A stretch of 64,000 bases of DNA from Harmothoe impar (taxonomy: Eukaryota > Annelida > Polychaeta > Phyllodocida > Polynoidae). The stretch is taken from assembly GCA_947462335.1 (NCBI GenBank), contig OX381709.1, positions 36,784,186 through 36,848,185 of the forward strand, written 5' to 3'. The translations under genes and the position numbers were made by a program. Each line of letters opens with the position of its first letter. Position 1 is the first letter of the stretch. The notes beneath the pieces were generated by a model. That model was given only the letters and a program-made list of their open reading frames with translations. It ran no database searches and was not told where the DNA came from. Shown piece by piece: positions 1 to 64,000 of the stretch.

Positions 1-464
1 GTGACACCGAGCTGTCACTTACAACTTGAGCAACATACATGGTATAGGGCACCTAGGTGTTACCGACGCGCCCCCGTTTTCAGTCAGGCGGTAGAGTGAA
101 GAACCTTAAGTTCCACAAATACCCAGAAGAGGGGTTACTCTTTGGGGGTTCAGTCAGTACTGAGTCTATGTGCGTCCACCCAGTGTTATCTGATTGAACC
201 TCTAACCCCCGAACATGGATGCGCCCATGGCCTAACCCCTAGGAGCCCTATAAAGCTCCATCTTACTAGACTTAGATGTAGTCATGCATTCACGCCCATG
301 AAGGTTTAATCATGCAATACGGTTAGTCAGACATTGGAGGGTGAACTCTACTTGCATAAAGTATGTTTTTCGGCATGGCTGCTTCCATATTAGATTGGTA
401 AAAGCCTACAAAATACTACAAATTTTCAAAACTGCTTCAAATATTCTGGAATCGGTGATGCAAT

Positions 465-577
465 AACAGGTGGGGACAGAGGCTCGAGTTCGGTATATGG
501 CTAGATATTGCACGACGCCAAAGGCGGAGTGCAATATCTAGCCATATACCGAACGAGTGCCTCTGTACCCACCTGTT
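465..577. repeat. Near-perfect hairpin (fold-back MITE)
   Basis: Two arms of roughly 45 to 50 bases are inverted copies of each other around a loop of about 15 bases. The ends read AACAGGTGGG and CCCACCTGTT. The flanking triplet AAT occurs on both sides (462-464 and 578-580) and looks like a target-site duplication. There is no coding capacity. It is read as a small non-autonomous DNA transposon; the family is not recognised. Confidence 0.7.
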
Positions 578-738
578 AATGCGTTTATACCACCATTTCT
601 TCAAATAGGACCTATATGAGAATTTAACGTATTAGGCCTACCTTTTTCAATTATCCATTTTGTCTCGCGGATCGACTGGCAGACTTGCCGAGCGCCATGC
701 TTCTCCATAGCTTCTCCCCCAGCGGTACCACATACGAA

Positions 739-1159
739 GTGAATAACATCCAAATATGGGGTAATTAGACCATGACAAGCGTAATCCTTCAATCCAGTTA
801 TGCCTCCTTCTTGATGATGCCGTGCAGTATTAGCCTTTTAATTGCGTAAATTCCTCATATTTCGACATTTTGTGAAGGGTCCCAGCCCGGTTAGAGTTGT
901 AAACAGCGGGACGCGTGTGATCACGTGACCGACTGACCTAGTTTCCGCGGTGGCTTCGATCAGCTGATCGTCCTCCGCCCGCCCCAAATACAACTCTTAC
1001 CGTGCTGGCACCCTTCACAAAATGTCAAAATATGAAGATTTTACGCTATTAAAAAGGCTAATACTGCACGGCATCATCAACAAGGAGGTCTAAACATGTA
1101 CTGGATTGAAGGAATAAGCTTGACATGCTCTAATTTTGCCACATTTGGATGTTATTCAT
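739..1159. repeat. Long imperfect inverted repeat, about 420 bp
   Basis: The left arm (739 to about 905) and right arm (about 995 to 1159) are inverted copies with scattered mismatches, separated by a GC-rich centre containing a GATCAGCTGATC palindrome. Landmarks are GTGAATAACATCC on the left against GGATGTTATTCAT on the right, and CATTTTGTGAAGGGT against ACCCTTCACAAAATG. Both arms translate to a shared short peptide around P-x-LDVIH, as expected for inverted copies. No host gene is supported. It is probably a fold-back element. Confidence 0.65.
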
Positions 1160-1239
1160 TATTATCGACCGGACAATGAACGATATCATGGCGGCAAGGT
1201 AAGCAAAGCTAAGGTTTCAGCTGCAAATATTGTCCAGCC

Positions 1240-1312
1240 CTCGTGGCGCTGGGGATTAGCCGCTCGCTTATGGCGTGCGCGAACCGGGTTCGAGTCCCGG
1301 ACGAATTTCATA
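1240..1312 (+). repeat. tRNA-like remnant (probable SINE head)
   Basis: The sequence contains a good B-box-like T arm, CCGGGTTCGAGTCCCGG at about 1284-1300, preceded by GGGGATTAGCCGCTCGC, which resembles an A box. The anticodon arm is not clean and there is no complete cloverleaf. A tRNA-derived SINE fragment is more likely than a functional tRNA gene. Confidence 0.4.
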
Positions 1313-1619
1313 TCCAAAATGCCTATGCCTATCTTTCATTACAGACGTCTTGGTGTAAAAAATCAATTCTGAGCGTGCGTATATCCTGAGATAACCGCAC
1401 GGCAAATATCCACTCTCGGCACGGGAAACGCCAGAATCGTGGTATAATCTAGCCTAATAGAGCATTGTGACAGCTTTCCAAAACTATTTAGATCATCTTC
1501 CTACTGCGTCTAGTTCCTGTGTAATCTGGATAAGAATTATAGTTAAGTCGGATGAATACTGTGATCTAAACTGATCCTTATAGGCAAGGACGGCAGGTTG
1601 GTATTTTTACATTTTCTCG

Positions 1620-1880
1620 CTGTAGACTGAAAACCTCAGGGTAGTCATTTTGACAATACCAATATTGACAACCTTAGGTAGTCAAGGTGACGACCTTAGG
1701 TCATCATTGTGATGACCTAAGGTAGTCATATCTGATCCATTTAGACCAAAGTTGTCATAATGACGACCTTAATTGATTAAAACATTAATTGGGTTGTCAG
1801 AATGACTACCTTAAGGTTGTTGATTTAGGTATCAGTTGTCATCAGTATTGACAACTTTCAAGTCTCTAGGTTGTCGCAAT
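1620..1880. repeat. Quasi-palindromic short-repeat cluster
   Basis: A motif of the type GACxACCTxAGGTxGTCA is repeated in both orientations, for example around 1668-1730 and 1795-1870. This gives overlapping imperfect palindromes. There is no coding sequence. The origin is unknown. Confidence 0.5.
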
Positions 1881-2942
1881 GATTGGGTTTTCAGTGTATA
1901 TGCACATCTTCACATGGAAGTGTCCTACTGACATTGAGTGGGACCTTGTGACCTATGATTCTACATGGGCCTGATGACATTTGACCTAATCATAAATGTC
2001 ATTTCACCTCACAGTTTAACCTCCAGTCTCCAGGCAGCATTGGGCATGGGCCGACATACCTGGATTTCACATATGTCATTAGTGATACAATAACCTGCAT
2101 TTAATTCTGAGATGGCTAAAGCAAACTGATATTTCAATCAACACTGAATCTGAAACTATTTCCTCCCTCTCGAGATGAATATATTCATATTAAACGCCTT
2201 CATTTTGTGAAAAAATAGAGGGCCTTTGGTTTTTGTAGGTTAGTAATTAACTACTACTGGATCATGCAAGTCCCTAAGTCAAAGGGCCACTCAATGAAAA
2301 CGGGTTCTCATCACAAGTATGGAGAAATATGAGGAGGGCGATTTTTTATCATGCTCTCCTTTTTGCTTGAGAAGTTGCTTCGAGGAGCCATGGACAGTGA
2401 TGGGGCAGACCTAAGGCCAGGCCGTCCGCCGGTAAATTCTGTTTACATGCATAGTTAGCTTACCGATAAGAGCTTAAGGGCATATGGAAGGCCTTAATTG
2501 TATACCAGATATGTGTCAATTTTGCGAGAATCTATCAAACTTGCGGGCAAATTTGTTATAAAGAAATATAGACAGATCTTACACAATCATCCTGAAAAAT
2601 TGATTTCAATGATTTGTGCACACAGTGATGTGAAACCTAAATATCATATTATACAGTACCATGCACATATTTTCTGTTCTGACCAGTTTCGATGTCATCT
2701 CTATCCTTCAGGTTGTTTACATAATTTATAGTTGTTATAGGTATACATATTCATAAGTATAGAGGTCTGACTAGTGTACTTTAGAGACCCTTAAACCTGT
2801 TGTCCTCCGCTGGAGAAAGAACGAGCACCTGAATATCTGCAGGAAGCGCTATCTGCAGACCTACCCATGTGACTTCCGGTATGACACCTGCCCCATCCCT
2901 AACCGCCTGACCTGCTGACGTGTAATCTAGTGTAACACTAGT

Positions 2943-3121
2943 GGCTGTGTCTCATGAGATCGGACCAATGTGAACTTTGACCGGGTGCCATCTTTGACTG
3001 GGTGCCATCTTTGACCAGCCACCATAAAAAAAGAGATTTAAGAAAAGTAAAGGGATAAAATAAAGAGAGATGGCACCCAGTCAAAGACAGTCACATTGAC
3101 CCAATCTCATGAGACACAGCC
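2943..3121. mobile_element. MITE, GGCTGTGTCTC family, copy A (179 bp)
   Basis: The terminal inverted repeats start GGCTGTGTCTCATGAGAT and end in the inverse, GAGACACAGCC. Subterminal units such as CTTTGACxGGGTGCCATC are present in both arms. The 4-bp target duplication TAGT flanks it at 2939-2942 and 3122-3125. It is non-coding. The 4-bp duplication is shared with the two copies at 11.8 and 12.5 kb. Confidence 0.8.
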
Positions 3122-3125
3122 TAGT

Positions 3126-4820
3126 AAATTATAGGGTAGATTCACCACTTTCGGGCGCTCGTTGGCGGTGCAAACGTGAGCCTATTTATTTGATTTACAG
3201 TCATATTGATATTCCACACAGAACCATCATTTAACTTTATAGAGAGAGGGGAGTATTGGAACAGCATAGAAAACCGATAATTAGTACATTTTGTGTCATA
3301 TTAACTCTTCCTCTCCCACGTTCCACATAAAGGCACCTCTCTCAAAACCAATTTTTTTTTCAGATGAAATTTAAATGGGGAATTAAGATGTAGGGGATGG
3401 CCTAACCTTTTAAAAACTGAAAGAATTTTGTAAATATTCGAACTAGAAGTACATCTATGACAAAATTAACAGTATAGAATAACCATAAACCCTAAATTGC
3501 CCTGTGTTGCAATTAGGGAGATAAAGCCCCATTTGGAATAAAATTTTGGCTTATTTTTGTGTATATGTTGCCATGGAAAAAATCATGGGATTCTACAAAC
3601 TTTTAGGCAAACCGCAGGGGGTCAAAAAAACGGCCAAAATCTGCCAAAATTGGCGAGTAACTCGCATTTATGCGTGCACGGTCCTGTACAGTTAACTCGC
3701 AATAATGCGTGTACGATAAAGGAAGAGTTGAATCATATATTCCTCATCAAAGTTAAGAAATTGAATACCCCAATTTCACCTGTTGTCGGACACTTTGCAT
3801 TTCCTTTGGGTTTTTTTCTCAAGTAATAGCCACGTATCTGTCTTTTCAATGAACGCACAGGGCCTCTGTCAGTGTGTGGACAATTGCACACCAATTCTTA
3901 ACTCTCGTCAATATTATCATTCCGTTTAAAGGATAGGGTTGATACCTATAAAAGTAAATAGAATGAGTAATGTTCAGAATAAAAGGAGTTAAAATCAGAT
4001 AATTCTAACTAATAGTATAAATCCTGACCGAGCAGTTGATGGATCTCCCTGATTAAATCTCTCTCTAATTCTTCATCCCAAAGACTTAACCTAGTTCAGA
4101 GGCATTTTTGTAACCTGCTTGGATGTAACTGAAATCCAAACTGATTAAGTATTGCAGGTAGGATTCTTTAGCTCACTTCCCTCCAGCGGTAGAGTTACAA
4201 ACCTGAAACACTGATTTCAACTAAATTGGTTCGCTCCGCAATTAGCAGTCCAGCGGATAAATGTAAGGATTAAAGTAAATATGACAGTAAAAATCACCTA
4301 GGATGCCACATTCATCAATATAATTTGTGCTGTTGCCCCAATAAAGCGGTTTGTAAAAGATCTCGAAACATTTATAGAATTTCTACCCTATATTATCTGT
4401 GTCAAAATTCGTTGTTTTAATCCCTTCCCGTAAGGATCTTATCACCTTGTACAATTCTTCAATTGTCATAAATCTAGTGAAGTATCATATTTCAAAGTGA
4501 GGGTAGAAACTTACAACACAAGAATACAAGGAGAATTGTTTTAGGTATATGAACATTGGCATCGTTTGGACATGGGACATTTTTCATCAATGCACCGTCT
4601 AATGAGATCTCGGAGCGGGGCGCTAAATCAGCAGTCCTAAGTGTTAGGACTCTGCTATTATGATGCCAATTAGTTGTGGCCCTTGAGATCTATGCTGTCA
4701 CTCAAGTGGGTTGGTAGTCTCATGAAGATAATAGCCTCCGACAAACACAGCAGGATTGACGTTCACTGTTAGAAGTAAGTAGTGTTCCTATACAGAAAAT
4801 ATTGGGGGCAACTTTGGTTC
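3126..4820. other. AT-rich intergenic stretch, nothing recognised
   Basis: Only short shadow ORFs are present. I see no exon with credible codon structure, no RNA gene and no clear repeat boundary. Oligo-T and oligo-A runs are scattered. Confidence 0.4.
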
Positions 4821-4824
4821 CAGT

Positions 4825-5155
4825 AAATTCCGCTGGCAGAATCTACTGTAGACCCAGACCTGAAGGTCTGGGGTTCAACTCTCAGTATTGGCACCATTTC
4901 TACTCATGCATGTGAGGGAAACATGTTTTCTATGCACAAAAACACTACAAAATGTTACATGAACATTGCTTCAAAGTTATGATCTATTTACAAATAGGCT
5001 ACATCCATATCACACATTTTTAAATCTTTATATAAAAATAAGAGTTCTAAAACAGGTTCATGTATATTCAATACTGGGCATCTTGGAGACTTGAACTCCT
5101 AGCTTCCAATCCATAGTGCCAAACCATGACCACTACACCAGTGAACCCTGTATGT
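4825..5155. repeat. Degenerate tRNA-like sequences (SINE remnants)
   Basis: Around 4850-4890 (+) an anticodon-arm-like hairpin CCAGACCTGAAGGTCTGG is followed by GGTTCAACTCTC, a degraded B box. Around 5075-5150 the minus strand reads as a tRNA-like body with AGTTCAAGTCTCC as B box and a D-arm-like ACTGGTGTAGTGGT. Neither forms a complete tRNA. They are read as remnants of tRNA-derived SINEs. Confidence 0.35.
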
Positions 5156-5594
5156 CAGGTGCATTGAAACACCTCCTACTTAGGTGTGAATTAATGGTAA
5201 AGAAGTCGGCACAGGATCCCTGGGGGACAATTTTAGAACCAAACTGTTCATGTCTTCAAGGTTGATATGAAAATGACCCTATTGCAGTAATGTACTATAT
5301 AAGTGCTGAACTACGAGTAGTTGGACTGTAATCTTGATGGTCCATGTTTTTCAAAGTAAATTTGACTATCTTTCCTGCAGATTATACAGATACACTGCTT
5401 TTATCTTCTGCATATTTTCAGTAACATTCCAGTGTACCAAAAATATATTACTTTAAAAAAACTGCTTTCATAAATTATATAAATTCCTTATCAAGAGATG
5501 GGTATATACCATATTCTCATTTTAAGTGTTGATAGCAGATGGAGTATTTATAAGTGAAAAGATTTCTTTGTAGCTGTGGAGTATGGCACTCCCT

Positions 5595-5665
5595 CCAACC
5601 TCTCCACTCTCTCTCCCTCTGGTTGCTGGTTATGGGATTCGAACCTGCATCTACAGCAATAGGAT
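5595..5665 (-). repeat. tRNA T-arm-like fragment
   Basis: The minus strand contains GGTTCGAATCCCATAACC, a good B-box consensus. No matching A box or acceptor stem is visible. It is probably a SINE fragment. Confidence 0.3.
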
Positions 5666-5964
5666 TGTACATGTACAGCAAAATTTGCTGTATCATTTTT
5701 ACAGCTAAAGTACTGACCACATTTTGCTGTTCATGGACAACAACCTTTTAGAGTGTTGTGTTTTGACATTGGATCGACAGCTGAATGATCAACATCCAAC
5801 TAGATAAAACAAAACGATATTGAAACTGAATAATTTACTTTAACAGTATGACAAGAAGACTACTGGAATTCGATGTATGGTTGGGACGGAGCAGTAAGGA
5901 ATAATCCGTCATGCTTGTCACACAATGCCCAAGTGTAGGCTATTTATACACAGTATAGACCTAT

Positions 5965-6311
5965 ACCCATATAAACCCAGGGCGGGGGGGCGTGGCATCG
6001 AACCGCTGGAGGTAGTTCCTCCAGCCCTCCTGGGGGGCGCCAGCGGCGCCCTAGGAGTTCCAGCGGCCGCCGGGAGGTGGCGCCCCGGAGTGACGTCATC
6101 CCCAGGCGTGACGTCACCAGCCGCGACGTCGCTTAGCGACTGTTCTATCTGTTGTACGGGGACTAGAAAAGGGCACATCCTTTGAACGGTGGTCAGTCGG
6201 CCGGTCAATCTCCTTGTGTACACATCTCCCGCAGAATTTTCAAATTTCTCCCGAGGCTTTTCCCGAGGTTTACTTGAGTTACCAAGCTACCGAGGGCGTC
6301 TAGAAGTTACA
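5965..6311 (+). promoter_or_regulatory. GC-rich leader with tandem CREs (retrotransposon promoter)
   Basis: This GC-rich stretch contrasts sharply with its AT-rich surroundings and lies just 5' of the Gag-like ORF. It holds two perfect TGACGTCA octamers (6091-6098 and 6109-6116, spaced 18 bp) and a related GCGACGTCGC at about 6122. Perfect CRE octamers are known CREB/ATF sites. I infer an internal promoter or terminal region of the retrotransposon. The exact 5' end of the element was not found. Confidence 0.5.
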
Positions 6312-7190
6312 ATGGGTCGTGTCAAGAAAACTCCCAAGAAGTCGGGCCGGCCGGCCGAGGCTGAAGAAGATGTGGGCGGGGCAGCCCAAACGAGGGATCT
6401 TCTCGAGAGGACGAGGGCAGCTGTCGCAGAATCCGAGGGCCGATTGGCGAGGGTGGAAGGAGGTTTCACCCGGTTGGTGTCGATGGTGGAGAAGGTCCAG
6501 GAGTCGGTAGAGAAGAGTCTCGAGGGCGGCAGGGTTCCCGAGGGCTCGACCAGTCGCCAGAGCAGGCCCAGGAGGAGGCGTCAAGAAACTCCACCAAGGT
6601 CTGAGAGGGACTCATCTGACGACTCGAGGGCTTCGCCAAGACCCGAGGGCGCTCGTCGCAAGAGATCCAGAACAAGATCCAAGTCTAGTAAGCATTCAGA
6701 ATTTGCCCAGAAAAATTTTCTCGAGAGGGGGGTCAGAATTGATTCCCTCGAGGCCCTGTTGCTTGTAAATGTCAGAACCGTTCTAATCATGTTGAAACAA
6801 GGTATTGATGTTGAGGGATTGTTAGCTCACATGGAACTCATTTGTGAGAAAGCCCTGACCAAAGTATACAGGGTCAGTTCCCTGATCTCATATGACAAAT
6901 CTGTAAGGGGTAGGGCGGATGAGGGAGGCCCGGAAGTTTTTGGGCAGGTATCAAACAGTGACGTGTTAAGGTACTTCTCATATGATAGCACTATCATTTC
7001 TTCCAAGGGGGGAAAGAGTACTATAGTTACCTCATCCAGGGGAGCTGAAAAGAGACCCTGTTTCAGCTACAATAAGGCCCAGGGATGCGACTTCCAGGGG
7101 TGCAAGTATCAACATGTGTGTATGTTTTGTCGTAGCTCATCCCATGGCTCAGCAGCATGTAACATGTCTAACCCTAAAGCTGATAAGTAG
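6312..7190 (+). CDS. gag: Gag-like ORF1 of DIRS/Ngaro-like retrotransposon
   Basis: I start at the ATG at 6312 (context ACAATGG), giving 292 aa; an in-frame extension upstream lacks an ATG. Residues of roughly 25-85 are Glu/Arg-rich and heptad-like, suggesting a coiled coil. About 85-140 is an Arg/Ser-rich basic tract. The C terminus carries two Cys/His motifs in tandem: C-x8-C-x4-C-x3-H (CCCH type), then C-x2-C-x4-H-x4-C, the spacing of a retroviral zinc knuckle. It probably packages element RNA as a nucleocapsid-like protein. The ORF ends in TAG. The same frame stays open for about 50 more codons before the RT frame takes over. It is intact within this copy, though the element is truncated 3'. 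Confidence 0.7.
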   Translation: MGRVKKTPKKSGRPAEAEEDVGGAAQTRDLLERTRAAVAESEGRLARVEGGFTRLVSMVEKVQESVEKSLEGGRVPEGSTSRQSRPRRRRQETPPRSERDSSDDSRASPRPEGARRKRSRTRSKSSKHSEFAQKNFLERGVRIDSLEALLLVNVRTVLIMLKQGIDVEGLLAHMELICEKALTKVYRVSSLISYDKSVRGRADEGGPEVFGQVSNSDVLRYFSYDSTIISSKGGKSTIVTSSRGAEKRPCFSYNKAQGCDFQGCKYQHVCMFCRSSSHGSAACNMSNPKADK

Positions 7191-7317
7191 GGTAATAAGG
7201 GTAGGCCTAGTCTGGAAGGTGTCGTATGTAGTTCCAGCGAGGCTATTACCCATGATTTGTATGGCTATGACAACCCTTCCTTCTCTCTTAACCCTAATTG
7301 TCAGGAATTTGTCCCTA

Positions 7318-7326
7318 GGGGGGGGG
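7318..7326 (+). other. G9 run at the Gag/RT frame junction
   Basis: The Gag reading frame, continued past its stop, encodes a segment with an N-P-N-C-x-EF-x-P motif up to this run of nine G. The RT frame is open from this run onward, a -1 shift. The run is either a slippery site or a length mutation that separated the frames. Confidence 0.4.
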
Positions 7327-7369
7327 AAGGGTTATTCAATCGTCCAGCCAGCTAGAGGTATCAGACACC

Positions 7370-9058
7370 ATGTATAAAGTATGCCCTGTTTCACTTTTGA
7401 ATCCTATGTGTGAGGAGTTCATTCCAGGGAAGAGTTGGAACACTGGTGAGGTTTCTCACCCGCGTGGTAGCTTAGCATTGAACCCTATGGCAGTGTCGAG
7501 GCTGGATCCAACCTGTCCACCCTTCACGCTGGGGGTAGTAGCACATGAATGTGGAGTTGCCAGTTTAAATCAGGCGACTGAGTTTTCACCCAGGGGAAGG
7601 GTTCTTCTATTTACCATTGATGGTAGCCGTGATATAGGGGATGTTAGAGTCTTTAGTGATTGCTTAACTGGTACTTGTGACTGTACATATTATATTGGCT
7701 CTGAAATTACTCACTTAAAACCCTGTAGGTTCGCTGCCTTTATCTCAGGCAGCGGTAATGTTTTTCCTGGTAAACCCTTAGATGCTGAATACATCTGGGA
7801 GGGGGTTAATAGGGGTTTTAAAATTGTTGATGAAAATTGTGACACGGAGTACTCCTGTAGCAACTATAAAACTATTTTGGAACCGCAATTTTATTCTGAA
7901 ATGTGTGATATAATCCGTCAGGAAGTGGCAGATGGGTATGTAACAAAGGTTACCCACCCTCCTAGGTGTGTTCATGCTATGGGGGGGGTTGAAAAATCAA
8001 ATGGTAAGCTTAGACCCATCACTGACTGCTCCATGCCGGCTGGTAAGGCGATAAATAACTTTATGTATACTACATATGAGCCTTTTTCCTATAATTCAGT
8101 TTACACAGTAGTGGACCAGTTGGATCAAGGCATGTTTATGTCAGTGGTGGATTTGAGGTCCGCCTATAGGTCGGTAGGGGTATGTGCCCCACATGCTGAG
8201 TACCAGGGGTTCGCTTGGGATTTGGGTAAGGGTAGAGAATACTATATAAACAACAGGTTGAGCTTTGGTCTCAGGTGCGCTCCTAATATTTTTAATGCCC
8301 TATCTAATTTCATTGTTAAGGTTGCAAAATCTTATGGGGTAGAGAAGGTGGTTAACTACCTTGACGATTTCATTGTATTGGCGAGGTCAGAGGCCGAGTG
8401 TTTGCGCCAGAGGAATGTATTAATTGAAGTAATGGAGTTTCTGGGTTTTGGTATATCCTACGGCAAGGTTACCACCCCCAGTCAAAGGACTGTGTTCTTA
8501 GGTATCACTATTGACTCTGCGGCTATGGAGCTCTCCCTACCCCCGGAAAAAATTGTTAAATTAAAGGAAGCCCTCGACGAATGCTTAGGTATGCAATATG
8601 TACATAAGAAAAGGTTGCAAAAAATAGGTGGGTTAATGTCCTTCTGCTCTCAGGTTGTAAGGGGAGGTAGGACCTTTAGCCGCAGGTTATACGATCTATG
8701 TGCTAAGGCAAAAACAGGTAGAGCTATTTTCCTTTCTCAGGCTACTAAAGACGATCTACTATGGTGGAGGCAGTTTTGTGATGTTTTCAATTGTCGTGCC
8801 CTGTTCAGGAGAGAGCTGGTGGACCTACCCATGGTATCAGACGCATCTAAGAGGGGTTTCGGCGCCTGGATGGGATCTGATTATTTTTACGGTTGTTGGG
8901 AAGGCTTTGGGGTTAGGGATATTAGTCCGCTGCATGAGGAGGCTGCCCCAGAGATGGACGGTATTCGGGTACATAGAGGTAACATTAATGTATATGAACT
9001 ACGTCAAAATAATGTTATAAAATTTCATTTAACGTTATGCAATAGTAAGGAGCCTTAG
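7370..9058 (+). CDS. pol: Reverse transcriptase plus truncated RNase H (DIRS/Ngaro-like)
   Basis: This 562-codon ORF carries RT landmarks in order. There is a first catalytic Asp in SVVDLRSAY (about residue 260), SFGLRCAPNIFN (about 300-310) typical of Ngaro/DIRS RTs, and the YLDD box at about residue 330 in NYLDDFIVLA. A thumb with FLGITID follows. RNase H begins with VSDASKRGFGAW (first Asp) and reaches the Glu motif NVYEL. There the sequence passes abruptly into a fold-back element at about 9000, so the last 15-20 residues are foreign. The remaining RNase H and any tyrosine recombinase are missing. The first ATG at 7370 may not be the true start because the frame is open back to about 7319. 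The absence of nonsense mutations suggests a fairly young copy. Confidence 0.8.
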   Translation: MYKVCPVSLLNPMCEEFIPGKSWNTGEVSHPRGSLALNPMAVSRLDPTCPPFTLGVVAHECGVASLNQATEFSPRGRVLLFTIDGSRDIGDVRVFSDCLTGTCDCTYYIGSEITHLKPCRFAAFISGSGNVFPGKPLDAEYIWEGVNRGFKIVDENCDTEYSCSNYKTILEPQFYSEMCDIIRQEVADGYVTKVTHPPRCVHAMGGVEKSNGKLRPITDCSMPAGKAINNFMYTTYEPFSYNSVYTVVDQLDQGMFMSVVDLRSAYRSVGVCAPHAEYQGFAWDLGKGREYYINNRLSFGLRCAPNIFNALSNFIVKVAKSYGVEKVVNYLDDFIVLARSEAECLRQRNVLIEVMEFLGFGISYGKVTTPSQRTVFLGITIDSAAMELSLPPEKIVKLKEALDECLGMQYVHKKRLQKIGGLMSFCSQVVRGGRTFSRRLYDLCAKAKTGRAIFLSQATKDDLLWWRQFCDVFNCRALFRRELVDLPMVSDASKRGFGAWMGSDYFYGCWEGFGVRDISPLHEEAAPEMDGIRVHRGNINVYELRQNNVIKFHLTLCNSKEP

Positions 9059-9568
9059 AGAAACATTATTCAACGTTATATAACGTTATAAAATGTTGTA
9101 TGATGTTTTTTGTTTACTGGGTAGGACACAGGCAATTCAATACAAAGGTCCTGACTTCGAATCCATAGCCAGGTTGTTTGGTTCACACCCCATTATAAAA
9201 TGTCTTTTTGGTTAAAATTCGTGATAGTATACAATTCAGTTGTGAATTTCCTTTACATAATATACAATTTTATAGGGTAATCCAAAATGATTTTATATGC
9301 ATCTTAATTTTTTGTATTTGAATACTATTATTATTCTTGACCAACTACGAAAAAAATTAACTGTGTGGCCTTGGCATGGATTCGAAGTCAGGACCTTTGT
9401 ATTGAATTGCCAGTGTCCTACCCAGTAAACAAAAAACGTCATACAACATTTTATAACGTTATATAACGTTAAATAATGTTTCTCTAAGGCTCCTTACTAT
9501 TGCATAACGTTAAATGAAATTTTATAACATTATTTTGACGTAAAATAACGTTTTTTTGCTAGCTGGGT
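9000..9568. mobile_element. Fold-back element of the ACCCAGCTAGCA... family
   Basis: A left arm (9000 to about 9190) and a right arm (about 9370 to 9545) are near-perfect inverted copies, including AACGTTATATAACG and AGGTCCTGACTTCGAA. The right arm continues to an end reading TTTTTTTGCTAGCTGGGTA. The left arm lacks the matching terminal segment of about 29 bases and starts directly at the RNase H sequence. The subterminal part contains a tRNA-like T arm (GACTTCGAATCC). A family relative ends at about 40670. Confidence 0.75.
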
Positions 9569-9569
9569 A

Positions 9570-10480
9570 TCCACTCCCCCAATCTGGACAGTCGATATAA
9601 ATGATATAACAACTACTCAAGTATCACCAATTCAAAAAGTGATGACCCCTACAACTGTCCATTTTAGACATGCTAGGAACCAGCTTCAGCTATAGGTCTC
9701 ACAAAGGAGAATCACTGCAACTCGCTAGTGCGGAATACAGTACAGTTAGATTGTAGCTATCCAATATACATGTCTAGCACCTACCCTCTAGCCTCAGCTC
9801 AGCTAAATACACAGTTAACCTTTGATTCATCTGTTGCTTGGTGTGTGAACAGTTGGTCAGTAGTGTTCCGGTTGACCCTTCATATAGCAGTGGTGTAGAG
9901 CCCAACAGTAAATAACCGAGAGCAATACTATAGCCCCCATTCAGCAGTAGCCGGCACTGACCACAAACTGCTCACTACTCTATAGCATCAATGTACTGCT
10001 CTCTGGTCTGTAAAGTATGGATAACACGGCTCCGAATGACATAATGCTTTTAGTCGATTTCCTTTTATCATTCAAGTTTAAAGGTATTATGTGTTATGTT
10101 GTCATCCAGCAGAATTAATCAACAAGTCATCAACATCTTAAAATCCATACTTAGATTAGCCCAAAACGCTAGAGATTGATATCGGCAGCTACCGTCGCTA
10201 CCACTTCTAATCACAAAATTCTGAAGCATCTGATCATGAAATAAGTGTATAATCCCTGGTCCATATTGATTGATTAATTGAATTCTATTTGGTAACCTGG
10301 TACAAACAGCGTTTTAAGGATGAGATTCGTTGGTCTCCTGCGTTCACCAGGTGGGCTGACAGGTATATATACCCGAGTTTATGCAGTTAATAGTTTGTAT
10401 AATAGATACGTCACACAGGGCAAATACATTTGCATCATATAAAGAACAGTAATGAACAGTAAATCCTGTTTGAGCATGAT
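9570..10480. other. Intergenic, nothing recognised
   Basis: AT-rich sequence with no credible exon, RNA gene or repeat boundary on either strand. Confidence 0.4.
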
Positions 10481-10498
10481 GAGATGAAATGAGATGAA

Positions 10499-10712
10499 TG
10501 CCACATCATAAAAATAGTCTCCCAGTATTACATAGTTTGTTAATATTTGAGACAGTTCTTCAGTTGCATATAAACAATGTTAGCATCTTGTCATGTGACA
10601 ATGAAATCAATGTCACATCTTAATCTATAAAATAGTCTCTAGGCAGCACATAGTTTGTTTATATTTGAGTCAGTTCCTCAGTTGCAATGTTAGCACCGGG
10701 TCATGTGAGAAA
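10499..10712 (+). repeat. Tandem duplication, unit about 100-110 bp
   Basis: Two diverged direct copies, about 10499-10610 and 10611-10712. They share ACATAGTTTGTT, ATATTTGAG, CAGTTGCA, AATGTTAGCA and GTCATGTGA in the same order. Confidence 0.6.
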
Positions 10713-10949
10713 CTCAGCTCCTGAGTATAATTATGATATTTTAGATAAGTAGTGGGTTCTTATTGATCAACAAGTAAGCCATCCTCATCTAAAGCCTGCA
10801 GAGGGACTCTGATTTTGAGGTGGGTTTTTACTTGTCATTTCAAAGAGTCTTTTTCTTTGATGATTCTGATGCGTGGAGGCAGATTAGTTCATGTACCTAT
10901 GGCTTTGTATGTAGCCTTTTTTGAATGCCTAACAAGTCTGCAGCACTGG

Positions 10950-11375
10950 TGGCTCTATATACAATCATCTCTAAGCTTATGACATAATGCACTCAATAGG
11001 TACATCAATAGGGTTACAATCCTGATACTGAGGCTCTTTGGTGTATATATTTACATGAACATCCATAGGCACATAATTCATTAGGCAAATGCTTATGCAT
11101 TGTAGGACCTGGATAGTGGCCATGTCAGTTTGTCTAATACCTGATAAAGTTACTAGACCAGTATCAATTTTAGGTAGAACCATGGCTTTTAAGCTGGTTT
11201 AATGAGGCACACTATGTTATATATGGTTTTAGTTGTCTTAGTAACCATATTTTACTATTCAGAAATTTGTTCGTGGCTATAAACTTCTCTTGGGATGTCA
11301 GCTTTTCATCTAGTATTATGCTCAAGTACTTATAACATCTGAAAGTTCCGAGGGGCTCATCACCTAGTGGTAAGT
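10950..11375 (-). pseudogene. Decayed LINE (non-LTR) reverse transcriptase, C-terminal part
   Basis: On the minus strand a segment at about 11350-11220 reads as CYKYLSIILDEKLT followed by a helix-rich tract. This matches the thumb region after the YxDD box in many LINE RTs (YLG-x-x-LD-x-x-L). It is followed at 11183-10977 by an ORF starting MVLPKIDTGLVTL and containing TDMATIQVLQ, the usual RT C-terminal pattern of LPKIDYG then L-x-x-LQ. Stops and a frame break separate the pieces. I assign it to a LINE by motif pattern only; the clade is not determined. Confidence 0.5.
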
Positions 11376-11839
11376 ATCATCAAAAATGATAATATCCAAT
11401 ATCCTAACTACAGTATAATTTACTGTATTACGGAAGTAAAGGTCTCTGTACGTGAATTCAGGCAACTGAAACATCACGTTCCTTTTAGTCCAATCCAATG
11501 CAACACTTCATGCTCCAAATGCATAATCATCATCAGCCCAATCAAATAACAAATAATATTGACCTACTTCCCAAAATGGATTGACTTTGCAGGAAGTAGT
11601 GTCAATCAGCCTAAAGCAGCCCTCCTTCATGCTAGATATCATTGAGAGAACTGGATTCTGAGAGTTGTATCACCAATTCATATACACATCTCTTGGAAAA
11701 GCTGATATCAACGACTCCGATCCCAACAAATGCACATAATTTCCAGGCTAGGCGTCAGCAATATTTCACAACTGCAGCAAAGAGAAACAAGCTTCTTGAC
11801 AATTATGCTCAAACCGTCTGCCAACAACATTTTAGATGA

Positions 11840-12171
11840 GGCTGTGTCTCACGACCTTGGGACAATGTTTTTGTCTCTGATCGGGTGCCATCTCTGACCG
11901 GCTGCCGTCTCTGACCGGCTGCCGTCTCTGACCAGGTGTCAGAAAAAGGTGTTTTAAAAAGAATTATACTCATATATATAAGGATTTGGAAAAACGTTAT
12001 GGCGGTTGTTATATAATCATAGTTATAATTATAATTAGCCTCCTGCTGTTAGTATTTTGACCTTATCAATCCAAGCCGGTCAGAGACGGCACCCGGTCAG
12101 AGACGGCACCCGGTCAGAGACGGCACCCAGTCAGAGACATAAACAAAGTCCCAAGGTCGTGAGATACAGCC
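11840..12171 (+). mobile_element. MITE, GGCTGTGTCTC family, copy B (332 bp)
   Basis: The ends are GGCTGTGTCTCACGACC and an inverted GAGATACAGCC. Each arm holds three to four tandem subterminal units of the form CTCTGACCGG-TGCCGT. A unique centre includes ATGGCGGTTGTTATATAATC. The target duplication ATGA flanks it (11836-11839 and 12172-12175). The centre occurs inverted in copy C. Confidence 0.85.
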
Positions 12172-12490
12172 ATGAGTCAGTAGAAAGACAGCTCAGATTG
12201 TAGCAGAAGTACGAAATGCTGCTCCACTCTCGGGAAAATGGCAACATTTTAATATAAAATATGTTGACAGCAACATCAACTAAGAGAAGACCATAAGCAA
12301 ACCATAGTCAATATCTGGGTGTATCTTTTTGGGTGTATCATTTTGGTGTAGTAGAGAGAGATTAAAACTTAGATAGGATTATAAACAAATAGGTTGCTGA
12401 GTTGTTGGGTCTCTATTCACCGCCTGACCAACCAGGCTTCACTCTACTCCATTGTCAGGCTTCCTTGCAACACCATTCGCAATTGCTTAA

Positions 12491-12823
12491 GGCTGTGTCT
12501 CACGACCTTGGGACAATGTTTTTGTCTCTGACCGGGTGCCGTCTCTGACCAGGTGCCGTCTCTGACCGGGTGCCATCTCTGACCGGCTTGGCTTGATAAG
12601 GTCCAAAATACTAGCAGCAGGAGGCTAATTATAATTATAACTATGATAATATAACAACCGCCATAACGTTTTTCCAAATCCTTATGTATATGAGTATAAT
12701 TCTTTTTAAAACACCTTTTTCTGACACCTGGTCAGAGACGGCAGCCGGTCAGAGACGGCAGCCGGTCAGAGACTGCACCCGATCAGAGACAAAAACATTG
12801 TCCCAAGGTCGTGAGACACAGCC
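12491..12823 (-). mobile_element. MITE, GGCTGTGTCTC family, copy C (333 bp)
   Basis: Same family and nearly the same length as copy B, but its centre is in the opposite orientation. The target duplication TTAA flanks it (12487-12490 and 12824-12827). Different target duplications show that B and C are independent insertions rather than products of one inversion. Confidence 0.85.
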
Positions 12824-13722
12824 TTAATCCTTGTACCGTTGGCGTTGCCTCACCTCAAATTGCCGTATTATAACATCCAATTCCTCAAAAGAAAATAGGC
12901 GACCCTACATGTGTGGGGAAACCCCATTTGACGATTTCGTGGCTATGTCAGAGTTCAGTTGAAGCTCTGTGAGTCGACACAGTGGTCAGTGAGTTGACAC
13001 TGGAGTTCACAAGTCAATTTCTTGATACTTTTCAGTTTAAAGTAACATTTCAAAGATCCGACCTACCTTCCCTAGACTTTTAGACCATGTAACTATTTTT
13101 TGGGCCTTAGATCTAATGATAATGTAGTATATTTTATCATACAACAGGTAGGAAATATGAGCCGCGATGCCTCCCGTGTTAATTTCAGCTTTGAGCAAAC
13201 TATTAGCGAGTGTGAAGTTTGTACCAGCTGCTGAGCAAACCAGCCTGCTGCCGTCCTCCCCAGGCCAGGCTTGCTTAGAGAGTGATTATTTTTTAACAAC
13301 AGGGGGGGTGGATTGGGAGGGATGTGGACCCCTTGACCGAGGGGTGTAAAAAACGTGGAACCCTCTTGGGGTGGGTCGAAAGAATTTAACCTGTTTTGAG
13401 CCGAAAAGCATGCACGTTACTATGGCTCAGAGGGCCTACACGCGTGCTGATTTTCAACACTTAGCGGGGGGAGGGGGAAATGTTGTAAAATAAATGATCA
13501 CCTTAGTGTTAACGTTCTGCTCTCAGCTGCCCTGTATTGACATAGATAATGGTAGATATTGAGATTGTCTTTCAATCATTTGGAACCAAGTAATATCATA
13601 AGGCTTTGGGAAGGTTCAATGTAAGAGAGTGACTACATTGAATAGGTTGTATTATAATCGTGTACATCATCCCTGCAAGATGTTTGATAGGACAACAGGA
13701 TGCCTTTGTCTTGTTGGCATCA

Positions 13723-14041
13723 GGCCAAAAAAAATAAAAGGTGTGTTTCAGGCAACCCGACCCTAGTTTCAAAAAAGGGCCGACCCTAGCATTTTTTTCC
13801 GATTTTGGAGAATTTCTTTTTTTTTTTTGCAAAATATTCATATTTTTTGGAAATTTTAGCAATTTTTTGGTCAGGAAGAACAGTTCAATGCCTAATTAAC
13901 TGTCCAGTCTCAGGAAATTGCTTATTAACAAGAATGTCCAATAATTTCATGATATTCCTAGTTATAGTAAGAATCGGTGAGTCGTCTTAATGACCCGCGA
14001 GTCGATATGGCAGTCTGCGACTCATTCAAGGTACCTCCAAC

Positions 14042-14077
<36 letters not shown>

Positions 14078-14140
14078 GACCTACCTACCCTAAATTTTTG
14101 GACCATGTTGCCTGAAACACACCTTCTTTTTTTTTTGGCC
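13723..14140. mobile_element. Inverted-repeat transposon with poly-A/T interior (418 bp)
   Basis: The ends are inverted: GGCCAAAAAAAATAAAAGG-TGTGTTTCAGGCAAC on the left and GTTGCCTGAAACACACC...GGCC on the right. TCA is duplicated at both flanks. The related sequence at about 22150 lacks this insert and has a single TCA-equivalent (CACCACCCACTGG), which supports the boundaries. The interior includes an A run of more than 30 at about 14046-14074. A related partial copy may lie at 13050-13106. Confidence 0.75.
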
Positions 14141-14890
14141 TCACCCACTGATTTTACCCCCAGAACCCTCTAACAGAATTGTTAGCACCACCCAATGGTT
14201 TTACCCCCAGCACTCTACAACACAATATATTCAGCTCCTGATGCTGTGCCACAACACATCTAGAGACAGCAGCATCCTAGGCAATGAATTTGTCTACCCA
14301 TACTCCCCATGTTCACGTGGTGCAGTCAGGGCACGTAGTGGATTCCCATGTGTACAATCCGTGCAGGGCCCCCAGGTGTATTTACTGCATTAGGGAAGTC
14401 ATAAGGCCAGGAGGCACTACCTGATGTTGATCTAAACGTGGATCCACTTTAGGAATGCTGATCCATCTCAGCACCTGACAGTTATTGGAGGTAGGTAGTG
14501 AAAGGAGAGGATTTGTTCTGGGTTCGTGACACTTACCCCTCCGCCTTTGAATTCGCCCTGCTGGTTCAAGGGGGATTATAGGCCCGTGGGATATATCTAG
14601 AAAACTTTTTCCTGTAGCACTTCTCTCAGGTCTATTGGCATTGGAATAATGTGTAATATGTGCTTGAGTGCGCATACTGGATAAAGTCATGAGCTTTCAG
14701 CTGAGCTCCACACTACCTGTTTGGGAAAGTCCCTTTTTGTATTTAGTGCATGAGGCTGTAGTGTAGGGAGCAGAGGGTGCCCTGTCCGTAAAGTAGGAGT
14801 TGATTAAGACAGGCTGTATAGGTTTATGTATTCCGGTCACGTCCAGTTTATGTGTTCGGGTGAGAGGTGCAATGGGTTGAGGCTGGAAGT
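14141..14890 (+). repeat. Diverged dispersed duplication, copy 1
   Basis: Together with the segment at about 13680-13722, this stretch is collinear with 22120-22770. Shared landmarks include TTAGCACCACCCA, CCCAGCACTCTACAAC, GTGCAGTCAG, GGGAAGTCATAAGGCC, GGTTTTATGTATTC-like sequence, and GTCACGTC-AGTTTATGTG. Neither copy has a convincing ORF. Confidence 0.65.
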
Positions 14891-14911
14891 GGTGCCCAGA
14901 TAAGGACCATG

Positions 14912-15237
14912 CAGAGGCGTAGGAAGCAAATCTTCATTGGGGGGGCCCAGGGGGGCCCAACCCAACCAGCCTTAAATATTGGCCTCCAACCATGACAGTG
15001 CATACACACGCTCATATAGGAATTGTATAGAAAAGTAGTATTTGAGCCCCCTTTAGTTCTGATTGGGTGCCAGACCCCAATGTCCCTATGTGAAAAAGGT
15101 ACATTTTTTGAAATTTTGTGTATTACATTATAAGGTCTTGGCAAATTTTTGGGGGGGCCCAAACATATTCAGGCCCCCCCTCCTCTGTGATTGGGGGGGC
15201 CCAGGCCCCCCTGGCCCCCCCTTTTCCTACGCCACTG
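14912..15237. mobile_element. hAT-like MITE with CAG(T/A)GGCGTAGGAA ends
   Basis: The left end CAGAGGCGTAGGAA and right end TTCCTACGCCACTG are inverted and are followed inward by G-rich and C-rich runs (GGGGGGGCCC). CAGTGGCGTA-type ends are common in animal hAT elements. No exact 8-bp target duplication is visible; the flanks share CATG. It is non-coding. Confidence 0.55.
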
Positions 15238-15239
15238 TC

Positions 15240-16690
15240 ATGCATCAAGGAAATATCACAGTTGGGGGGATTTGTATTACATATTTATCAGCAGAATTCT
15301 TGTAAGTATTTACGCATTTTATCCATGCACATTCAAAATCTTCATTTCACAACATTGATGAGACAGCTACATTTCACGCAAGGTATATTCCGTGGCAGGA
15401 ATCTTGGGTAAACAGCAAATAGATTATTTGGTCCCTAAGATTTATTCACAACCTATCTAGCCATCCTTTTCAGCTCTCAAGTATCATATAGAACATGTAT
15501 ACAGGAAAGAAGTGTCTTTCGACTATGTAGATTATATGTGTGATAGATAGAGGGCCTTTCCGATTTTAAAAAAGCAATCAAACGTGATATCGACACTTGT
15601 TTCATGTAACCAGTAGTAATTTATTGTTAATAGCCTACCCTAAACAGGATTTCAAATGTTACTCATCTCTCATCTCATCTCATCATCGCTTTGTAAATTT
15701 TGTGAATATGAATGTTATTTTTCATCTTATCTCAATATTGAGTGGCTTACATACGACCGGCATGACACGCTATACTTTTTTTCCCTAAAGACCTGACAAA
15801 AGAAGAGGGTCTTGGTGGAAGAACGACAATGCGCCGAATCCTTATAATTGCTTTTATGTAATTAATTACCTAATAAACACTAAAAATAAAAGCTTTGGGA
15901 TAATCTTTATGAGGAATACAGTAGTCTTCTTAGAATTATTCCATTTTTGATGCTAACATTCTATATTTAGAATGTAAATAGAACGCTTATGATATCTCAT
16001 TTTAGAGATCTCGAGACAAACCTTCATCATGACTTCCCCCCTAGATACCCCTTTTTACTGGACTGGTCATATATATGAGTGCTGTATTATTTCAAACAGC
16101 GTAGTAAAGTCTATATCATGCAATATACAGAAGAGTATGGCCACCTCTGTACTAGAATTGAGTCAATAGAATCCAATGTTTTTTTAACTTATTGGCAGTA
16201 CCTCACCACACTATCATGTGCATTGCTTTTAGCATTTCTATATACACCATTTACAGTGATGTATGTTAAATCATTTATATATATGTATATGTTACTGGGG
16301 TATCATGGCTGAATAGCTTTCTAGTGACTGATGCCATTAATATAAATGTACCCATGCGGTGGCTGTAAATAACAACCACTACGTATGCTAGGGACGATGT
16401 GGCCCATTCTCTAATGACTAATTACAGTGCTGCACCATTGCCATAGAATCCCAAAGCTCTCAGTCTATGCCAGCAGAGATTTAAATTTCACACCGGTACA
16501 TTTAGTCCTTTTGAAAGGCTGGTTGCTGATGAAGAAGGTATCATTGTTTCATAACTGTCAGGATGTCTGTGAGCACAATTAAAATACAGTGTACAACACA
16601 GTTGATTACAACTCACTGTAGAAGCTGCAAGAGGTATTCTAAAGCTATTGTGAGAGTAGTAGACTGAAAATTGGCACAATCATCAACTGT
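15240..16690. other. Intergenic, nothing recognised
   Basis: AT-rich sequence. ORFs up to about 80 codons have no recognisable motif. I support no feature here. Confidence 0.4.
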
Positions 16691-16699
16691 TGGAAACAG

Positions 16700-16965
16700 A
16701 GCGTTTTGGGCTAAATAGTCTCAAAGTTGAGGGTTGCGAGATACTAACAAAACTATAGTATTTTGAGACAATCTTGCAGTTTTGAGACTATCTAGCCTGA
16801 GGGTTGCAAGATAGTCTCAACATTTTGAGACTATCTAGCCTGACGTGTGTTTTGAGACTATCTCACAATTTTTGAGTGTATCTAGCCTGAGGGTTGCAAG
16901 GTTGTCACAAAACCATAGTATTTTGAGACTATATCGCAACTTTGAGACTATCTAGCCTAACATGG
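16700..16965. repeat. Irregular tandem repeat built on GAGACTATCTAGCCT
   Basis: TTTGAGACTATCTAGCCTGA and GGGTTGCAAGATAGTCTCAA recur in both orientations about five times. They form alternating direct and inverted units. No coding sequence. Confidence 0.6.
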
Positions 16966-17357
16966 TGCCCTAGAAACCCTAAGAAACTAGGCCAATTCTA
17001 GATTTTTTTTATAACTGTTAGTAGATATTGTAGACCATTGGGCAAGAATGGGACAGCAGTTACAATAATCTGTAGAGTTAATTTGATTTTCGATTTTGCT
17101 TTCAGACCCAATCAAGCGTCAATATAGGAATTACTATGTTATTTCCAGTTGCAAAGCACCGCTACAATGGCACGCCTGACAGTTGGAGTCATGGGTACAA
17201 TTCAGCATAATGCAAATCCACCAATCAGACCTTCAATGTTCAGATCTAGATAAGTGGGCAAATCCGTCTCTACTATATCAGTACCATCAGGTCATCTACA
17301 ATCGTATTTAGTATAAATATTATTTAATGTTTACAAGGAGTCTTTCACAGATCATGC

Positions 17358-17830
17358 CTAATGGCCACCGTCCACAGAGCATAAACGAGGATCGTCGGTA
17401 TAAAAATTGCTGACTAAGCAATTAGCGAAGTTTCCCCCCACTCACCCTGCTCTGTCGTCACTTAGCTATACTATTTACACAGCCTCTATACGGCCGTCAG
17501 AGGTTGGTATACAGCCGACAGAGATAGGCTTCTATTTACATTCACATTGTATATAAATATTTTATGGTTTGACCCACAACTATTACCCCCCCCCCTCCCA
17601 TCCATTAAAGCTTATATAGCCAGGATTCGGCCAATAAAATCAAACAGATTATCCTTTACCTCCGTTTTTGTAAACAAATCCTACATCGGCCGATTAAATA
17701 ATCATTTGCAACATCCACTGGGTGTACACATCATTTGCACATCATTTGACACATCATATACGCCGAAGTTTGTATACAAACATTGTTCAAAATGTGCCCT
17801 ACTTTATGCTCTGTGGACGGTGGCCATTAG
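17358..17830. mobile_element. Inverted-repeat element with 28-bp perfect ends (473 bp)
   Basis: The left end CTAATGGCCACCGTCCACAG continues through AGCATAAA, and the right end at 17803-17830 is its exact inverse. No clear target duplication. Non-coding. Superfamily unknown. Confidence 0.65.
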
Positions 17831-20285
17831 CTGATGTGAGATCAATATTCAATGCTTTGAATTCAATGAATTGGGAGTAGATTTTCTATATTAAAGAGAC
17901 ATTGTGGGATCTCGTTTCAACAAACGTCGTGATTTAATATATCAACCTTGTCCCAGACTGTCACTAGTGCGCGGACATCAACAGCCCTCCTCCCCCTCCA
18001 TCCCTCCCTCCCTCCCTCCCTCTAACATGCAATTCAACTCAGACCCTATCAATGGGGAGGCCTTTTACTTTTCCGACCTGACCTAAGAGTAAATGTAGAT
18101 CTCTTAGCGTGGGGCTACCATTATGTCTCCCTAAAACACTTGTAAGAGGGAGGAGCACTATGCCTCTCAGGAGGAGCCACTCAGACTCACAGTATCCATA
18201 GTGTGGCACATAGACAATAACCCTTCTATATATCTAATATTCTTAAGTATATGTCTATCAATGTTAGGGCTTATGCAGGGGCCAACACATTTCTAGATTA
18301 TTCCATTTAACACAATGTGTTATTAGATATGTAAATGTGTTATATGCTTGCAATTGCAGTGCTTAGTTTAAAAAAAAGAGTTAAGAACAGAATGTGAATG
18401 AATAAAAACCAATGGGTTGATTTGACACAGATGATAGGGATTACTTGACAGCGCCGTAAATCTGTCATATATTTGGAACGGTCCTCTAAGGGCCCCAAAG
18501 TGCAGAACCTGAGAACATGTCACAAATTTAGCAAGCTTTGCCCAGATATCTGAATACACAATTAGCTTTCTTTAGAGTCTGTGAGACTCTGAGACCATCT
18601 TAGAGTATCATGTTATATTATCAACCAAAATATCCTGGAATTTGTAAAAACTTTAGAATAACCCCTTTCTTGTGCTATAAAAAGAAATTTCGTGTGAGTA
18701 TAGAATTGTAAAATAAGGATTATCTTCTTAATATAATGCTTCTATAAAGATGTCAGTAGTTTGCTGACATTGACATCATTAATTCGTGACAAATACTCGT
18801 TCACCAGAGTTCTGTAGCCGTAAACCCTTGCTATAAAGTTTGAGAGTGCGATGTGAGGCAGTTGCATGACAAGGAGACTAGTGAAATTTGATGTATGGGT
18901 GAAGTAACTTGTCTTAAATAGAGTGGTAAGGAACAATCAATCACATATGTCACCCAATTCCCAAAATGTATTTATATCATGGTGATTGATATTCCTAATT
19001 TCACAACTGCAATGGGGTAAGTTAATTGATCATAATCTCATTGTTTCTAGTTGACTTGGTGGTTGCTATATTATGCTAATTTGTTAGACTACGAGCATAA
19101 GCTTCTTCTCTAAAGTAATGCCTCATTAAATATTCATACAAATGCTGAATGTGTTACCGGTAGCTGTAGGACGGAGAATAAACTGTAGGACACCAAGGTC
19201 ACGTGATCAAGGCAGGGATGACATAATATATTCTAGTTGATATAGAAGTTGACCCCAGTACAATGTAGTAGTAGCCCAGTCCATGACGTTTTCTTTAGTA
19301 AATATGAATAGTTTCATGCTCGAGCCTTAACGTATTCCAGCATGATTTAATTTATGAGAAAAAAAGTAATTTCTCACAGCCAACGCCCGGAAAGATTTAT
19401 AATGAACCACCCTAGGCGTCTGATATATAACAATAAATGAGGCATTCTAGCCTAAGGCATCCATCAGGATGTAGCTCCCGCAACTCCTGCCCCCTGTCTA
19501 TTACTATATGTAGCTGACTTAGTAAGCTCATCCATCTGACCCTAGTTAATTAATTAGCGCTGTCTGTGGTGTGGGGCCCCTAGCAGAACCCTCATACATC
19601 TCCTCACCGGAACCATCAACCAACACTTTGCTGTTTCCATCAGCTCCTGGCATCTTAAATTGACTTAATTCACATGTGATCAGCCAACGCTATACTCTAT
19701 CTCTGTGAATCTGACATCTTGTCTACTTATCCCAACGTCAACCAATGTAGCTGTATATTGCCTTGACTGCCCTGTGAGTGAATCCATACAAATTTGCAGT
19801 CGCATTGGAGATCTTAATAATAAATAAAGACCTGTTACCAAAATCCCTTACTACACATGAGTGTATAAACAGCTTCGCCTATTTCATGCTTCCAGGTCAC
19901 ACAACCACGCCATATTTTTATCCGATCTAACCATACAATGTGGCCATTCCTGTAACCACGTCATACTTAAACACAAAACAGGTCTTTATTTCAGTTTTAC
20001 AATTATACCTCTCTTTATCAAACAATATAGACAGTGGTAAAACAAAACTCGTTGTTTGTTCACTTTATTATGCATGAAGTGGTGTCAACAACAGATCATA
20101 CAGGTTCTCTAGGTGCCATGTTATCTATGTCCTGTCCAACCCCTTCTACAGCTAACAACCAAACAAAGAGAGTCCAGAAATGATCCATCCTTAACCAGAG
20201 CAGTGCCACAGGGCTTTCCCAGCTACTCATACCTACTCATAAATCTAAGGGAAGTGGACATACCCTCCTTTATGAAGGCATTTCT
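17831..20285. other. Intergenic, nothing recognised
   Basis: AT-rich sequence with short shadow ORFs. There is a small CCCTCC run at 17990-18022. I see no gene, RNA or bounded repeat. Confidence 0.4.
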
Positions 20286-20287
20286 AC

Positions 20288-20291
<4 letters not shown>

Positions 20292-20361
<70 letters not shown>

Positions 20362-20371
20362 TATATATATA
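20292..20371. repeat. (AT)n microsatellite, about 80 bp
   Basis: Almost pure AT dinucleotide repeat with one AAAT interruption near the end. Apparent YIYIYI reading frames on both strands come from it. Confidence 0.95.
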
Positions 20372-22115
20372 GCTTTATATTGCTAGACTCAGAAACGGTT
20401 TGAAAGAATGTCTCCCAGGATATCCACAGGATCCCCAAAATAGTCGCCAGGTATATTAAATCCACAGAGAGAGAAACAAATCCCTTCATTTTAGTTAGAA
20501 GTAAAGGAAAGGGGGTTCGTATTACAGCAGAATGTTGACTGCTTTGAATCCAATGGCATGGACTTTGCAGTGATATAAAACTTAGACATGTGTCTAGAAT
20601 AGCATGTGTAGTGGCCAATGGGTATGCACAAAAGGTTTATAAAGGTTTTATAGCGTGGTTTCCTACTTGGATAGCAGTGACAATGGGTAGAAAAGACAAC
20701 AGAAATAGTAGCTGTTCTGTTGACAGCAACATTCACTAGTGGAAAACATTTGCAGGTCAGGGTCAATTCTACAAAAACAACAGAAACACATTTAGTGGAG
20801 CTGGGATAGATTAAGACTGTTTTATGTGCCTTAAAAAAGAATTTGGAGAGCACTGTTGGTGCTGGTGGATTGATGTCCACTGAGTCTCATCAGTCTGGGG
20901 GAGGTCAATACATCCTTCAGTACCAGGACCAAGTCATGGACTCCACAGTCTGCTCTACACATGGCTTCACTTTCCTATCAGCGATCCCCAAACCCATTTG
21001 TTTTTCCCATTTCCTTTTGTCTTTGTCTCAATTGGCAAATAAGATGATACATGTAGAAGATTTAGAATATTAGAGCTAATAATGGACAGTCAATTCCTTT
21101 ATGACTTTAATTCAAATAGAGTACGAACGTTAGTGCCTCAACAGATAGGTCTCTGATCTGTAAGGGAACGATGTCAGCTTTAGGCAGAGATGTAATGAAA
21201 CGGGCATTAAGTTTAAATGATGAACTGACTGTTGATCCTCTATGCCCGCTACCTTCCTGCCCAAGGCTAGAGCTAATGAGTGTTTATGTTCTTCCCCCAG
21301 CTGTTCTGTGCTGTCCATTTAGTAAGTATCTCAAAAAGGTAGACGTTGGAGGGCTGCATTTTAATAACTTTAAACCAAGTTTCCTCAGGGATATATGGTA
21401 AGGTTTAAGGTCAGGTAGTGATGATGATTGATTTTGTTGTAGGATTGTATCACCAACACGAAGAAACCATGAACTCATCTAAACTGTCTCTATGTCGCAA
21501 TAACTACTCCAGCCGTTTGCTCCTAATAGAGTTTAGCATTGCCAGACTCCTTGTAGTCTCTTTGAACTTTTCTCTCGAAGTCTCGTTAGTTCACACATAT
21601 GCTCCTGTGAATTATAACTCATGTACACCTGTATATTATGTACTAATAGTATATTTAAAAAAAAGGTGTCTACTTCGGACTGGATCCCTAGTTCCACATC
21701 AGTATCATGCCCCCCACAATCTCCATCTTCCACGACTCTAGACTAGCTGAGGATGATAGAACTGACAACTTGAGTAATAATCGCTCAATCTGAAGTATAT
21801 GAAGTTGGATGAATCTCTCCATCATAGTTTCTACAAGGTTATACTGTTTATATGTGAACTTTGAAGCATGAAATTAGTAGTGATGCGTAAGGATAAGCAT
21901 TTTCAGCTTGCTCTTCTTTGATGTAATATGCCTGTTTATTTGTATGCTGGCACATTAAAGATTGACCCTGTTCTGTAGCAACATGCCATTCTATTACCTT
22001 CCGAATGCTCAAACCAGAGCACACCTACTTCCCTTACACCCTAACCCCTTCTCTCTCCCCTTCTCCAGACCCACTGGCAGACTGTCAATATTAGCAGGCA
22101 GCTCCCTCAGCTTCC
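20372..22115. other. Intergenic, no supported gene
   Basis: Several ORFs of 60-130 codons exist on both strands, but none shows a recognisable domain, splice-site organisation or start context. Nothing else is recognised. Confidence 0.35.
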
Positions 22116-22119
22116 TGCA

Positions 22120-22790
22120 GCAGCATGTTTAGTATCACAGCAGGATGCCCATGTCTTGTTAGCACCACCCACTGGTTGTACCCCAGCACTCTACAACAAA
22201 ACATTGTACTCTTAGCACCTGATTCTGTGCCACAACTCAGGAACTCTCTGCACACAAAGTGAATTGTCTATCCATACAACAAGAGCAAATGGTGCAGTCA
22301 GAGCACGTAGCAGATTCCCATATGTACAATCTGCCCATGGCCCCATGTGTCTGTATCGACTGTTGAAGGTTCTGGGAAGTCATAAGGCCAAAATCCACTA
22401 TGAGAATTTTTATCTAAATTTGGAGCCACCTACACGAAATTAGTTTAATTCCAGCCACTGTTAGCTATTTCAGCATAGATTACAAACAAAATCAATGCCA
22501 ATAATTGGCAGTACAGTGAGGGTTTGAAAACCAGTCTAGGAACCGCTTTTGATGCGTTCACATTCTGTACAATGTTATGAGTATTACAGACATATCTAAA
22601 CACAATCTATTCCTGGAAAGCCTCCTTTTTCTGTATAGGGGCAGAGGGTACTGTGTCTGGTAGAGTAGGTGTTGAGGACAGGGCCTGCTGTATATGGTTT
22701 TATGTATTCTTGTCACGTCTAGTTTATGTGTGGGGGTTAGGGGTGGCACGGGTGAAAGCTGGCAGTGTTGGGGAAACGCAGTAATACCAG
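22120..22790 (+). repeat. Diverged dispersed duplication, copy 2
   Basis: Collinear with 13680-14890 minus the 418-bp insertion. It is the empty-site counterpart for that transposon. See copy 1 for landmarks. Confidence 0.65.
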
Positions 22791-22956
22791 AAGTGCACAG
22801 GTTGTATTCACCCAAAATAATGCGGCAAAGGAATTCGAAACCTTGGACCATGTTGACAGTTAGAGTGTGAAGCATATCAGAATGAGGCAAAGATCTGGAT
22901 ATAGGCAGCGTATAGGGATTATAGAGAAACCGCCTTTACTTGTTTAGGATGGGGTA

Positions 22957-23211
22957 CAAAGAGAAAAAAATCATCGTCAAAAGGGAGTCCAGGTTGCCTC
23001 CAGAATGACTCCAGGTCGCCTAAGGGAGCCTAGGTGAGCTCTCTGGCTGACCTAAGTGAGTCACCTGGGGGAGTCATATGGCTCTCTGGATCACATGACT
23101 CCTTTAGATCAGCATGAGAGTCACCTTGGCTACCTTAAGTGACCTGAAGTGAAGGGGAGTTATTCTGGAGGCAACCGGGACTCCCTTTTGGCACTGTTTC
23201 TTCTCTCTGTG
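22957..23211. mobile_element. Inverted-repeat element, AGAGAAAA...GGGAGTC family, copy 1
   Basis: The ends CAAAGAGAAAAAAATCA and an inverse ending CTTCTCTCTGTG are followed inward by AAAAGGGAGTCC. The flanks are TA on both sides (22955-22956 and 23212-23213), as expected of Tc1/mariner-type insertion. The interior is made of short units such as AGTCACCTGG in both orientations. Non-coding. Confidence 0.6.
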
Positions 23212-23730
23212 TAGGGTGGTAAAACACCGGTTAGAAATAAATAAATCAATTTCAAATGCCACTAGTTCTATTGCAAAACTAACATTACAATGTGTGACAT
23301 GTTGTCGATTGTAACAAGAGGGGTGTTGCTACACCCTTTTATATTCTCAGAAAATTGCAAACATGCCATATTTGTCAGTTATCTATGCATAGTATAAACT
23401 TATGGGATTTTCTATTTGCTTGGAGGGCGTTTACAGCCCATGCGCACACTATCTCTACATTCCAGCTGACATTATTACTCTGTAGATTGTATAAATGCTG
23501 TATATTCCTCAGAGTGTGATAAACGTCCATAATGGTATAACAGAATAGGGAGTGGATTATGGCTGCCCTTGTACAGGAGCCGGTCTACATTGTGGGTCTG
23601 CAGTACTGTAAATGCACCACTAGGATTCAATGTTTAAGGATAGAGAAAGTCCACACCATAGGTGTGGTGGCCGGCTTCTTTCAAGGATTCTGGATCAAAT
23701 ATATATCTAATAATTTATGCACTAGCCATC

Positions 23731-24345
23731 CTAAAAGGGTAAGTGTAGAGAAGTCATGATGCAGGAATGCATCACTCTTCACTTGAAGCACTATGCTGTC
23801 CTTAAAGGGCTAGTATAAAAAGGTCATGATGCAGGAATGCATCACTATCCACTTGAAGCACTATGCTGTCCTTAAAGGGTTAGTATAGACAAGTCATGAT
23901 GCAGGAATGCATCACTCTTCACTTGAATCACTATGCTGTCCTTAAAGTGTTAGTATAAAAAAGTCATGATGCATAAATGAATCGCTGTTCACTTGAAGCA
24001 CTATGCTGTCCTTAAAGGGCTAGTATAAAGAAGTCATGATATAGGAATGCATCACTCTTCACTTGAAGCACCATGCTGTCCTTAAAGTGTTAGTATAAAA
24101 GGGTCATGATGCATAAATGAATCACTGTTCACTTAAAGCACCATGCTGTCCTTAAATGGTTAATCTGGAGAAGTCATGATACATAAATGCATCATGGTTC
24201 ACTTGAAGCACCATGCTGTCCTTAAATGGTTAATCTGGAGAAGTCATGATACATAAATGCATCACGGTTCACTTGAAGCACCATGCTGTCCTTAAATGGG
24301 TAATCTGGAGAAGTCATGATGCAGCAGGGTTGCATTCATGTATCA
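23731..24345 (+). repeat. Satellite-like tandem array, exact 70-bp period
   Basis: The landmark AAGTCATGAT (or AGGTCATGAT) occurs at 23751, 23821, 23891, 23961, 24031, 24101, 24171, 24241 and 24311, each exactly 70 bases apart. Each unit also contains GGAATGCATCAC-like, TTCACTTGAAGCA and ATGCTGTCCTTAAA. Copies differ by substitutions but not length. Confidence 0.9.
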
Positions 24346-24590
24346 TGACAACAGATGGAAAACGGCATATTAATACACTATGCAGACTTTAATGGGTAGG
24401 ATTATTCTCAAGGGCTGCATTCATGCATCATGACAGCAAAGGGCATGAATTCATTCAAGCATCATGCCGACCTTATACATTACCTACAAAGTAGAATTAT
24501 TCTCCAGGGCTACATTCATGCATTATGACAGCAAAGGGCATGAATTCATTCAAGCATCATGCCGACCTTATACATTTAATAACTATTGGT
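24346..24590 (+). repeat. Two direct copies of a unit of about 105 bp, related to the 70-bp array
   Basis: GGGCTGCATTCATGCATCATGACAGC and GCATGAATTCATTCAAGCATCATGCCGACC recur twice (from about 24410 and 24507). ATGCATCATGA-type sequence links them to the preceding array. A single related copy is at about 50680-50710. Confidence 0.7.
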
Positions 24591-24959
24591 GGGATACCAC
24601 CCTAAATTTGGGTCAAATTCCAGCGAAAATATACCCCTTTTAACAAGAACTTTTGGACTTTTTGGTTGGGTATTCTTGGGCTATTCTTGGCCTAAAAACA
24701 TACCCCTTTTGCCCCAAAATGGCCCAAAAAGGACCCCTAATGGCGGGTCCGGCCGGACCCGCCAGTGGGGCCCAAAAAGCACCCCTTTCCCGAGATTTTG
24801 TGTACGCACATGGTTACTATAGATTATATAGGGAGTGGCCCCCCCGGGGCTTTGTGAGAGCTGCCTGTGATCGTTCCCCTACATGTATACACGTATGACG
24901 GCTTGTGAGTAGGACTCGCCTGCCGCGGTCTGTACTGCTAGAATGTGGAGGGTGGGGTG

Positions 24960-25325
24960 TGAACAACTGGTGTGCAGCAGGCTGGCAGTGGAGTAGGGAC
25001 GGCGCCCAGCTCAGGTGTGATCACCAACCATTGAGGGCGCATGTAGGACTGCTAAACTCGCTGGTAGTGGAGTAGGGACGGCGCCCAGCTCAGGTGTGAT
25101 CACCAACCATTGAGGGCGCATGTTGAATCCGACCTTAGAGGTGGCCGGAGGTGCATGGACAAATCCATTATTAAAATGAAGGGGTGGAAGGTCGGCGCAC
25201 TGATTTTCACCTTTGCTGTTCAAGCCTATGCGCATAGGTGCCACAATGCGTAAATTGCGCAGTTATTCACCTGGAATAGTCCAATTTAAGAGTGAAGGGG
25301 TGGAAGGTCGGCGCAGACCTTTTGC
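24960..25325 (+). repeat. Local tandem duplications in a GC-rich stretch
   Basis: GTGGAGTAGGGACGGCGCCC with its following sequence to GAGGGCGCATGT occurs at about 24988 and 25067. TGAAGGGGTGGAAGGTCGGC occurs at about 25177 and 25293. GTCGCCGGCCAATAA occurs at about 25335 and again at about 25781. No gene is recognised. The CCAAT and GC content could mark a promoter or CpG island. Confidence 0.5.
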
Positions 25326-25799
25326 CAATTTCTACGTCGCCGGCCAATAATGACCCTAGAGCCCGCAATGCAGGGGGTGTGAGGGAGAAACGTCTGACAG
25401 CTTCCAGAGTGAGAGGAGTCGGCACCCGCCTCTGTATGTATTGCCGCGGTTATTATGGCCAGGCCTTAGACGTGTGAACAACATCGTACCATTGAAAGCT
25501 CAGTAGACCGGAATGAGCAGTGCATTCTGGGTTCCTGATGTGTGATCAACATATAGACTCATTGCAGGTAAGGTGTACTGCGTAAAATGAACGAGTGGAC
25601 AACGCAGGGTTAGCCTGGGGTTAGGACCACTCTGGCGGAGTGCAGTGCTGAAGGGTGGGAGACCATAGAGCCTGTGTATGTAGGGTGCAAAAAGCAAACG
25701 ATCCAATGCTAATCCTATGGACGCGCAGCTGCTGTTGAAACCTTACGGGAAAGTGAACTCCTTAACCATGGCCGGGGACTCCGTCGCCGGCCAATAACA

Positions 25800-28380
25800 T
25801 GACATACCGATACCTATTGTCCTATCCTTTGCGAATACGTCCCCGCACTATTAATAGTGAATCATATTACATCATTAATGATATAGCAAGATGCTGCCAT
25901 GGCTTTATAAATTTCTATAACATATCTCCCAACAGATTGATCCAATAAATATTGATAAAGCATCGGCAACTATGTGTTCTACCTAGTGCATCATCCTACC
26001 ATCAATGTTAAGGCTATTCCATTATCATAGAATTCCAATTAATGTTGCACAGTATCGGACAATACACTGTTGATTGCAGTTGCCACACCAGCACACTGCC
26101 ACAGGGCAGAATCCAATCCTGGGGCTATAAAGTATCCCGACACTAAGAATTAGTGTGATTAAGGTTCTAGAAGGATGTAGCCCCCTAGATATTGCTGAAA
26201 TGTCAGTGCCTTAGCATTCAATATTAATCATATGATATGGACTAAGCTGTTGATCGTCGACCATTATAGTGTTTAAATATAGTGTTCTGGAAATATCCGA
26301 AATTCTCCTATATGAAGAAATGGTTGTGGTAACGACCATCTTGGGTGCTCATATAGACACTTACAGACCTGACGACGCCCCGTCCCCCTACTGAGGGACT
26401 CACAGAACCAGGTCAAGCATAGGGAGAGGCTACTCTGTCAGTGACATTCTCCTTCCCATTGACTTACTGTGTCAGGTGATGAATTTGATTTCTCAGCTGC
26501 TAGCTTACCCCGGGGGATATCTCCTCCGGGAACTAATTTCTACTATTTATGGGCTAACATTTTGATTTTAAACTAATTCGCATTTGACAAGTGCTGGTTT
26601 AGACAGTTGTATCAAATGACTAGTTGGGAAAGAATTCTAATGATGATATATGTCGTAGGGCGTCTTTAGAAACCCTCATTAGTTTTTTGTGTGTACTCAC
26701 TCACCAATCCAGTATGTGTTGTGTAAGGAAATATGAAGCAGCAGCTCAGGGAAGCCACTCTGGAAGAGATGTGTGGGATTATGTGAGAGAAGAACCAGAC
26801 ATTCGACATTAATAGGCTCTTTGCTTTAACACCAGTGTTTTAGCCACCTCAACTTCGCTGGGTCATTAAGCAATGATAACAGTGATTGCGCTTGGTTCCT
26901 GATCCCACCTGGGTTAAAACATGAACGCCGTGATTGGTTCAGAGCAGATCCGTATATCCCCTTATTATCCCCTACAATACTGGAGGATCATAGTAGTCAC
27001 ATTGCATGTAGTAAATCCTAAGCTAAGTGAACAAAATGGCTCTAATATTGGCTAATATCCGGTCCACACCGTGTGGACTGGCAACCAGAACTACCTGAGC
27101 AAGGTAATTAAATGGCTTCGAAGAGAGGAACCAATTGCCAAGTGAAGCCACTCTGACAGTGGCTTCTTGCTGGTTATTTGCACCGATGAATGAAGGGTTA
27201 GGATAGAACAGAGCTGTATCTATATACCATTGTGTCCCGTCACACGGAATATATGAAGGTGGCACAGATATATCTTTACCATAAAGACGGTGACAGTTGC
27301 TTCTCCTACTAATCATGCAGTGGCATTGTTTAGTTATCATACCTATACGCCCATTGGGATCTGCCTTTCTTTCACCGTGGTTTCAGTGAGCTACTTGATA
27401 TATTTTCTCAGATACCCCTGCCCCGATTTTACATAAGATTTCGTGACTATTCACTGACGCCACTCTGACAATGGTTTCCTCCCCAATCGGCAACTTGGTG
27501 TTTGTGATGACAGAGCACCTATTCACAAGGGTGGTGCTCTGCAACCCATTGAAGCATAATGGTCTCCTCTATGCCACTCACCTGATCAATGGCTGCCTGC
27601 TGGGTGGTAGAGCAGACTGTCCTCTGTTGATTCACAGACGCATAATGTATCCAGGAAAATGGTAATCTCTGAACAAAGCTGAAGACAAACAGCATCTATC
27701 CAGGTGTAGTAATGATGGGTACTCCTTTAGCAGAACAAGGTAGTGGATCGTTGAGGTTAGTTTGAGATGTGTCTACTTCGCCCTGCTACCCCAGTGGCTC
27801 GCCGAGGTCAGCTGTCTTTGGTTGGACAGCATGGGTAATTTGCTTATCGTAAATAACTTCTTAATGATATGACGGAATCCTGACCTACAACTCTCTGTAT
27901 TAATGTAATTCGTTTACCAGCATGAGAAGGGGTTCAGATGGAATATACATCTATTATATACACATGCTGATAAATCAAGGCACATCGTTCCCTTCGTATT
28001 ATGGAAGGGGCATTTTTGTGTAGAAAATGACCAGTCAAATAGACATGAACATTAGTAGGCAGGGTACGCAAGGATCCAATGGTCACTTCATATATGTGCT
28101 CCTAAATATAACCCTTCTCATCGGTCAATTCTGTTACGCGATCCACTTGGACTCAGCAGAATGAGTATCACTTGTGTGGCCTGCCACGCTAGCAGGCTAA
28201 TGTAGAATATGTACACCCCTCGGCTAAGGTTAAACTACGAGGCGGGCAGCGTACACAGCCCCCTGTTTGGACTGGAGGCTACCTCCAGTAACTGCCTTCC
28301 TCCACATGTGTCTCCAGGGCAGTGTCACGTGAAGTCCCCAGTCACTCGATACCTGCAGTTTGCCCCTCAATGGTACACCG
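25800..28380. other. Intergenic, no supported gene
   Basis: Short ORFs only, none with recognisable domains or flanking splice logic. Confidence 0.35.
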
Positions 28381-28386
28381 CTTCAA

Positions 28387-28475
28387 TGGTGGTGGTAATA
28401 GTAGTGTAGTAGTGGTGGTGGTGGTGGTGGTGGTGGTAATAGTAGTGTAGTAGTGGTGGTGGTGGTGGTGATAGT
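28387..28475 (+). repeat. (GGT)n microsatellite, two blocks
   Basis: GGT/TGG triplet runs at 28387-28436 and 28450-28475, linked by AATAGTAGTGTAGTAG. Poly-His and poly-Val shadow frames derive from it. Confidence 0.9.
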
Positions 28476-28479
28476 GATA

Positions 28480-30890
28480 GTATTTTATTGTGAATTCCTG
28501 TGATTTTTCCTGGATTGGCAGTTAGTTCTGAATAGTAGTAGTCGTTGTAGCAGGTAGTAAGTGTCCTGCACCATCCCCTACTGCTGAGGAACAACATTCA
28601 CTTACCCCACCTTCAATGTATCATCTATAAGGGTCCTTCCATGATAGACCACACATCGCCAAAGGTAGCAGAGACCACAGAATATCTCCTCGTGCAAAGG
28701 ATCTACTACTATACTACTAGCACGGCCACACACGACTCAGTAGGACACCTCTCCACACGGACCTACAGACTTACATAACATGCAGAATTAACAGTTACTC
28801 AATACATGCCTACCACATCTCTTAGGGCTTGGGATTACTAGTGGCGCTCGTGATCTGAGTGCTTGTGTACAATATTGACAGACACATGGGACGTAGTGAT
28901 CCAGGTATTAATCCACTGGTAACTGCTAACACTGCTAGAAGTAATAGGGGTAGTAGAGTCAGAGTGCCAGTACTATGGTTCTAAGTGGTGAGGCCCTGCA
29001 GTACCTCCCAGCTCACCCTCAGTAGGAGGCAGTCCCCACGTGGGCTCTCAGTCACGCTATGCCCCCAGCGCCTTATCCTGTGGTAGCAAGTGTAGGAAAT
29101 CAGTGATAGCATTAGTATATGTGAACTTTTCAGGTCAGCGTCAAAGTCCTCTTACAGCGCTTCCTTGTCGTTTACACAGTTATAGCGGCGGTTGCAGTAG
29201 TAGTATAGGTAGAGAGACCTATATGGCTGTCAGTGACTGAGTGTAAAGGTCCTACTAGTAGTAGAAGTGCCTCCCATGGATAACCTCTCCCAGTCAGTGA
29301 GTGAGGGCCTGCTGAGCACGCAGCCTGGTGACTGGGCGCCGAGTGGAGGAGCAGGAGGAGGGAGGAGTAACTCGGACTGAGCCGGTCGGTGCTGAGTCGG
29401 TGCTGATTTGCTCACATGCGTGGGGACGGGGGGATGTAGCGTGGCCTGGGCTGTGGAGGGGCAGCGGGAGGAGGCCACTGCCAGTAGAGGAGGAGCACAG
29501 AGGAGGAACCACTGGTTGGTGACACGGCGACTTGCATGGTTTCCCATACCAATTTATCGCTGTCGTGCTTGGTAGAGAGATGTAGGCACGGGTCAGGGAG
29601 GGGAGGGAAACAGCGGAACCGTTTAGGGGCAGTGAGAGACGGCCAGACAAAGACAGAATACTCTTTGGAAGGGAAGGTCGCAGGTTTATAAGACATTACG
29701 CAGACAGCTTCCGGCGGACAGTGTAACATGTAATACACTAGCCCTATCCCTGCACGCTGCTGAATGGGATTTGCGATGAAGACAAGTAAGGGAAAGGGAG
29801 GGACGAGTCAAATATCGAGTAGGTGGGGAGAAAGGCATTTAGTGTAGACAGGCAGGAGAGTCAGTTAGAATCAGTTAGCAGGCAGATAGGTATCTGTCTG
29901 CGTCTGCTCACCCTCCAAGCTGCTATTGAGTTGTTGAGCGTTGAGGAGGGGGTAGCAGAGGGCCTGGGATGAGCTGCTCTGGCAGCCGTCAGCTTGAGTC
30001 GGTCACCACCAGCAGGAGCGGGTCCTGAGTACTACAGCAGTGTGCCATTCGTCCACTAGGGTCTGCTGCTGCAATGGGTCAGGTCGGGAATACACCGTGG
30101 CCGTTATGTGACAGATCACCTATGGAAATTAAAGTACGTGTACGTTCATGTCTCGGAAAAGTTCTAGTAAGGAGAGGCAGCAGCCATCTTATACTTTGAT
30201 AAACCCACATATTCACCATTCTTTGTATCCTAACGCATCTAGAGACATTAGAGCGAATACTCCAGGGTATTCATTGACTGATGTCAGATATAAAGTGGCA
30301 TTAGTACCTGCATGACCCTTATCTGGGTGCCGAGGGGTCCTGGACAGAATAAGGTCGCGGGGAGCTCCTGATCCACGAGTTAACACAGACAGGATCCATT
30401 ACTAACCCCTCCCCTACAACAGAATCAATTACCGACCGGTCCCCTACACGTCGTGATCAATGCCCTGATCAACTCCTACTGCCACACCTCAGTGGACACC
30501 TCTTCAGGGCACCCCGCCCCCTCCAAGCTCAGTGCTGGGGCGGGGGAGGGGGTCGGGTATGGGGATTAAAGGGACGCTACCTGTGTCAGTGGTGAACAAG
30601 TGAGAAAGGGCGACAGAGGCCGGGAGATAACTGTCTCCACCTCTCCACGACCACCCTCGGCAGAGGGAGTAGACCCCTGTGGACGGTGGACAAAAGGAGA
30701 TGAGAAGTAAATGCAGAACACCAAGGGAGATAGAGCAAGGGAAGACGGGGCGCAAGCAACCACGGAACTGAAAGAAATGAGGGAAAATGAAGGAAGGAGC
30801 GAACAAAGAAACCAACATGCGAACAAACAAACTGATTATGCCCTTGTATTATACCAACGTCATGTTATTATATATCAGCTATAACACTCT
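28480..30890. other. GC-richer region without an assignable gene
   Basis: Compared with its flanks, this stretch (notably 29280-29660 and 29930-30060) is richer in G, C and CpG. It contains many GGAGG purine runs. Minus-strand ORFs of 105-118 codons occur, but they overlap in several frames, as expected from base composition. It could hold a promoter or a first exon; I see no decisive signal. Confidence 0.3.
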
Positions 30891-30901
30891 TGTACACTGA
30901 G

Positions 30902-31032
30902 CAGCTCTCAGTAGAGCAGCTCTCAGTAGAGCGGCTCTCAGTAGAGCGGCTCTCAGTAGAGCGGCTCTCAGTAGAGCGGCTCTCAGTAGAGCGGCTCTCA
31001 GTAGAGCGGCTCTCAGTAGAGCGGCTCTCAGA
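30902..31032 (+). repeat. 15-bp minisatellite
   Basis: CTCTCAGTAGAGCGG is repeated about eight times plus a partial unit. The first two units read CAG in place of CGG. Because 15 is divisible by three, it reads as LSVER repeats in one frame. No surrounding gene supports translation. Confidence 0.95.
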
Positions 31033-31227
31033 TCTGCTCACTACTAATAGTCCTTACATTCATTCCTCTTACCAAGCCCACTATTCCTCATCCGTATTGC
31101 ATATCCTACTCTGCAGACCACCTCCACCCCGTGCCCTACCTTCCTGCCCCCTAGTCCCTCCTTCACCCAGCTGTTGTATTCTCCTGCCACACATATCCCA
31201 TCTTGTCTAGCGACCACAAAATCAAGT

Positions 31228-31313
31228 TCAATGTTGGAACTACATTTAATCAACATTAAATCAACATTGATAACCATTTATCAATGTTGATTCAATGTTA
31301 TGTGCCCACTGGG
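31228..31313. mobile_element. MITE of the CCCAGTGGGC family, 5'-degraded copy
   Basis: It contains AATCAACATTGATAACCATT then ATCAATGTTGATTCAATGTT and ends GTGCCCACTGGG, matching the complete copies at 53304 and 54872. The left CCCAGTGGG end is lost. Confidence 0.6.
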
Positions 31314-31777
31314 TGTCCTCCCTTTGCTACCCCTGATCTCCAGCACAGAAAACCATCCTGTCATAAGTTTCTTGGCACTGTAGTCTCAGAATAACCTCTT
31401 TATCCTTAGGTTACTACATGGGTTGTGCCCGTAGCTGTTTGAAATGTGGGTTCAGGCAACGCTATATATATAGATGCTAAGAAACATAAACCCATGAACG
31501 GTAGGGTCGGCTATTGTGAACCACATGAGTGGGGCTTTTGTTGCTCTAGAGGAGACCTACAGAACGGCTCCTGGCCCACGCACATCGATCATAGCTATGA
31601 AACCTAATGCTCCCTGGGCTTCCTTATCCCTGTGTCAGGCCACCCTGGGGTTTCACTAATCTTGTTCCCAGACCACCCTGGGGTTTCACTATACTTGTTC
31701 CCAGGCCGCCTTGAGGGTCTTCCTATCAATACCCTGTGGGCTGGGAGAGGAGGTGGTCAGTGTCATGCTGGTGCATA

Positions 31778-32411
31778 GAGAAAGGAATTAGAGTCAAAAG
31801 GAAACCTGGCTTCCTCCAGAATGACTCCCTTTTCTAACTCTGATATCGGAGTCATGTGACTCCCCCTAGTAGCAAGCCCGCACGGGGCCAATTTGGTTTT
31901 AGCTCGGATTGGCTGTTTGAAGTTGGGCAAAACTGAGCTTGGTTTCATGTTGGGCAGATGGCTGGGCTGAAGTGTGGCTCCGATCGGGCTGCCCATTTTG
32001 GACTCAGATCAGTTTCAAAGCGGGCTGCCCGCTTTGGGTTCATGTTGGGCAGATGACAGGAAGCCCGTCCAAAACCCGATCTGAGCCCAATTCGGGCAGC
32101 CCACTTGGGGCCACACCAAAGCCCAGTGCCCTAAACCAACAGGCGCCCATTGGTTAGCCCACTCCGGGCCACACTTGCAAACACGGTCTGGCCCCGTCCG
32201 GGGCCACACCGTGTTTGCTACTAGGGCCCATAGGTGAGACCTGGCTCCCTTAGGGAGCTACCTGACTCTCTTAGGAAATCACCTAACTCCCTCAGGAGCA
32301 CCTGGCTCACTTATTTTGTAAGGGAGTCACATGACTCCAATAAGAGAGCCAGAAAAGGGGAAGCATTCTGAACTTCCTAGACTCCCTTTTGACTCTCTTT
32401 TTTTCTCTGTC
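31778..32411. mobile_element. Inverted-repeat element, GAGAAA...GGGAGTC family, copy 2, with nested insert
   Basis: Its ends (TAGAGAAAGG... and ...TTTTCTCTGTCTA) and inner AAAAGG/CCTTTTGACTC and GAGTCATGTGACTCC motifs match the element at 22957-23211. TA lies at both borders. It is interrupted by another element at 31870-32220. Confidence 0.55.
31870..32220. mobile_element. Nested inverted-repeat element with CTAG target duplication
   Basis: The ends are TAGCAAGC and GTTTGCTA; CTAG flanks both sides (31866-31869 and 32221-32224). Inside are GC-rich units such as GGGCTGCCCGCTTTGGG and TTCATGTTGGGCAGATG repeated in direct order. Non-coding. Confidence 0.65.
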
Positions 32412-33899
32412 TAATGCATGCGTACATGTTGGTTGAATCCCATATATTGAGGCTCCCCTGAGCCAATATACTGCCCCTTATGGGATGACTATTTGATATG
32501 AATACCAGAATAGGGAAATGGTTGGGTGATGTCAGAAACTGCATAGGATGCAATCAGATCAGTATTAATGCAGGTCTGGTCCATCTGATCCAATATTATG
32601 TCAAACGCTTAATGTCTGTCCAAAAACTGGCTCATGGTTAAAGCCGGCTGAAGTAAACTGCCCTTTAGCATTTCAAGGGCACTAAGTGCTTGGGGCCCGT
32701 CTTCCCTACACATACCATAGAAACAGACTATAACAACCCACCATATCCTCCCTGGATCCCCTTTCACCAAGGTCATTGGGAGTTTTAAGACCGAAGATGA
32801 AATGAGTTTTTACTAGCGGATTTCCTGGATGTGTAAAAGGCTTGGTGTAGGTTCAGCTAACGATAATGGAGGCCACGAAGCTACCGATAAGCGACTTGTC
32901 TGCCAACCTGAAAGTATTTTTGTTTTAAATCTGTCCCATGTCCACATCCATTTTAACACACACTTGGTTCAGCCTATAATTTGAGGCATGCTTCTTCTTT
33001 ATTCAGTCTGGGCACTGACATTTTCAAAATGCCAGTGAAACTTTAAGGTTTTTCAAGGCAAGGATTCAGACTTAACAAGTCGTAATGACAGCTACAGAGG
33101 TCGGGCGGGTGTTTGCGAAATATACAATTTAGTGGAGTTAGTGAGCTCTGACACTATGACTGACATGTTTTATTTACTTTCAAATTCAACTGTTATTTAT
33201 CAAGTCTTTGCCTGAATTTAGTCGACAAGGATAGCAATAGACAAAAATGTTGCTCAATGTATATGCATGTGTTGGCAAAGAGATTGCGTGTCTGCAAAAT
33301 GTGGGAAGGCAATGGTCAGTTTGTTCATTGATCTTATGGAAAGTGGGTGATTACCTATAGGTAGCCAAAGACCAATTGATTAGCTAAATGCCCTTAAAAA
33401 GAAATTCTTAATCATTACCCACTCACCAGTGACACTGTTTTCGTTACGATGGGCCAAAATGGAGTGCGGAGATAATATAGGTGAAGAGATGAGGATTAGT
33501 CCGGTGACAGAAGAAATAATTCCACAACAAAAAAAGAAATGCTTGGAGCAATGTGGCTACCGCACATGCCCAGAACATTACTGGTCGGCTACCTGTCAAG
33601 ATCATGTCGGCAGTGCAGGACGATGTAGGACCTTGAAGTGCCCTAGGTCAAGGTCAAGGCTGCTGTTCATCCTTCCATGTCGGGATGTGGGTCTAGTGGT
33701 TACTTATTGTCTCAGTATAAGATGACAGGTACATCCATTCTCAAGGCTGCGTAAGCAGAGTCATAATATAGCGTTATCGATCTGAGCCATCAGCCAGAAT
33801 AGATTGTCTATATTGTTACTAAATAATTCCACACACAATTGTATTTTGTACAGTAAGATTGAGAGAATTTGAGGAATTGAAATTGAATTGAATTGATTG

Positions 33900-34285
33900 T
33901 TATGTCAATGCAGGATAGGGTAGAGCAAAGCAAGGCATGGGAAAATAAGCAAATGCATAAAGGCAGACCAGAGCAACATAGTCATAGGGCCATAGGGCAG
34001 AGTAAGGTGAGGGAGGAGACATATACTTAAGTGAAGGTGCGTCAGGGTAGAGCATTGCAAGATAGAGCAGAGCATGGTAGAGAAGGGTTTTGGGAAAGGT
34101 AGGAATGCTCAGGTGAATGTAGGGCAGAGCAAGGTAAGACAGTAGGGTAGGGAAAATGATAGATACCTGCGCGACTCCATGCAGAGCAGGAAAGGGCAGA
34201 ATAAAGAAAAGCAGGGGGGCAGAGGAAACAGGAGAGGAGGCGGATTAAGTACAAGGCAGAGCAGGGCAGAGCGAGGCGGGGTACA
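33900..34285 (+). repeat. Purine-rich low-complexity stretch (AGGGTAGAGCA-like)
   Basis: Irregular repeats of GGGCAGAGCAAGG and GGTAGAGCA dominate. The minus-strand Cys/Leu/Pro-rich ORFs are compositional artefacts. Confidence 0.6.
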
Positions 34286-34372
34286 CAGCATTACACTAAA
34301 TTGGTACGGGTAGATGAGGATGAGTCATATGCCTAGCATTATATAAACCTTCATCCAACTCTTTTATACCCT

Positions 34373-35232
34373 CACTGTAAAAAAATGTCGTCAAAATGAC
34401 GTTGAATCACCGGCAACTTTTGGGACATAACTTTCACCCTTTTTATAACGGTGACGGTCACCGTTAATTTTATGCAGAATCACTGTTCATTTTACGTAGA
34501 ATCACAGTTAATTTTACATCAAATCACCGTTAATTTTATGTAGAATCACCATTAATAGATTCAGAGTATTCAAATATACAGAGAATATTCGATAAGCCTC
34601 ACATGGAGTCAGATTATGGTGACTTTAGTTACTGTAGTATACATCTAAAAACTTATGGATAAGCGATACTTTGACTTTGTCCTGATCCTATATGCCACAC
34701 TGGTGATCTGACTTGCATACTAGCCATGGCCTATACAAGGTTTTACTCGATAGGATTGATACAAGGCGGAGTTTCCAGAGGTGAGGATATATGCATAGTA
34801 TGTTATCACAAAATAGGTGTATAGATCCAGACAGCTACTTTCTTCTGGATATTATCAAGTGATCATGGTATTTTGTCAAACCTATCACAAGATTGAATTG
34901 TTAAATTGTCAAACATATAGATTAATTGAAAAAATTACCATTAGTTAAACATGTATACTCCACTTCAAAGGCTCACACACTCCAGAAAAATCTTATTACA
35001 AACCAGGCCACCTATCTATGGCAAGATCCACTATATGTGGCTCCCTCTGGGATTTGACATTAGAGGCTGAATTAACGTTGAATCATTGTAATCCAAACCA
35101 GGTTAGCATTTTACAAGGATCCACTGTGCAATGGCCGATATTTACAATGCTTCATTGTATTCCAAATAACGGTGAATCAGCGTTAAATTTTACAGAGTGA
35201 ATCTGTAAAACGTACATCTATTTTTTACAGTG
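34373..35232. mobile_element. EnSpm/CACTA-like non-autonomous element (860 bp)
   Basis: The termini CACTGTAAAAAAATG and ATTTTTTACAGTG are inverted, and CT lies on both flanks. Subterminal repeats of AATCACCGTTAATTTTA occur at 34430-34560, with inverse-related GGTGAATCAGCG and GTTGAATCATTG near 35085-35190. CACTG-type ends, a 2-bp duplication and subterminal repeats fit EnSpm/CACTA. No transposase is present. Confidence 0.6.
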
Positions 35233-35529
35233 CTGGTCTGGATGACTACTAGTAATGTATGAAGTCATCTGACTATAGGGGTCAAAATGTGATGGTGAGG
35301 CACCAGCTGTAAGTGTTATTATCAGTGTAGGTGAACTGGGTCTTTAGGAGCTTACAGAAATGTGAGCAGTCACACTTAGTCTTGCCGATAAGCTTCTCAT
35401 GCATTTCCCGTTTCTTTTTTTACAAGATCAGCAAGGGTGATACACGCCGAAATGTCTTTAATTATCATCTCCCTGCCCTCCTTCAACTACAGTGCCCTAA
35501 CATATCCTCCTTCGACTAGCCCTTCTATC

Positions 35530-37330
35530 CGGCCAAATCCATCACAGTTATGAAATACCCTTAGGTTGCACTATCATGCCTCCCTAGCGTTTCACTACAC
35601 TGATCCCAAGCTGCCCTAGGGGCAAAACAGGAGAGGACCTTCCGTTCAATGCCCAATGGACTGTGGGTGAGGGGCAGGAGATGGATAGTGACAATGTGGC
35701 ATCATATATCTCATTGCTCTCCACTTGAGAATCATGGCCAACCACAGAATAGAGTTTACAAGTACTTCGCCATACCTGAGATGAGCATCCAGGAAAGGTC
35801 CTGACTTAATTATTGAGCACGATACTCGTTGACAAAGGAGGCGGTAGGTTGTGTAAACGGAAGTCCATCCTTCTCCCTGTACTCTCTTATTATTGATGTA
35901 TCCTGTGTCTATCTTCATTCATTCTTTTCCTCGCATATTTATTTTCCTCTGCAATAAATGACTGCCTCACAAATATAGGCAATCAGAAGCTTATATAAAT
36001 ATCTTCCAGCACATATAATTCCTAGACAATATCTCACATTAGTCGGTCCTACAGATCAAAAGAAAATATAATGCACCGATACGTACTGGGTTAAATTACA
36101 CGTGCTTACCGGTTGTAGAAAGGGGGGCATGTCAAACCCTTGTGAGATAGAAGCCATGGAATGTCGCTCAGTTGTCACGTATTTTGCATTACCAAACCCA
36201 TAGAGACTGTGTATAGGGTCTCACCCTAGTTGCCTCCCTCCTGCCTGGATCCCTGCCACTCAGTTCATTGAGGGTTTTAAGTTTTGAGATGGAATCTTTT
36301 CTTTCCTAGCGGATTTCCTGGGTGTGTAAAAGGCTTGGTGTGAGGCTTGTTAAGGGTAATGGAGGCTGTGAAGCCACCAATAAACGACTTGTCTGCCAAG
36401 CTCAAAGTATTTTTGTCTCAAATCTGTCTCACTTCCCCATCCCTTTTAAACACACATTTGTCTCAGTCTATACTCTGAGGCATGGTTCTTTATTCAGTCT
36501 GGGCACTGACATTTTTTTAAATGCCAATGAACCTTTTTGTAAGGATTTGGAAGTGGCAAGTAATTATGACCGAGTTACTGACGTTGTGTGGTTATTGTTT
36601 CCAAATCCCCAAATGACCGCCTTTCACTTCAATATAGTTACATATTAAACCTTTCAATAAATCAGTAGAAAAATGGACAGAAAATGCATTGAATCATTAC
36701 AGGGCATGTGCAGTGCGTGTCTGTTTGCCGATAGAAGAAAATCAGTTTTGGTAGAAGCGTTGGCTGAAAGTTGTGTAAACCAAAGATACCGACGTCGTTA
36801 TGATAATTCCCCTTATCAGAATGTTTGTTTGGATACGTTAGGTCTCAACAGGAATTGGGGGTTATGCAGCAGGTGATATTTGTGACCATATGGACAAGTA
36901 CCTTAGTTTGTAAGATTATGGTCCTTGAGAAACGCCCATAGCCCTCATTATGCATTCACCAATCATCCTATTGTTTTCACCGCAGGCTTTGCTGGGGAGG
37001 AGGGAATTAAGGAATCGACAAGTTTGGCAGGAGGACGGGACTTTATGTGGAAAGAACAAAGGGGAAACTGAAGAGGGGATTAGGGCTCTGGTGACAGGGA
37101 AAATAATTTCACAGCAGAAAAGATAGAGACTGAAACGCTCGGAGCAGTTCCTACCACGTATGACCACACTATTATTGGCTAGCTGCTTGTCAAGGACATT
37201 TCAGTTTGGACGCATCGATGCATGAATTTGGGGTGCCCTCGGTCAAGGTCAATGTCCTGGTTCACCCATGCATCCTAGGATGTGGGTATAGTGATTACCT
37301 ATTGCTTCAGTCTAGGAGGGCAGGCTCATT
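35530..37330 (+). repeat. Diverged segmental duplication, copy 2
   Basis: Counterpart of 31580-33760, about 4 kb downstream in direct orientation and lacking the 634-bp insertion. See copy 1 for landmarks. Confidence 0.6.
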
Positions 37331-37857
37331 AATTCCCAGGTCTACTCATGGGACTACTCATAAGGTTTACATCTAAGCTATTGGCGAGGTTTACATGAAG
37401 AAATGATCACTGGTGAATAAGTTTCACCATAACATAAACTGTCTGGTCTTTGTTTGGAAAGGCCTACCTTTCATAACATTTTACTTAAGGTCTATGGCAT
37501 GGAATGGGCCTTTCGGGTAAAAACATTTTAATCAAGGGCCTTTGATAATTTGGAAAGGTCTCTCTAGGTACATTCAGCACCAACAAACTCAGCATTTTGT
37601 GTCTTTCATTGCAGTAAGTAGAAGCTTAAATGATTGGATCATGTCTAGGGTTTGATACCCTGTAAGGGTCTAACAGCTGTGTAGTAATTATATAGATCAC
37701 CCCGGGGGCACATTGACCCGTGCTGGCTGCGGTGAGTTGGCCCTTTTAGATGGTATTGACAGGTGGCTCCTCTAGCGGCAAACACCAGAACGTGGTTCAT
37801 GATGAGCTGTCAGAACCTTCAGGTAGTCCCGTCCTTCAGCCATCAGCCCCCTGCCCA

Positions 37858-37928
37858 CCCACACCCACACACACACACACACACACCTACACACACACAC
37901 AGACACACACACACACACACACACACAC

Positions 37929-38013
<85 letters not shown>
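37858..38013 (+). repeat. Compound (CA)n-(GA)n-(CA)n microsatellite
   Basis: CA repeats with brief interruptions, then about 34 bases of GA repeat at 37928-37962, then a long CA run to 38013. The surrounding His/Thr and Val/Cys ORFs are artefacts. Confidence 0.95.
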
Positions 38014-38015
<2 letters not shown>

Positions 38016-38763
38016 TACAGCCCCCACTCCCTGCTGGATATAGTGTGGTCGTTTCTATATGCACACTTAAAGTGCGTTTTGAAATTCGCAAAGTTAGAAG
38101 AAAAAAACATCTCAAGATTATTCAAATAAACTTGGAGATGTATGTCCTAGAATGTGTTTAGGGAACATGGTACACACGCAGATGGAATTCCTGTTCTATA
38201 ATCACGTGAAATAATCAATGTGTATACCCCACGTATAGTCAGTACGCCCACATCCGGCATAACAGTCATGACTTCGGAATTCTGAATCGAACACCGTATG
38301 AACAAATTCATGGAGATTTTATTCACATGAAACATCGTGTGACTGTGCTCATTTAGGCTACAATGGAAGGCTCTGGATGTGCATTTTGCTAGCTTGATAG
38401 GAATTGACCGATGACAGTCGAACTGAGTTTAAGCCCCGGGCCGTTATACATTTTACCTCGGCCTACCAACAGGTTTTATGCTTTCAACATAAATGTACAC
38501 TTGTAACCTAGATTTCGAGCACAAAATATACAAATTATGCAAAAGATGAGGTCAAAAAAAAGTTATTCAATTTAACCTAGTTTAGTTGGTCAAAACTAAT
38601 ATTCAGAATTCCAGGTGCCTCCCATCCTGAAATGAAAATGTATCCCACAATGTACGCTGGGACCAAATGATATGCTTCTCTCACAGAATGAACGATTATG
38701 CCCATATTAATTAATAGCCAAGGAACCTGACTATTAGACCATAGACGCTAGCCACAATTGCAG

Positions 38764-38801
38764 GCCCACCAGGGTGACACCTGGTGGGCCTGCAGTGAAC
38801 T
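38764..38801. repeat. 14-bp perfect-stem hairpin
   Basis: GCAGGCCCACCAGG and CCTGGTGGGCCTGC are separated by GTGACA. GC-rich in an AT-rich setting. It lacks a T run, so a terminator role is not suggested. Confidence 0.6.
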
Positions 38802-40285
38802 AGGACTCACCTTCAGCAGTAGTACAACCCAGCTAACAAAGAACGTTTGCAAACGTTTGTATGTGGTTTGGTAACAAACGTTTGTGTCAAACGTTGGGGC
38901 CCTTGATGGGGGGGGGGGGGGGTCCCCATGTCCCATGTCGATCCTAAGAAATGCTCATGTCGCCATGTCAATCTTAAGGAATGACCAAGTCGCCATGTCG
39001 GTTTTAAGAAAAGGCCCATGTCCCATGTCATTATCTATTTATTCATCATGTCCCATGTCACTAAGCACCAAAAAGGTCCATGTCGCCTTGTCGAATTTAG
39101 GGGTCTAGGGCCATAACGTTATATATAGCTTCTGTAACGTTTTTGTCGTGTTTGTATTGCACTGCAGTATAAGTTCAGCTTGAAAAATAAAAGGAAATCT
39201 CTAGAAAACGTTTGGAAAAACGTTTGGAAAATATTTGAAATCGGTTTGGAATAGGTTTGGAAAAGGATTGCAGAAGGTTTGGTTGACCATCGTTGTTACA
39301 TGTACACCAAAAGTTGCACTCAGCATCGAACCTAGGACCTTTCAATTGGTGGTCCCAGGCTCTGTCACTTCAAACCATATATAATTATATGCCCCTCTTT
39401 CTATTCTCACTTTAAGATGTTAACGTCTGTTCTTGAAAGTTGGAAAGAAACCAGTTGAATAAACTCAAATGTGACAACTACTCTTAGAAATACTTCCCAA
39501 CTACCACATACTCATTGGGTCCATGTTAGAATATATTGATTCAAGCGATTCAAGATAAGGGGAATGTCAAAATCGATATTGGATGTTTGCTTCAACACCG
39601 AATTTCACTATTGAGCCATGGCACACATTCAATGTTGAATGTAGACATTGAATTAAAATTAAATAAATTTGCCTTAAATCGTCGACTGCAAAAAAAATGA
39701 TTCAATGTCTCGGTGCCTCACTGGGATAGTCCTGGTCAGTACCCCTTACAGACATACATGTATCAATACAAAGAGGGTTACAGGTTATTCTCTTCATGAC
39801 TGTGCCATTAACATTAGTAAGACATGTTAAAGAAGATCGGAAGGTTTACTATGATAAGCGCCTTTGGGAAGAAGTCTATTATATAGTAAACGGGACAGCT
39901 TCGTGCAGGCTGCTTGTAGAAATGACACTCACAACGTCTCTTCTACCCACTGCATGACGGCCACAATTTGCCTTTTTGTCAAGTGAAACAGTACAAGTAA
40001 AATGACTCCTGTTGAATTCATTTTAGATGAACGGAAACTAAAATATTGCATAGATCGAATGTCAGAAGCGCTACATGGATGTGTCTATCTGCTCCTGCTG
40101 AACTTCAACTAAATTTCAAAAGATAACCAATTACACAGCCAAAATTAATTTTCTCATTTTCAGAAAATATTTCTCATTTTAAGTATAATTAACCTAAACA
40201 AGTTTGTCTGTAGGATAACAAAATTTTACTTGAAAGTGTGGTTGAGTTTGATATAAAATAGATATTACTGAGGCAGGAATATTAG

Positions 40286-40505
40286 TGTAGAGGTCGCGGA
40301 AAACTTAGTCATTGGATTGGCCGGGAATCGAACCACAGACCTCTCTCCCCGGTGACAAGCGTGCTAACCGTTACACTACCAACCCGTGTCTGACTGTTCT
40401 CCGCTCCCTACGTTACTGGATCGGTATGGTACAGAGGGATAGGATTACCCAGGTGTTTCACCCCTTCGGGCTCTCCACCAGGGTACAGGGAATCCTAACT
40501 CTACA
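40286..40505 (-). mobile_element. Solo LTR of a TRIM-like element carrying a tRNA-like gene
   Basis: A 220-bp block starts TGTAGAGGTCGCGG and ends ACTCTACA, i.e. TG...CA with short inverted ends. TTAG is duplicated at both flanks (40282-40285 and 40506-40509). Two segments match the LTR at 58933: GGTCGCGGAAAA near the start and TACGTTACTGGxTCGGT about 100 bases on. Between them lies a different tRNA-like module. No second LTR is nearby, so it is a solo LTR, presumably left by LTR-LTR recombination. The minus strand is the tRNA-sense orientation. Confidence 0.8.
40313..40385 (-). tRNA. tRNA-like gene inside solo LTR (Asp GTC-like)
   Basis: The 73-nt minus-strand sequence has a 7-bp acceptor stem (GGGTTGG against CCAATCC, one G-T), discriminator A, an A-box-like GTGTAACGGTTAGCAC and a B box GGTTCGATTCC. 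TGTCACC in the anticodon region resembles tRNA-Asp(GUC). A T4 run follows 9-10 nt after the 3' end. The T stem has mismatches, so a working decoder tRNA is unlikely. Confidence 0.45.
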
Positions 40506-40732
40506 TTAGTGTATATTGGACCCACCAGATGGTGCATGTATTTTATATGTATGGTTCACTGTTTCCACCCCAGGGGGGAGTGCCAACCTCAATCCTTACT
40601 ATGGCACAACGTTACATAAAGTTTTAAAACGTTATTTTGACGTAAAATAACGTTTGTCTGTTAGATGGGTACTCGCCAGGGTAGCGTTGGTGCATAATGA
40701 TGACAAATATTACATTTTAGTGACATGCCATC

Positions 40733-41078
40733 CCCCTTTAAGGGCCGCTTCTGCCTCTGGGCAGCATCTAAAATACCCTTGAAAAACCGCTGCTGCCATA
40801 AGGCATCAAAATTGATACCCTAGGGCATCAATACCACTATACTAGAGCTCCTGCTATGAAACAAAGAATAAGAATTTTTGAATCAATCCAAAAATATTTA
40901 ACATTAATACTACGTCCCCTTGTCAAAAAGGTGTAAATTCTGTCTCCAATACAAATTATTTCACTCCTTAGCCACTATCCCAGGGAGTACATACTTGCAA
41001 AGTTGCATATTCCTATGGTATAGGGCCGGTGGTTAAGTCCCAAATGACATATTTCAAGGCCAGCAGGGAAAGGGTTAA
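40733..41078 (+). repeat. Dispersed repeat (CCCTTTAAGGGCC...AAAGGGTTAA), copy 1
   Basis: About 345 bp that recur in inverse orientation at 52967-53420. Landmarks include CAGCATCTAAAATACCCTTG, CACTCCTTAGCCACTATCCC and CCAAATGACATATTTCAAGG. Non-coding. A partial relative of its outer end lies at about 57336. Confidence 0.75.
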
Positions 41079-41079
41079 A

Positions 41080-42890
41080 GTGTTAAGCAATTCTGACTGG
41101 GCCATGGATTTTCACAGTACATTCCAATGAATGGGATTGAAGGCATACACTCCAAGAGCAGCACAACGATCATAAATACGATGATTAGAAAAAATTGTTA
41201 GCTAAAATATAATTCTAGGGAATTAGAAAAGATGAAATAGGCAGCAACCCAAGGAACGTCATCTTGGTCTATTTTGAAGAAGAAAATTATTCTGAACCGT
41301 GAGTTCCGTGGATATGCTTATAGCATAGCAATTTCATTTGATTTTTGAATTCCTTTTATCACAAAGGAGAAGAATTTTTTTACACTATATTAAAGAACCT
41401 GGACTTGGTACCAATTTAATCAGGTGTAATTCTCAGAGATCGATTACCCCCCCCCCTCCCCACCCCTTCATGAATATAGGATTATAAAGTGAGTAAGATT
41501 GATGACTTTTTATTTTTGTGATTGATGTGGCCCATATTCAATCCTCACATTTTGGCTGTCATCTTGGTATGCTTAAAAGTAGACTTACTGCGACTTATAT
41601 CGTAAATGCTGAATATGAGATTGAATAATTGAGTTGATGTTCAGTTTGTAACGGTTGTATTGCCTTTGTGGTTCCTGTGGTATTTCCATCTGCATGATGA
41701 ATTGTGACAAAACGTGGGAAAACGTGACATTAGGGGAAAACACCTTTATTTAAGTTCATGTCTTTAGCTACAATTTGATGCTTCAAGCATCAAAATATTT
41801 GAAATAGTTGCTGAGATGTGACATCTCAAACATGGGATGGTAGGGACATGTAGGAATTCAGAATAGACTGCATTGCAACCACATATCAATCTATTTTCAA
41901 ATAATCCATATAAATCATAATTATTAGAAATTAAACCAATAAATGTATGTTATTGTACATAGATTTGGATCTGGTAGGAATATTGGCATTCTGTTTTCAG
42001 TTCTGAAATCGTCATGAATGGGGCAATTGGATAGGGATGATTTTTATTCCAATAGAATGAATTGATGGTTGCCATGGCAACCAAATGTCAACAAATGGGC
42101 TAAAAATGGCTAGAAACGTTCTTTTTACATTCCAAATAAGACCAATTTAGAATGAAAATAGAATTTTGATGATAGCTTCAAAGGATTCCTTGGCAAAAAG
42201 TTAGTCTTAGGTCATTTTCTCTTAAGTATTCACATTTTTAGCTATATCTCTTGAAATATCATGTTTAGAGCATTTATGGCTATTCCCCCTAATGTTATGA
42301 TTTCCCAGGTTTCGTCACAATTATGAGAACTATTCTTTTTTATATTATGTGTAGTCTCCATAGAATGTAATGCCGTAAACCAAAGATGAGGTTTCTCATT
42401 ACGTATAACAGCGTGACCGTTTGGTGGTGATCCATGTAAACTATTGGTGTACTCAACAAGACAGTTCCTCACTTCCCCTGTAGATGGTGACACTGAACTA
42501 CACACGCTCTACTACTCTGTGGTAAGTGATTGTAGAGAGGATTGCAAACTGTATTTTTGAAAGAAAGAGTGACTGAGTAAACTCTTTGTCCGAAATGTCC
42601 ATGACTAGGTTAACTCACATAATGTCGCAGGGTTAGCACTAAGAGACAGAGAATGGCGGAGGATAACCAAAGGAGAGAAAGATTAACCTAATGACTACTT
42701 TAGCAGGAAAGAAAAAAAGATAAAAGAAAGAAGGAAACAGACAGACGGAGGCAGAGAAGGTGTGTTGGAGAGGAGAGCTAGGGGGAGAGGGATTGGTTAG
42801 GAAAGGACGAGATAAAGGGAAAGAAAAATAAAGAGAGGTAGATGAGGTGTGGGGGGTTAAGGGGGATAAACCTGATGAAAAAAATGAAGA
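41080..42890. other. AT-rich intergenic, nothing recognised
   Basis: No credible exons. From about 42640 the plus strand becomes strongly purine-rich (GAAAGAAAG, GGGAGAGG). Confidence 0.4.
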
Positions 42891-42894
42891 AAGA

Positions 42895-42935
42895 AAGAAA
42901 CAAACAAACAAACAAACAAACAAACAAAGAAGAAA
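42895..42935 (+). repeat. (AAAC)n microsatellite
   Basis: About eight AAAC/CAAA tetranucleotide units inside a long purine-rich stretch. Confidence 0.9.
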
Positions 42936-42969
42936 GAAACAAAGAGACAGACAGACAGAGGCAGAGTTA

Positions 42970-44480
42970 AGGGGGATTGGCTTAAAGCATAGACCAGGTG
43001 CGTGTGAGTTGTTGCGTCTGGTGTGAGCTGTTCCTGTGGCTATTCTATAGGGATTTTAATCTGCTGAGCTGCTCACTCCCATTAATCACCAGGTACAAAG
43101 AGCCCCACCAGGCTGCCAACACCCCTACCCTACTCCGCCTCTAAAGCCGCCCACCAAACATGCAGACATGCACATTCTTACAGCCGTAACCGCCACTAGG
43201 TATTCCCCTGTGCTACTTCAACTTTGTCTGGATTTAATTCTTGGTACGTCAAATTTAAAGGGATAGTGGAGACACTTGTCGTATTCTAAATTTCTTTTGT
43301 GAACCTGCTGCTTCTGCAGCCAGATTTTAATGTACATGTGTGTGGTCTTCCCCTATGTCTATCACTCACTCTCACTTACTTTAGACATTGGTCGATCTAA
43401 CTGCATGACATGCACCCTCGCATAATGTATAGCATTATATTAACAAAGATAACATCGACACAAGCCTATCAATGATCCAGGGCCAAAAGAGTACAGCTAA
43501 AATTCAGGCCACATGGTCCTCACGGATTGCTGCAGTCACTGTGGGGACCATGTGGAGATGTGTTCCGTCTAATAGCTGTTCCCTGAAGTCGGACAATAAC
43601 ATACTCAGAAAAGTCAGCGTCATTGTCGCTAGAACCACTCCCACCTGAAAGTCAGGCGGCTGACTTTTCTGTGTATGAATGTATGCAGTGAGGTCCGATG
43701 GATGATATTAGAAAATTATGATCTTATTTCCTTGACTTACGTCTTCTCTTTTTTGAAAATGAATCCCTAGAATGCCTGTAGGGTTGCCTAAACCACACTT
43801 TTTTTCATTTAGCCCCAGGCACCTAGATTTGCATTGTTCCTGTACGCCTCTACCTGGGGACCAGGTACATGGCAGATAAACGTGAGTGATGTTCAGAATG
43901 CCCACTTGGGCTTTAGGTACACCCCTACTCTATACTACTGTACAGTATAGGTGTAAGGGCAAGATCAATAATCAATAACCCTCCAGGCACTGATCTGATT
44001 GGTCCGCTGCTGCACCGCCTACAGGGATATAACTAGTGGGCTGCCGATTAAAGCACTGTCGCTGCTGCCTTTAGTGGAAATGATAATCATAACCCCAAGA
44101 TCACATCATGCATGTTCTGTTCTAGTACGATGGTGTTTCTTGAACCCCCTTCCAAAGTCATGGATCCGCCCCTGATTTGATGATCGAAAAATGTAGAAAT
44201 GATGTATCAAACAACCACCGAGCTCGAGCTGTGTTGCAATTGTGGTTTTTTATCCATGACTAAATGCATCGTGAACATGCATAATACAAATCAATCCTCC
44301 TGGCAATCATCGGCTCGTTTAGTGCAAATATGGACAATACTCTTTTGAGTTATGTCATTTGAAATTGGAGTTACATTCTGATATTGCGCATACCTATAAT
44401 CCACATCAGCGTAGCTACGGACAGATAAAGTAAAGAAGTTTGAATATCGATTCAAATGTATGTACATTTTGCTACCATAC
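42970..44480. other. Intergenic upstream of gene 1, nothing firm
   Basis: A small hairpin (CCACATGGTCCTCAC against GTGGGGACCATGTGG, 43509-43555) is the only clear structure. No gene is seen. Confidence 0.35.
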
Positions 44481-44489
44481 ACCTATATG

Positions 44490-45306
44490 GAGACAAGATG
44501 GCTGCCTGCACAGTAGAACCGGTTACAGTGCTACATGGGCGGGGTTACAGCAGTCAGCAGCAGCAGCAGAGACTGACCTTTTAAACCGGCCCAGGATAAT
44601 GAGACCGAGCCGCCAGCAACTGCCAACATTGATTTGAAGTTGTGATTAATTAGTTTGAGTGGAAATAGCCTGTCCCTATGGAGACTATACTGGTGTTGGT
44701 ATATAAAGGGAAGTAATCTGACGAGAACAGGATGGGAACGGACTTACTCTGCTTGGATTTGGAACTAATGCTGGTCATTACATTTATAGACACTTACAAT
44801 ATGGACAAAACTTGTCTGGTTAATATTCACACAACACCTTATTGAATTGAGACGTAGTTTACCCAATGTGAATTGGTGAATAGCTAATTGACTTTCTGCT
44901 AACCTACAGCATGGATAAGGTTGAGTGTGAGAGGCGCTCGATGCAACCGGAAACTGGTGAGCAGTTGAGTACTACGATCGAGTAACTCTTTTACCGTATT
45001 TGCTACATATTTGCGATATTTACACTGCCGAACTGATGATAACTAGTTGCGCCCATGCCCTGCTCAACTTGGACCGATATTGAATGCTACATGTGATAAA
45101 GTGTACAGTATTGGCAGTATTGTCTCACCAAATGCCCAAGTCGGGGACGCCGTGAACGTATAGTCTCGGGACCTGACCATCTCCTCTTCATTCGTCTTAT
45201 ACGATTTATTCATTTCTCCCTTTCTGCCACTGTCTTTAACGATAGACAGCTGACCTCGGTCTTTGCGGAAACGTTTGCCCAGGACCATTGAGTTAGTTGG
45301 TTAGAG
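44490..45306 (+). promoter_or_regulatory. Presumed 5' flank / untranslated region of gene 1
   Basis: Before the gene 1 start are a short ORF with a strong start context (AAGATGGCTGCC at 44501) and an exon-like block at about 44911-44958 opening ATGGATAAGG and ending AAACTG|GTGAGC. These could be upstream ORFs or alternative first exons. No TATA box is obvious. Inference only. Confidence 0.25.
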
Positions 45307-48300
45307 ATGGCGAGTCGGCGCAGACAGAACGGGGCTGGAGGCAGGAATGGAGGCTACGGCGGTTACAACACAAAGGGCGGTTACAACGCCAAGCAGAAAC
45401 TGATGAACATCCAATTCAGGTACACATCTTTGTAATGTGTACTGATGAAACAAGTCTGTAATTATCACTTTAGTGTACAATAATGTTATCTGATAAATTG
45501 TGCCAATGATGACATTATATTTATTTCCATTCATAAAAACAAGACACAGAAAGAATTATTATATTGCTATGCAACACAAAAGGCAGTTCCCATTTATTGT
45601 CCGAGGCTACATCCAATAACTCATACCCGGTACATCGTTTGGGTTTGAGTTTTGTAGTTTTTTTATTGACAATATTCAGCAACATCCATTACGCTTTCAA
45701 ATAGACACATGATAACACGTGGAGATCCATATTCACATCAAAAGTACAATGATTCTGGCACAGGCAAGTACCGTGCATCAACTAGATGGCACCTAGCTCA
45801 CGTGAGTGCACGGACAAACGCTTTGAGTGAGTCTTAATGAAATCTTAGTCTTACAATTTACCGTGACACAGTTCATGTGTAGGTTTAGATATGTTTAAAA
45901 AAATGTAAAATGGTATTTAACCCCCCCCCCCTACTAAAGAAGGGGGAAAATGAAAGATAAACGGGGGATATGTAGAAATCTATACATGTATTAAGACTTT
46001 CCCGTTGTAAGGGGGCTGTCCATAAATGACGTCATGCTGGAGGGGGGAGGGGGCGTACCATGTACCATGACCAAACATGACAAGGGGGGAGGGGGGGTCA
46101 TGTGGTGCATGACGTCATGTTTGAATAAAAAAGTGATTGCCGAGGAAAGGACAGAATGCAAGGAAAGCAGGAAATAACAGTGAAGTATTTGGCATTATAT
46201 ATTTTTCAAAATTGTCTGCAGCAGGCGGGGGGGGGGGGGGGGGTAGCCTCTATAAGCAGCTCTTGTGTACTCATCCGATCCTCTCCCGAACAGAGCTGCT
46301 TGGAATGCCCCATTCAAAAGTGGAGTAAGTGCTTGATCACAAAGGGAACACTCAGTAAGGCATATATTTTGTAGTAAATAGATAGAATGAGGTTGCATCA
46401 AGGTCGATCACACCAACACAGATGTGAGCAGAGCTTATTACAGGTATAGTTGATGAATTTCTAATCCAAAATATCTCTCAGGTGAGATGGCAGCCATCTT
46501 GCCGTCCATCTGCCATACGTTGTTCCCATGGTAAAGTTACTTCTTGAATTTCTGAATTTTCAACAATACAATTTCCTAAACATAGGACTATGATCTTGCC
46601 AAAGTTGGGGCCAACTAAGACAGTCCATTCATCCCAGGTACCAGAAGTGGTTCCTCAGGGAGGTTTGGGGGATTTTTAGGGTGAAGGGACAAGAGTGGCA
46701 GACCTTTTTTTGACAGGCCATGAAATATGACTGAGGGTTTCATATTGCAGAGGTGTGTGTGAAATACAGCATTCTTTTGTTAAACCAACAGCGCTGCTGT
46801 ATTCACCGTGAAATAAATCAAAGTGCCAACGACATTGCATTATAATGATGGCTAATGGAAAGCAGTGTTGCCGAAATGACATCGGCACACCGGCTTTTGC
46901 CGATGTAGAATCCCAATGGTCGATGTAAGGCCATCAGACACCGGCCACAATGGCCGACCATGACCTCAGCTTTCCAAAAGTGAAAGCATCTTTCAGATAC
47001 TCCTATCAGAAGCAGAGCTATGGCCATGTAAACATTATTCAATCAATTTCACATTTTAATCAAATTTGTTAAAAGAAAAGCCCACCCGTTTTTTATGTTG
47101 TCTTCTATCGATTATATATGTTCTGAAAGTTATCTACTGAATTGCATAATCTTGAAATGTCTGTCATATGGTAGTAAGACGAGAAAGTTTCTTGCAGTTA
47201 TCACATATGAGTGACGTCACAAGTGATTCACCACCTGCCCTTGCACACTTATCCATTTCTAAAATGCATAATTTTACCATGCCTTGTAGCCCACAAGGAG
47301 GTCATAGTGTAGTTGATAAATCACCTGTTATCTTAATGAACTATTTATACACATATTTTCCTCTTACTATCAATATATGAATTTATAAAGTAGGCAACAA
47401 TAGCCAACGAAATAAAAGAAAAAGATAATACAAATTTGTCTGCACTCAAGAGTATCCTATGATTGGCCCTTGAGTGGCCCTTAATTGGCTGTCCGGGGGT
47501 ACTTAAACTGGTGTACATTACCGAGCAACCAATCAAAGAGTCGTTCAGGCCAATCAGTGGGCATAGACTATCTGTCTAGACCAATCAATGGGCATATATC
47601 TTGTGCTTTGGGACAGATTTTTAATCACTTGTGACGTCACTCTATGCATTAGATATTTTCCTATTAATATCATATGCCACATATTTCAACTGTATGCATT
47701 TTTGCAGACCCTTTGTAATACAATTATAATCGATAGAAGGCAACTTGAAAAATGGGTGGGCTTTTCTTTTAAGCATTTGTAAAGCATTTACATCTATATT
47801 GCCAGATACTGACACATAGGAGATTAATGTATAGTGATGTGGCCTGTGTAGAGGGTAAATGGCATGTGTAAGATGTCGCAACACAGGGCACTTTGGCCTG
47901 TGTGCATAAAAAGTTTTCGGCTACACTGGGAAAGAAATAAAAAATGCTTTGGATGCACACCCCCCCCCCAGGACAATAAATCGACTCAAGTCTGTTTTCT
48001 TCAACATTAACTTGGGTACAAATGTTAGGGCCAAGTCATTTATTGCCAGTTGGGGTAGGGGGCTTGGTGGACATGGGGGGAGGGTGAGGTCATAATGAAA
48101 AACAACCCTCGGTAGGGAGGGGGATCTTAAAGCCTCCATGCTGGGCAGGGGTTTCAAAATTAAATATGGTCAATGTAATTATTCACAGGCCATTTTTGAA
48201 AGGCAGAACTCAGCTAGTAATAAAGGACTTATCCCTGTAAAGATATACATTCATACACCCAAAAGGGAGCAGTAACGCTTTCGCAAGGGGGGGGGGGGGG

Positions 48301-51300
48301 TACTCTATGCATGACGTCATATTTTTAGGGGGGTCAAGGGTTGCATGAGGAAACATGGCGAGGGGAGGAGGGGAGGTCAAAAATGTTCCAAAAAGGCATG
48401 ACGTCATGTATGGACGGCCCCACTTAGCCTGGGATAAGACTCACTCAAAAACATCTTTCCTTGCAGTCACGTGAGCTAGGTCGGTCTTGCGTATATCAAC
48501 ATTGAAATATAATCAGAACATAATGTTATCAGCTTCTAGTAAATTGCCTCGTACTCTGTCATCTTAGCGTCACCGGAGGAAACATTTTTCAATATCACAC
48601 ACGGTGAGACTAATCTGCTCAAAGCGTATCGGTTCAATTATATGAAACAGTGCATGCAACACTAGAAGTTACCACACATCAAGATGCGAAAACGAGTGTC
48701 CTGTGGTACAAATAATTTGGGAGTGTCTCAACCTCGTAGGGTCGGTATTACGCTGCATGCAGCATTCGCGGGTTACTCATATTTTCAATACGAAACGAAG
48801 TATTCCTAGTAGTATAACCGGTAGTACAATGTATATACAATATTGCCTGTTTGTGTTCTCAGAGGCATTAAGTAGGTCTAATCTTAACATGGCATGTATG
48901 GGGCCATTCAAATATTACGTAACAGCATAGGGGGGGAGGGGGGGTCATGAAGTTTGTTACAAAGTGTTACAGGGGGGAGGGGGGGGGGGTCTAGCCAAGT
49001 GTTACATAACAATTTTCAAAAATATATACAAAAAAGAAGTCTCTAATCTGGGAAAATGCAGCACCATCTAACAACCAGGTGTCAGCAACATTATGTTTCT
49101 CTCACCTCATCCCTATAATATTACATATAAAAATAAGGATAACAATAAACCAGTAATCATAGATCACTGGATTACAACCTTTTTGCACTAAGGGGGCATT
49201 ATGGTGCTGGGAGGGAGGGGGGGGGCAACAAACCAGGTTCACCTGGTTTCAGTGAAAAGTGTCGGTAAACAAAAGGGCATGGGAATATGACAACTAGTTA
49301 CCGTAAATTTCTGCGAATAGGTAACCCATACCTTGAGTTTGAGGAAAATCTATATCCTGCACCTGTGGTCTGTTTGACTGCTTTAGTACTGTAAAACCAA
49401 ATTTGCTCAATACGATGGGCCACGAGACCAACAACCTCAGAAAATTGCGGCCTCGCAGGAATAAGAAAAATGGTAGAAGTCTGAGTTTTTCGTATTTTTA
49501 AAAGATAATTTTTAAAGGGCACCATTTTCGCATGTATTGTTGGTGTGAGAAAAAGAGTATACATCCCCCAATATATTAATATATAAGTTATAAACACTTA
49601 ATGTTTTGTCCATTGATCGGGATGAATCCCAGGATTGGTCCTGTGGAACACAAAAACAGAGCAATTCTGCAGATCTGTAGAAATTCTGCACATCCATGGT
49701 TTCACAGCCCGGCACTCAGAGGTAGTAAATAGCTATCGCCGACCCAGCCCCATGGCAATGGAAATACTGAGAAATTGAAAAGCCTGAACTCAAAACTATG
49801 TATGGGCCATTTGACACAAGGGCTAGCATTAGTGTCTATATTGAGTTGTATCATCCTAGTTTGATTCAACCCACTGGTTATGCGAGTGCATTTGCTGGAA
49901 CATGAGCATGCCATATTTTCATTAGAATAACAGAAAGTTAAAGGTTGAGAAAGAACAAAGACAACAAAGTAATACACTTAGGCCTGCTGTCAGACATAGG
50001 GCTGCAAATACCATTTATAAAATGACGTGTGTATTGGGGGGGCAGGGGGGGATCCAGGAATTTTGGAAAGGGGGGGGGGCATGATATAGGCAATGTACTG
50101 GGGGGGTATTGAAAAATTTTACATTAAAATGTACAGGAAAATAGGGGGGGGGGTGTACCCCAGGTCTGTCCCCTTCTGAATCTGCGCCTAGGGGGGGGTA
50201 CAGGCCTGTGTTACGTAATTATGGAGGGGGGTCTAGCATTTTGTTACAGTGTGTTACAAGGGGGGGAGGGGGGGGTCAAAAAGTGGCCAAAATTGTGTTA
50301 CGTAATATTTGAATGGCCCCTATCCTTTATTCATGAGATTTGTTCTTCGTGATATCACGTACGTTGTAGAAGCTATTATACGCTACCTTTGTATCATCTG
50401 ACATGCAATTATAGCGGGTGGCACAGAATATAGACCTATAAGTTATGTCTACAACCTGGCCAATGCCTATTGCTGATTACCAGCGCACCAATTATGGCTA
50501 TACACATTTATGGGCAGCAACGTGCTTTGTTGGGTTTTTTTTGGTTTTTTTTTAATGTAATATTTATTCTGGAGGTATCAGGTTGGGCTCCTTGTTAAAA
50601 AAGTTGGTGCCCATATTCTCCTGGCTCCATGTTGATTATGAATGAATGCAGCCATGGCAGGTAGTAACATGCTATAGTGCTGCATTCATGCATCATGTTG
50701 ACACCACCGAAAGGTGCCAACTCACACATTCCGAGTAACATTTAGATTGTATCTGTGGTCGTCAAATAAGGTGCGGCATGTTAGGGCTGAGGGTGCAGCT
50801 TTAATACACACTGCCCTTCTACCCACAGGTACTCAGACGTGGTGACGGACTACGCCCAGGCGCTGTTGCTGTGTGACGGCCGTTTCTCCCTCATCATGGA
50901 CGACTGTTCCCAGGCAGAACTCCACCACCTGGACAAAATCGAATTCGATGCTCTCATGGCGCGCCTAAATGTCAAAGACAGAGCGAGCGTCTTAGGGATG
51001 ATGCCCACCATAGGGGTGGACAGTGTGGTCTCTTTGACATCAGTACATGACAACGGCACCGAGGCGCCCCCTAGCACCATCACAGGGAAAACCCCTCTGT
51101 TAATATCCCCCAGGGCCACCGTGTCAAATACAAGTGGGGCTGATTCAGGGCCCGGCTCTCAGATTCAGAGGAGCTCAGACAGTTTTGGGGCTCTTCATGA
51201 AGACGTTGTGGGTGGTAAAACAGCAGTGACCCCTGGTGGACGGAATGGACAACAGAATGGAGGTGGTGATGACAAAGTGGGGCTGTCCACAGGGAACCCG

Positions 51301-51408
51301 TTAGCGACCTCATCACGATCCTTAAAGTCTAACAATGGAAGGCTGACGGCGTCTAATGGTTTGATGACACCTTCACGACAGCAAAGGGAAAAGGGTGGCA
51401 AATCGTAG
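45307..51408 (+). CDS. Gene 1: two-exon gene, 230-aa protein of unknown family
   Basis: Exon 1 is 45307-45419, starting GAGATGG, with donor CAG|GTACAC. Exon 2 is 50829-51408, with acceptor CCCACAG|GTACTC. Joined length is 693 nt, an exact 231 codons, with the split Arg codon AG|G. Residues 1-37 are Gly/Arg/Tyr/Asn-rich (RGG- and GGYGGY-like). Residues about 38-105 are a compact, probably folded segment, opening YSDVVTDYAQ and containing FSLIMDDCSQAELHHLD; this is helical in character and the likely conserved core. The rest is Ser/Gly/Asn/Thr-rich and probably disordered, ending KGGKS. No signal peptide or membrane segment. I do not recognise the family and assign no function. The 5.4-kb intron is full of transposable elements. 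An AATAAA at 51819 is a plausible poly(A) signal. Confidence 0.7.
45787..48485. mobile_element. Composite inverted-repeat region in gene 1 intron (TGACGTCA-bearing)
   Basis: The outer arms 45787-45839 and 48438-48485 are inverse (ACCTAGCTCACGTGA and TTTGAGTGAGTCTTA). Inside, ends at about 46012 (GGGGCTGTCCATAAATGACG) and about 48421 (inverse, TATGGACGGCCCC) form a second inverted pair. Both have TGACGTCA and long G runs on the plus strand (46036-46097, 48288-48377). This may be one element with long ends or nested insertions. No transposase is visible. Confidence 0.6.
47069..47772. mobile_element. Nested fold-back element with TTAA borders (704 bp)
   Basis: The ends AAAAGAAAAGCCCACCC and GGGTGGGCTTTTCTTTT are inverse over about 40 bases (to TCTATCG/CGATAGA). 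An inner pair, GAGTGACGTCACAAGTGATT at 47210 and its inverse at 47622-47642, continues the symmetry. TTAA lies at both borders, as in piggyBac-type insertion, although the ends do not look like typical piggyBac. Non-coding. Confidence 0.65.
48900..50320. mobile_element. G-rich inverted-repeat element (about 1.4 kb), gene 1 intron
   Basis: The termini GGGGCCATTCAAATATTACG and the exact inverse CGTAATATTTGAATGGCCCC are flanked by TAT on both sides. Subterminal blocks at both ends carry long G runs on the same strand with GTGTTACA motifs. Further G8-G10 runs lie at 50070-50095 and 50146-50156. The interior has no transposase-like ORF, so it is non-autonomous. Confidence 0.7.
50680..50712 (+). 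repeat. Single copy of the CATTCATGCATCATG repeat motif
   Basis: GTGCTGCATTCATGCATCATG matches the repeat units at 24.4-24.5 kb. Confidence 0.5.
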
Positions 51409-51818
51409 GGCTGGAAACACATAGTATAGGCTATAGAAGAAGTGTGTAGCCGATAAAATGAGAATGCAATATTTCTGAGAGTTTCTGATAAAACGCTTAC
51501 ATGTCCACCGGGCTATCCTAACAATCACCCACGACCTGTGCATGTTTCTCTAAGAAGTTGTGAAATACCCCCTACCTCCCTAACACTCGAATATGTTTGC
51601 CATATCAAAGATAACCACTCAATCCAAAGTTCACAGTTGTGCTATGACGTGGAAATAATAGCTGCAACATCGACTTCAGATGATGAGGAACGCTCTCTCA
51701 CTGAGTCCATGATGAGAGCCCTAGCAGTATAAGCACATTAACAGGACACAGATATTACACAGTTTACATCACATATTTTGAAATTGAAGGTGATATAATG
51801 ATTGTCCAAGTTTTCTGC

Positions 51819-51824
51819 AATAAA
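51819..51824 (+). promoter_or_regulatory. Candidate poly(A) signal of gene 1
   Basis: AATAAA about 410 bases after the stop codon. There is no nearby competing signal within the preceding 3' sequence. Confidence 0.45.
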
Positions 51825-51829
51825 ATGGA

Positions 51830-52965
51830 ACCCAGTCATGTACATGTACCCCGGTACTAATTGCATTAGTTTATATATTAATTTGGTAATGCACATAAAA
51901 CGGTCAATGAAGACACGCGGTGTTCATGGAAATGTAACGATACGCTGTAAGAGAGACTTGGAAGAGTGACTTGTTCCAGCATCATGATTGTGTCGATGTA
52001 ATGATAGTAAACCAATATTAGTAAGGAGTTTTCAGACCCATGCATGCACAATACCAACATATCCATAACACGTTACAGGCTCTACATTTCTGAATTAAAA
52101 CTACACTTACAAAGAGAAGTTTGTATACCAACATATCTGAGATGTGCCGATTAACTTATAAATCCCGCCCCCTTAACTTGTCCCTTCCGAAGTTCAAACT
52201 TGAATAAAACAATCCCTTTAATTATGCATGCTAGAGACCTACGGATACAAAATGGACAATGGATCTTGTTTATTTCGGTTGCCATGTACAGAAGTTGCAA
52301 GTCAGCACATATAGATAAGACAACACCTTACTCATCACTCTGGGGTACTTGGCCTGTAGACATGTATCACCAGGTAGGGGGCTGTTGTCTTTGATGCTGA
52401 GTCTCATGTGGGTAACAGGTGAATACATCTGTATTCCTGATCATTCCCCCAGGCTCGCTGCACCCTGGGACGATGCCACCTGCCTAGTCTACCTGCCAAG
52501 GTGCGAGGGCACCATCAGCAGTGATACCCCTTGGGGAAGGGATTAATTCAGAAACTCTTAAGTAGTATTTATCACCCTTAATGTGATTGGGAACGGTGCA
52601 GTAAATAGAATTTGGTCAGCAGGTTATCGAGCTCCAGTTACTATCAACTTGAATATCCCATAAAATTTTCTATTGAAGTAGAATCGCTGGCAAATTATAC
52701 GGCATAGAAGCTGCATAACAAATGGTAGCAAGACGGAGCCTGGCCCCATTCACTGTCCAGGATAGTTAAAACAATATAATATTATATCATGAATCAAATC
52801 AGTCCAAGATAGAAGTTGCAGTGTTTTAATATCAAATGATATTTATCAATCTGAGAACAGTACGAGATCATAATAAAGCCTCGCAACTACCGGTAGGTAT
52901 GAAATTGCGAATGGTCTGTTAATAAACAAACAAATCTATAGATTCCCACTGTCATTCTTCGCCAA
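51830..52965. other. Intergenic, nothing recognised
   Basis: Short ORFs only. Confidence 0.4.
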
Positions 52966-52966
52966 T

Positions 52967-53420
52967 TAACCCTTTCCCTACTGGCCTTGAAATATGTCAT
53001 TTGGGACTTAACCACCGGCCATATGCCATAGGAATATGCAACTCTGCAAGTATGTGCTCCCTGGGATAGTGGCTAAGGAGTGAAATAATTTGTATTGGAG
53101 ACAGAATTTACACCTTTTTGACAGGGGGACGTAGTGTTAATGTTAAATATTTTTTGATTGATTCAAGAATTATTATTCTTTGTTTCATAGCAGGAGCTGT
53201 AATTTAGTGGTATTGATGGCCTAGAGTATCAATTTTGCTGTCCTATGGCAGCAGCGGTTTTCAAGGGTATTTTAGATGCTGCCCAGAGGCAGCAGCGGCC
53301 CTTCCCAGTGGGCAGGGAATTCTGTCCAACGTTGAATCCACGTTGATCCAACATTGAATCAACATTGACAACCATTTATCAATGTTGATTCAATGTTCTG
53401 TGCCCACTGGGTTAAAGGGT
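52967..53420 (-). repeat. Dispersed repeat, copy 2 (inverse of 40733-41078), interrupted
   Basis: Reverse-complement copy of the 345-bp repeat. Its far end is split at CGGCCCTT|TTAAAGGG by the 108-bp MITE at 53304-53411. The uninterrupted copy at 40733 supplies the empty site. Confidence 0.75.
53304..53411. mobile_element. MITE of the CCCAGTGGGC family (108 bp)
   Basis: The ends CCCAGTGGGC and GCCCACTGGG are perfect inverses. The interior is made of CAACATTGAATCAACATTGA and inverse units. TT flanks both sides. Confidence 0.8.
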
Positions 53421-54225
53421 AGAATATCTTGTTTTCCCCAATTAATGTCCGTTTAATGGCTGTTTGAAACATGTCAATAGATGAAGTGATACAACGAAAC
53501 GCTATTGTCCCATTGAGATGCATTAAATTATACACCTGTACAACTTAAGTGAATTTGACAGTGGATATGTAGATGTAACTCTTCCACCAATTTCAATTAA
53601 CATTTCCCACTTGCATCTCACATAATTGTGCTTTTGGCAGCCAAGTGAGTTTTGCCAAGGGTAGATCCAGGGCTCATGGAATGGAGATCCACCCACACAT
53701 TGAAATGCCTACATCACTTCAATTATAAACCAGTCCATATTATACATGGATTATCCAACAAAAGAAGCTTTTGTTTCACAAGCCATTATACGATTATCAA
53801 TTACATCGTCGTGTAATAACATCACGAAAGTTTGAATAATTCAATTTCAAATTGATCATTTCGTTCACTTACGTAGTGATTTCAAGAAACAGTATTCATC
53901 TAATCATATACATCTGGTTGGGTAGAATACAACATATAGAAGTATAATTTGAATGCAATTTAATGATTATTTCTAAAGTATATTATACTCTACAAAGTTA
54001 TTCACATCTGATGTAATAGAACGTCTTCCAGACTTTCAGGGATAATGAGTGCAACTAGATAATAAAAGAACGAGAATAAAGGTTCTCACTGTTAAAATTG
54101 AAATTGCACACCTCTGCATTCTGGTGTTGGGTGGAGCTGGATGAACGCATTACCTAGGGCAGGGTCAGGACAGGTGGTGCCAAACATGTGTGAATGTGCA
54201 TACCTGTAGGGGGCTGTAACACCTG

Positions 54226-54230
54226 TATAA
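54226..54230 (+). promoter_or_regulatory. Candidate TATA box of gene 2
   Basis: CTGTATAAGG lies about 75 bases before the start codon, which allows a short leader. The surrounding 54200-54300 is otherwise unremarkable. Confidence 0.45.
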
Positions 54231-54302
54231 GGGTACAAGAGGTATCTGCACACCTCATTACTGGTGTAGTCCACTCCTGTGTGTGTGGAGATGTCAGTTA
54301 CC

Positions 54303-57300
54303 ATGAGGACCGCTCTCCTCCTCCTCGGCCTGGCCTGCTGTCTGCAATGGTGTGTAGGTGAGTGGACATTTGGTAATAACCCATTTCTAGATATAGGTAA
54401 ATTGTAATGAGGGAGATAGATGACTAATTGAGTAAGTTCTGATGTCACCCTAAAGTTAGGAGACCTACATCCAAAGGAAATATGTTTAATGGATTGCAAT
54501 CCATGGGCTGTAAGATATTACATAGGGGTGAGATTGTGGCATTGAGGCCTGGCTATAGGTTGTATTTATATGGATGGAAAAAGATATATATGTACTACTA
54601 TTACAGCTTTGAATTAAATCCAGGAATTCATTCCATATCTGCACCGTTTACTGACTTTGCCTGCCTTTAGAAGTGAACTATTTCCATCTTGGTATCTGTT
54701 GCTTTCTTGCATTAAAAAGTCTATTGAGAAGAATAAGGGGAACCATTTTGCAAAATATTAACAATGTCATGTTATGGCTACTCAAACATAAAAAGTTGTT
54801 TCTCATTCCCAAGGAGAAGACATGACAAGGGCGGTTGTTTTTTGGGTGGTTTTTTTTTACTCGGGAGCTAACCCAGTGGGCACAGGACATTGAATTAACA
54901 TTGATAAATGGTTGTCAATGCTGATTCAAAGTTGATATAACGTTGATTCAACATTGAACTGACTTTTGTGCCCACTGGGAAATAGATAGGGAAAATTGGA
55001 CTTTTCATGAATAATTTTCACATTTCAGTACTTGGAGTTTATTGATCCGCAAAAGTTTTTATAATGCAAGCTATTCCTAACTCCCTGCATTACTGACACC
55101 ACGACTTTCATGAACCGTGCGAGAAGAGAAACCAGTAATCTTTTTTGACTGGCCTATCTGCAGTATTTTTGTAACAAGTTACAAATTAGAAGGGACATCG
55201 TACGATTACTGTTGAGAGAGTCAACGGTTGGGGAACAGATTTTCATTAAACATAACCTTCAGAAGTCCATGTATGGGTTTGTAAAATAGAAATCTTGGAT
55301 GCAATAAGACAGATGATTAAGTTGTGGGTTGCGTTTATTTCTGCCCCAATCAGAACTGCAGTCACAGATCGACTACACCATGAATCAGCTTTTCATTTAT
55401 TGTCTATTCCTATTCTGATCTGATTTAGAGGGGGCTTCCCTTCATCACACCAAAGACACTGCCCATCATCCCACCCACAAACGGGGGAAGATCGCCCACC
55501 ACCAGACCCCAACCCACCTCCAGAAGAAGACCCACCATGTCACTGCTGAGAAGACCTCTGAGCTGGTCCATGACACCAGGCGGACGGCAAATACAGTGGA
55601 TGTGGAGAAGGTGAAGAGGTTCCTAGCCCAGGTCCTCAAGTCAGCAAAAACTGCCAAAAACCTTCCAGTTCACTCCAAGACTGCTGCAGGAAAGGCCAAG
55701 CGCCATCTGAAGACAACAATGAAGTCTCAGAAGGGTAACCGTGTGAAACAAGATGTTCACAAAGTGAAGAAGGCTCTAGCAGAAAGAGATGCGACTACTG
55801 GCAGTGAGACTAAAGGCAGAATGCTTCTTCATGCCCTGCTCAGCAGACTGGCCAACAGGGGACACCTCAGGAAGAGACAACTACCACCATGTCCAGATAA
55901 TGCGGACTGTCCACCACCTGGTGAGTATTAAATTCAGCATGTATCTTTGTGTAAACAAGAAATGGGATTAGGCCATGATCATTCCCTCAAACACACGAAT
56001 TTCAGTACCAATTATACTAACATTTACAAGGATCCCATGAGCTCTGCCGTAGTACCTGTTCTCTAAGTGTTGCATTTAAAGGATATCATTAATTAGCTCA
56101 TATAATTGGTTCCATCTCCCAGTATAAATAAGAGAGCGATGTCATATTGAATGGCATCATACTCAGAAAATCCCTTTTCAAAACATATACTACCCCGAAT
56201 ATGAATATGACAGACAAAACAGGCACAACGTTGATGTAAATATTGAACAGGTGTGAGGCATTCCCATTGCCTCTGGTATCAACGTTGCAAGATCGCATGC
56301 ATCACTACGTTACGATAGATCGATGATAAACGTGGTTACATAGATAGCAGACATATTGCAGCAATAAATTACTTGGGTACACTTTCTTGGTGACATTTTT
56401 TCCTCCCGGATTGGCCACACATTACATAAACAAATCTGTAGTAACACCAATTAAACAGAACATGCGTCCATGGAGATGTGGTGAGACACTAAGAGGCAAT
56501 TTACATGTACTTACTGAACAAATAATTTCTAAATTACAGAGGAGGATCCGACAGAGCCGCCGGAGTCAGAGTCAGAGTCAGTGTCGAAGGAGGAGTCGGT
56601 GTCAGAATTGGTGTACTTACTGAACAAATTATTTCTAAATTACAGAGGAGGATCCTTCGGAGGAGTCAGAGTCGGAGGAGGAGGAGGAGGAGGAGGAGGA
56701 GGAGGAGGAGGAGGAGGAGGAGGAGGAGAAGAGGCTATCCACACACAAACGAGGTGAGCCATTAAAGCTGCTATACACGTTGGCACACTCAAACCTATGT
56801 TTTCTTCAGTTGTTATTCAAATGATTGTATAACCCTTTCTATATTACAATCTTCCAATTATTCTAGCAATGTGCAACATAATTCCAATAACTCCATTTCC
56901 AACTATCATTTATATTTTTGGTAGGGCTAGATAATTTAGTGTTGACAAAGCACACCAGGTGGCAGCAGTGAGTAGGCACCTAGCTGAAAGGGTTCCATTG
57001 CTGATCTTACCAACAGAGTCTACTATTATCTGATGTATCACTATACAGATGGCACTACCTTGTTGATGTAATTAAGCACTGGATAGAATGCTGGAGGCAC
57101 TTTATTTTTCCTGGTCTGTTTCTTTGAATTTAGCACAGTCAAAAGTCACAAAATAGATTGAGATCCTGCCGGAATACTGCACTAAGGAGACTATTTATAG
57201 ATATGTATAAAGTGAACTATCTATATATCTGAGGTAGTATGGCAGCTCAAACGTCACTTAGTCCAAGCCAAATGTGAAAAAGGTGTGAATTTCTTCATAA

Positions 57301-58423
57301 AGAAAAATAGGTTTTCGGTAGTGAATATGAATATTAACCCTTTACCTACCGGCCTTGAAAACATGATTTTGCCTGTAACCCCGGGCCCTATACACTGGTA
57401 ATTCTCACCTACTGTTGGGCCTGCTCTGGGGCAGCAGAATGAATATTTTGGTGATGCGCAAGGTAAGTAGCTAAATAATATAAATTTCATGTTGAAGATT
57501 TGATTTCAAAATGTTTCTGACATTTCCAGATATAAATATCAAATAACATATCCTTTTTCATAGGAGTAGGGTTCTCTCGACCCTTTAGTCAACCCAATTT
57601 AGATTATGGCATTTTCAATCTAGAATAATATTATTTACTTTTCATCCTTGTTTCAGAATTCGTACCGGAATTCGGACAGGGTATAGGGTTGTCCCAAAGG
57701 GTGATTCTTATTATGGGTATACATAGTTCCAAACATTACAGTATGCAGTAATATGTATGTACCTAAGGTCACACCAAAAAAGGTTGGTCAATGGACTTCA
57801 CTTTGGTAAAAAATGGTGCGAGCGAGTAAAATCTCTTCTTTTTTTTAGAATTTGTTTTTGTCAATGGATTTTGAAGATTTTTTTACCCCGCCTCTTACAA
57901 AAGTTCTCAGTAAAGCCATGACAAAAGGAATAGTTTTTGCTCTGGGGAAATAATAAGTTTCTTTAGTTTGTCGTAGATTCCCCCCAATCCAAGATATTTA
58001 TGATAAGTATTCATTTTATGTGGATAGTTCACAGATAAATGCATAAAACAGTTATCATTCATTAATCCTCAAGGGCAGAAACATGGCTCCAGTAATCAAG
58101 ATGAAGGAGGTAATGACGAACCATACGTTGTAGACCTTGGCCATGACACCGAGATTGCAGATGACGTTGAGGACCGTGGACGAGGTGGATCAGGAATTAT
58201 TAATCTCAATGTTGGTGGTGATGGCGGTCTGGTATCTGATAGTCTTGTTGGCCCAGGCATCCATCCATTTGGAAATTGGTATGACAAAATAGACTGGGTA
58301 AAATTGTTGGATCATGCTACCCTGGACACCACTCCTGACACCACTCCCGGCACCACTCCCGGCACCACTCCTGACACCACTCCGGGTGAAACCCCAAGTA
58401 CAACTGGGGAGCCCGGGGCCTAA
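54303..58423 (+). CDS. Gene 2: five-exon gene, secreted low-complexity protein (347 aa)
   Basis: Exons: 54303-54357, 55429-55920, 56646-56753, 57657-57700, 58079-58423. All introns are GT-AG with compatible phases (1,1,1,0), totalling 1044 nt. Exon 1 encodes a signal peptide (MRTALLLLGLACCLQWCV). Exon 2 is His/Thr/Lys-rich, then has a basic helix-like part (VEKVKRFLAQVLKSAK), then LRKRQLPPC: a furin-like RKR site followed by Gln, and a C-x5-C pair. Exon 3 is acidic, with 18 consecutive Glu codons (all GAG). Exon 4 encodes 14-15 residues (FVPEFGQG). Exon 5 is Asp/Gly-rich and ends in a TTPD/TTPG repeat, a likely O-glycosylation site. The composition suggests an extracellular matrix, mineral-binding or processed precursor protein. 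The family is not recognised. Confidence 0.75.
54872..54979. mobile_element. MITE of the CCCAGTGGGC family, in gene 2 intron 1 (108 bp)
   Basis: CCCAGTGGGCACAGGACATT at the left and GTGCCCACTGGG at the right; AA flanks both sides. Exactly the same length as the copy at 53304. Confidence 0.8.
56505..56645 (+). repeat. Tandem duplication creating an extra gene 2 mini-exon
   Basis: The intron end and exon start at 56600-56656 (TGTACTTACTGAACAAAT through ACAG|AGGAGGATCC) are repeated 106 bases upstream (about 56505-56550). The upstream copy gives a possible alternative exon, 56540-56610, reading EEDPTEPPESESES..., with a weak donor TTG|GTGTAC. That exon has phase 1 in and 0 out, so it could join exon 5 (phase 0) directly but not exon 3. 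Confidence 0.6.
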
Positions 58424-58780
58424 TAGGGGGCATCCTCAAGTATAACTGAATCCGGCTAAATGAAATCAGAATGTCGACCCTTTTTATATTCATAAACTCG
58501 GCAAGTAGCCTAATATAGATATACTGTAACTTTAATAATTGGAATTTTGGTTACAGTATCTACGGTGATAAGCAGAAGATAAAAAAAACTTGGGGTTGAT
58601 TTAATTCCAACATTATTAGATAAACATTAATGGAAGTGTCGTATTGAAATACAATTTTGTAGCATTTTGGAAGCACTTGTAGAGATATTGAACTCTCTTG
58701 ATTCGTCCATAATAGATATTTTGTTAATTACTTAATCTTAATTGACATAACTTAAATTAATTTCGGACAAAAAATGAATG

Positions 58781-58786
58781 AATAAA
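58781..58786 (+). promoter_or_regulatory. Candidate poly(A) signal of gene 2
   Basis: AATAAA about 360 bases after the stop codon, just before the TRIM insertion. Confidence 0.45.
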
Positions 58787-58956
58787 TGTATCCCATCTTC
58801 TGAATATTAGTGTGCATTTCAAGAAATGGAAAGTGCTTATTCATTGAATTCACCAATGCCTTTTTACTGGAAAAAATGTGTAACCATTGTTGTATTTTCA
58901 CAGACTTAATACATAATAATCATATATCATATTGTAACGGTCGCGGAAAAATCGTC

Positions 58957-59029
58957 TGGAGAAAGCGGGACTCGAACCCACGACCCCCTGACTCCGGAGC
59001 CAAGTGCTCTACCACTGAGCTACTTCCCC
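58957..59029 (-). tRNA. tRNA-like gene in LTR (CCG loop, Arg-like), copy 1
   Basis: 73 nt: acceptor GGGGAAG pairs fully with TTTCTCC (two G-T), discriminator A. The A box is TAGCTCAGTGGTAGAGC, the T arm GTGGG-TTCGAGT-CCCGC, the B box GGTTCGAGTCC. The anticodon loop contains CTCCGGAG. Best stem pairing (CTTGG with TCAGG) leaves an 8-nt loop, so decoding is doubtful; CCG would be Arg. T5 follows six bases after the 3' end, a Pol III terminator. Its 3' end plus CCA matches the element's own primer-binding site. Confidence 0.7.
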
Positions 59030-59319
59030 TTCTGACAATCTAACAGCGCCGTACGTTACTGGGTCGGTTCGGTAACCACTGCCCTTACACAGCTCCCCCA
59101 GCCTCTATCATGCCCCGTAGCAGCCAATGATAGAAGCTCACAGTGCCGAACCGATCCAGCCGATTTGTTGACTTGACTCCATGCTGAACTCCAACTGCCC
59201 GTACTGGGAACCAACTCTTCACTACCTGCTCCTCCAACTACCAACCGCCAGCAGGTGGCCAATCCCCAGCAAGTTGGGATGCTCCAACCGTCTAAGTCAA
59301 CCGTACCAGCGAGTGCGCT

Positions 59320-59333
59320 CGCTTTCTCCACCA
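59320..59333 (-). other. Primer-binding site complementary to the LTR's own tRNA
   Basis: The plus strand reads CGCTTTCTCCACCA, equal to the last 11 bases of the LTR tRNA-like sequence (CGCTTTCTCCA) plus CCA. One base (G, 59334) separates it from the LTR. In element sense it is TGGTGGAGAAAGCG. Confidence 0.8.
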
Positions 59334-59358
59334 GTGTAACGGTCGCGGAAAAATCGTC

Positions 59359-59431
59359 TGGAGAAAGCGGGACTCGAACCCACGACCCCCTGACTCCGGA
59401 GCCAAGTGCTCTACCACTGAGCTACTTCCCC
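59359..59431 (-). tRNA. tRNA-like gene in LTR (CCG loop, Arg-like), copy 2
   Basis: Identical to the copy at 58957-59029, in the other LTR. In minus-strand sense this is the 5' LTR copy. Confidence 0.7.
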
Positions 59432-59499
59432 TTCTGACAATCTAACAGCGCCGTACGTTACTGGGTCGGTTCGGTAACCACTGCCCTTACAATATCAAA

Positions 59500-60248
59500 G
59501 AACCAAGAAAAGAGATAAGATTTATTTATCATTTATTATAGCAAGAGTAATTCGCTATGCAATATTGAACGCCTGACTTTGAATAAAAGCCTGCATTGGA
59601 ATAATGTGATAACGACTTTTTGCTTTTCTAACATGACTATACATATACATGTACATGTATATAAAGAACCATTAATAATAGTAAGAACCACATTTTGTAA
59701 CCGGATTTATCATACATGTTTCATCCATGTACGAGAGGCTTCTTCCGATAATCAAGGTTCATGCTATAAGAATAGATGAGTGTGCTACTTGCGCTTAATG
59801 GGTTATATGTGGGATTAATGTTATAACAATGACCGAAATCTATTATGCAAAGTCCAAAATGCACTCTCTCAGCAAAAAATAAACCAGGAACATCTTGAGA
59901 TGCATTTTGTACATATAATGATTTAATATGGAAGATACACCTTCATGTTTAAATATATGGTTGAAAATCAGTAACTGTGTCAAATTGATGTATTTCTGCA
60001 CCACACATTGATAGTTGCAGACAAATGATTCTCATTACAAGGACATGTATATGACAAGGGAGGATGATAAGATGTACACACAGATCATAAACCAACAGTG
60101 ATAATGGTTGATAATAATAGCTGTATTTACATCCATAAATGAGATGATATCCATATTAATGAGAGATGATAATATTACTATCTACACATTATTAGTTCAT
60201 GATTAATAGCTAGGTGGCACTAAGTAGATGGGACCTTCATCCAGATCT
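59500..60248. other. AT-rich stretch, possible 3' UTR of a minus-strand gene
   Basis: No ORF of interest. TTTATT (AATAAA on the minus strand) occurs at about 59521 and 59531. If the exon at 60249-60302 is real, this would be its 3' UTR. Confidence 0.25.
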
Positions 60249-60302
60249 TTATATATCCTCATCCAGACCATAGCTCTCTCGATTGTAGTTCTGGTTGTAG
60301 TC
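60249..60302 (-). CDS. Candidate terminal exon of an unseen minus-strand gene
   Basis: On the minus strand, an acceptor-like CATGTTGCAG is followed by an 18-codon open stretch encoding DYNQNYNRESYGLDEDI and a TAA stop. The hydrophilic Tyr/Asn/Asp-rich peptide looks like a real protein C terminus, but it is short. Upstream exons would have to lie beyond the retrotransposon at 61.3-64 kb or outside the window. I do not recognise the protein. Confidence 0.3.
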   Translation of the reverse strand, partial: DYNQNYNRESYGLDEDI

Positions 60303-60510
60303 CTGCAACATGTAGACAACATGACCTAATTACAATATATAGAATAAAACAATCGTTATGAGAATAATAGCCCTGAGGTTGGTTGGGGCCAAAAGTTCTA
60401 AATCTCTTTTGAGAAGGGGAGTTCACCCATGTTGAACAAAAAGTCTGGAGTGATCAAACGAATCGGACCTTTCTAAATATCTACACAAATATTGACTACA
60501 CCCCCACCAT

Positions 60511-60624
60511 GTGACATAGCAGGTTCTACAGGTATGTGGGTATACAAGTGACATAGCAGGTTCTACAGATGTGTGGGTATACAAGTGAGACAACAGGTTA
60601 TACTGATAATATGTGGGTATACAA
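60511..60624 (+). repeat. Short tandem repeat, three units of 37-40 bp
   Basis: GTGACATAGCAGGTTCTACAG...GTGGGTATACAA starts at 60511 and 60548; a more diverged third copy starts at 60585. Confidence 0.8.
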
Positions 60625-60639
60625 GTGAGTCAGTGTCTG

Positions 60640-61345
60640 TCTTTTTAGTGGGCAAAAGTAGGCGAGGGTGGGTGGGATTAAATTTTCCCCAAGAACTGGC
60701 GCGGAACAGAGGGATGTAGAATGGTTGTGGTGACGTCACAGGAACGTGTGTATTACGTTGAGAGATTTTTTTTATTTGTTTCTTTTACATTGAATTTCTT
60801 AATAACTCTCTTTAATAAATGGAAAGAGTAATTGGGTTCATAACTACATGTACTTGATAAAGACGATAACCTCAATCGTCCAGTGACTGTATTGCAGTGA
60901 TACTAGAATGTATTTTATTTCATGGTGAATATGGCACTCCTATTGACTTAAACCAAGAAAGGCCTATTTAACACCCCCATGAAATAAACCTTACAGCACT
61001 AGTACCAACACTATTACAATTACCAACCAGCCATCAGTAAAACTGCATGAGCTTGTGACTATGGCTATGTATTAGGACTGTGCACTATGATTGTGAGAAT
61101 TGTGATGAGCTGTCAATATTATATTATTACTATAATTATGAGACGACAAAGAGTTCAAATATAGTTTGGAAACTTTATCCTGTGAAAGTTGACATGTAAA
61201 ATGTATACGGTACATGTTTATGGGATAAAGACTTAAAATATATATCAGGTGTAACCTTTAACCTGTGTATGTGATATGGGTGTCATACACCAACAAGTGA
61301 GTAGTTAACTCAAACAGTTATACATGTAATATACGTGAGATCAGT
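60640..61345. other. Presumed 3' non-coding end of the minus-strand DIRS-order element and flank
   Basis: No coding sequence is seen. A TGACGTCA octamer lies at 60731. I could not find the inverted or split-repeat terminus expected for a DIRS-order element, so the boundary is unknown. Confidence 0.3.
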
Positions 61346-61348
61346 TCA

Positions 61349-62323
61349 CTATAAAGTGGCAAATAGTGTAGACAGGTTGTTGGCTACACGCTGAGAGGGG
61401 AGTGATGCCACGTATGGTTTAAGACCTGACACAGTGGTCCAGGTACCGTGCTTGGCGATGTCTTTGGTATTAGAGCCAGATGAAGTAGCTGCCTGGCAAC
61501 CACCTCTCCTTAATGAGTGACCTGAGAAAGAAGCCGCATAGGGGACCTTGAGAGTGGTCAGCACATGCCTGACCACAGTAGTGAGGTTCCCCGGGGTGAC
61601 AGGTCTACCATCAGGTAGTATAAAGGCTGGAGAGGAGTTGTAGGCCGGTACCAGGTTAACATAATTGTCCCAAGCTTTGGCTGGGCATGCAGGTGAGTTG
61701 GGTATACGAGGTAGTGAGAGAACTGCAGGGCGAGTTCCTCTCTTGATAGTTTTTGATGACTTGATCACTATAGTGAGGCCTGCAGTAGTAGAAGTTATAT
61801 CACCCCTTGTTAATGTGTGAGGTCCTTGCCATAGAGTAGCAGTCGGGGTGAGTAAGTTAGAAGCACGTAAGAATGCGAAGAAACCTACACATAATGCAGC
61901 TACCAGGGGTACAGCCTGTGTTACACCTTGTAAATACTGACACACTCTGACTAAGTCCTGGGGGGTCAGTGGAGGAGCTGGTGCAGCCATGTGTGGTTTA
62001 AGGTTTATGGCCCCTTTTGCTACTGCTAGGGTCTCAGGGGCGAGGAAGGCTGATGTGTCACCACCTCTAGCTTCTATCCACATTCTCGCGCCGGAGGTGT
62101 AGTTGCGGCGAGAGGCAGGGGAAGTGAGTGAATTGGCCAAAAACTGTTGGTATAGCGCTGAGTCCTGAATCGAGGGGGACAGTATATCTACTGAGTAATA
62201 TATAGCAAAGGTCAAGTAATACCTTGCCTGTCTTAGTCTGTTTATTGCTGTGTCTTCCGACACAGGCGCCTTGTAAGACTGTAGTGCTTGCTGTCCTAGG
62301 GGGCAATCTGCAATACAAATCAT
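61349..62323 (-). CDS. Tyrosine recombinase of DIRS-order retrotransposon
   Basis: This 324-aa ORF has the tyrosine recombinase catalytic set in order: Arg153 (GFFAFLRASNLL), His269-x-x-Arg272 (SFSGHSLRRGG), Trp295 at the H/W position (KHGTW), and nucleophile candidate Tyr304 (GLKPYV). The N-terminal 110 residues are the helical SAM-like core-binding part (SPASRRNYTSGARMW). It would integrate a circular cDNA without target duplication, as known for DIRS elements. Its ATG overlaps the stop of the upstream ORF as ATGA. No disabling mutation is visible. A TTGCAG just inside the ORF could instead be a splice acceptor. Confidence 0.8.
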   Translation of the reverse strand: MICIADCPLGQQALQSYKAPVSEDTAINRLRQARYYLTFAIYYSVDILSPSIQDSALYQQFLANSLTSPASRRNYTSGARMWIEARGGDTSAFLAPETLAVAKGAINLKPHMAAPAPPLTPQDLVRVCQYLQGVTQAVPLVAALCVGFFAFLRASNLLTPTATLWQGPHTLTRGDITSTTAGLTIVIKSSKTIKRGTRPAVLSLPRIPNSPACPAKAWDNYVNLVPAYNSSPAFILPDGRPVTPGNLTTVVRHVLTTLKVPYAASFSGHSLRRGGCQAATSSGSNTKDIAKHGTWTTVSGLKPYVASLPSQRVANNLSTLFATL

Positions 62324-63120
62324 ATAGGATCAAATACCGGTAGTGGGTCAGATGGCTCGACTCTCTGGAGACCCCTGCTCTTGACCAAAGTCTGAGCAAG
62401 TAGGGCTTTGGCTTTGTCGTGCTGGCGACTTAAGGCGTCGGCGAGAGGCAGGTCTTTCCCGTACCTATGTCTAACTGTGATGACGTGGTCCTTGTTGGCT
62501 GCGTCAAGCCATAACTGGCGAGAACAGGCTGCCAGTATGGCGTCAGTGGTGCGTCCAGTTGACAGAGCCTGGCTTGAAGCCATATTGTCTGTGTATACTA
62601 CAATGTTGAGACCTTTGGACATGGGAGGAGACAGAGTCCTGTAGGCTATGACCAAGTTCACAGCTTCCCTATGTACAATGAGAGGAAACTTCTCCTTCTG
62701 AGCTGGAGTGTACTCCAGAGAGTAGTAGTGTGAATGAGAGTTTCCCCCTCCTGAGAGTAGTGTAGAGTCACATTCAATCTCGGATTCTTGTACCGGGTAG
62801 CTGAGGAAGTGGAGGCCATTGGTGGTCTTAGCATAATTGAGAAACCACTTCACATCAAGTAGGAAGCCGTTGGTGAGGAAGGCTGGAGCCACTGGGGGGG
62901 CTTTCCTCAGGGTTTCAAGAATGCGGCACACAAAGCGACGGGCTGCTGGGATGCACTTGGAGATATGGATGACCTTTCCTACGAGTGATTGGATCTTGGC
63001 CTTATGGGCGAACCTGGTGTTGGCCCAGAGAGAGCATTCTCTTTGTACCTCTTGAAGCTTGGGTGCAGGCACCTTAAGTGTCATGTCTAGTGTATTGAAC
63101 TCAAATCCCAGCCATTCCAT
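62320..63120 (-). CDS. RNase H domain ORF of DIRS-order element
   Basis: It begins MEWLGFEFN, the LGF/FLG-type thumb motif after the RT palm, so the ORF is really the second half of the pol reading frame. A connector with helices (QSLVGKVIHISK) follows. RNase H residues are then seen in order: Asp in IECDSTLLSGGG, Glu in HREAVNLVIA, Asp in VVYTDNMAS, Asp in LADALSRQ. It is in the same frame as the upstream RT ORF, separated only by one TAG codon. It overlaps the recombinase ORF by 4 nt. Confidence 0.8.
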   Translation of the reverse strand: MEWLGFEFNTLDMTLKVPAPKLQEVQRECSLWANTRFAHKAKIQSLVGKVIHISKCIPAARRFVCRILETLRKAPPVAPAFLTNGFLLDVKWFLNYAKTTNGLHFLSYPVQESEIECDSTLLSGGGNSHSHYYSLEYTPAQKEKFPLIVHREAVNLVIAYRTLSPPMSKGLNIVVYTDNMASSQALSTGRTTDAILAACSRQLWLDAANKDHVITVRHRYGKDLPLADALSRQHDKAKALLAQTLVKSRGLQRVEPSDPLPVFDPI

Positions 63121-63135
63121 CTTCTGTGATGGGGG

Positions 63136-64000
63136 CTAGCATTTAGCCGGAGAGAGCTTTAGGCCTAGATCTTTGCACAAGGAGATGAAGGCTTGGTAGG
63201 CCTGGTCTGCTTGTCGGTGTGTAGATGCCGCCCCGCAGAAGTCGTCTAAATAGACCGCTGACCAATGTCCTTGGAGTGCTAGGAGGTACACTACGGCATT
63301 AGTGGTGCGTTGGCATGCCGACGACGACAGCCTCGCGCCAAAGGACGGGCACAGGTCCAGATAGTACATGTTCTCAAATTGTAGGCCTAGTAGAGGAAGG
63401 TCACTTGGTTCAGATCTTAGCTGGCGATAAGCTCTGGCTAAATCGGCCTTCCATAGATAGCAGGAGGGTCCGAGTGCTTTGATCTTTGTGGTGAGGTCCT
63501 CTACTGTTGGCAGTGTGTAGTTGCAGGGTTTGCCCTCTAGGCAGTTCTTAGTTATACTCCCGTTTATGCCCTTGCCATCCGGGAAGGATAAGTCCAAGAC
63601 TACCCTTCTGACCTTAGAGTCTTTCTTAGGAGTGGTAAGAAGAAGCGCGACACTGGTCCACGGAACAAATGGTGGGGATGAGAAAGGGCCGAGTAGGCCA
63701 CCTAGGGAGAGCTCTTTGTTGATAAATGCTCTGATTTGTTCTGGGTACTTGGTAGCAGAGGTATGGTTCTTTAGAACCGGGGATGGAGGATAGGCACCTG
63801 TAAAGCCTACCGGCCAGCCGAACCTGAGGTACTTGAGTAGGTCCTGGTCATGGTAATGTACCAACATAGAGTCCCATTTATTTAAATTCAATCCAGATGG
63901 TACTGTTATGCGTGACATCATGTGATTGGGTAGACCAGTGTTGCTCACAGTAGTATACAGTAAGGAATACTCTGGGTGAGCTGACCACTGAGCAGCGTCC
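63136..64000 (-). CDS. pol: Reverse transcriptase ORF of DIRS-order element (5' end off window)
   Basis: The frame is open to the window edge, so the true start lies outside. Motifs: TGLPNHMMSRITVPSGLN upstream of RT, VALLLTTPKKDSKVRRVVLDLS (fingers), WKADLARAY (first catalytic Asp), SFGARLSSSACQR (an SFG-x-x-x-S motif), and the YLDD box in SAVYLDDFCG. The frame then reaches KLSPAKC and a TAG. Reading past that TAG continues directly in frame into the thumb and RNase H. This implies a single nonsense change or programmed readthrough. It belongs to a different subfamily from the 7.4-kb RT. Confidence 0.8.
   Translation of the reverse strand, partial: DAAQWSAHPEYSLLYTTVSNTGLPNHMMSRITVPSGLNLNKWDSMLVHYHDQDLLKYLRFGWPVGFTGAYPPSPVLKNHTSATKYPEQIRAFINKELSLGGLLGPFSSPPFVPWTSVALLLTTPKKDSKVRRVVLDLSFPDGKGINGSITKNCLEGKPCNYTLPTVEDLTTKIKALGPSCYLWKADLARAYRQLRSEPSDLPLLGLQFENMYYLDLCPSFGARLSSSACQRTTNAVVYLLALQGHWSAVYLDDFCGAASTHRQADQAYQAFISLCKDLGLKLSPAKC

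Follow-up and report, generated by a model that had tools for sequence, protein, structure and literature searches.

The 64-kb stretch of DNA analysed here (the window) contains a 559-bp TRIM at 58933..59491, with the entire element, tRNA included, on the minus strand. We read it, with a probability of roughly 0.7, as a TRIM of the Helenus type, by the published description of that group, whose LTR encodes the family's own primer tRNA, a tRNA probably shared between families. The evidence consists of the anatomy of the element, the match between its PBS and the tRNA gene in its LTRs, the covariation of the two across related families, the conservation of the tRNA stems, and junctions at which extra tRNA complement follows the PBS.

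Anatomy of the family A element

The element, which we assign to family A, is flanked on both sides by the TSD ATAT (58929..58932 and 59492..59495, read from the sequence) and is bounded by two identical LTRs of 157 bp each with TG...CA ends. In the element's sense the 3' LTR (TGTAAGGG...GTTACA) lies at 58933..59089 and the 5' LTR at 59335..59491. ARAGORN and Rfam (RF00005, 53.9 bits; gathering score 29) each give one tRNA per LTR, on the minus strand, at 58957..59029 in the 3' LTR, with a G3:U70 acceptor and A73, and at 59359..59431 in the 5' LTR; nothing else in the 64 kb reaches the gathering score of an Rfam family. The A box and B box of the 5'-LTR tRNA, read from the sequence, lie at about 59414-59424 and 59370-59380. 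Each tRNA gene is followed by a short trailer and then by TTTTT, a Pol III terminator-like T5 run (58947..58951 and 59349..59353). An earlier note on this DNA had described identical 157-bp LTRs, an ATAT TSD, and a tRNA with a T5 run in each LTR, and both the sequence and the two tRNA finders bear this out; it left unsaid that the element as a whole, and not its tRNA alone, lies on the minus strand. On the sense strand of family A, the two T5 runs are the only T runs of four or more; the absence of other such runs in A and in the related family B may reflect a Pol III transcript, for which it is weak support because A runs of four or more are missing from both families as well.

The PBS, c-TGGTGGAGAAAGCG (59320..59333, minus strand), starts one base past the 5' LTR. 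As the earlier note had claimed, TGGTGGAGAAAGCG is complementary over 14 bases to the tRNA of its own LTR: it is the exact complement, at 14/14 positions, of the tRNA 3' end CGCTTTCTCCA plus CCA, and the 15th base past the PBS start does not match the tRNA. The LTR itself lacks the CCA, running on GACGA after the tRNA 3' end. By simple arithmetic, the chance of matching the 11 PBS bases beyond the obligatory TGG at this fixed place is about 4^-11. A purine-rich, not purely purine, tract before the 3' LTR (GAGGCTGGGGGAGCTG, 59090..59105, minus strand) is the probable PPT, judged by position and composition only.

With short identical LTRs, a total length below 1 kb, an exact PBS after the 5' LTR, a PPT before the 3' LTR and no apparent coding capacity (one 121-aa stop-to-stop frame overlaps it), the element has the makeup of a TRIM. 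The tRNA-derived sequence in its LTRs is that by which Helenus is recognised, and the PBS-LTR tRNA match, present in A and covarying, departs from the reported Helenus property of having no such match.

A hairpin, AGCGAG-CGCA-CTCGCT, overlaps the 3' end of the PBS (59308..59323, minus strand); hairpins occur at the same place in families B and C too, with a sequence that differs among A, B and C. Elsewhere in the window, a frame at 7319-9058 on the plus strand carries a reverse transcriptase domain (PF00078, E 2.8e-13), the one RT among 8 window frames compared with Pfam, and two overlapping frames at 61349-63135 on the minus strand, with no Pfam match, look like a DIRS-type recombinase/RT element.

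Copies of family A across the genome

A genome search returned at least 40 copies of family A at 99-100% identity, 39 over 559 bases and one over 557. Of these 40, 28 among the matches listed were read in detail, and all 28 align at 559 bp. Differences between the two LTRs of a copy number 0-2 of 157 in these 28; a perfect 4-bp TSD, of varied sequence, is present in 23, the PBS is exact in 27, and both LTR tRNAs match the PBS at 14/14 in 25. Family A is young, dispersed and recently active.

Covariation of PBS and LTR tRNA between families

Family B (914 bp, LTR of 224) has the same PBS and the same tRNA 3' end as A. Family C, known from one copy at one locus (L008), carries a tRNA that ARAGORN calls Ala-GGC, with the 3' end CGGTGTCTCCA, and its PBS, TGGTGGAGACACCG, matches its own LTR tRNA at 14/14. 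Because the alignment of B and C spans nearly the whole length of both (73% identity, 935 columns), their PBS and tRNA sites can be taken as homologous; C differs from B at the same 2 positions in the PBS and in the LTR tRNA, and both families are still at 14/14. The predicted PBS-tRNA duplexes follow these changes: the A/B PBS pairs at -25.0 kcal/mol with its own tRNA versus -17.2 with the C tRNA, and the C PBS at -27.5 kcal/mol with its own tRNA versus -15.5 with the A/B tRNA. A pattern in which the CGCGACC U5 precedes a PBS with a changed base at position 7 gave 7 matches, compared to 4 for the reversed control, and no new family was recognised among them.

A further family was reached by prediction. 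The window holds a 220-bp solo LTR of family E (40286..40505, minus strand, TSD CTAA), in which a different tRNA occupies 40313-40385, and before the search we noted that its full-length relatives should carry the PBS TGGTGGATTGGCCG. Searching with this solo LTR gave at least 40 matches, of which 15 loci were read and found to hold family E, an element of about 871 bp whose observed PBS is TGGTGGATCGGCCG or TGGTGGATCTGCCG, scoring 13/14 or 12/14 against the tRNA in the old solo LTR from the window. The tRNA 3' end in the 5' LTR of E is mostly CGGCCGATCCA, and in the 11 distinct PBS-bearing copies the PBS matches the copy's own 5' LTR tRNA at 14/14 in 3 and at 13/14 in 8. An unmatched T stands at PBS position 10 in 7 of the 11, and in copy L084 (13/14) the odd base lies in the tRNA. 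The E PBS is unlike that of A at 5 positions, and the tRNA matches all five in 14/14 copies. Like Helenus in animals, E has a 4-bp TSD, seen in 8 of the 9 elements measured, from 10 loci; one locus, L103, is an A/E recombinant with its PBS at 9/14. The covariation between families expected from the earlier note is thus found in C (2 positions) and in E (5 positions).

The pattern that led to family F already required the tRNA to end in ATCTCCA. The best match of the F PBS to its own tRNA is 12/14, reached in four copies; one further copy is at 11/14 and one at 9/14. Aligned by hand, the PBS pairs better, at 13/14, with the tRNA of family C; F may be old, or may be using another family's tRNA. 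When copies with a PBS at odds with their own LTR tRNA were sought, the self-match claimed in the earlier note stood in A, B and C (14/14) and in E (13-14/14) and was imperfect in F (at most 12/14).

A scan of the loci collected gave 57 site sequences, identical ones having been merged but some redundancy remaining (L049 and L099 represent a single place): 32 match at 14/14, 10 at 13, 4 at 12, one at 11, one at 10, 2 at 9 and 7 at 6 or fewer. We rejected the 7 lowest as PBSs, reading them as LTR edges that meet other DNA or as broken copies, and read the site at 10/14 (L102) as a duplicated junction.

Conservation of the tRNA stems

Across eight LTR tRNAs, picked as distinct types, 96.1% of the cells in the acceptor, D and T stems are paired, and 6 pairs have changed on both sides. 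None of 500 shuffles, which ignore relatedness, was paired as highly, and slid controls reached at most 63.3%. The anticodon arm is poor in the tRNAs of families A and B, and their single-strand MFE folds are not cloverleaf (-29.4 versus -28.8, and -28.1 versus -22.6 kcal/mol with the best anticodon arm). The kept acceptor-T half fits selection for recognition by RNase P, RNase Z and the CCA enzyme and for priming, rather than for decoding.

The G3:U70 pair is present in all eight LTR tRNAs, including that of E, which is otherwise unlike tRNA-Ala. G3:U70 is known as an alanine identity element.

Search for stand-alone host tRNA genes

The earlier note had pointed to a host tRNA gene with an identical 3' end as something that could account for the PBS. 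Exact 3'-end patterns run genome-wide gave 54, 21 and 9 (E end) matches, 84 in all, of which 54/54, 11/21 (one being the family A copy L044) and 8/9 (E end) were read by eye, 73/84 in total. No stand-alone tRNA gene with the A/B or E 3' end was found outside LTR-like sequence among the 73/84 matches read: all of them, judged by eye, fall in a chimera or in LTR-like sequence, be it intact, truncated or degenerate, and for the most degenerate matches (L130 and the L021/L030/L037/L063/L067/L077 group) the trailer is the only basis for that call. This absence holds for the ends within reach of the patterns. Beyond their reach lie genes with a different B box, the 3' end of family C, the E end where A comes next, and the A/B end where GA comes next or where a different base stands before CGC and A, C or T comes next.

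A pattern for host tRNA-Ala with a TTC B box had 9 matches and gave no host tRNA-Ala, because 7 lie in family F LTRs and the other two are degenerate. Four solo LTRs on two contigs (L122-L125; C13:69466120-69467690 and C14:63581360-63590180) have almost identical downstream flanks and the look of segmental duplicates.

Junctions with extra tRNA complement

In several insertions the complement of the tRNA continues past the 14-nt PBS, for 21 nt in L089, a complete element with the TSD CCTC, for 22 nt in L032, 23 nt in L121 and 17 nt in L114. Locus L065 is a 294-bp palindrome, with arms identical at 133/133 positions and the TSD CTAC, in which a full LTR is followed by C-TGG and then by an inverted LTR running from the tRNA 3' end outward. 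At L074, a B-like element's LTR runs via C-TGG into an A-like element that is inverted and has a different tRNA, an arrangement suggestive of exchange between families. The structures point to extension, along these tRNA sequences, of DNA that ended at the PBS. The extra-complement junctions are compatible with a copied attached primer tRNA and with snap-back on the LTR alike; L089 could also have arisen by a 3-nt deletion plus one substitution (by eye), and the palindromes could have formed with no mature tRNA involved, had the PBS strand snapped back on the LTR tRNA. The earlier note had proposed that the primer supply is self-encoded and coevolves in cis. Self-encoding is supported by the PBS match and the covariation, but a purely cis supply is doubtful because L074 joins one family's LTR to another's tRNA.

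The junction tRNA-CCA-G-inverted LTR recurs in L065, L022/L024, L074, L028 and L121, insertions that are palindromic, hybrid or shortened. We considered L032 as an autonomous partner and rejected it, as the locus holds a B-type copy, odd at its ends, inserted into a Gypsy-like element of opposite orientation. That Gypsy-like element (L080+L032, C5:19663600-19671589) has gag-like and pol-like frames plus a third and is interrupted by the B-type TRIM, which shows a flank duplication of some 40 bp.

A model for self-encoded priming and its alternatives

We infer transcription, processing, CCA addition, priming and a helper element as follows. Pol III, directed by the A and B boxes inside the gene, would transcribe the LTR tRNA as far as the T run, and the transcript would be matured by RNase P, RNase Z and the CCA-adding enzyme, all mainly recognising the paired acceptor-T half. 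The CCA-tailed tRNA would then anneal by 14 nt to the PBS, one base past the 5' LTR, and be extended by the enzymes of a putative autonomous element. Plus-strand DNA would copy the tRNA end back into the PBS, so that PBS and LTR tRNA would stay matched even as their sequences drift. Read-through that ends at the 3' LTR's T run could be the source of genomic RNA, and families probably draw on one another's LTR tRNAs. Counting against the model are the imperfect self-match of F, the 13/14 of most E copies, the recombinant L103, the poor anticodon arms and non-cloverleaf folds of the A and B tRNAs, the single locus of C and the use of host tRNAs by published Helenus families (PMC10886601). For the broader proposal, the odds seem to us evenly balanced: that an LTR-element superfamily took over its primer supply, with one Pol III unit giving both primer and genome, copying locking PBS and tRNA together, tRNAs shared, and mis-extension yielding palindromic and hybrid insertions that integrate.

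Intramolecular self-priming with a Tf1-like outcome would dispense with a free tRNA, the tRNA stretch in the element RNA pairing with the PBS by 11 bp without CCA, being cut at the tRNA 3' end and priming in cis; we consider this unlikely. Folding in silico gives the corresponding hairpin, CGCTTTCTCCA/TGGAGAAAGCG, for A and B at about -17 kcal/mol, but the fold predicted for family C is a different one. The hairpin covaries as well as the tRNA model does, and L065, L022 and L074 can arise by this route, but the conserved D and T arms would be superfluous to self-priming. Self-priming would also leave unneeded the TGG of the PBS, present in A, B, C, E and F, which is explained by a CCA end that the LTR does not encode and which therefore counts for priming by a mature tRNA. 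Self-priming supplemented with an RNase Z cut and CCA addition would merge into the reading that we prefer, priming by the tRNA that the LTR encodes.

Two further explanations place the primer outside the element or give the LTR tRNA another role. Priming by host tRNAs that have these 3' ends, with the LTR tRNAs being copies of the same host genes, looks improbable, since the 73/84 3'-end matches read each lie in LTR-like sequence or a chimera, and there is no evident reason why the match of an LTR tRNA to a host tRNA should persist across the 27% divergence of B and C. It counts for host priming that the first 9 PBS bases fit a metazoan tRNA-Ala end. Known TRIMs whose PBS is clear moreover prime on host tRNAs as a rule, and it is host tRNAs that the PBSs of published Helenus match (Kojima 2024, PMC10886601). 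Kojima's reading, in which the LTR tRNA is a Pol III promoter only and the PBS match would be a leftover of common ancestry, accords with the intact A and B boxes and with the published Helenus families described there as being without a PBS-tRNA match (PMC10886601). We nevertheless give it very little credence, in view of the matched changes of PBS and tRNA in C and E and the paired changes in the acceptor stem, outside the A and B boxes.

Implications and comparison with known systems

The tRNA-primed LTR retroelements are thought to depend on host tRNAs. If the self-encoded primer is true, the element would escape host tRNA levels and 3'-tRF control, and the acceptor, D and T stems kept in a tRNA seemingly unfit for translation would be explained. 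The genome would then be a natural record of primer-PBS coevolution. A self-derived primer is also used by Tf1-type LTR elements, but there it is the 5' end of their own RNA, with no encoded CCA tRNA.

The closest known elements are Helenus (TRIMp3), TRIMs with tRNA-like sequence in their LTRs; their reported hosts are fungi, six animal phyla and one plant, and in animals their TSDs are 4 bp long (Kojima 2024, PMC10886601). A tRNA-bearing LTR is therefore already described in animals, where the earlier note knew of no element with this arrangement. Helenus and family A are alike in TRIM size, an A/B-box tRNA sequence in both LTRs, a PBS, a PPT, a 4-bp TSD in animals and the lack of coding capacity. 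In contrast to published Helenus (PMC10886601), the PBS here matches the LTR tRNA and covaries with it. According to section 3.6 of Kojima 2024, LTR tRNA and PBS showed no complementarity, and the tRNA-like sequence hence has no part in initiation (PMC10886601); this negative result is the one published test of the idea found, and our match runs against it. The anatomy of a tRNA in an LTR is thus already known, and a PBS matched to and covarying with the LTR tRNA contradicts the published statement. Among the titles and abstracts of the matches listed, in a search for which subscription journals and bioRxiv were mostly outside scope, there was no other description of an element encoding its own tRNA primer.

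Other systems share single features with family A. Cassandra and Ajax likewise carry a small Pol III gene inside a TRIM LTR, but that gene is 5S rRNA and not a primer, and the Ajax PBS fits tRNA-Leu (PMC10886601). The biv-TRIM of bivalves is, like family A, an animal TRIM with tandem and solo copies; it differs in its 202-218-bp repeats and 77-80-bp interior, and in the available text no canonical PBS was identified (PMC6934838). PbTRIM of ants resembles family A in size (480-781 bp, LTR 152-184 bp) and in its 4-bp TSD, most commonly ATAT, but its PBS fits tRNA-Leu, and the accessible part of the report mentions no LTR tRNA (PMC3532108). In cqgypsy_1 of Culex, as in family A, tRNA sequences lie at the LTR-PBS boundary of an LTR element, but they form a 149-bp twin-tRNA insertion in one large element, likened by its authors to Twin SINE, and the passages available mention no self-match of tRNA and PBS (PMC3286476).

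What the first reader, a model, noticed from the sequence alone, without database searches (positions are those of the whole stretch)
58933..59491. Miniature LTR element that carries a gene for its own tRNA primer
Seen: two identical 157-bp TG...CA LTRs, a 4-bp target duplication (ATAT), and in each LTR a 73-nt tRNA-like gene with A box, B box, paired acceptor and T arms, and a T5 terminator. The site at the primer-binding position (one base from the LTR, starting TGG) is complementary over 14 bases to the 3' end of that same tRNA plus CCA. Known: LTR elements prime on host tRNAs; plant Cassandra TRIMs carry 5S rRNA sequence in their LTRs. Inference: a Pol III transcript from the LTR, after CCA addition, could prime reverse transcription of the element, making primer supply self-encoded and cis-coevolving. 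I do not know of a described animal element with this arrangement, but could not search.
Basis: partly seen in the sequence, partly recalled or inferred. Interest (0 to 1): 0.9.

Follow-up and report, generated by a model that had tools for sequence, protein, structure and literature searches.

The report
Retrotransposon with its own tRNA primer
A tiny jumping-gene family, present in at least 40 near-identical copies, carries inside its repeats a tRNA gene whose end matches, over 14 letters, the site where copying of the element starts, so it likely supplies its own copying primer instead of borrowing one of the cell's tRNAs.

Summary
The element (58933-59491, read on the minus strand) has the anatomy of Helenus, a kind described in 2024: miniature LTR retrotransposons with tRNA sequence in their LTRs. 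That paper looked for, and did not find, complementarity between LTR tRNA and primer-binding site (PBS). Here it exists. In the host genome (1.51 Gb), 33 of 40 parsed LTR-to-PBS junctions of families A, D and C match their own LTR tRNA+CCA over exactly 14 nt. Many copies are near-identical, so the weight lies in three different pairs: A/D, C and B each have a different tRNA 3' end and a matching PBS (B: 3 of 17 hits 14/14, 4 more 13/14). Free-standing host tRNA-Ala genes end differently and fit A and C over only 9 nt. Of 47 hits with the A/D tRNA end (next base not G), 39 were fetched and all 39 are LTR-linked. In six loci the PBS runs on into reverse-complement LTR tRNA; one is flanked by a target duplication, one uses another family's sequence. 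Self-encoded priming is the best reading. No RNA was examined, and the search for rival host tRNAs is incomplete.

The parts
59335..59491 (-). 5' LTR (157 bp; element reads on the minus strand)
   Evidence: identical to 58933-59089
58933..59089 (-). 3' LTR (157 bp)
58929..58932 (.). target-site duplication ATAT, left
59492..59495 (.). target-site duplication ATAT, right
59359..59431 (-). tRNA gene in 5' LTR (5' half close to host tRNA-Ala, non-decoding anticodon loop)
   Evidence: Rfam RF00005 53.9 bits; ARAGORN; 21 of 21 cloverleaf pairs standard; host tRNA-Ala for comparison
58957..59029 (-). same tRNA gene in 3' LTR
59414..59424 (-). A box TAGCTCAGTGG
59370..59380 (-). B box GGTTCGAGTCC
59349..59353 (-). 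T5, Pol III-type terminator, 5 nt after the tRNA
   Evidence: the only T>=4 runs in the element are the two LTR copies of this site
59320..59333 (-). primer-binding site TGGTGGAGAAAGCG, 1 nt from the LTR, complementary over 14 nt to LTR tRNA+CCA
59093..59099 (-). polypurine tract GGGGGAG (followed by CTG before the 3' LTR); assigned by position only
   Evidence: sequence
59090..59334 (-). internal region, 245 bp, too short to code for retrotransposon proteins
40286..40505 (-). solo LTR of a second Helenus-type family (B), 220 bp, flanked by TTAG
40313..40385 (-). tRNA-like gene of the family-B LTR (Gly-like by a recalled panel)
   Evidence: Rfam 38.6 bits; panel

Best explanation
This is a high-copy Helenus-type TRIM whose primer-binding site is complementary over exactly 14 nt to the tRNA gene in its own LTRs plus CCA, but fits the host's tRNA-Ala over only 9 nt, so the LTR-made, CCA-tailed tRNA likely primes the element's reverse transcription. 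Proposed steps: (1) Pol III would transcribe the LTR tRNA from its A and B boxes and stop at the T5 just behind it (inferred); (2) tRNA 3' processing and CCA addition would make a primer end, either on a free tRNA or on the 3' end of a genomic RNA that stops at the 3' LTR tRNA (inferred; the inverted copies point to the second form at least at times); (3) the last 14 nt would anneal to the PBS of the same or a related RNA, with reverse transcriptase and integrase from an autonomous LTR element, probably Gypsy by analogy with other animal Helenus (inferred); (4) as in retroviruses, the primer's 3' end would be copied into the plus strand, which would keep PBS and LTR tRNA matched and explain the covariation (inferred from PMC4549124). 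Shown directly: the anatomy, many near-identical copies, three matching tRNA-PBS pairs, the differing host tRNA-Ala ends, and the inverted copies.
For: 14-nt match at the PBS position. Families A, A' (L202) and D (L201) carry tRNA end CGCTTTCTCCA and PBS TGGTGGAGAAAGCG; family C carries CGGTGTCTCCA and TGGTGGAGACACCG; that PBS stands at 41 of 44 genome-wide hits of ACACTGGTGGAGABNNCG, and the tRNA end was read in 9 of the 41 (6 match over 14, 1 over 12, 2 not parsed). A-C cross-matches run 9 nt, own matches 14. Of 40 junctions parsed, 33 match own tRNA+CCA over exactly 14 nt; the D loci were chosen by tRNA end, the C loci by PBS, the A loci by whole-element similarity. Family B, with another tRNA body, has end CGGCCGATCCA and PBS TGGTGGATCGGCCG, 14/14 in L272, L274, L276. 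Free-standing host tRNA-Ala genes end CGGCATCTCCA (99 of 100 listed of 120 hits, with a pattern that fixed CCCGG and CTCCA and excluded T after CCCGG; 5 read in full, L265-L269): 9-nt match to A and C, 7 to B. None of the 44 hits carries the host-Ala PBS version, which that pattern would have admitted. All 39 fetched of 47 hits with the A/D tRNA end are LTR-linked. In L203, L206/L222, L209/L223, L215/L221, L224 and L256/L264, LTR-C-TGG continues as reverse complement of an LTR tRNA (22 nt in L209, further in the others); L221 is flanked by CTAC on both sides, so it formed before integration; in L264 the continuation is another family's tRNA, leader, U3, polypurine tract and internal region. 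Primer copying into the PBS: PMC4549124, passages. 40 copies at 99-100% identity; 10 of 14 fetched A copies have perfect 4-bp duplications.
Against: No RNA, CCA-tail or cDNA data. Copies of one family are near-identical and are not independent; the independent evidence is three tRNA-PBS versions. L239 carries a tRNA change in both LTRs that its PBS does not follow, and L228 a similar mismatch (run 12). In B, L273, L275, L277 (13/14) and L278 (12/14) share a PBS base that their tRNA does not follow, against what I expected; L279 reaches 13/14, L271 11, and 8 of the 17 hits gave no usable pair. L255 (old copy) matches over 11 by eye and L251 has a mutated PBS. The T5 lies in the 5' LTR before the PBS, so a Pol III genomic RNA must read through it. 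The free-energy fold of the tRNA is not a cloverleaf. Inverted copies could also form by plus-strand DNA snapping back or jumping onto LTR tRNA sequence, which needs only the complementarity. Host genes with the A-type end followed by G were searched for without an answer; C- and B-type host ends were not searched. Kojima 2024 found no such complementarity in the families studied.
Confidence: 0.8

Rival explanations
1. An unseen host tRNA with the same 3' end is the primer, and the LTR tRNA descends from that host gene; the match reflects common descent only.
For: The host gene search was incomplete: only 3' ends followed by A, C or T were searched for the A/D type, the G version did not complete, C and B types were not searched, and no full host tRNA list was obtained.
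Against: It would need three such host genes for three tRNA ends. All 39 fetched hits of 47 are LTR-linked; the other 8 lie about 690 bp from fetched D LTRs. Host tRNA-Ala, nearest in the 5' half, ends differently.
Confidence: 0.08
2. Fossil capture: the LTR tRNA was once copied from the element's primer tRNA during reverse transcription, and today's primer is still a host tRNA; the LTR tRNA serves only as a Pol III promoter, as proposed for other Helenus.
For: A and B boxes are intact; host tRNA-Ala still fits the A and C PBS over 9 nt, and PBSs of 8 to about 15 nt are reported for other TRIMs (PMC4558846, PMC3532108, passages). Imperfect copies such as L239 and part of B persist.
Against: PBSs follow the LTR tRNA at positions where it departs from host tRNA-Ala, and differently in A and C; after separate old captures tRNA and PBS should drift apart, yet 33 of 40 junctions fit over exactly 14 nt (copies within a family not independent).
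Confidence: 0.08
3. Not an alternative to self-priming but to one line of its evidence: the inverted copies are not traces of an LTR-RNA primer but arise when the plus-strand strong-stop end (the PBS copy) anneals to LTR tRNA sequence and is extended.
For: In L221 the inverted copy ends exactly at the U3 start, where a plus-strand strong-stop DNA would begin.
Against: In L264 the copied tRNA, U3, polypurine tract and internal region belong to another family and run past the U3 start, which an intramolecular snap-back cannot give; an intermolecular jump or later recombination still could. In L223 a 3' LTR keeps 22 nt of tRNA copy at its U5 end.
Confidence: 0.4
4. Chance match in one copy.
For: None beyond the single-copy view.
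Against: 1 of 2,000,000 random ends; repeated in three sequence versions.
Confidence: 0.005

Closest known systems
Helenus TRIMs (Kojima 2024, PMC10886601)
   Same: Short LTR element, tRNA-derived sequence with A and B boxes in both LTRs, PBS and PPT, 4-bp duplications in animals, several families in one genome.
   Different: Kojima reports no complementarity between LTR tRNA and PBS and concludes the LTR tRNA does not start reverse transcription; bivalve Helenus PBSs were assigned to tRNA-Lys, His, Ile, Pro, Glu or Ser. Here the PBS fits the LTR's own tRNA.
Cassandra and Ajax (TRIMs with 5S rRNA sequence in the LTR)
   Same: Pol III gene-derived LTR, non-coding, thought to be mobilised in trans (as told in PMC10886601).
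   Different: 5S rRNA sequence instead of tRNA, so no CCA-tailed primer end is expected; Ajax PBS fits tRNA-Leu (PMC10886601).
Tf1-type self-priming LTR elements (recalled; papers only listed)
   Same: Primer comes from the element's own RNA.
   Different: Tf1 uses the 5' end of its mRNA, not a tRNA with CCA (recalled).
biv-TRIM, PbTRIM, ta-TRIM (PMC6934838 Results part 1; PMC3532108 and PMC4558846 passages)
   Same: Animal TRIMs with small non-coding internal regions; PbTRIM often has ATAT duplications.
   Different: PbTRIM and ta-TRIM PBSs fit tRNA-Leu; no canonical PBS was identified in biv-TRIM.

Membership tests
TRIM (miniature LTR retrotransposon) | under about 1 kb, two LTRs, PBS and PPT, no coding | tested here: met
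   559 bp, identical LTRs, 245-bp internal region; PPT assigned by position only
Helenus | tRNA-derived sequence with A and B boxes in the LTRs | tested here: met
   Rfam tRNA 53.9 bits in both LTRs; boxes
Helenus | 4-bp target duplication (animal Helenus) | tested here: met
   ATAT in the window; 10 of 14 fetched A copies perfect, 4 imperfect
Helenus | several families per genome (reported, not a definition) | tested here: met
   families A, B, C, D and group F
Helenus | PBS fits a host tRNA, no complementarity to LTR tRNA (reported trait, not a definition) | tested here: not met
   14-nt complementarity to LTR tRNA in A, C, D, B
Helenus | sequence homology to a named Repbase Helenus family | not testable with these tools
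Cassandra | 5S rRNA sequence in the LTR | tested here: not met
   in the element only tRNA reaches an Rfam gathering score
self-priming retrotransposons | primer is the element's own RNA | tested here: inconclusive
   complementarity, covariation and inverted copies support it; no RNA data

The most novel reading that the evidence does not exclude
The genomic RNA ends at the tRNA of its 3' LTR, is trimmed and CCA-tailed like a pre-tRNA, and its own tRNA-CCA 3' end primes reverse transcription on its own or a sister RNA, so one LTR gene serves as promoter, RNA 3' end and primer and frees a whole group of Helenus families from host primer tRNAs.
Probability: 0.4. Interest if true: 0.95.

Novelty: new variant of a known kind. 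Interest (0 to 1): 0.87.

Why it matters
LTR elements are taught to depend on host tRNA primers. A family group that encodes its primer would change that rule, could explain why the A-family LTR keeps a fully paired tRNA, and would overturn a published negative conclusion about Helenus. Because primer and PBS lie in one element and the primer is expected to be copied into the PBS, it offers a natural system for primer-PBS co-evolution, and it makes the question directly testable by tRNA and cDNA sequencing. It also warns that tRNA gene finders will call such LTRs tRNA genes, as ARAGORN did here.

Tried and rejected
Patterns in the viral and prokaryote collections found no relative: one search gave no hit; 178 loci kept (one search was capped) share only stretches of 19-22 nt with the LTRs. 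The protein search with the RT ORF did not name the host. A 202-kb sample of the genome held no blastn relative and one tRNA (ARAGORN on 21 loci; Rfam on 14 of 21). The idea that similarity between PBS region and tRNA runs on beyond 14 nt was rejected (1060 of 2000 shuffles as good). A recalled tRNA panel gave Ala as nearest type for A and Gly for B; for Ala it was replaced by host genes, for Gly not. I expected, without noting it before the fetch, that B copies with PBS TGGTGGATCTGCCG would have a tRNA ending CGGCAGATCCA; this failed. The within-B own-versus-other comparison carries no information because the tRNA ends are nearly alike. The LTR-linkage test is a loose pattern (leader, TTTTC in the trailer, or inverted junction), backed by reading by eye. 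Rows dropped or missed: L221-L223 were left out as larger views of L215, L206, L209; the regular expression missed L230 and L233 (B box changed), L251, L255 and L224; of 17 B-type hits, L283-L287 show no PBS (runs 4-5) and L280-L282 no usable pair.

Full report
What is there. The element at 58933-59491 has two identical 157-bp LTRs, ATAT duplications and a 245-bp internal region. It reads on the minus strand. Each LTR holds a 73-nt tRNA gene (Rfam tRNA, 53.9 bits) with intact A and B boxes and a T5 five nt behind it. Every stem pair of the cloverleaf is standard, but the anticodon loop has 8 nt and can close to a CCGG tetraloop, so it is unlikely to decode. The patterns TATA(A/T) and A(A/T)TAAA occur in neither the LTRs nor the internal region. 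One base inside the 5' LTR border stands TGGTGGAGAAAGCG, the exact complement of the tRNA's last 11 nt plus CCA; 1 of 2,000,000 random ends did as well.

Known kind. This is the anatomy of Helenus, TRIMs with a tRNA-derived sequence in the LTR, reported from fungi, animals and one plant (PMC10886601; I read parts 1 to 4 of 6 of the text, the figure and table section and passages; not the supplement). The paper states that no complementarity between LTR tRNA and PBS could be found and concludes that the LTR tRNA does not contribute to the start of reverse transcription. The listings of my paper searches (with 30 of 419 shown, 27, 31, 39, 68, 69) showed no other report of an LTR-encoded primer tRNA; only open-licence PubMed Central papers were searched.

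The family in its genome. The host genome held here has 1.51 Gb in 736 contigs; it is not named. The element search listed 40 copies of full or nearly full length at 99-100% identity, the window's own included (1781 first-look candidates, 40 scored, so a lower bound). Of 14 fetched A copies 10 have perfect 4-bp duplications and 4 imperfect ones. Family A therefore looks recent. A solo LTR of a second family, B, lies in the same window at 40286-40505; it shares U3 and U5 blocks with A (0 of 2000 shuffles each) but carries a different tRNA.

Covariation. One search also hit a more distant element, L200 (family C). Its LTR tRNA ends CGGTGTCTCCA and its PBS is TGGTGGAGACACCG: again 14 nt, again a mismatch at the 15th. 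That PBS occurs at 41 of 44 genome-wide hits of a pattern that excludes family A; the tRNA end was read in 9 of the 41 (L200, L227-L234: 6 match over 14, L228 over 12, L230 and L233 not parsed). The other three hits were fetched (L224-L226): L224 is an inverted copy, the other two show no tRNA. Families D (L201) and A' (L202) share A's tRNA end and PBS; D differs in the sequence after the PBS. Over all junctions parsed, 33 of 40 match over exactly 14 nt, 3 over 12, 1 over 17 and 3 run on. Copies within a family are not independent. Cross-matches between A and C run 9 nt. Family B was the further test. B copies with a PBS have tRNA end CGGCCGATCCA (one base from the window's solo LTR) and PBS TGGTGGATCGGCCG, 14/14 in L272, L274 and L276; L273, L275, L277 and L279 reach 13/14, L278 12/14 and L271 11/14; 8 of the 17 hits gave no usable pair. 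So three different tRNA ends go with three different PBSs.

Host tRNAs. Pattern hits for tRNA-Ala 3' ends number 120, of which 100 were listed; 99 of these end CGGCATCTCCA and one is a C-like LTR (L270). The pattern fixed CCCGG and CTCCA and excluded T after CCCGG, so it could not have listed A- or C-type ends. Five hits were read as free-standing tRNA-Ala genes without LTR sequence (L265-L269). Their 3' end plus CCA fits the A and C PBSs over 9 nt only. Of 47 sequences with the A/D-type 3' end followed by A, C or T, 39 were fetched and all 39 carry LTR leader or trailer sequence or an inverted LTR junction; the remaining 8 lie about 690 bp from fetched D LTRs, as partner LTRs would. Ends followed by G were asked for without an answer; C- and B-type ends were not searched, and no full tRNA list was obtained.

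Inverted copies. In L203, L206/L222, L209/L223, L215/L221, L224 and L256/L264 the sequence LTR-C-TGG does not go on into the internal region but into the reverse complement of an LTR tRNA. In L209/L223 this lasts 22 nt, at the U5 end of a 3' LTR; in L224 only 16 nt of the LTR end remain. In L221 the inverted part runs through tRNA, leader and U3 to the U3 start, and the whole is flanked by CTAC on both sides, so the molecule existed before integration. In L264 an LTR nearest to D (82%) is joined to a tRNA and U3 nearest to group F (L214, 96%), followed by polypurine tract and internal region 81-85% like A elements; no duplication was seen there. The simplest reading is plus-strand DNA that copied on into an LTR-derived primer RNA which still carried leader and U3, that is, the 3' end of a genomic RNA. 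A jump of the PBS copy onto LTR tRNA sequence, or in L264 later recombination, would give the same letters, so these are support, not proof.

Mechanism. The HIV/SIV literature says that the primer's 3' end is copied into the proviral PBS and that the PBS may tell which primer was used (PMC4549124, passages). Applied here, an LTR-encoded primer would write its own 3' end into the PBS, which explains the match and its family-specific versions. Copies whose PBS does not fit their own tRNA perfectly (L239, L228, part of B) would fit priming in trans by related copies. Open points: why the match nearly always ends at 14 nt; how a genomic RNA passes the T5 in the 5' LTR; and which autonomous element provides the enzymes (none was sought beyond the window).

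Verdict. As a kind it is a Helenus TRIM; the primer link is new against the published statement and is supported by three tRNA-PBS versions. No RNA was examined, so priming itself is inferred.

Noticed in passing
window 59055-59164 (-): Strong RNA fold at the internal/3' LTR border: an inverted match between U3 and internal region encloses the polypurine tract; -51.8 kcal/mol, z -4.3, 0 of 200 shuffles.
   Followed up: partly
window 59319-59358 (-): U5 terminator region UUUUUCCGC can pair with the PBS (9 bp, z -1.75, 10 of 200 shuffles), like a retroviral U5-PBS stem.
   Followed up: no
L203, L206/L222, L209/L223, L215/L221, L224, L256/L264: Recurrent LTR copies joined at the PBS to reverse-complement LTR tRNA sequence.
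   Followed up: partly
L247-L249 (G000:C2:105955000-105956570): Three family-D LTR tRNAs 689 bp apart: looks like a tandem LTR-internal-LTR-internal-LTR array.
   Followed up: no
G000:C18:26840345-26896624: Large tandem cluster of host tRNA-Ala-like genes; the two read have TGC and CGC anticodons.
   Followed up: partly
window 6186-9058 (+): ORFs of a reverse-transcriptase element (Pfam RVT_1 in 7319-9055), possibly DIRS-like.
   Followed up: no
window 61349-63135 (-): Two adjacent ORFs that look by eye like a DIRS-type RT/RNase H end and tyrosine recombinase; no Pfam match.
   Followed up: no
window 1240-1302 (+): tRNA-like stretch with a B box, perhaps a SINE head.
   Followed up: no
L204, L205, L207, L208, L211, L212, L214, L218, L257: Diverged LTRs of a further group (F) with another tRNA body but the same 3' end CGCTTTCTCCA, by which they were found.
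   Followed up: partly
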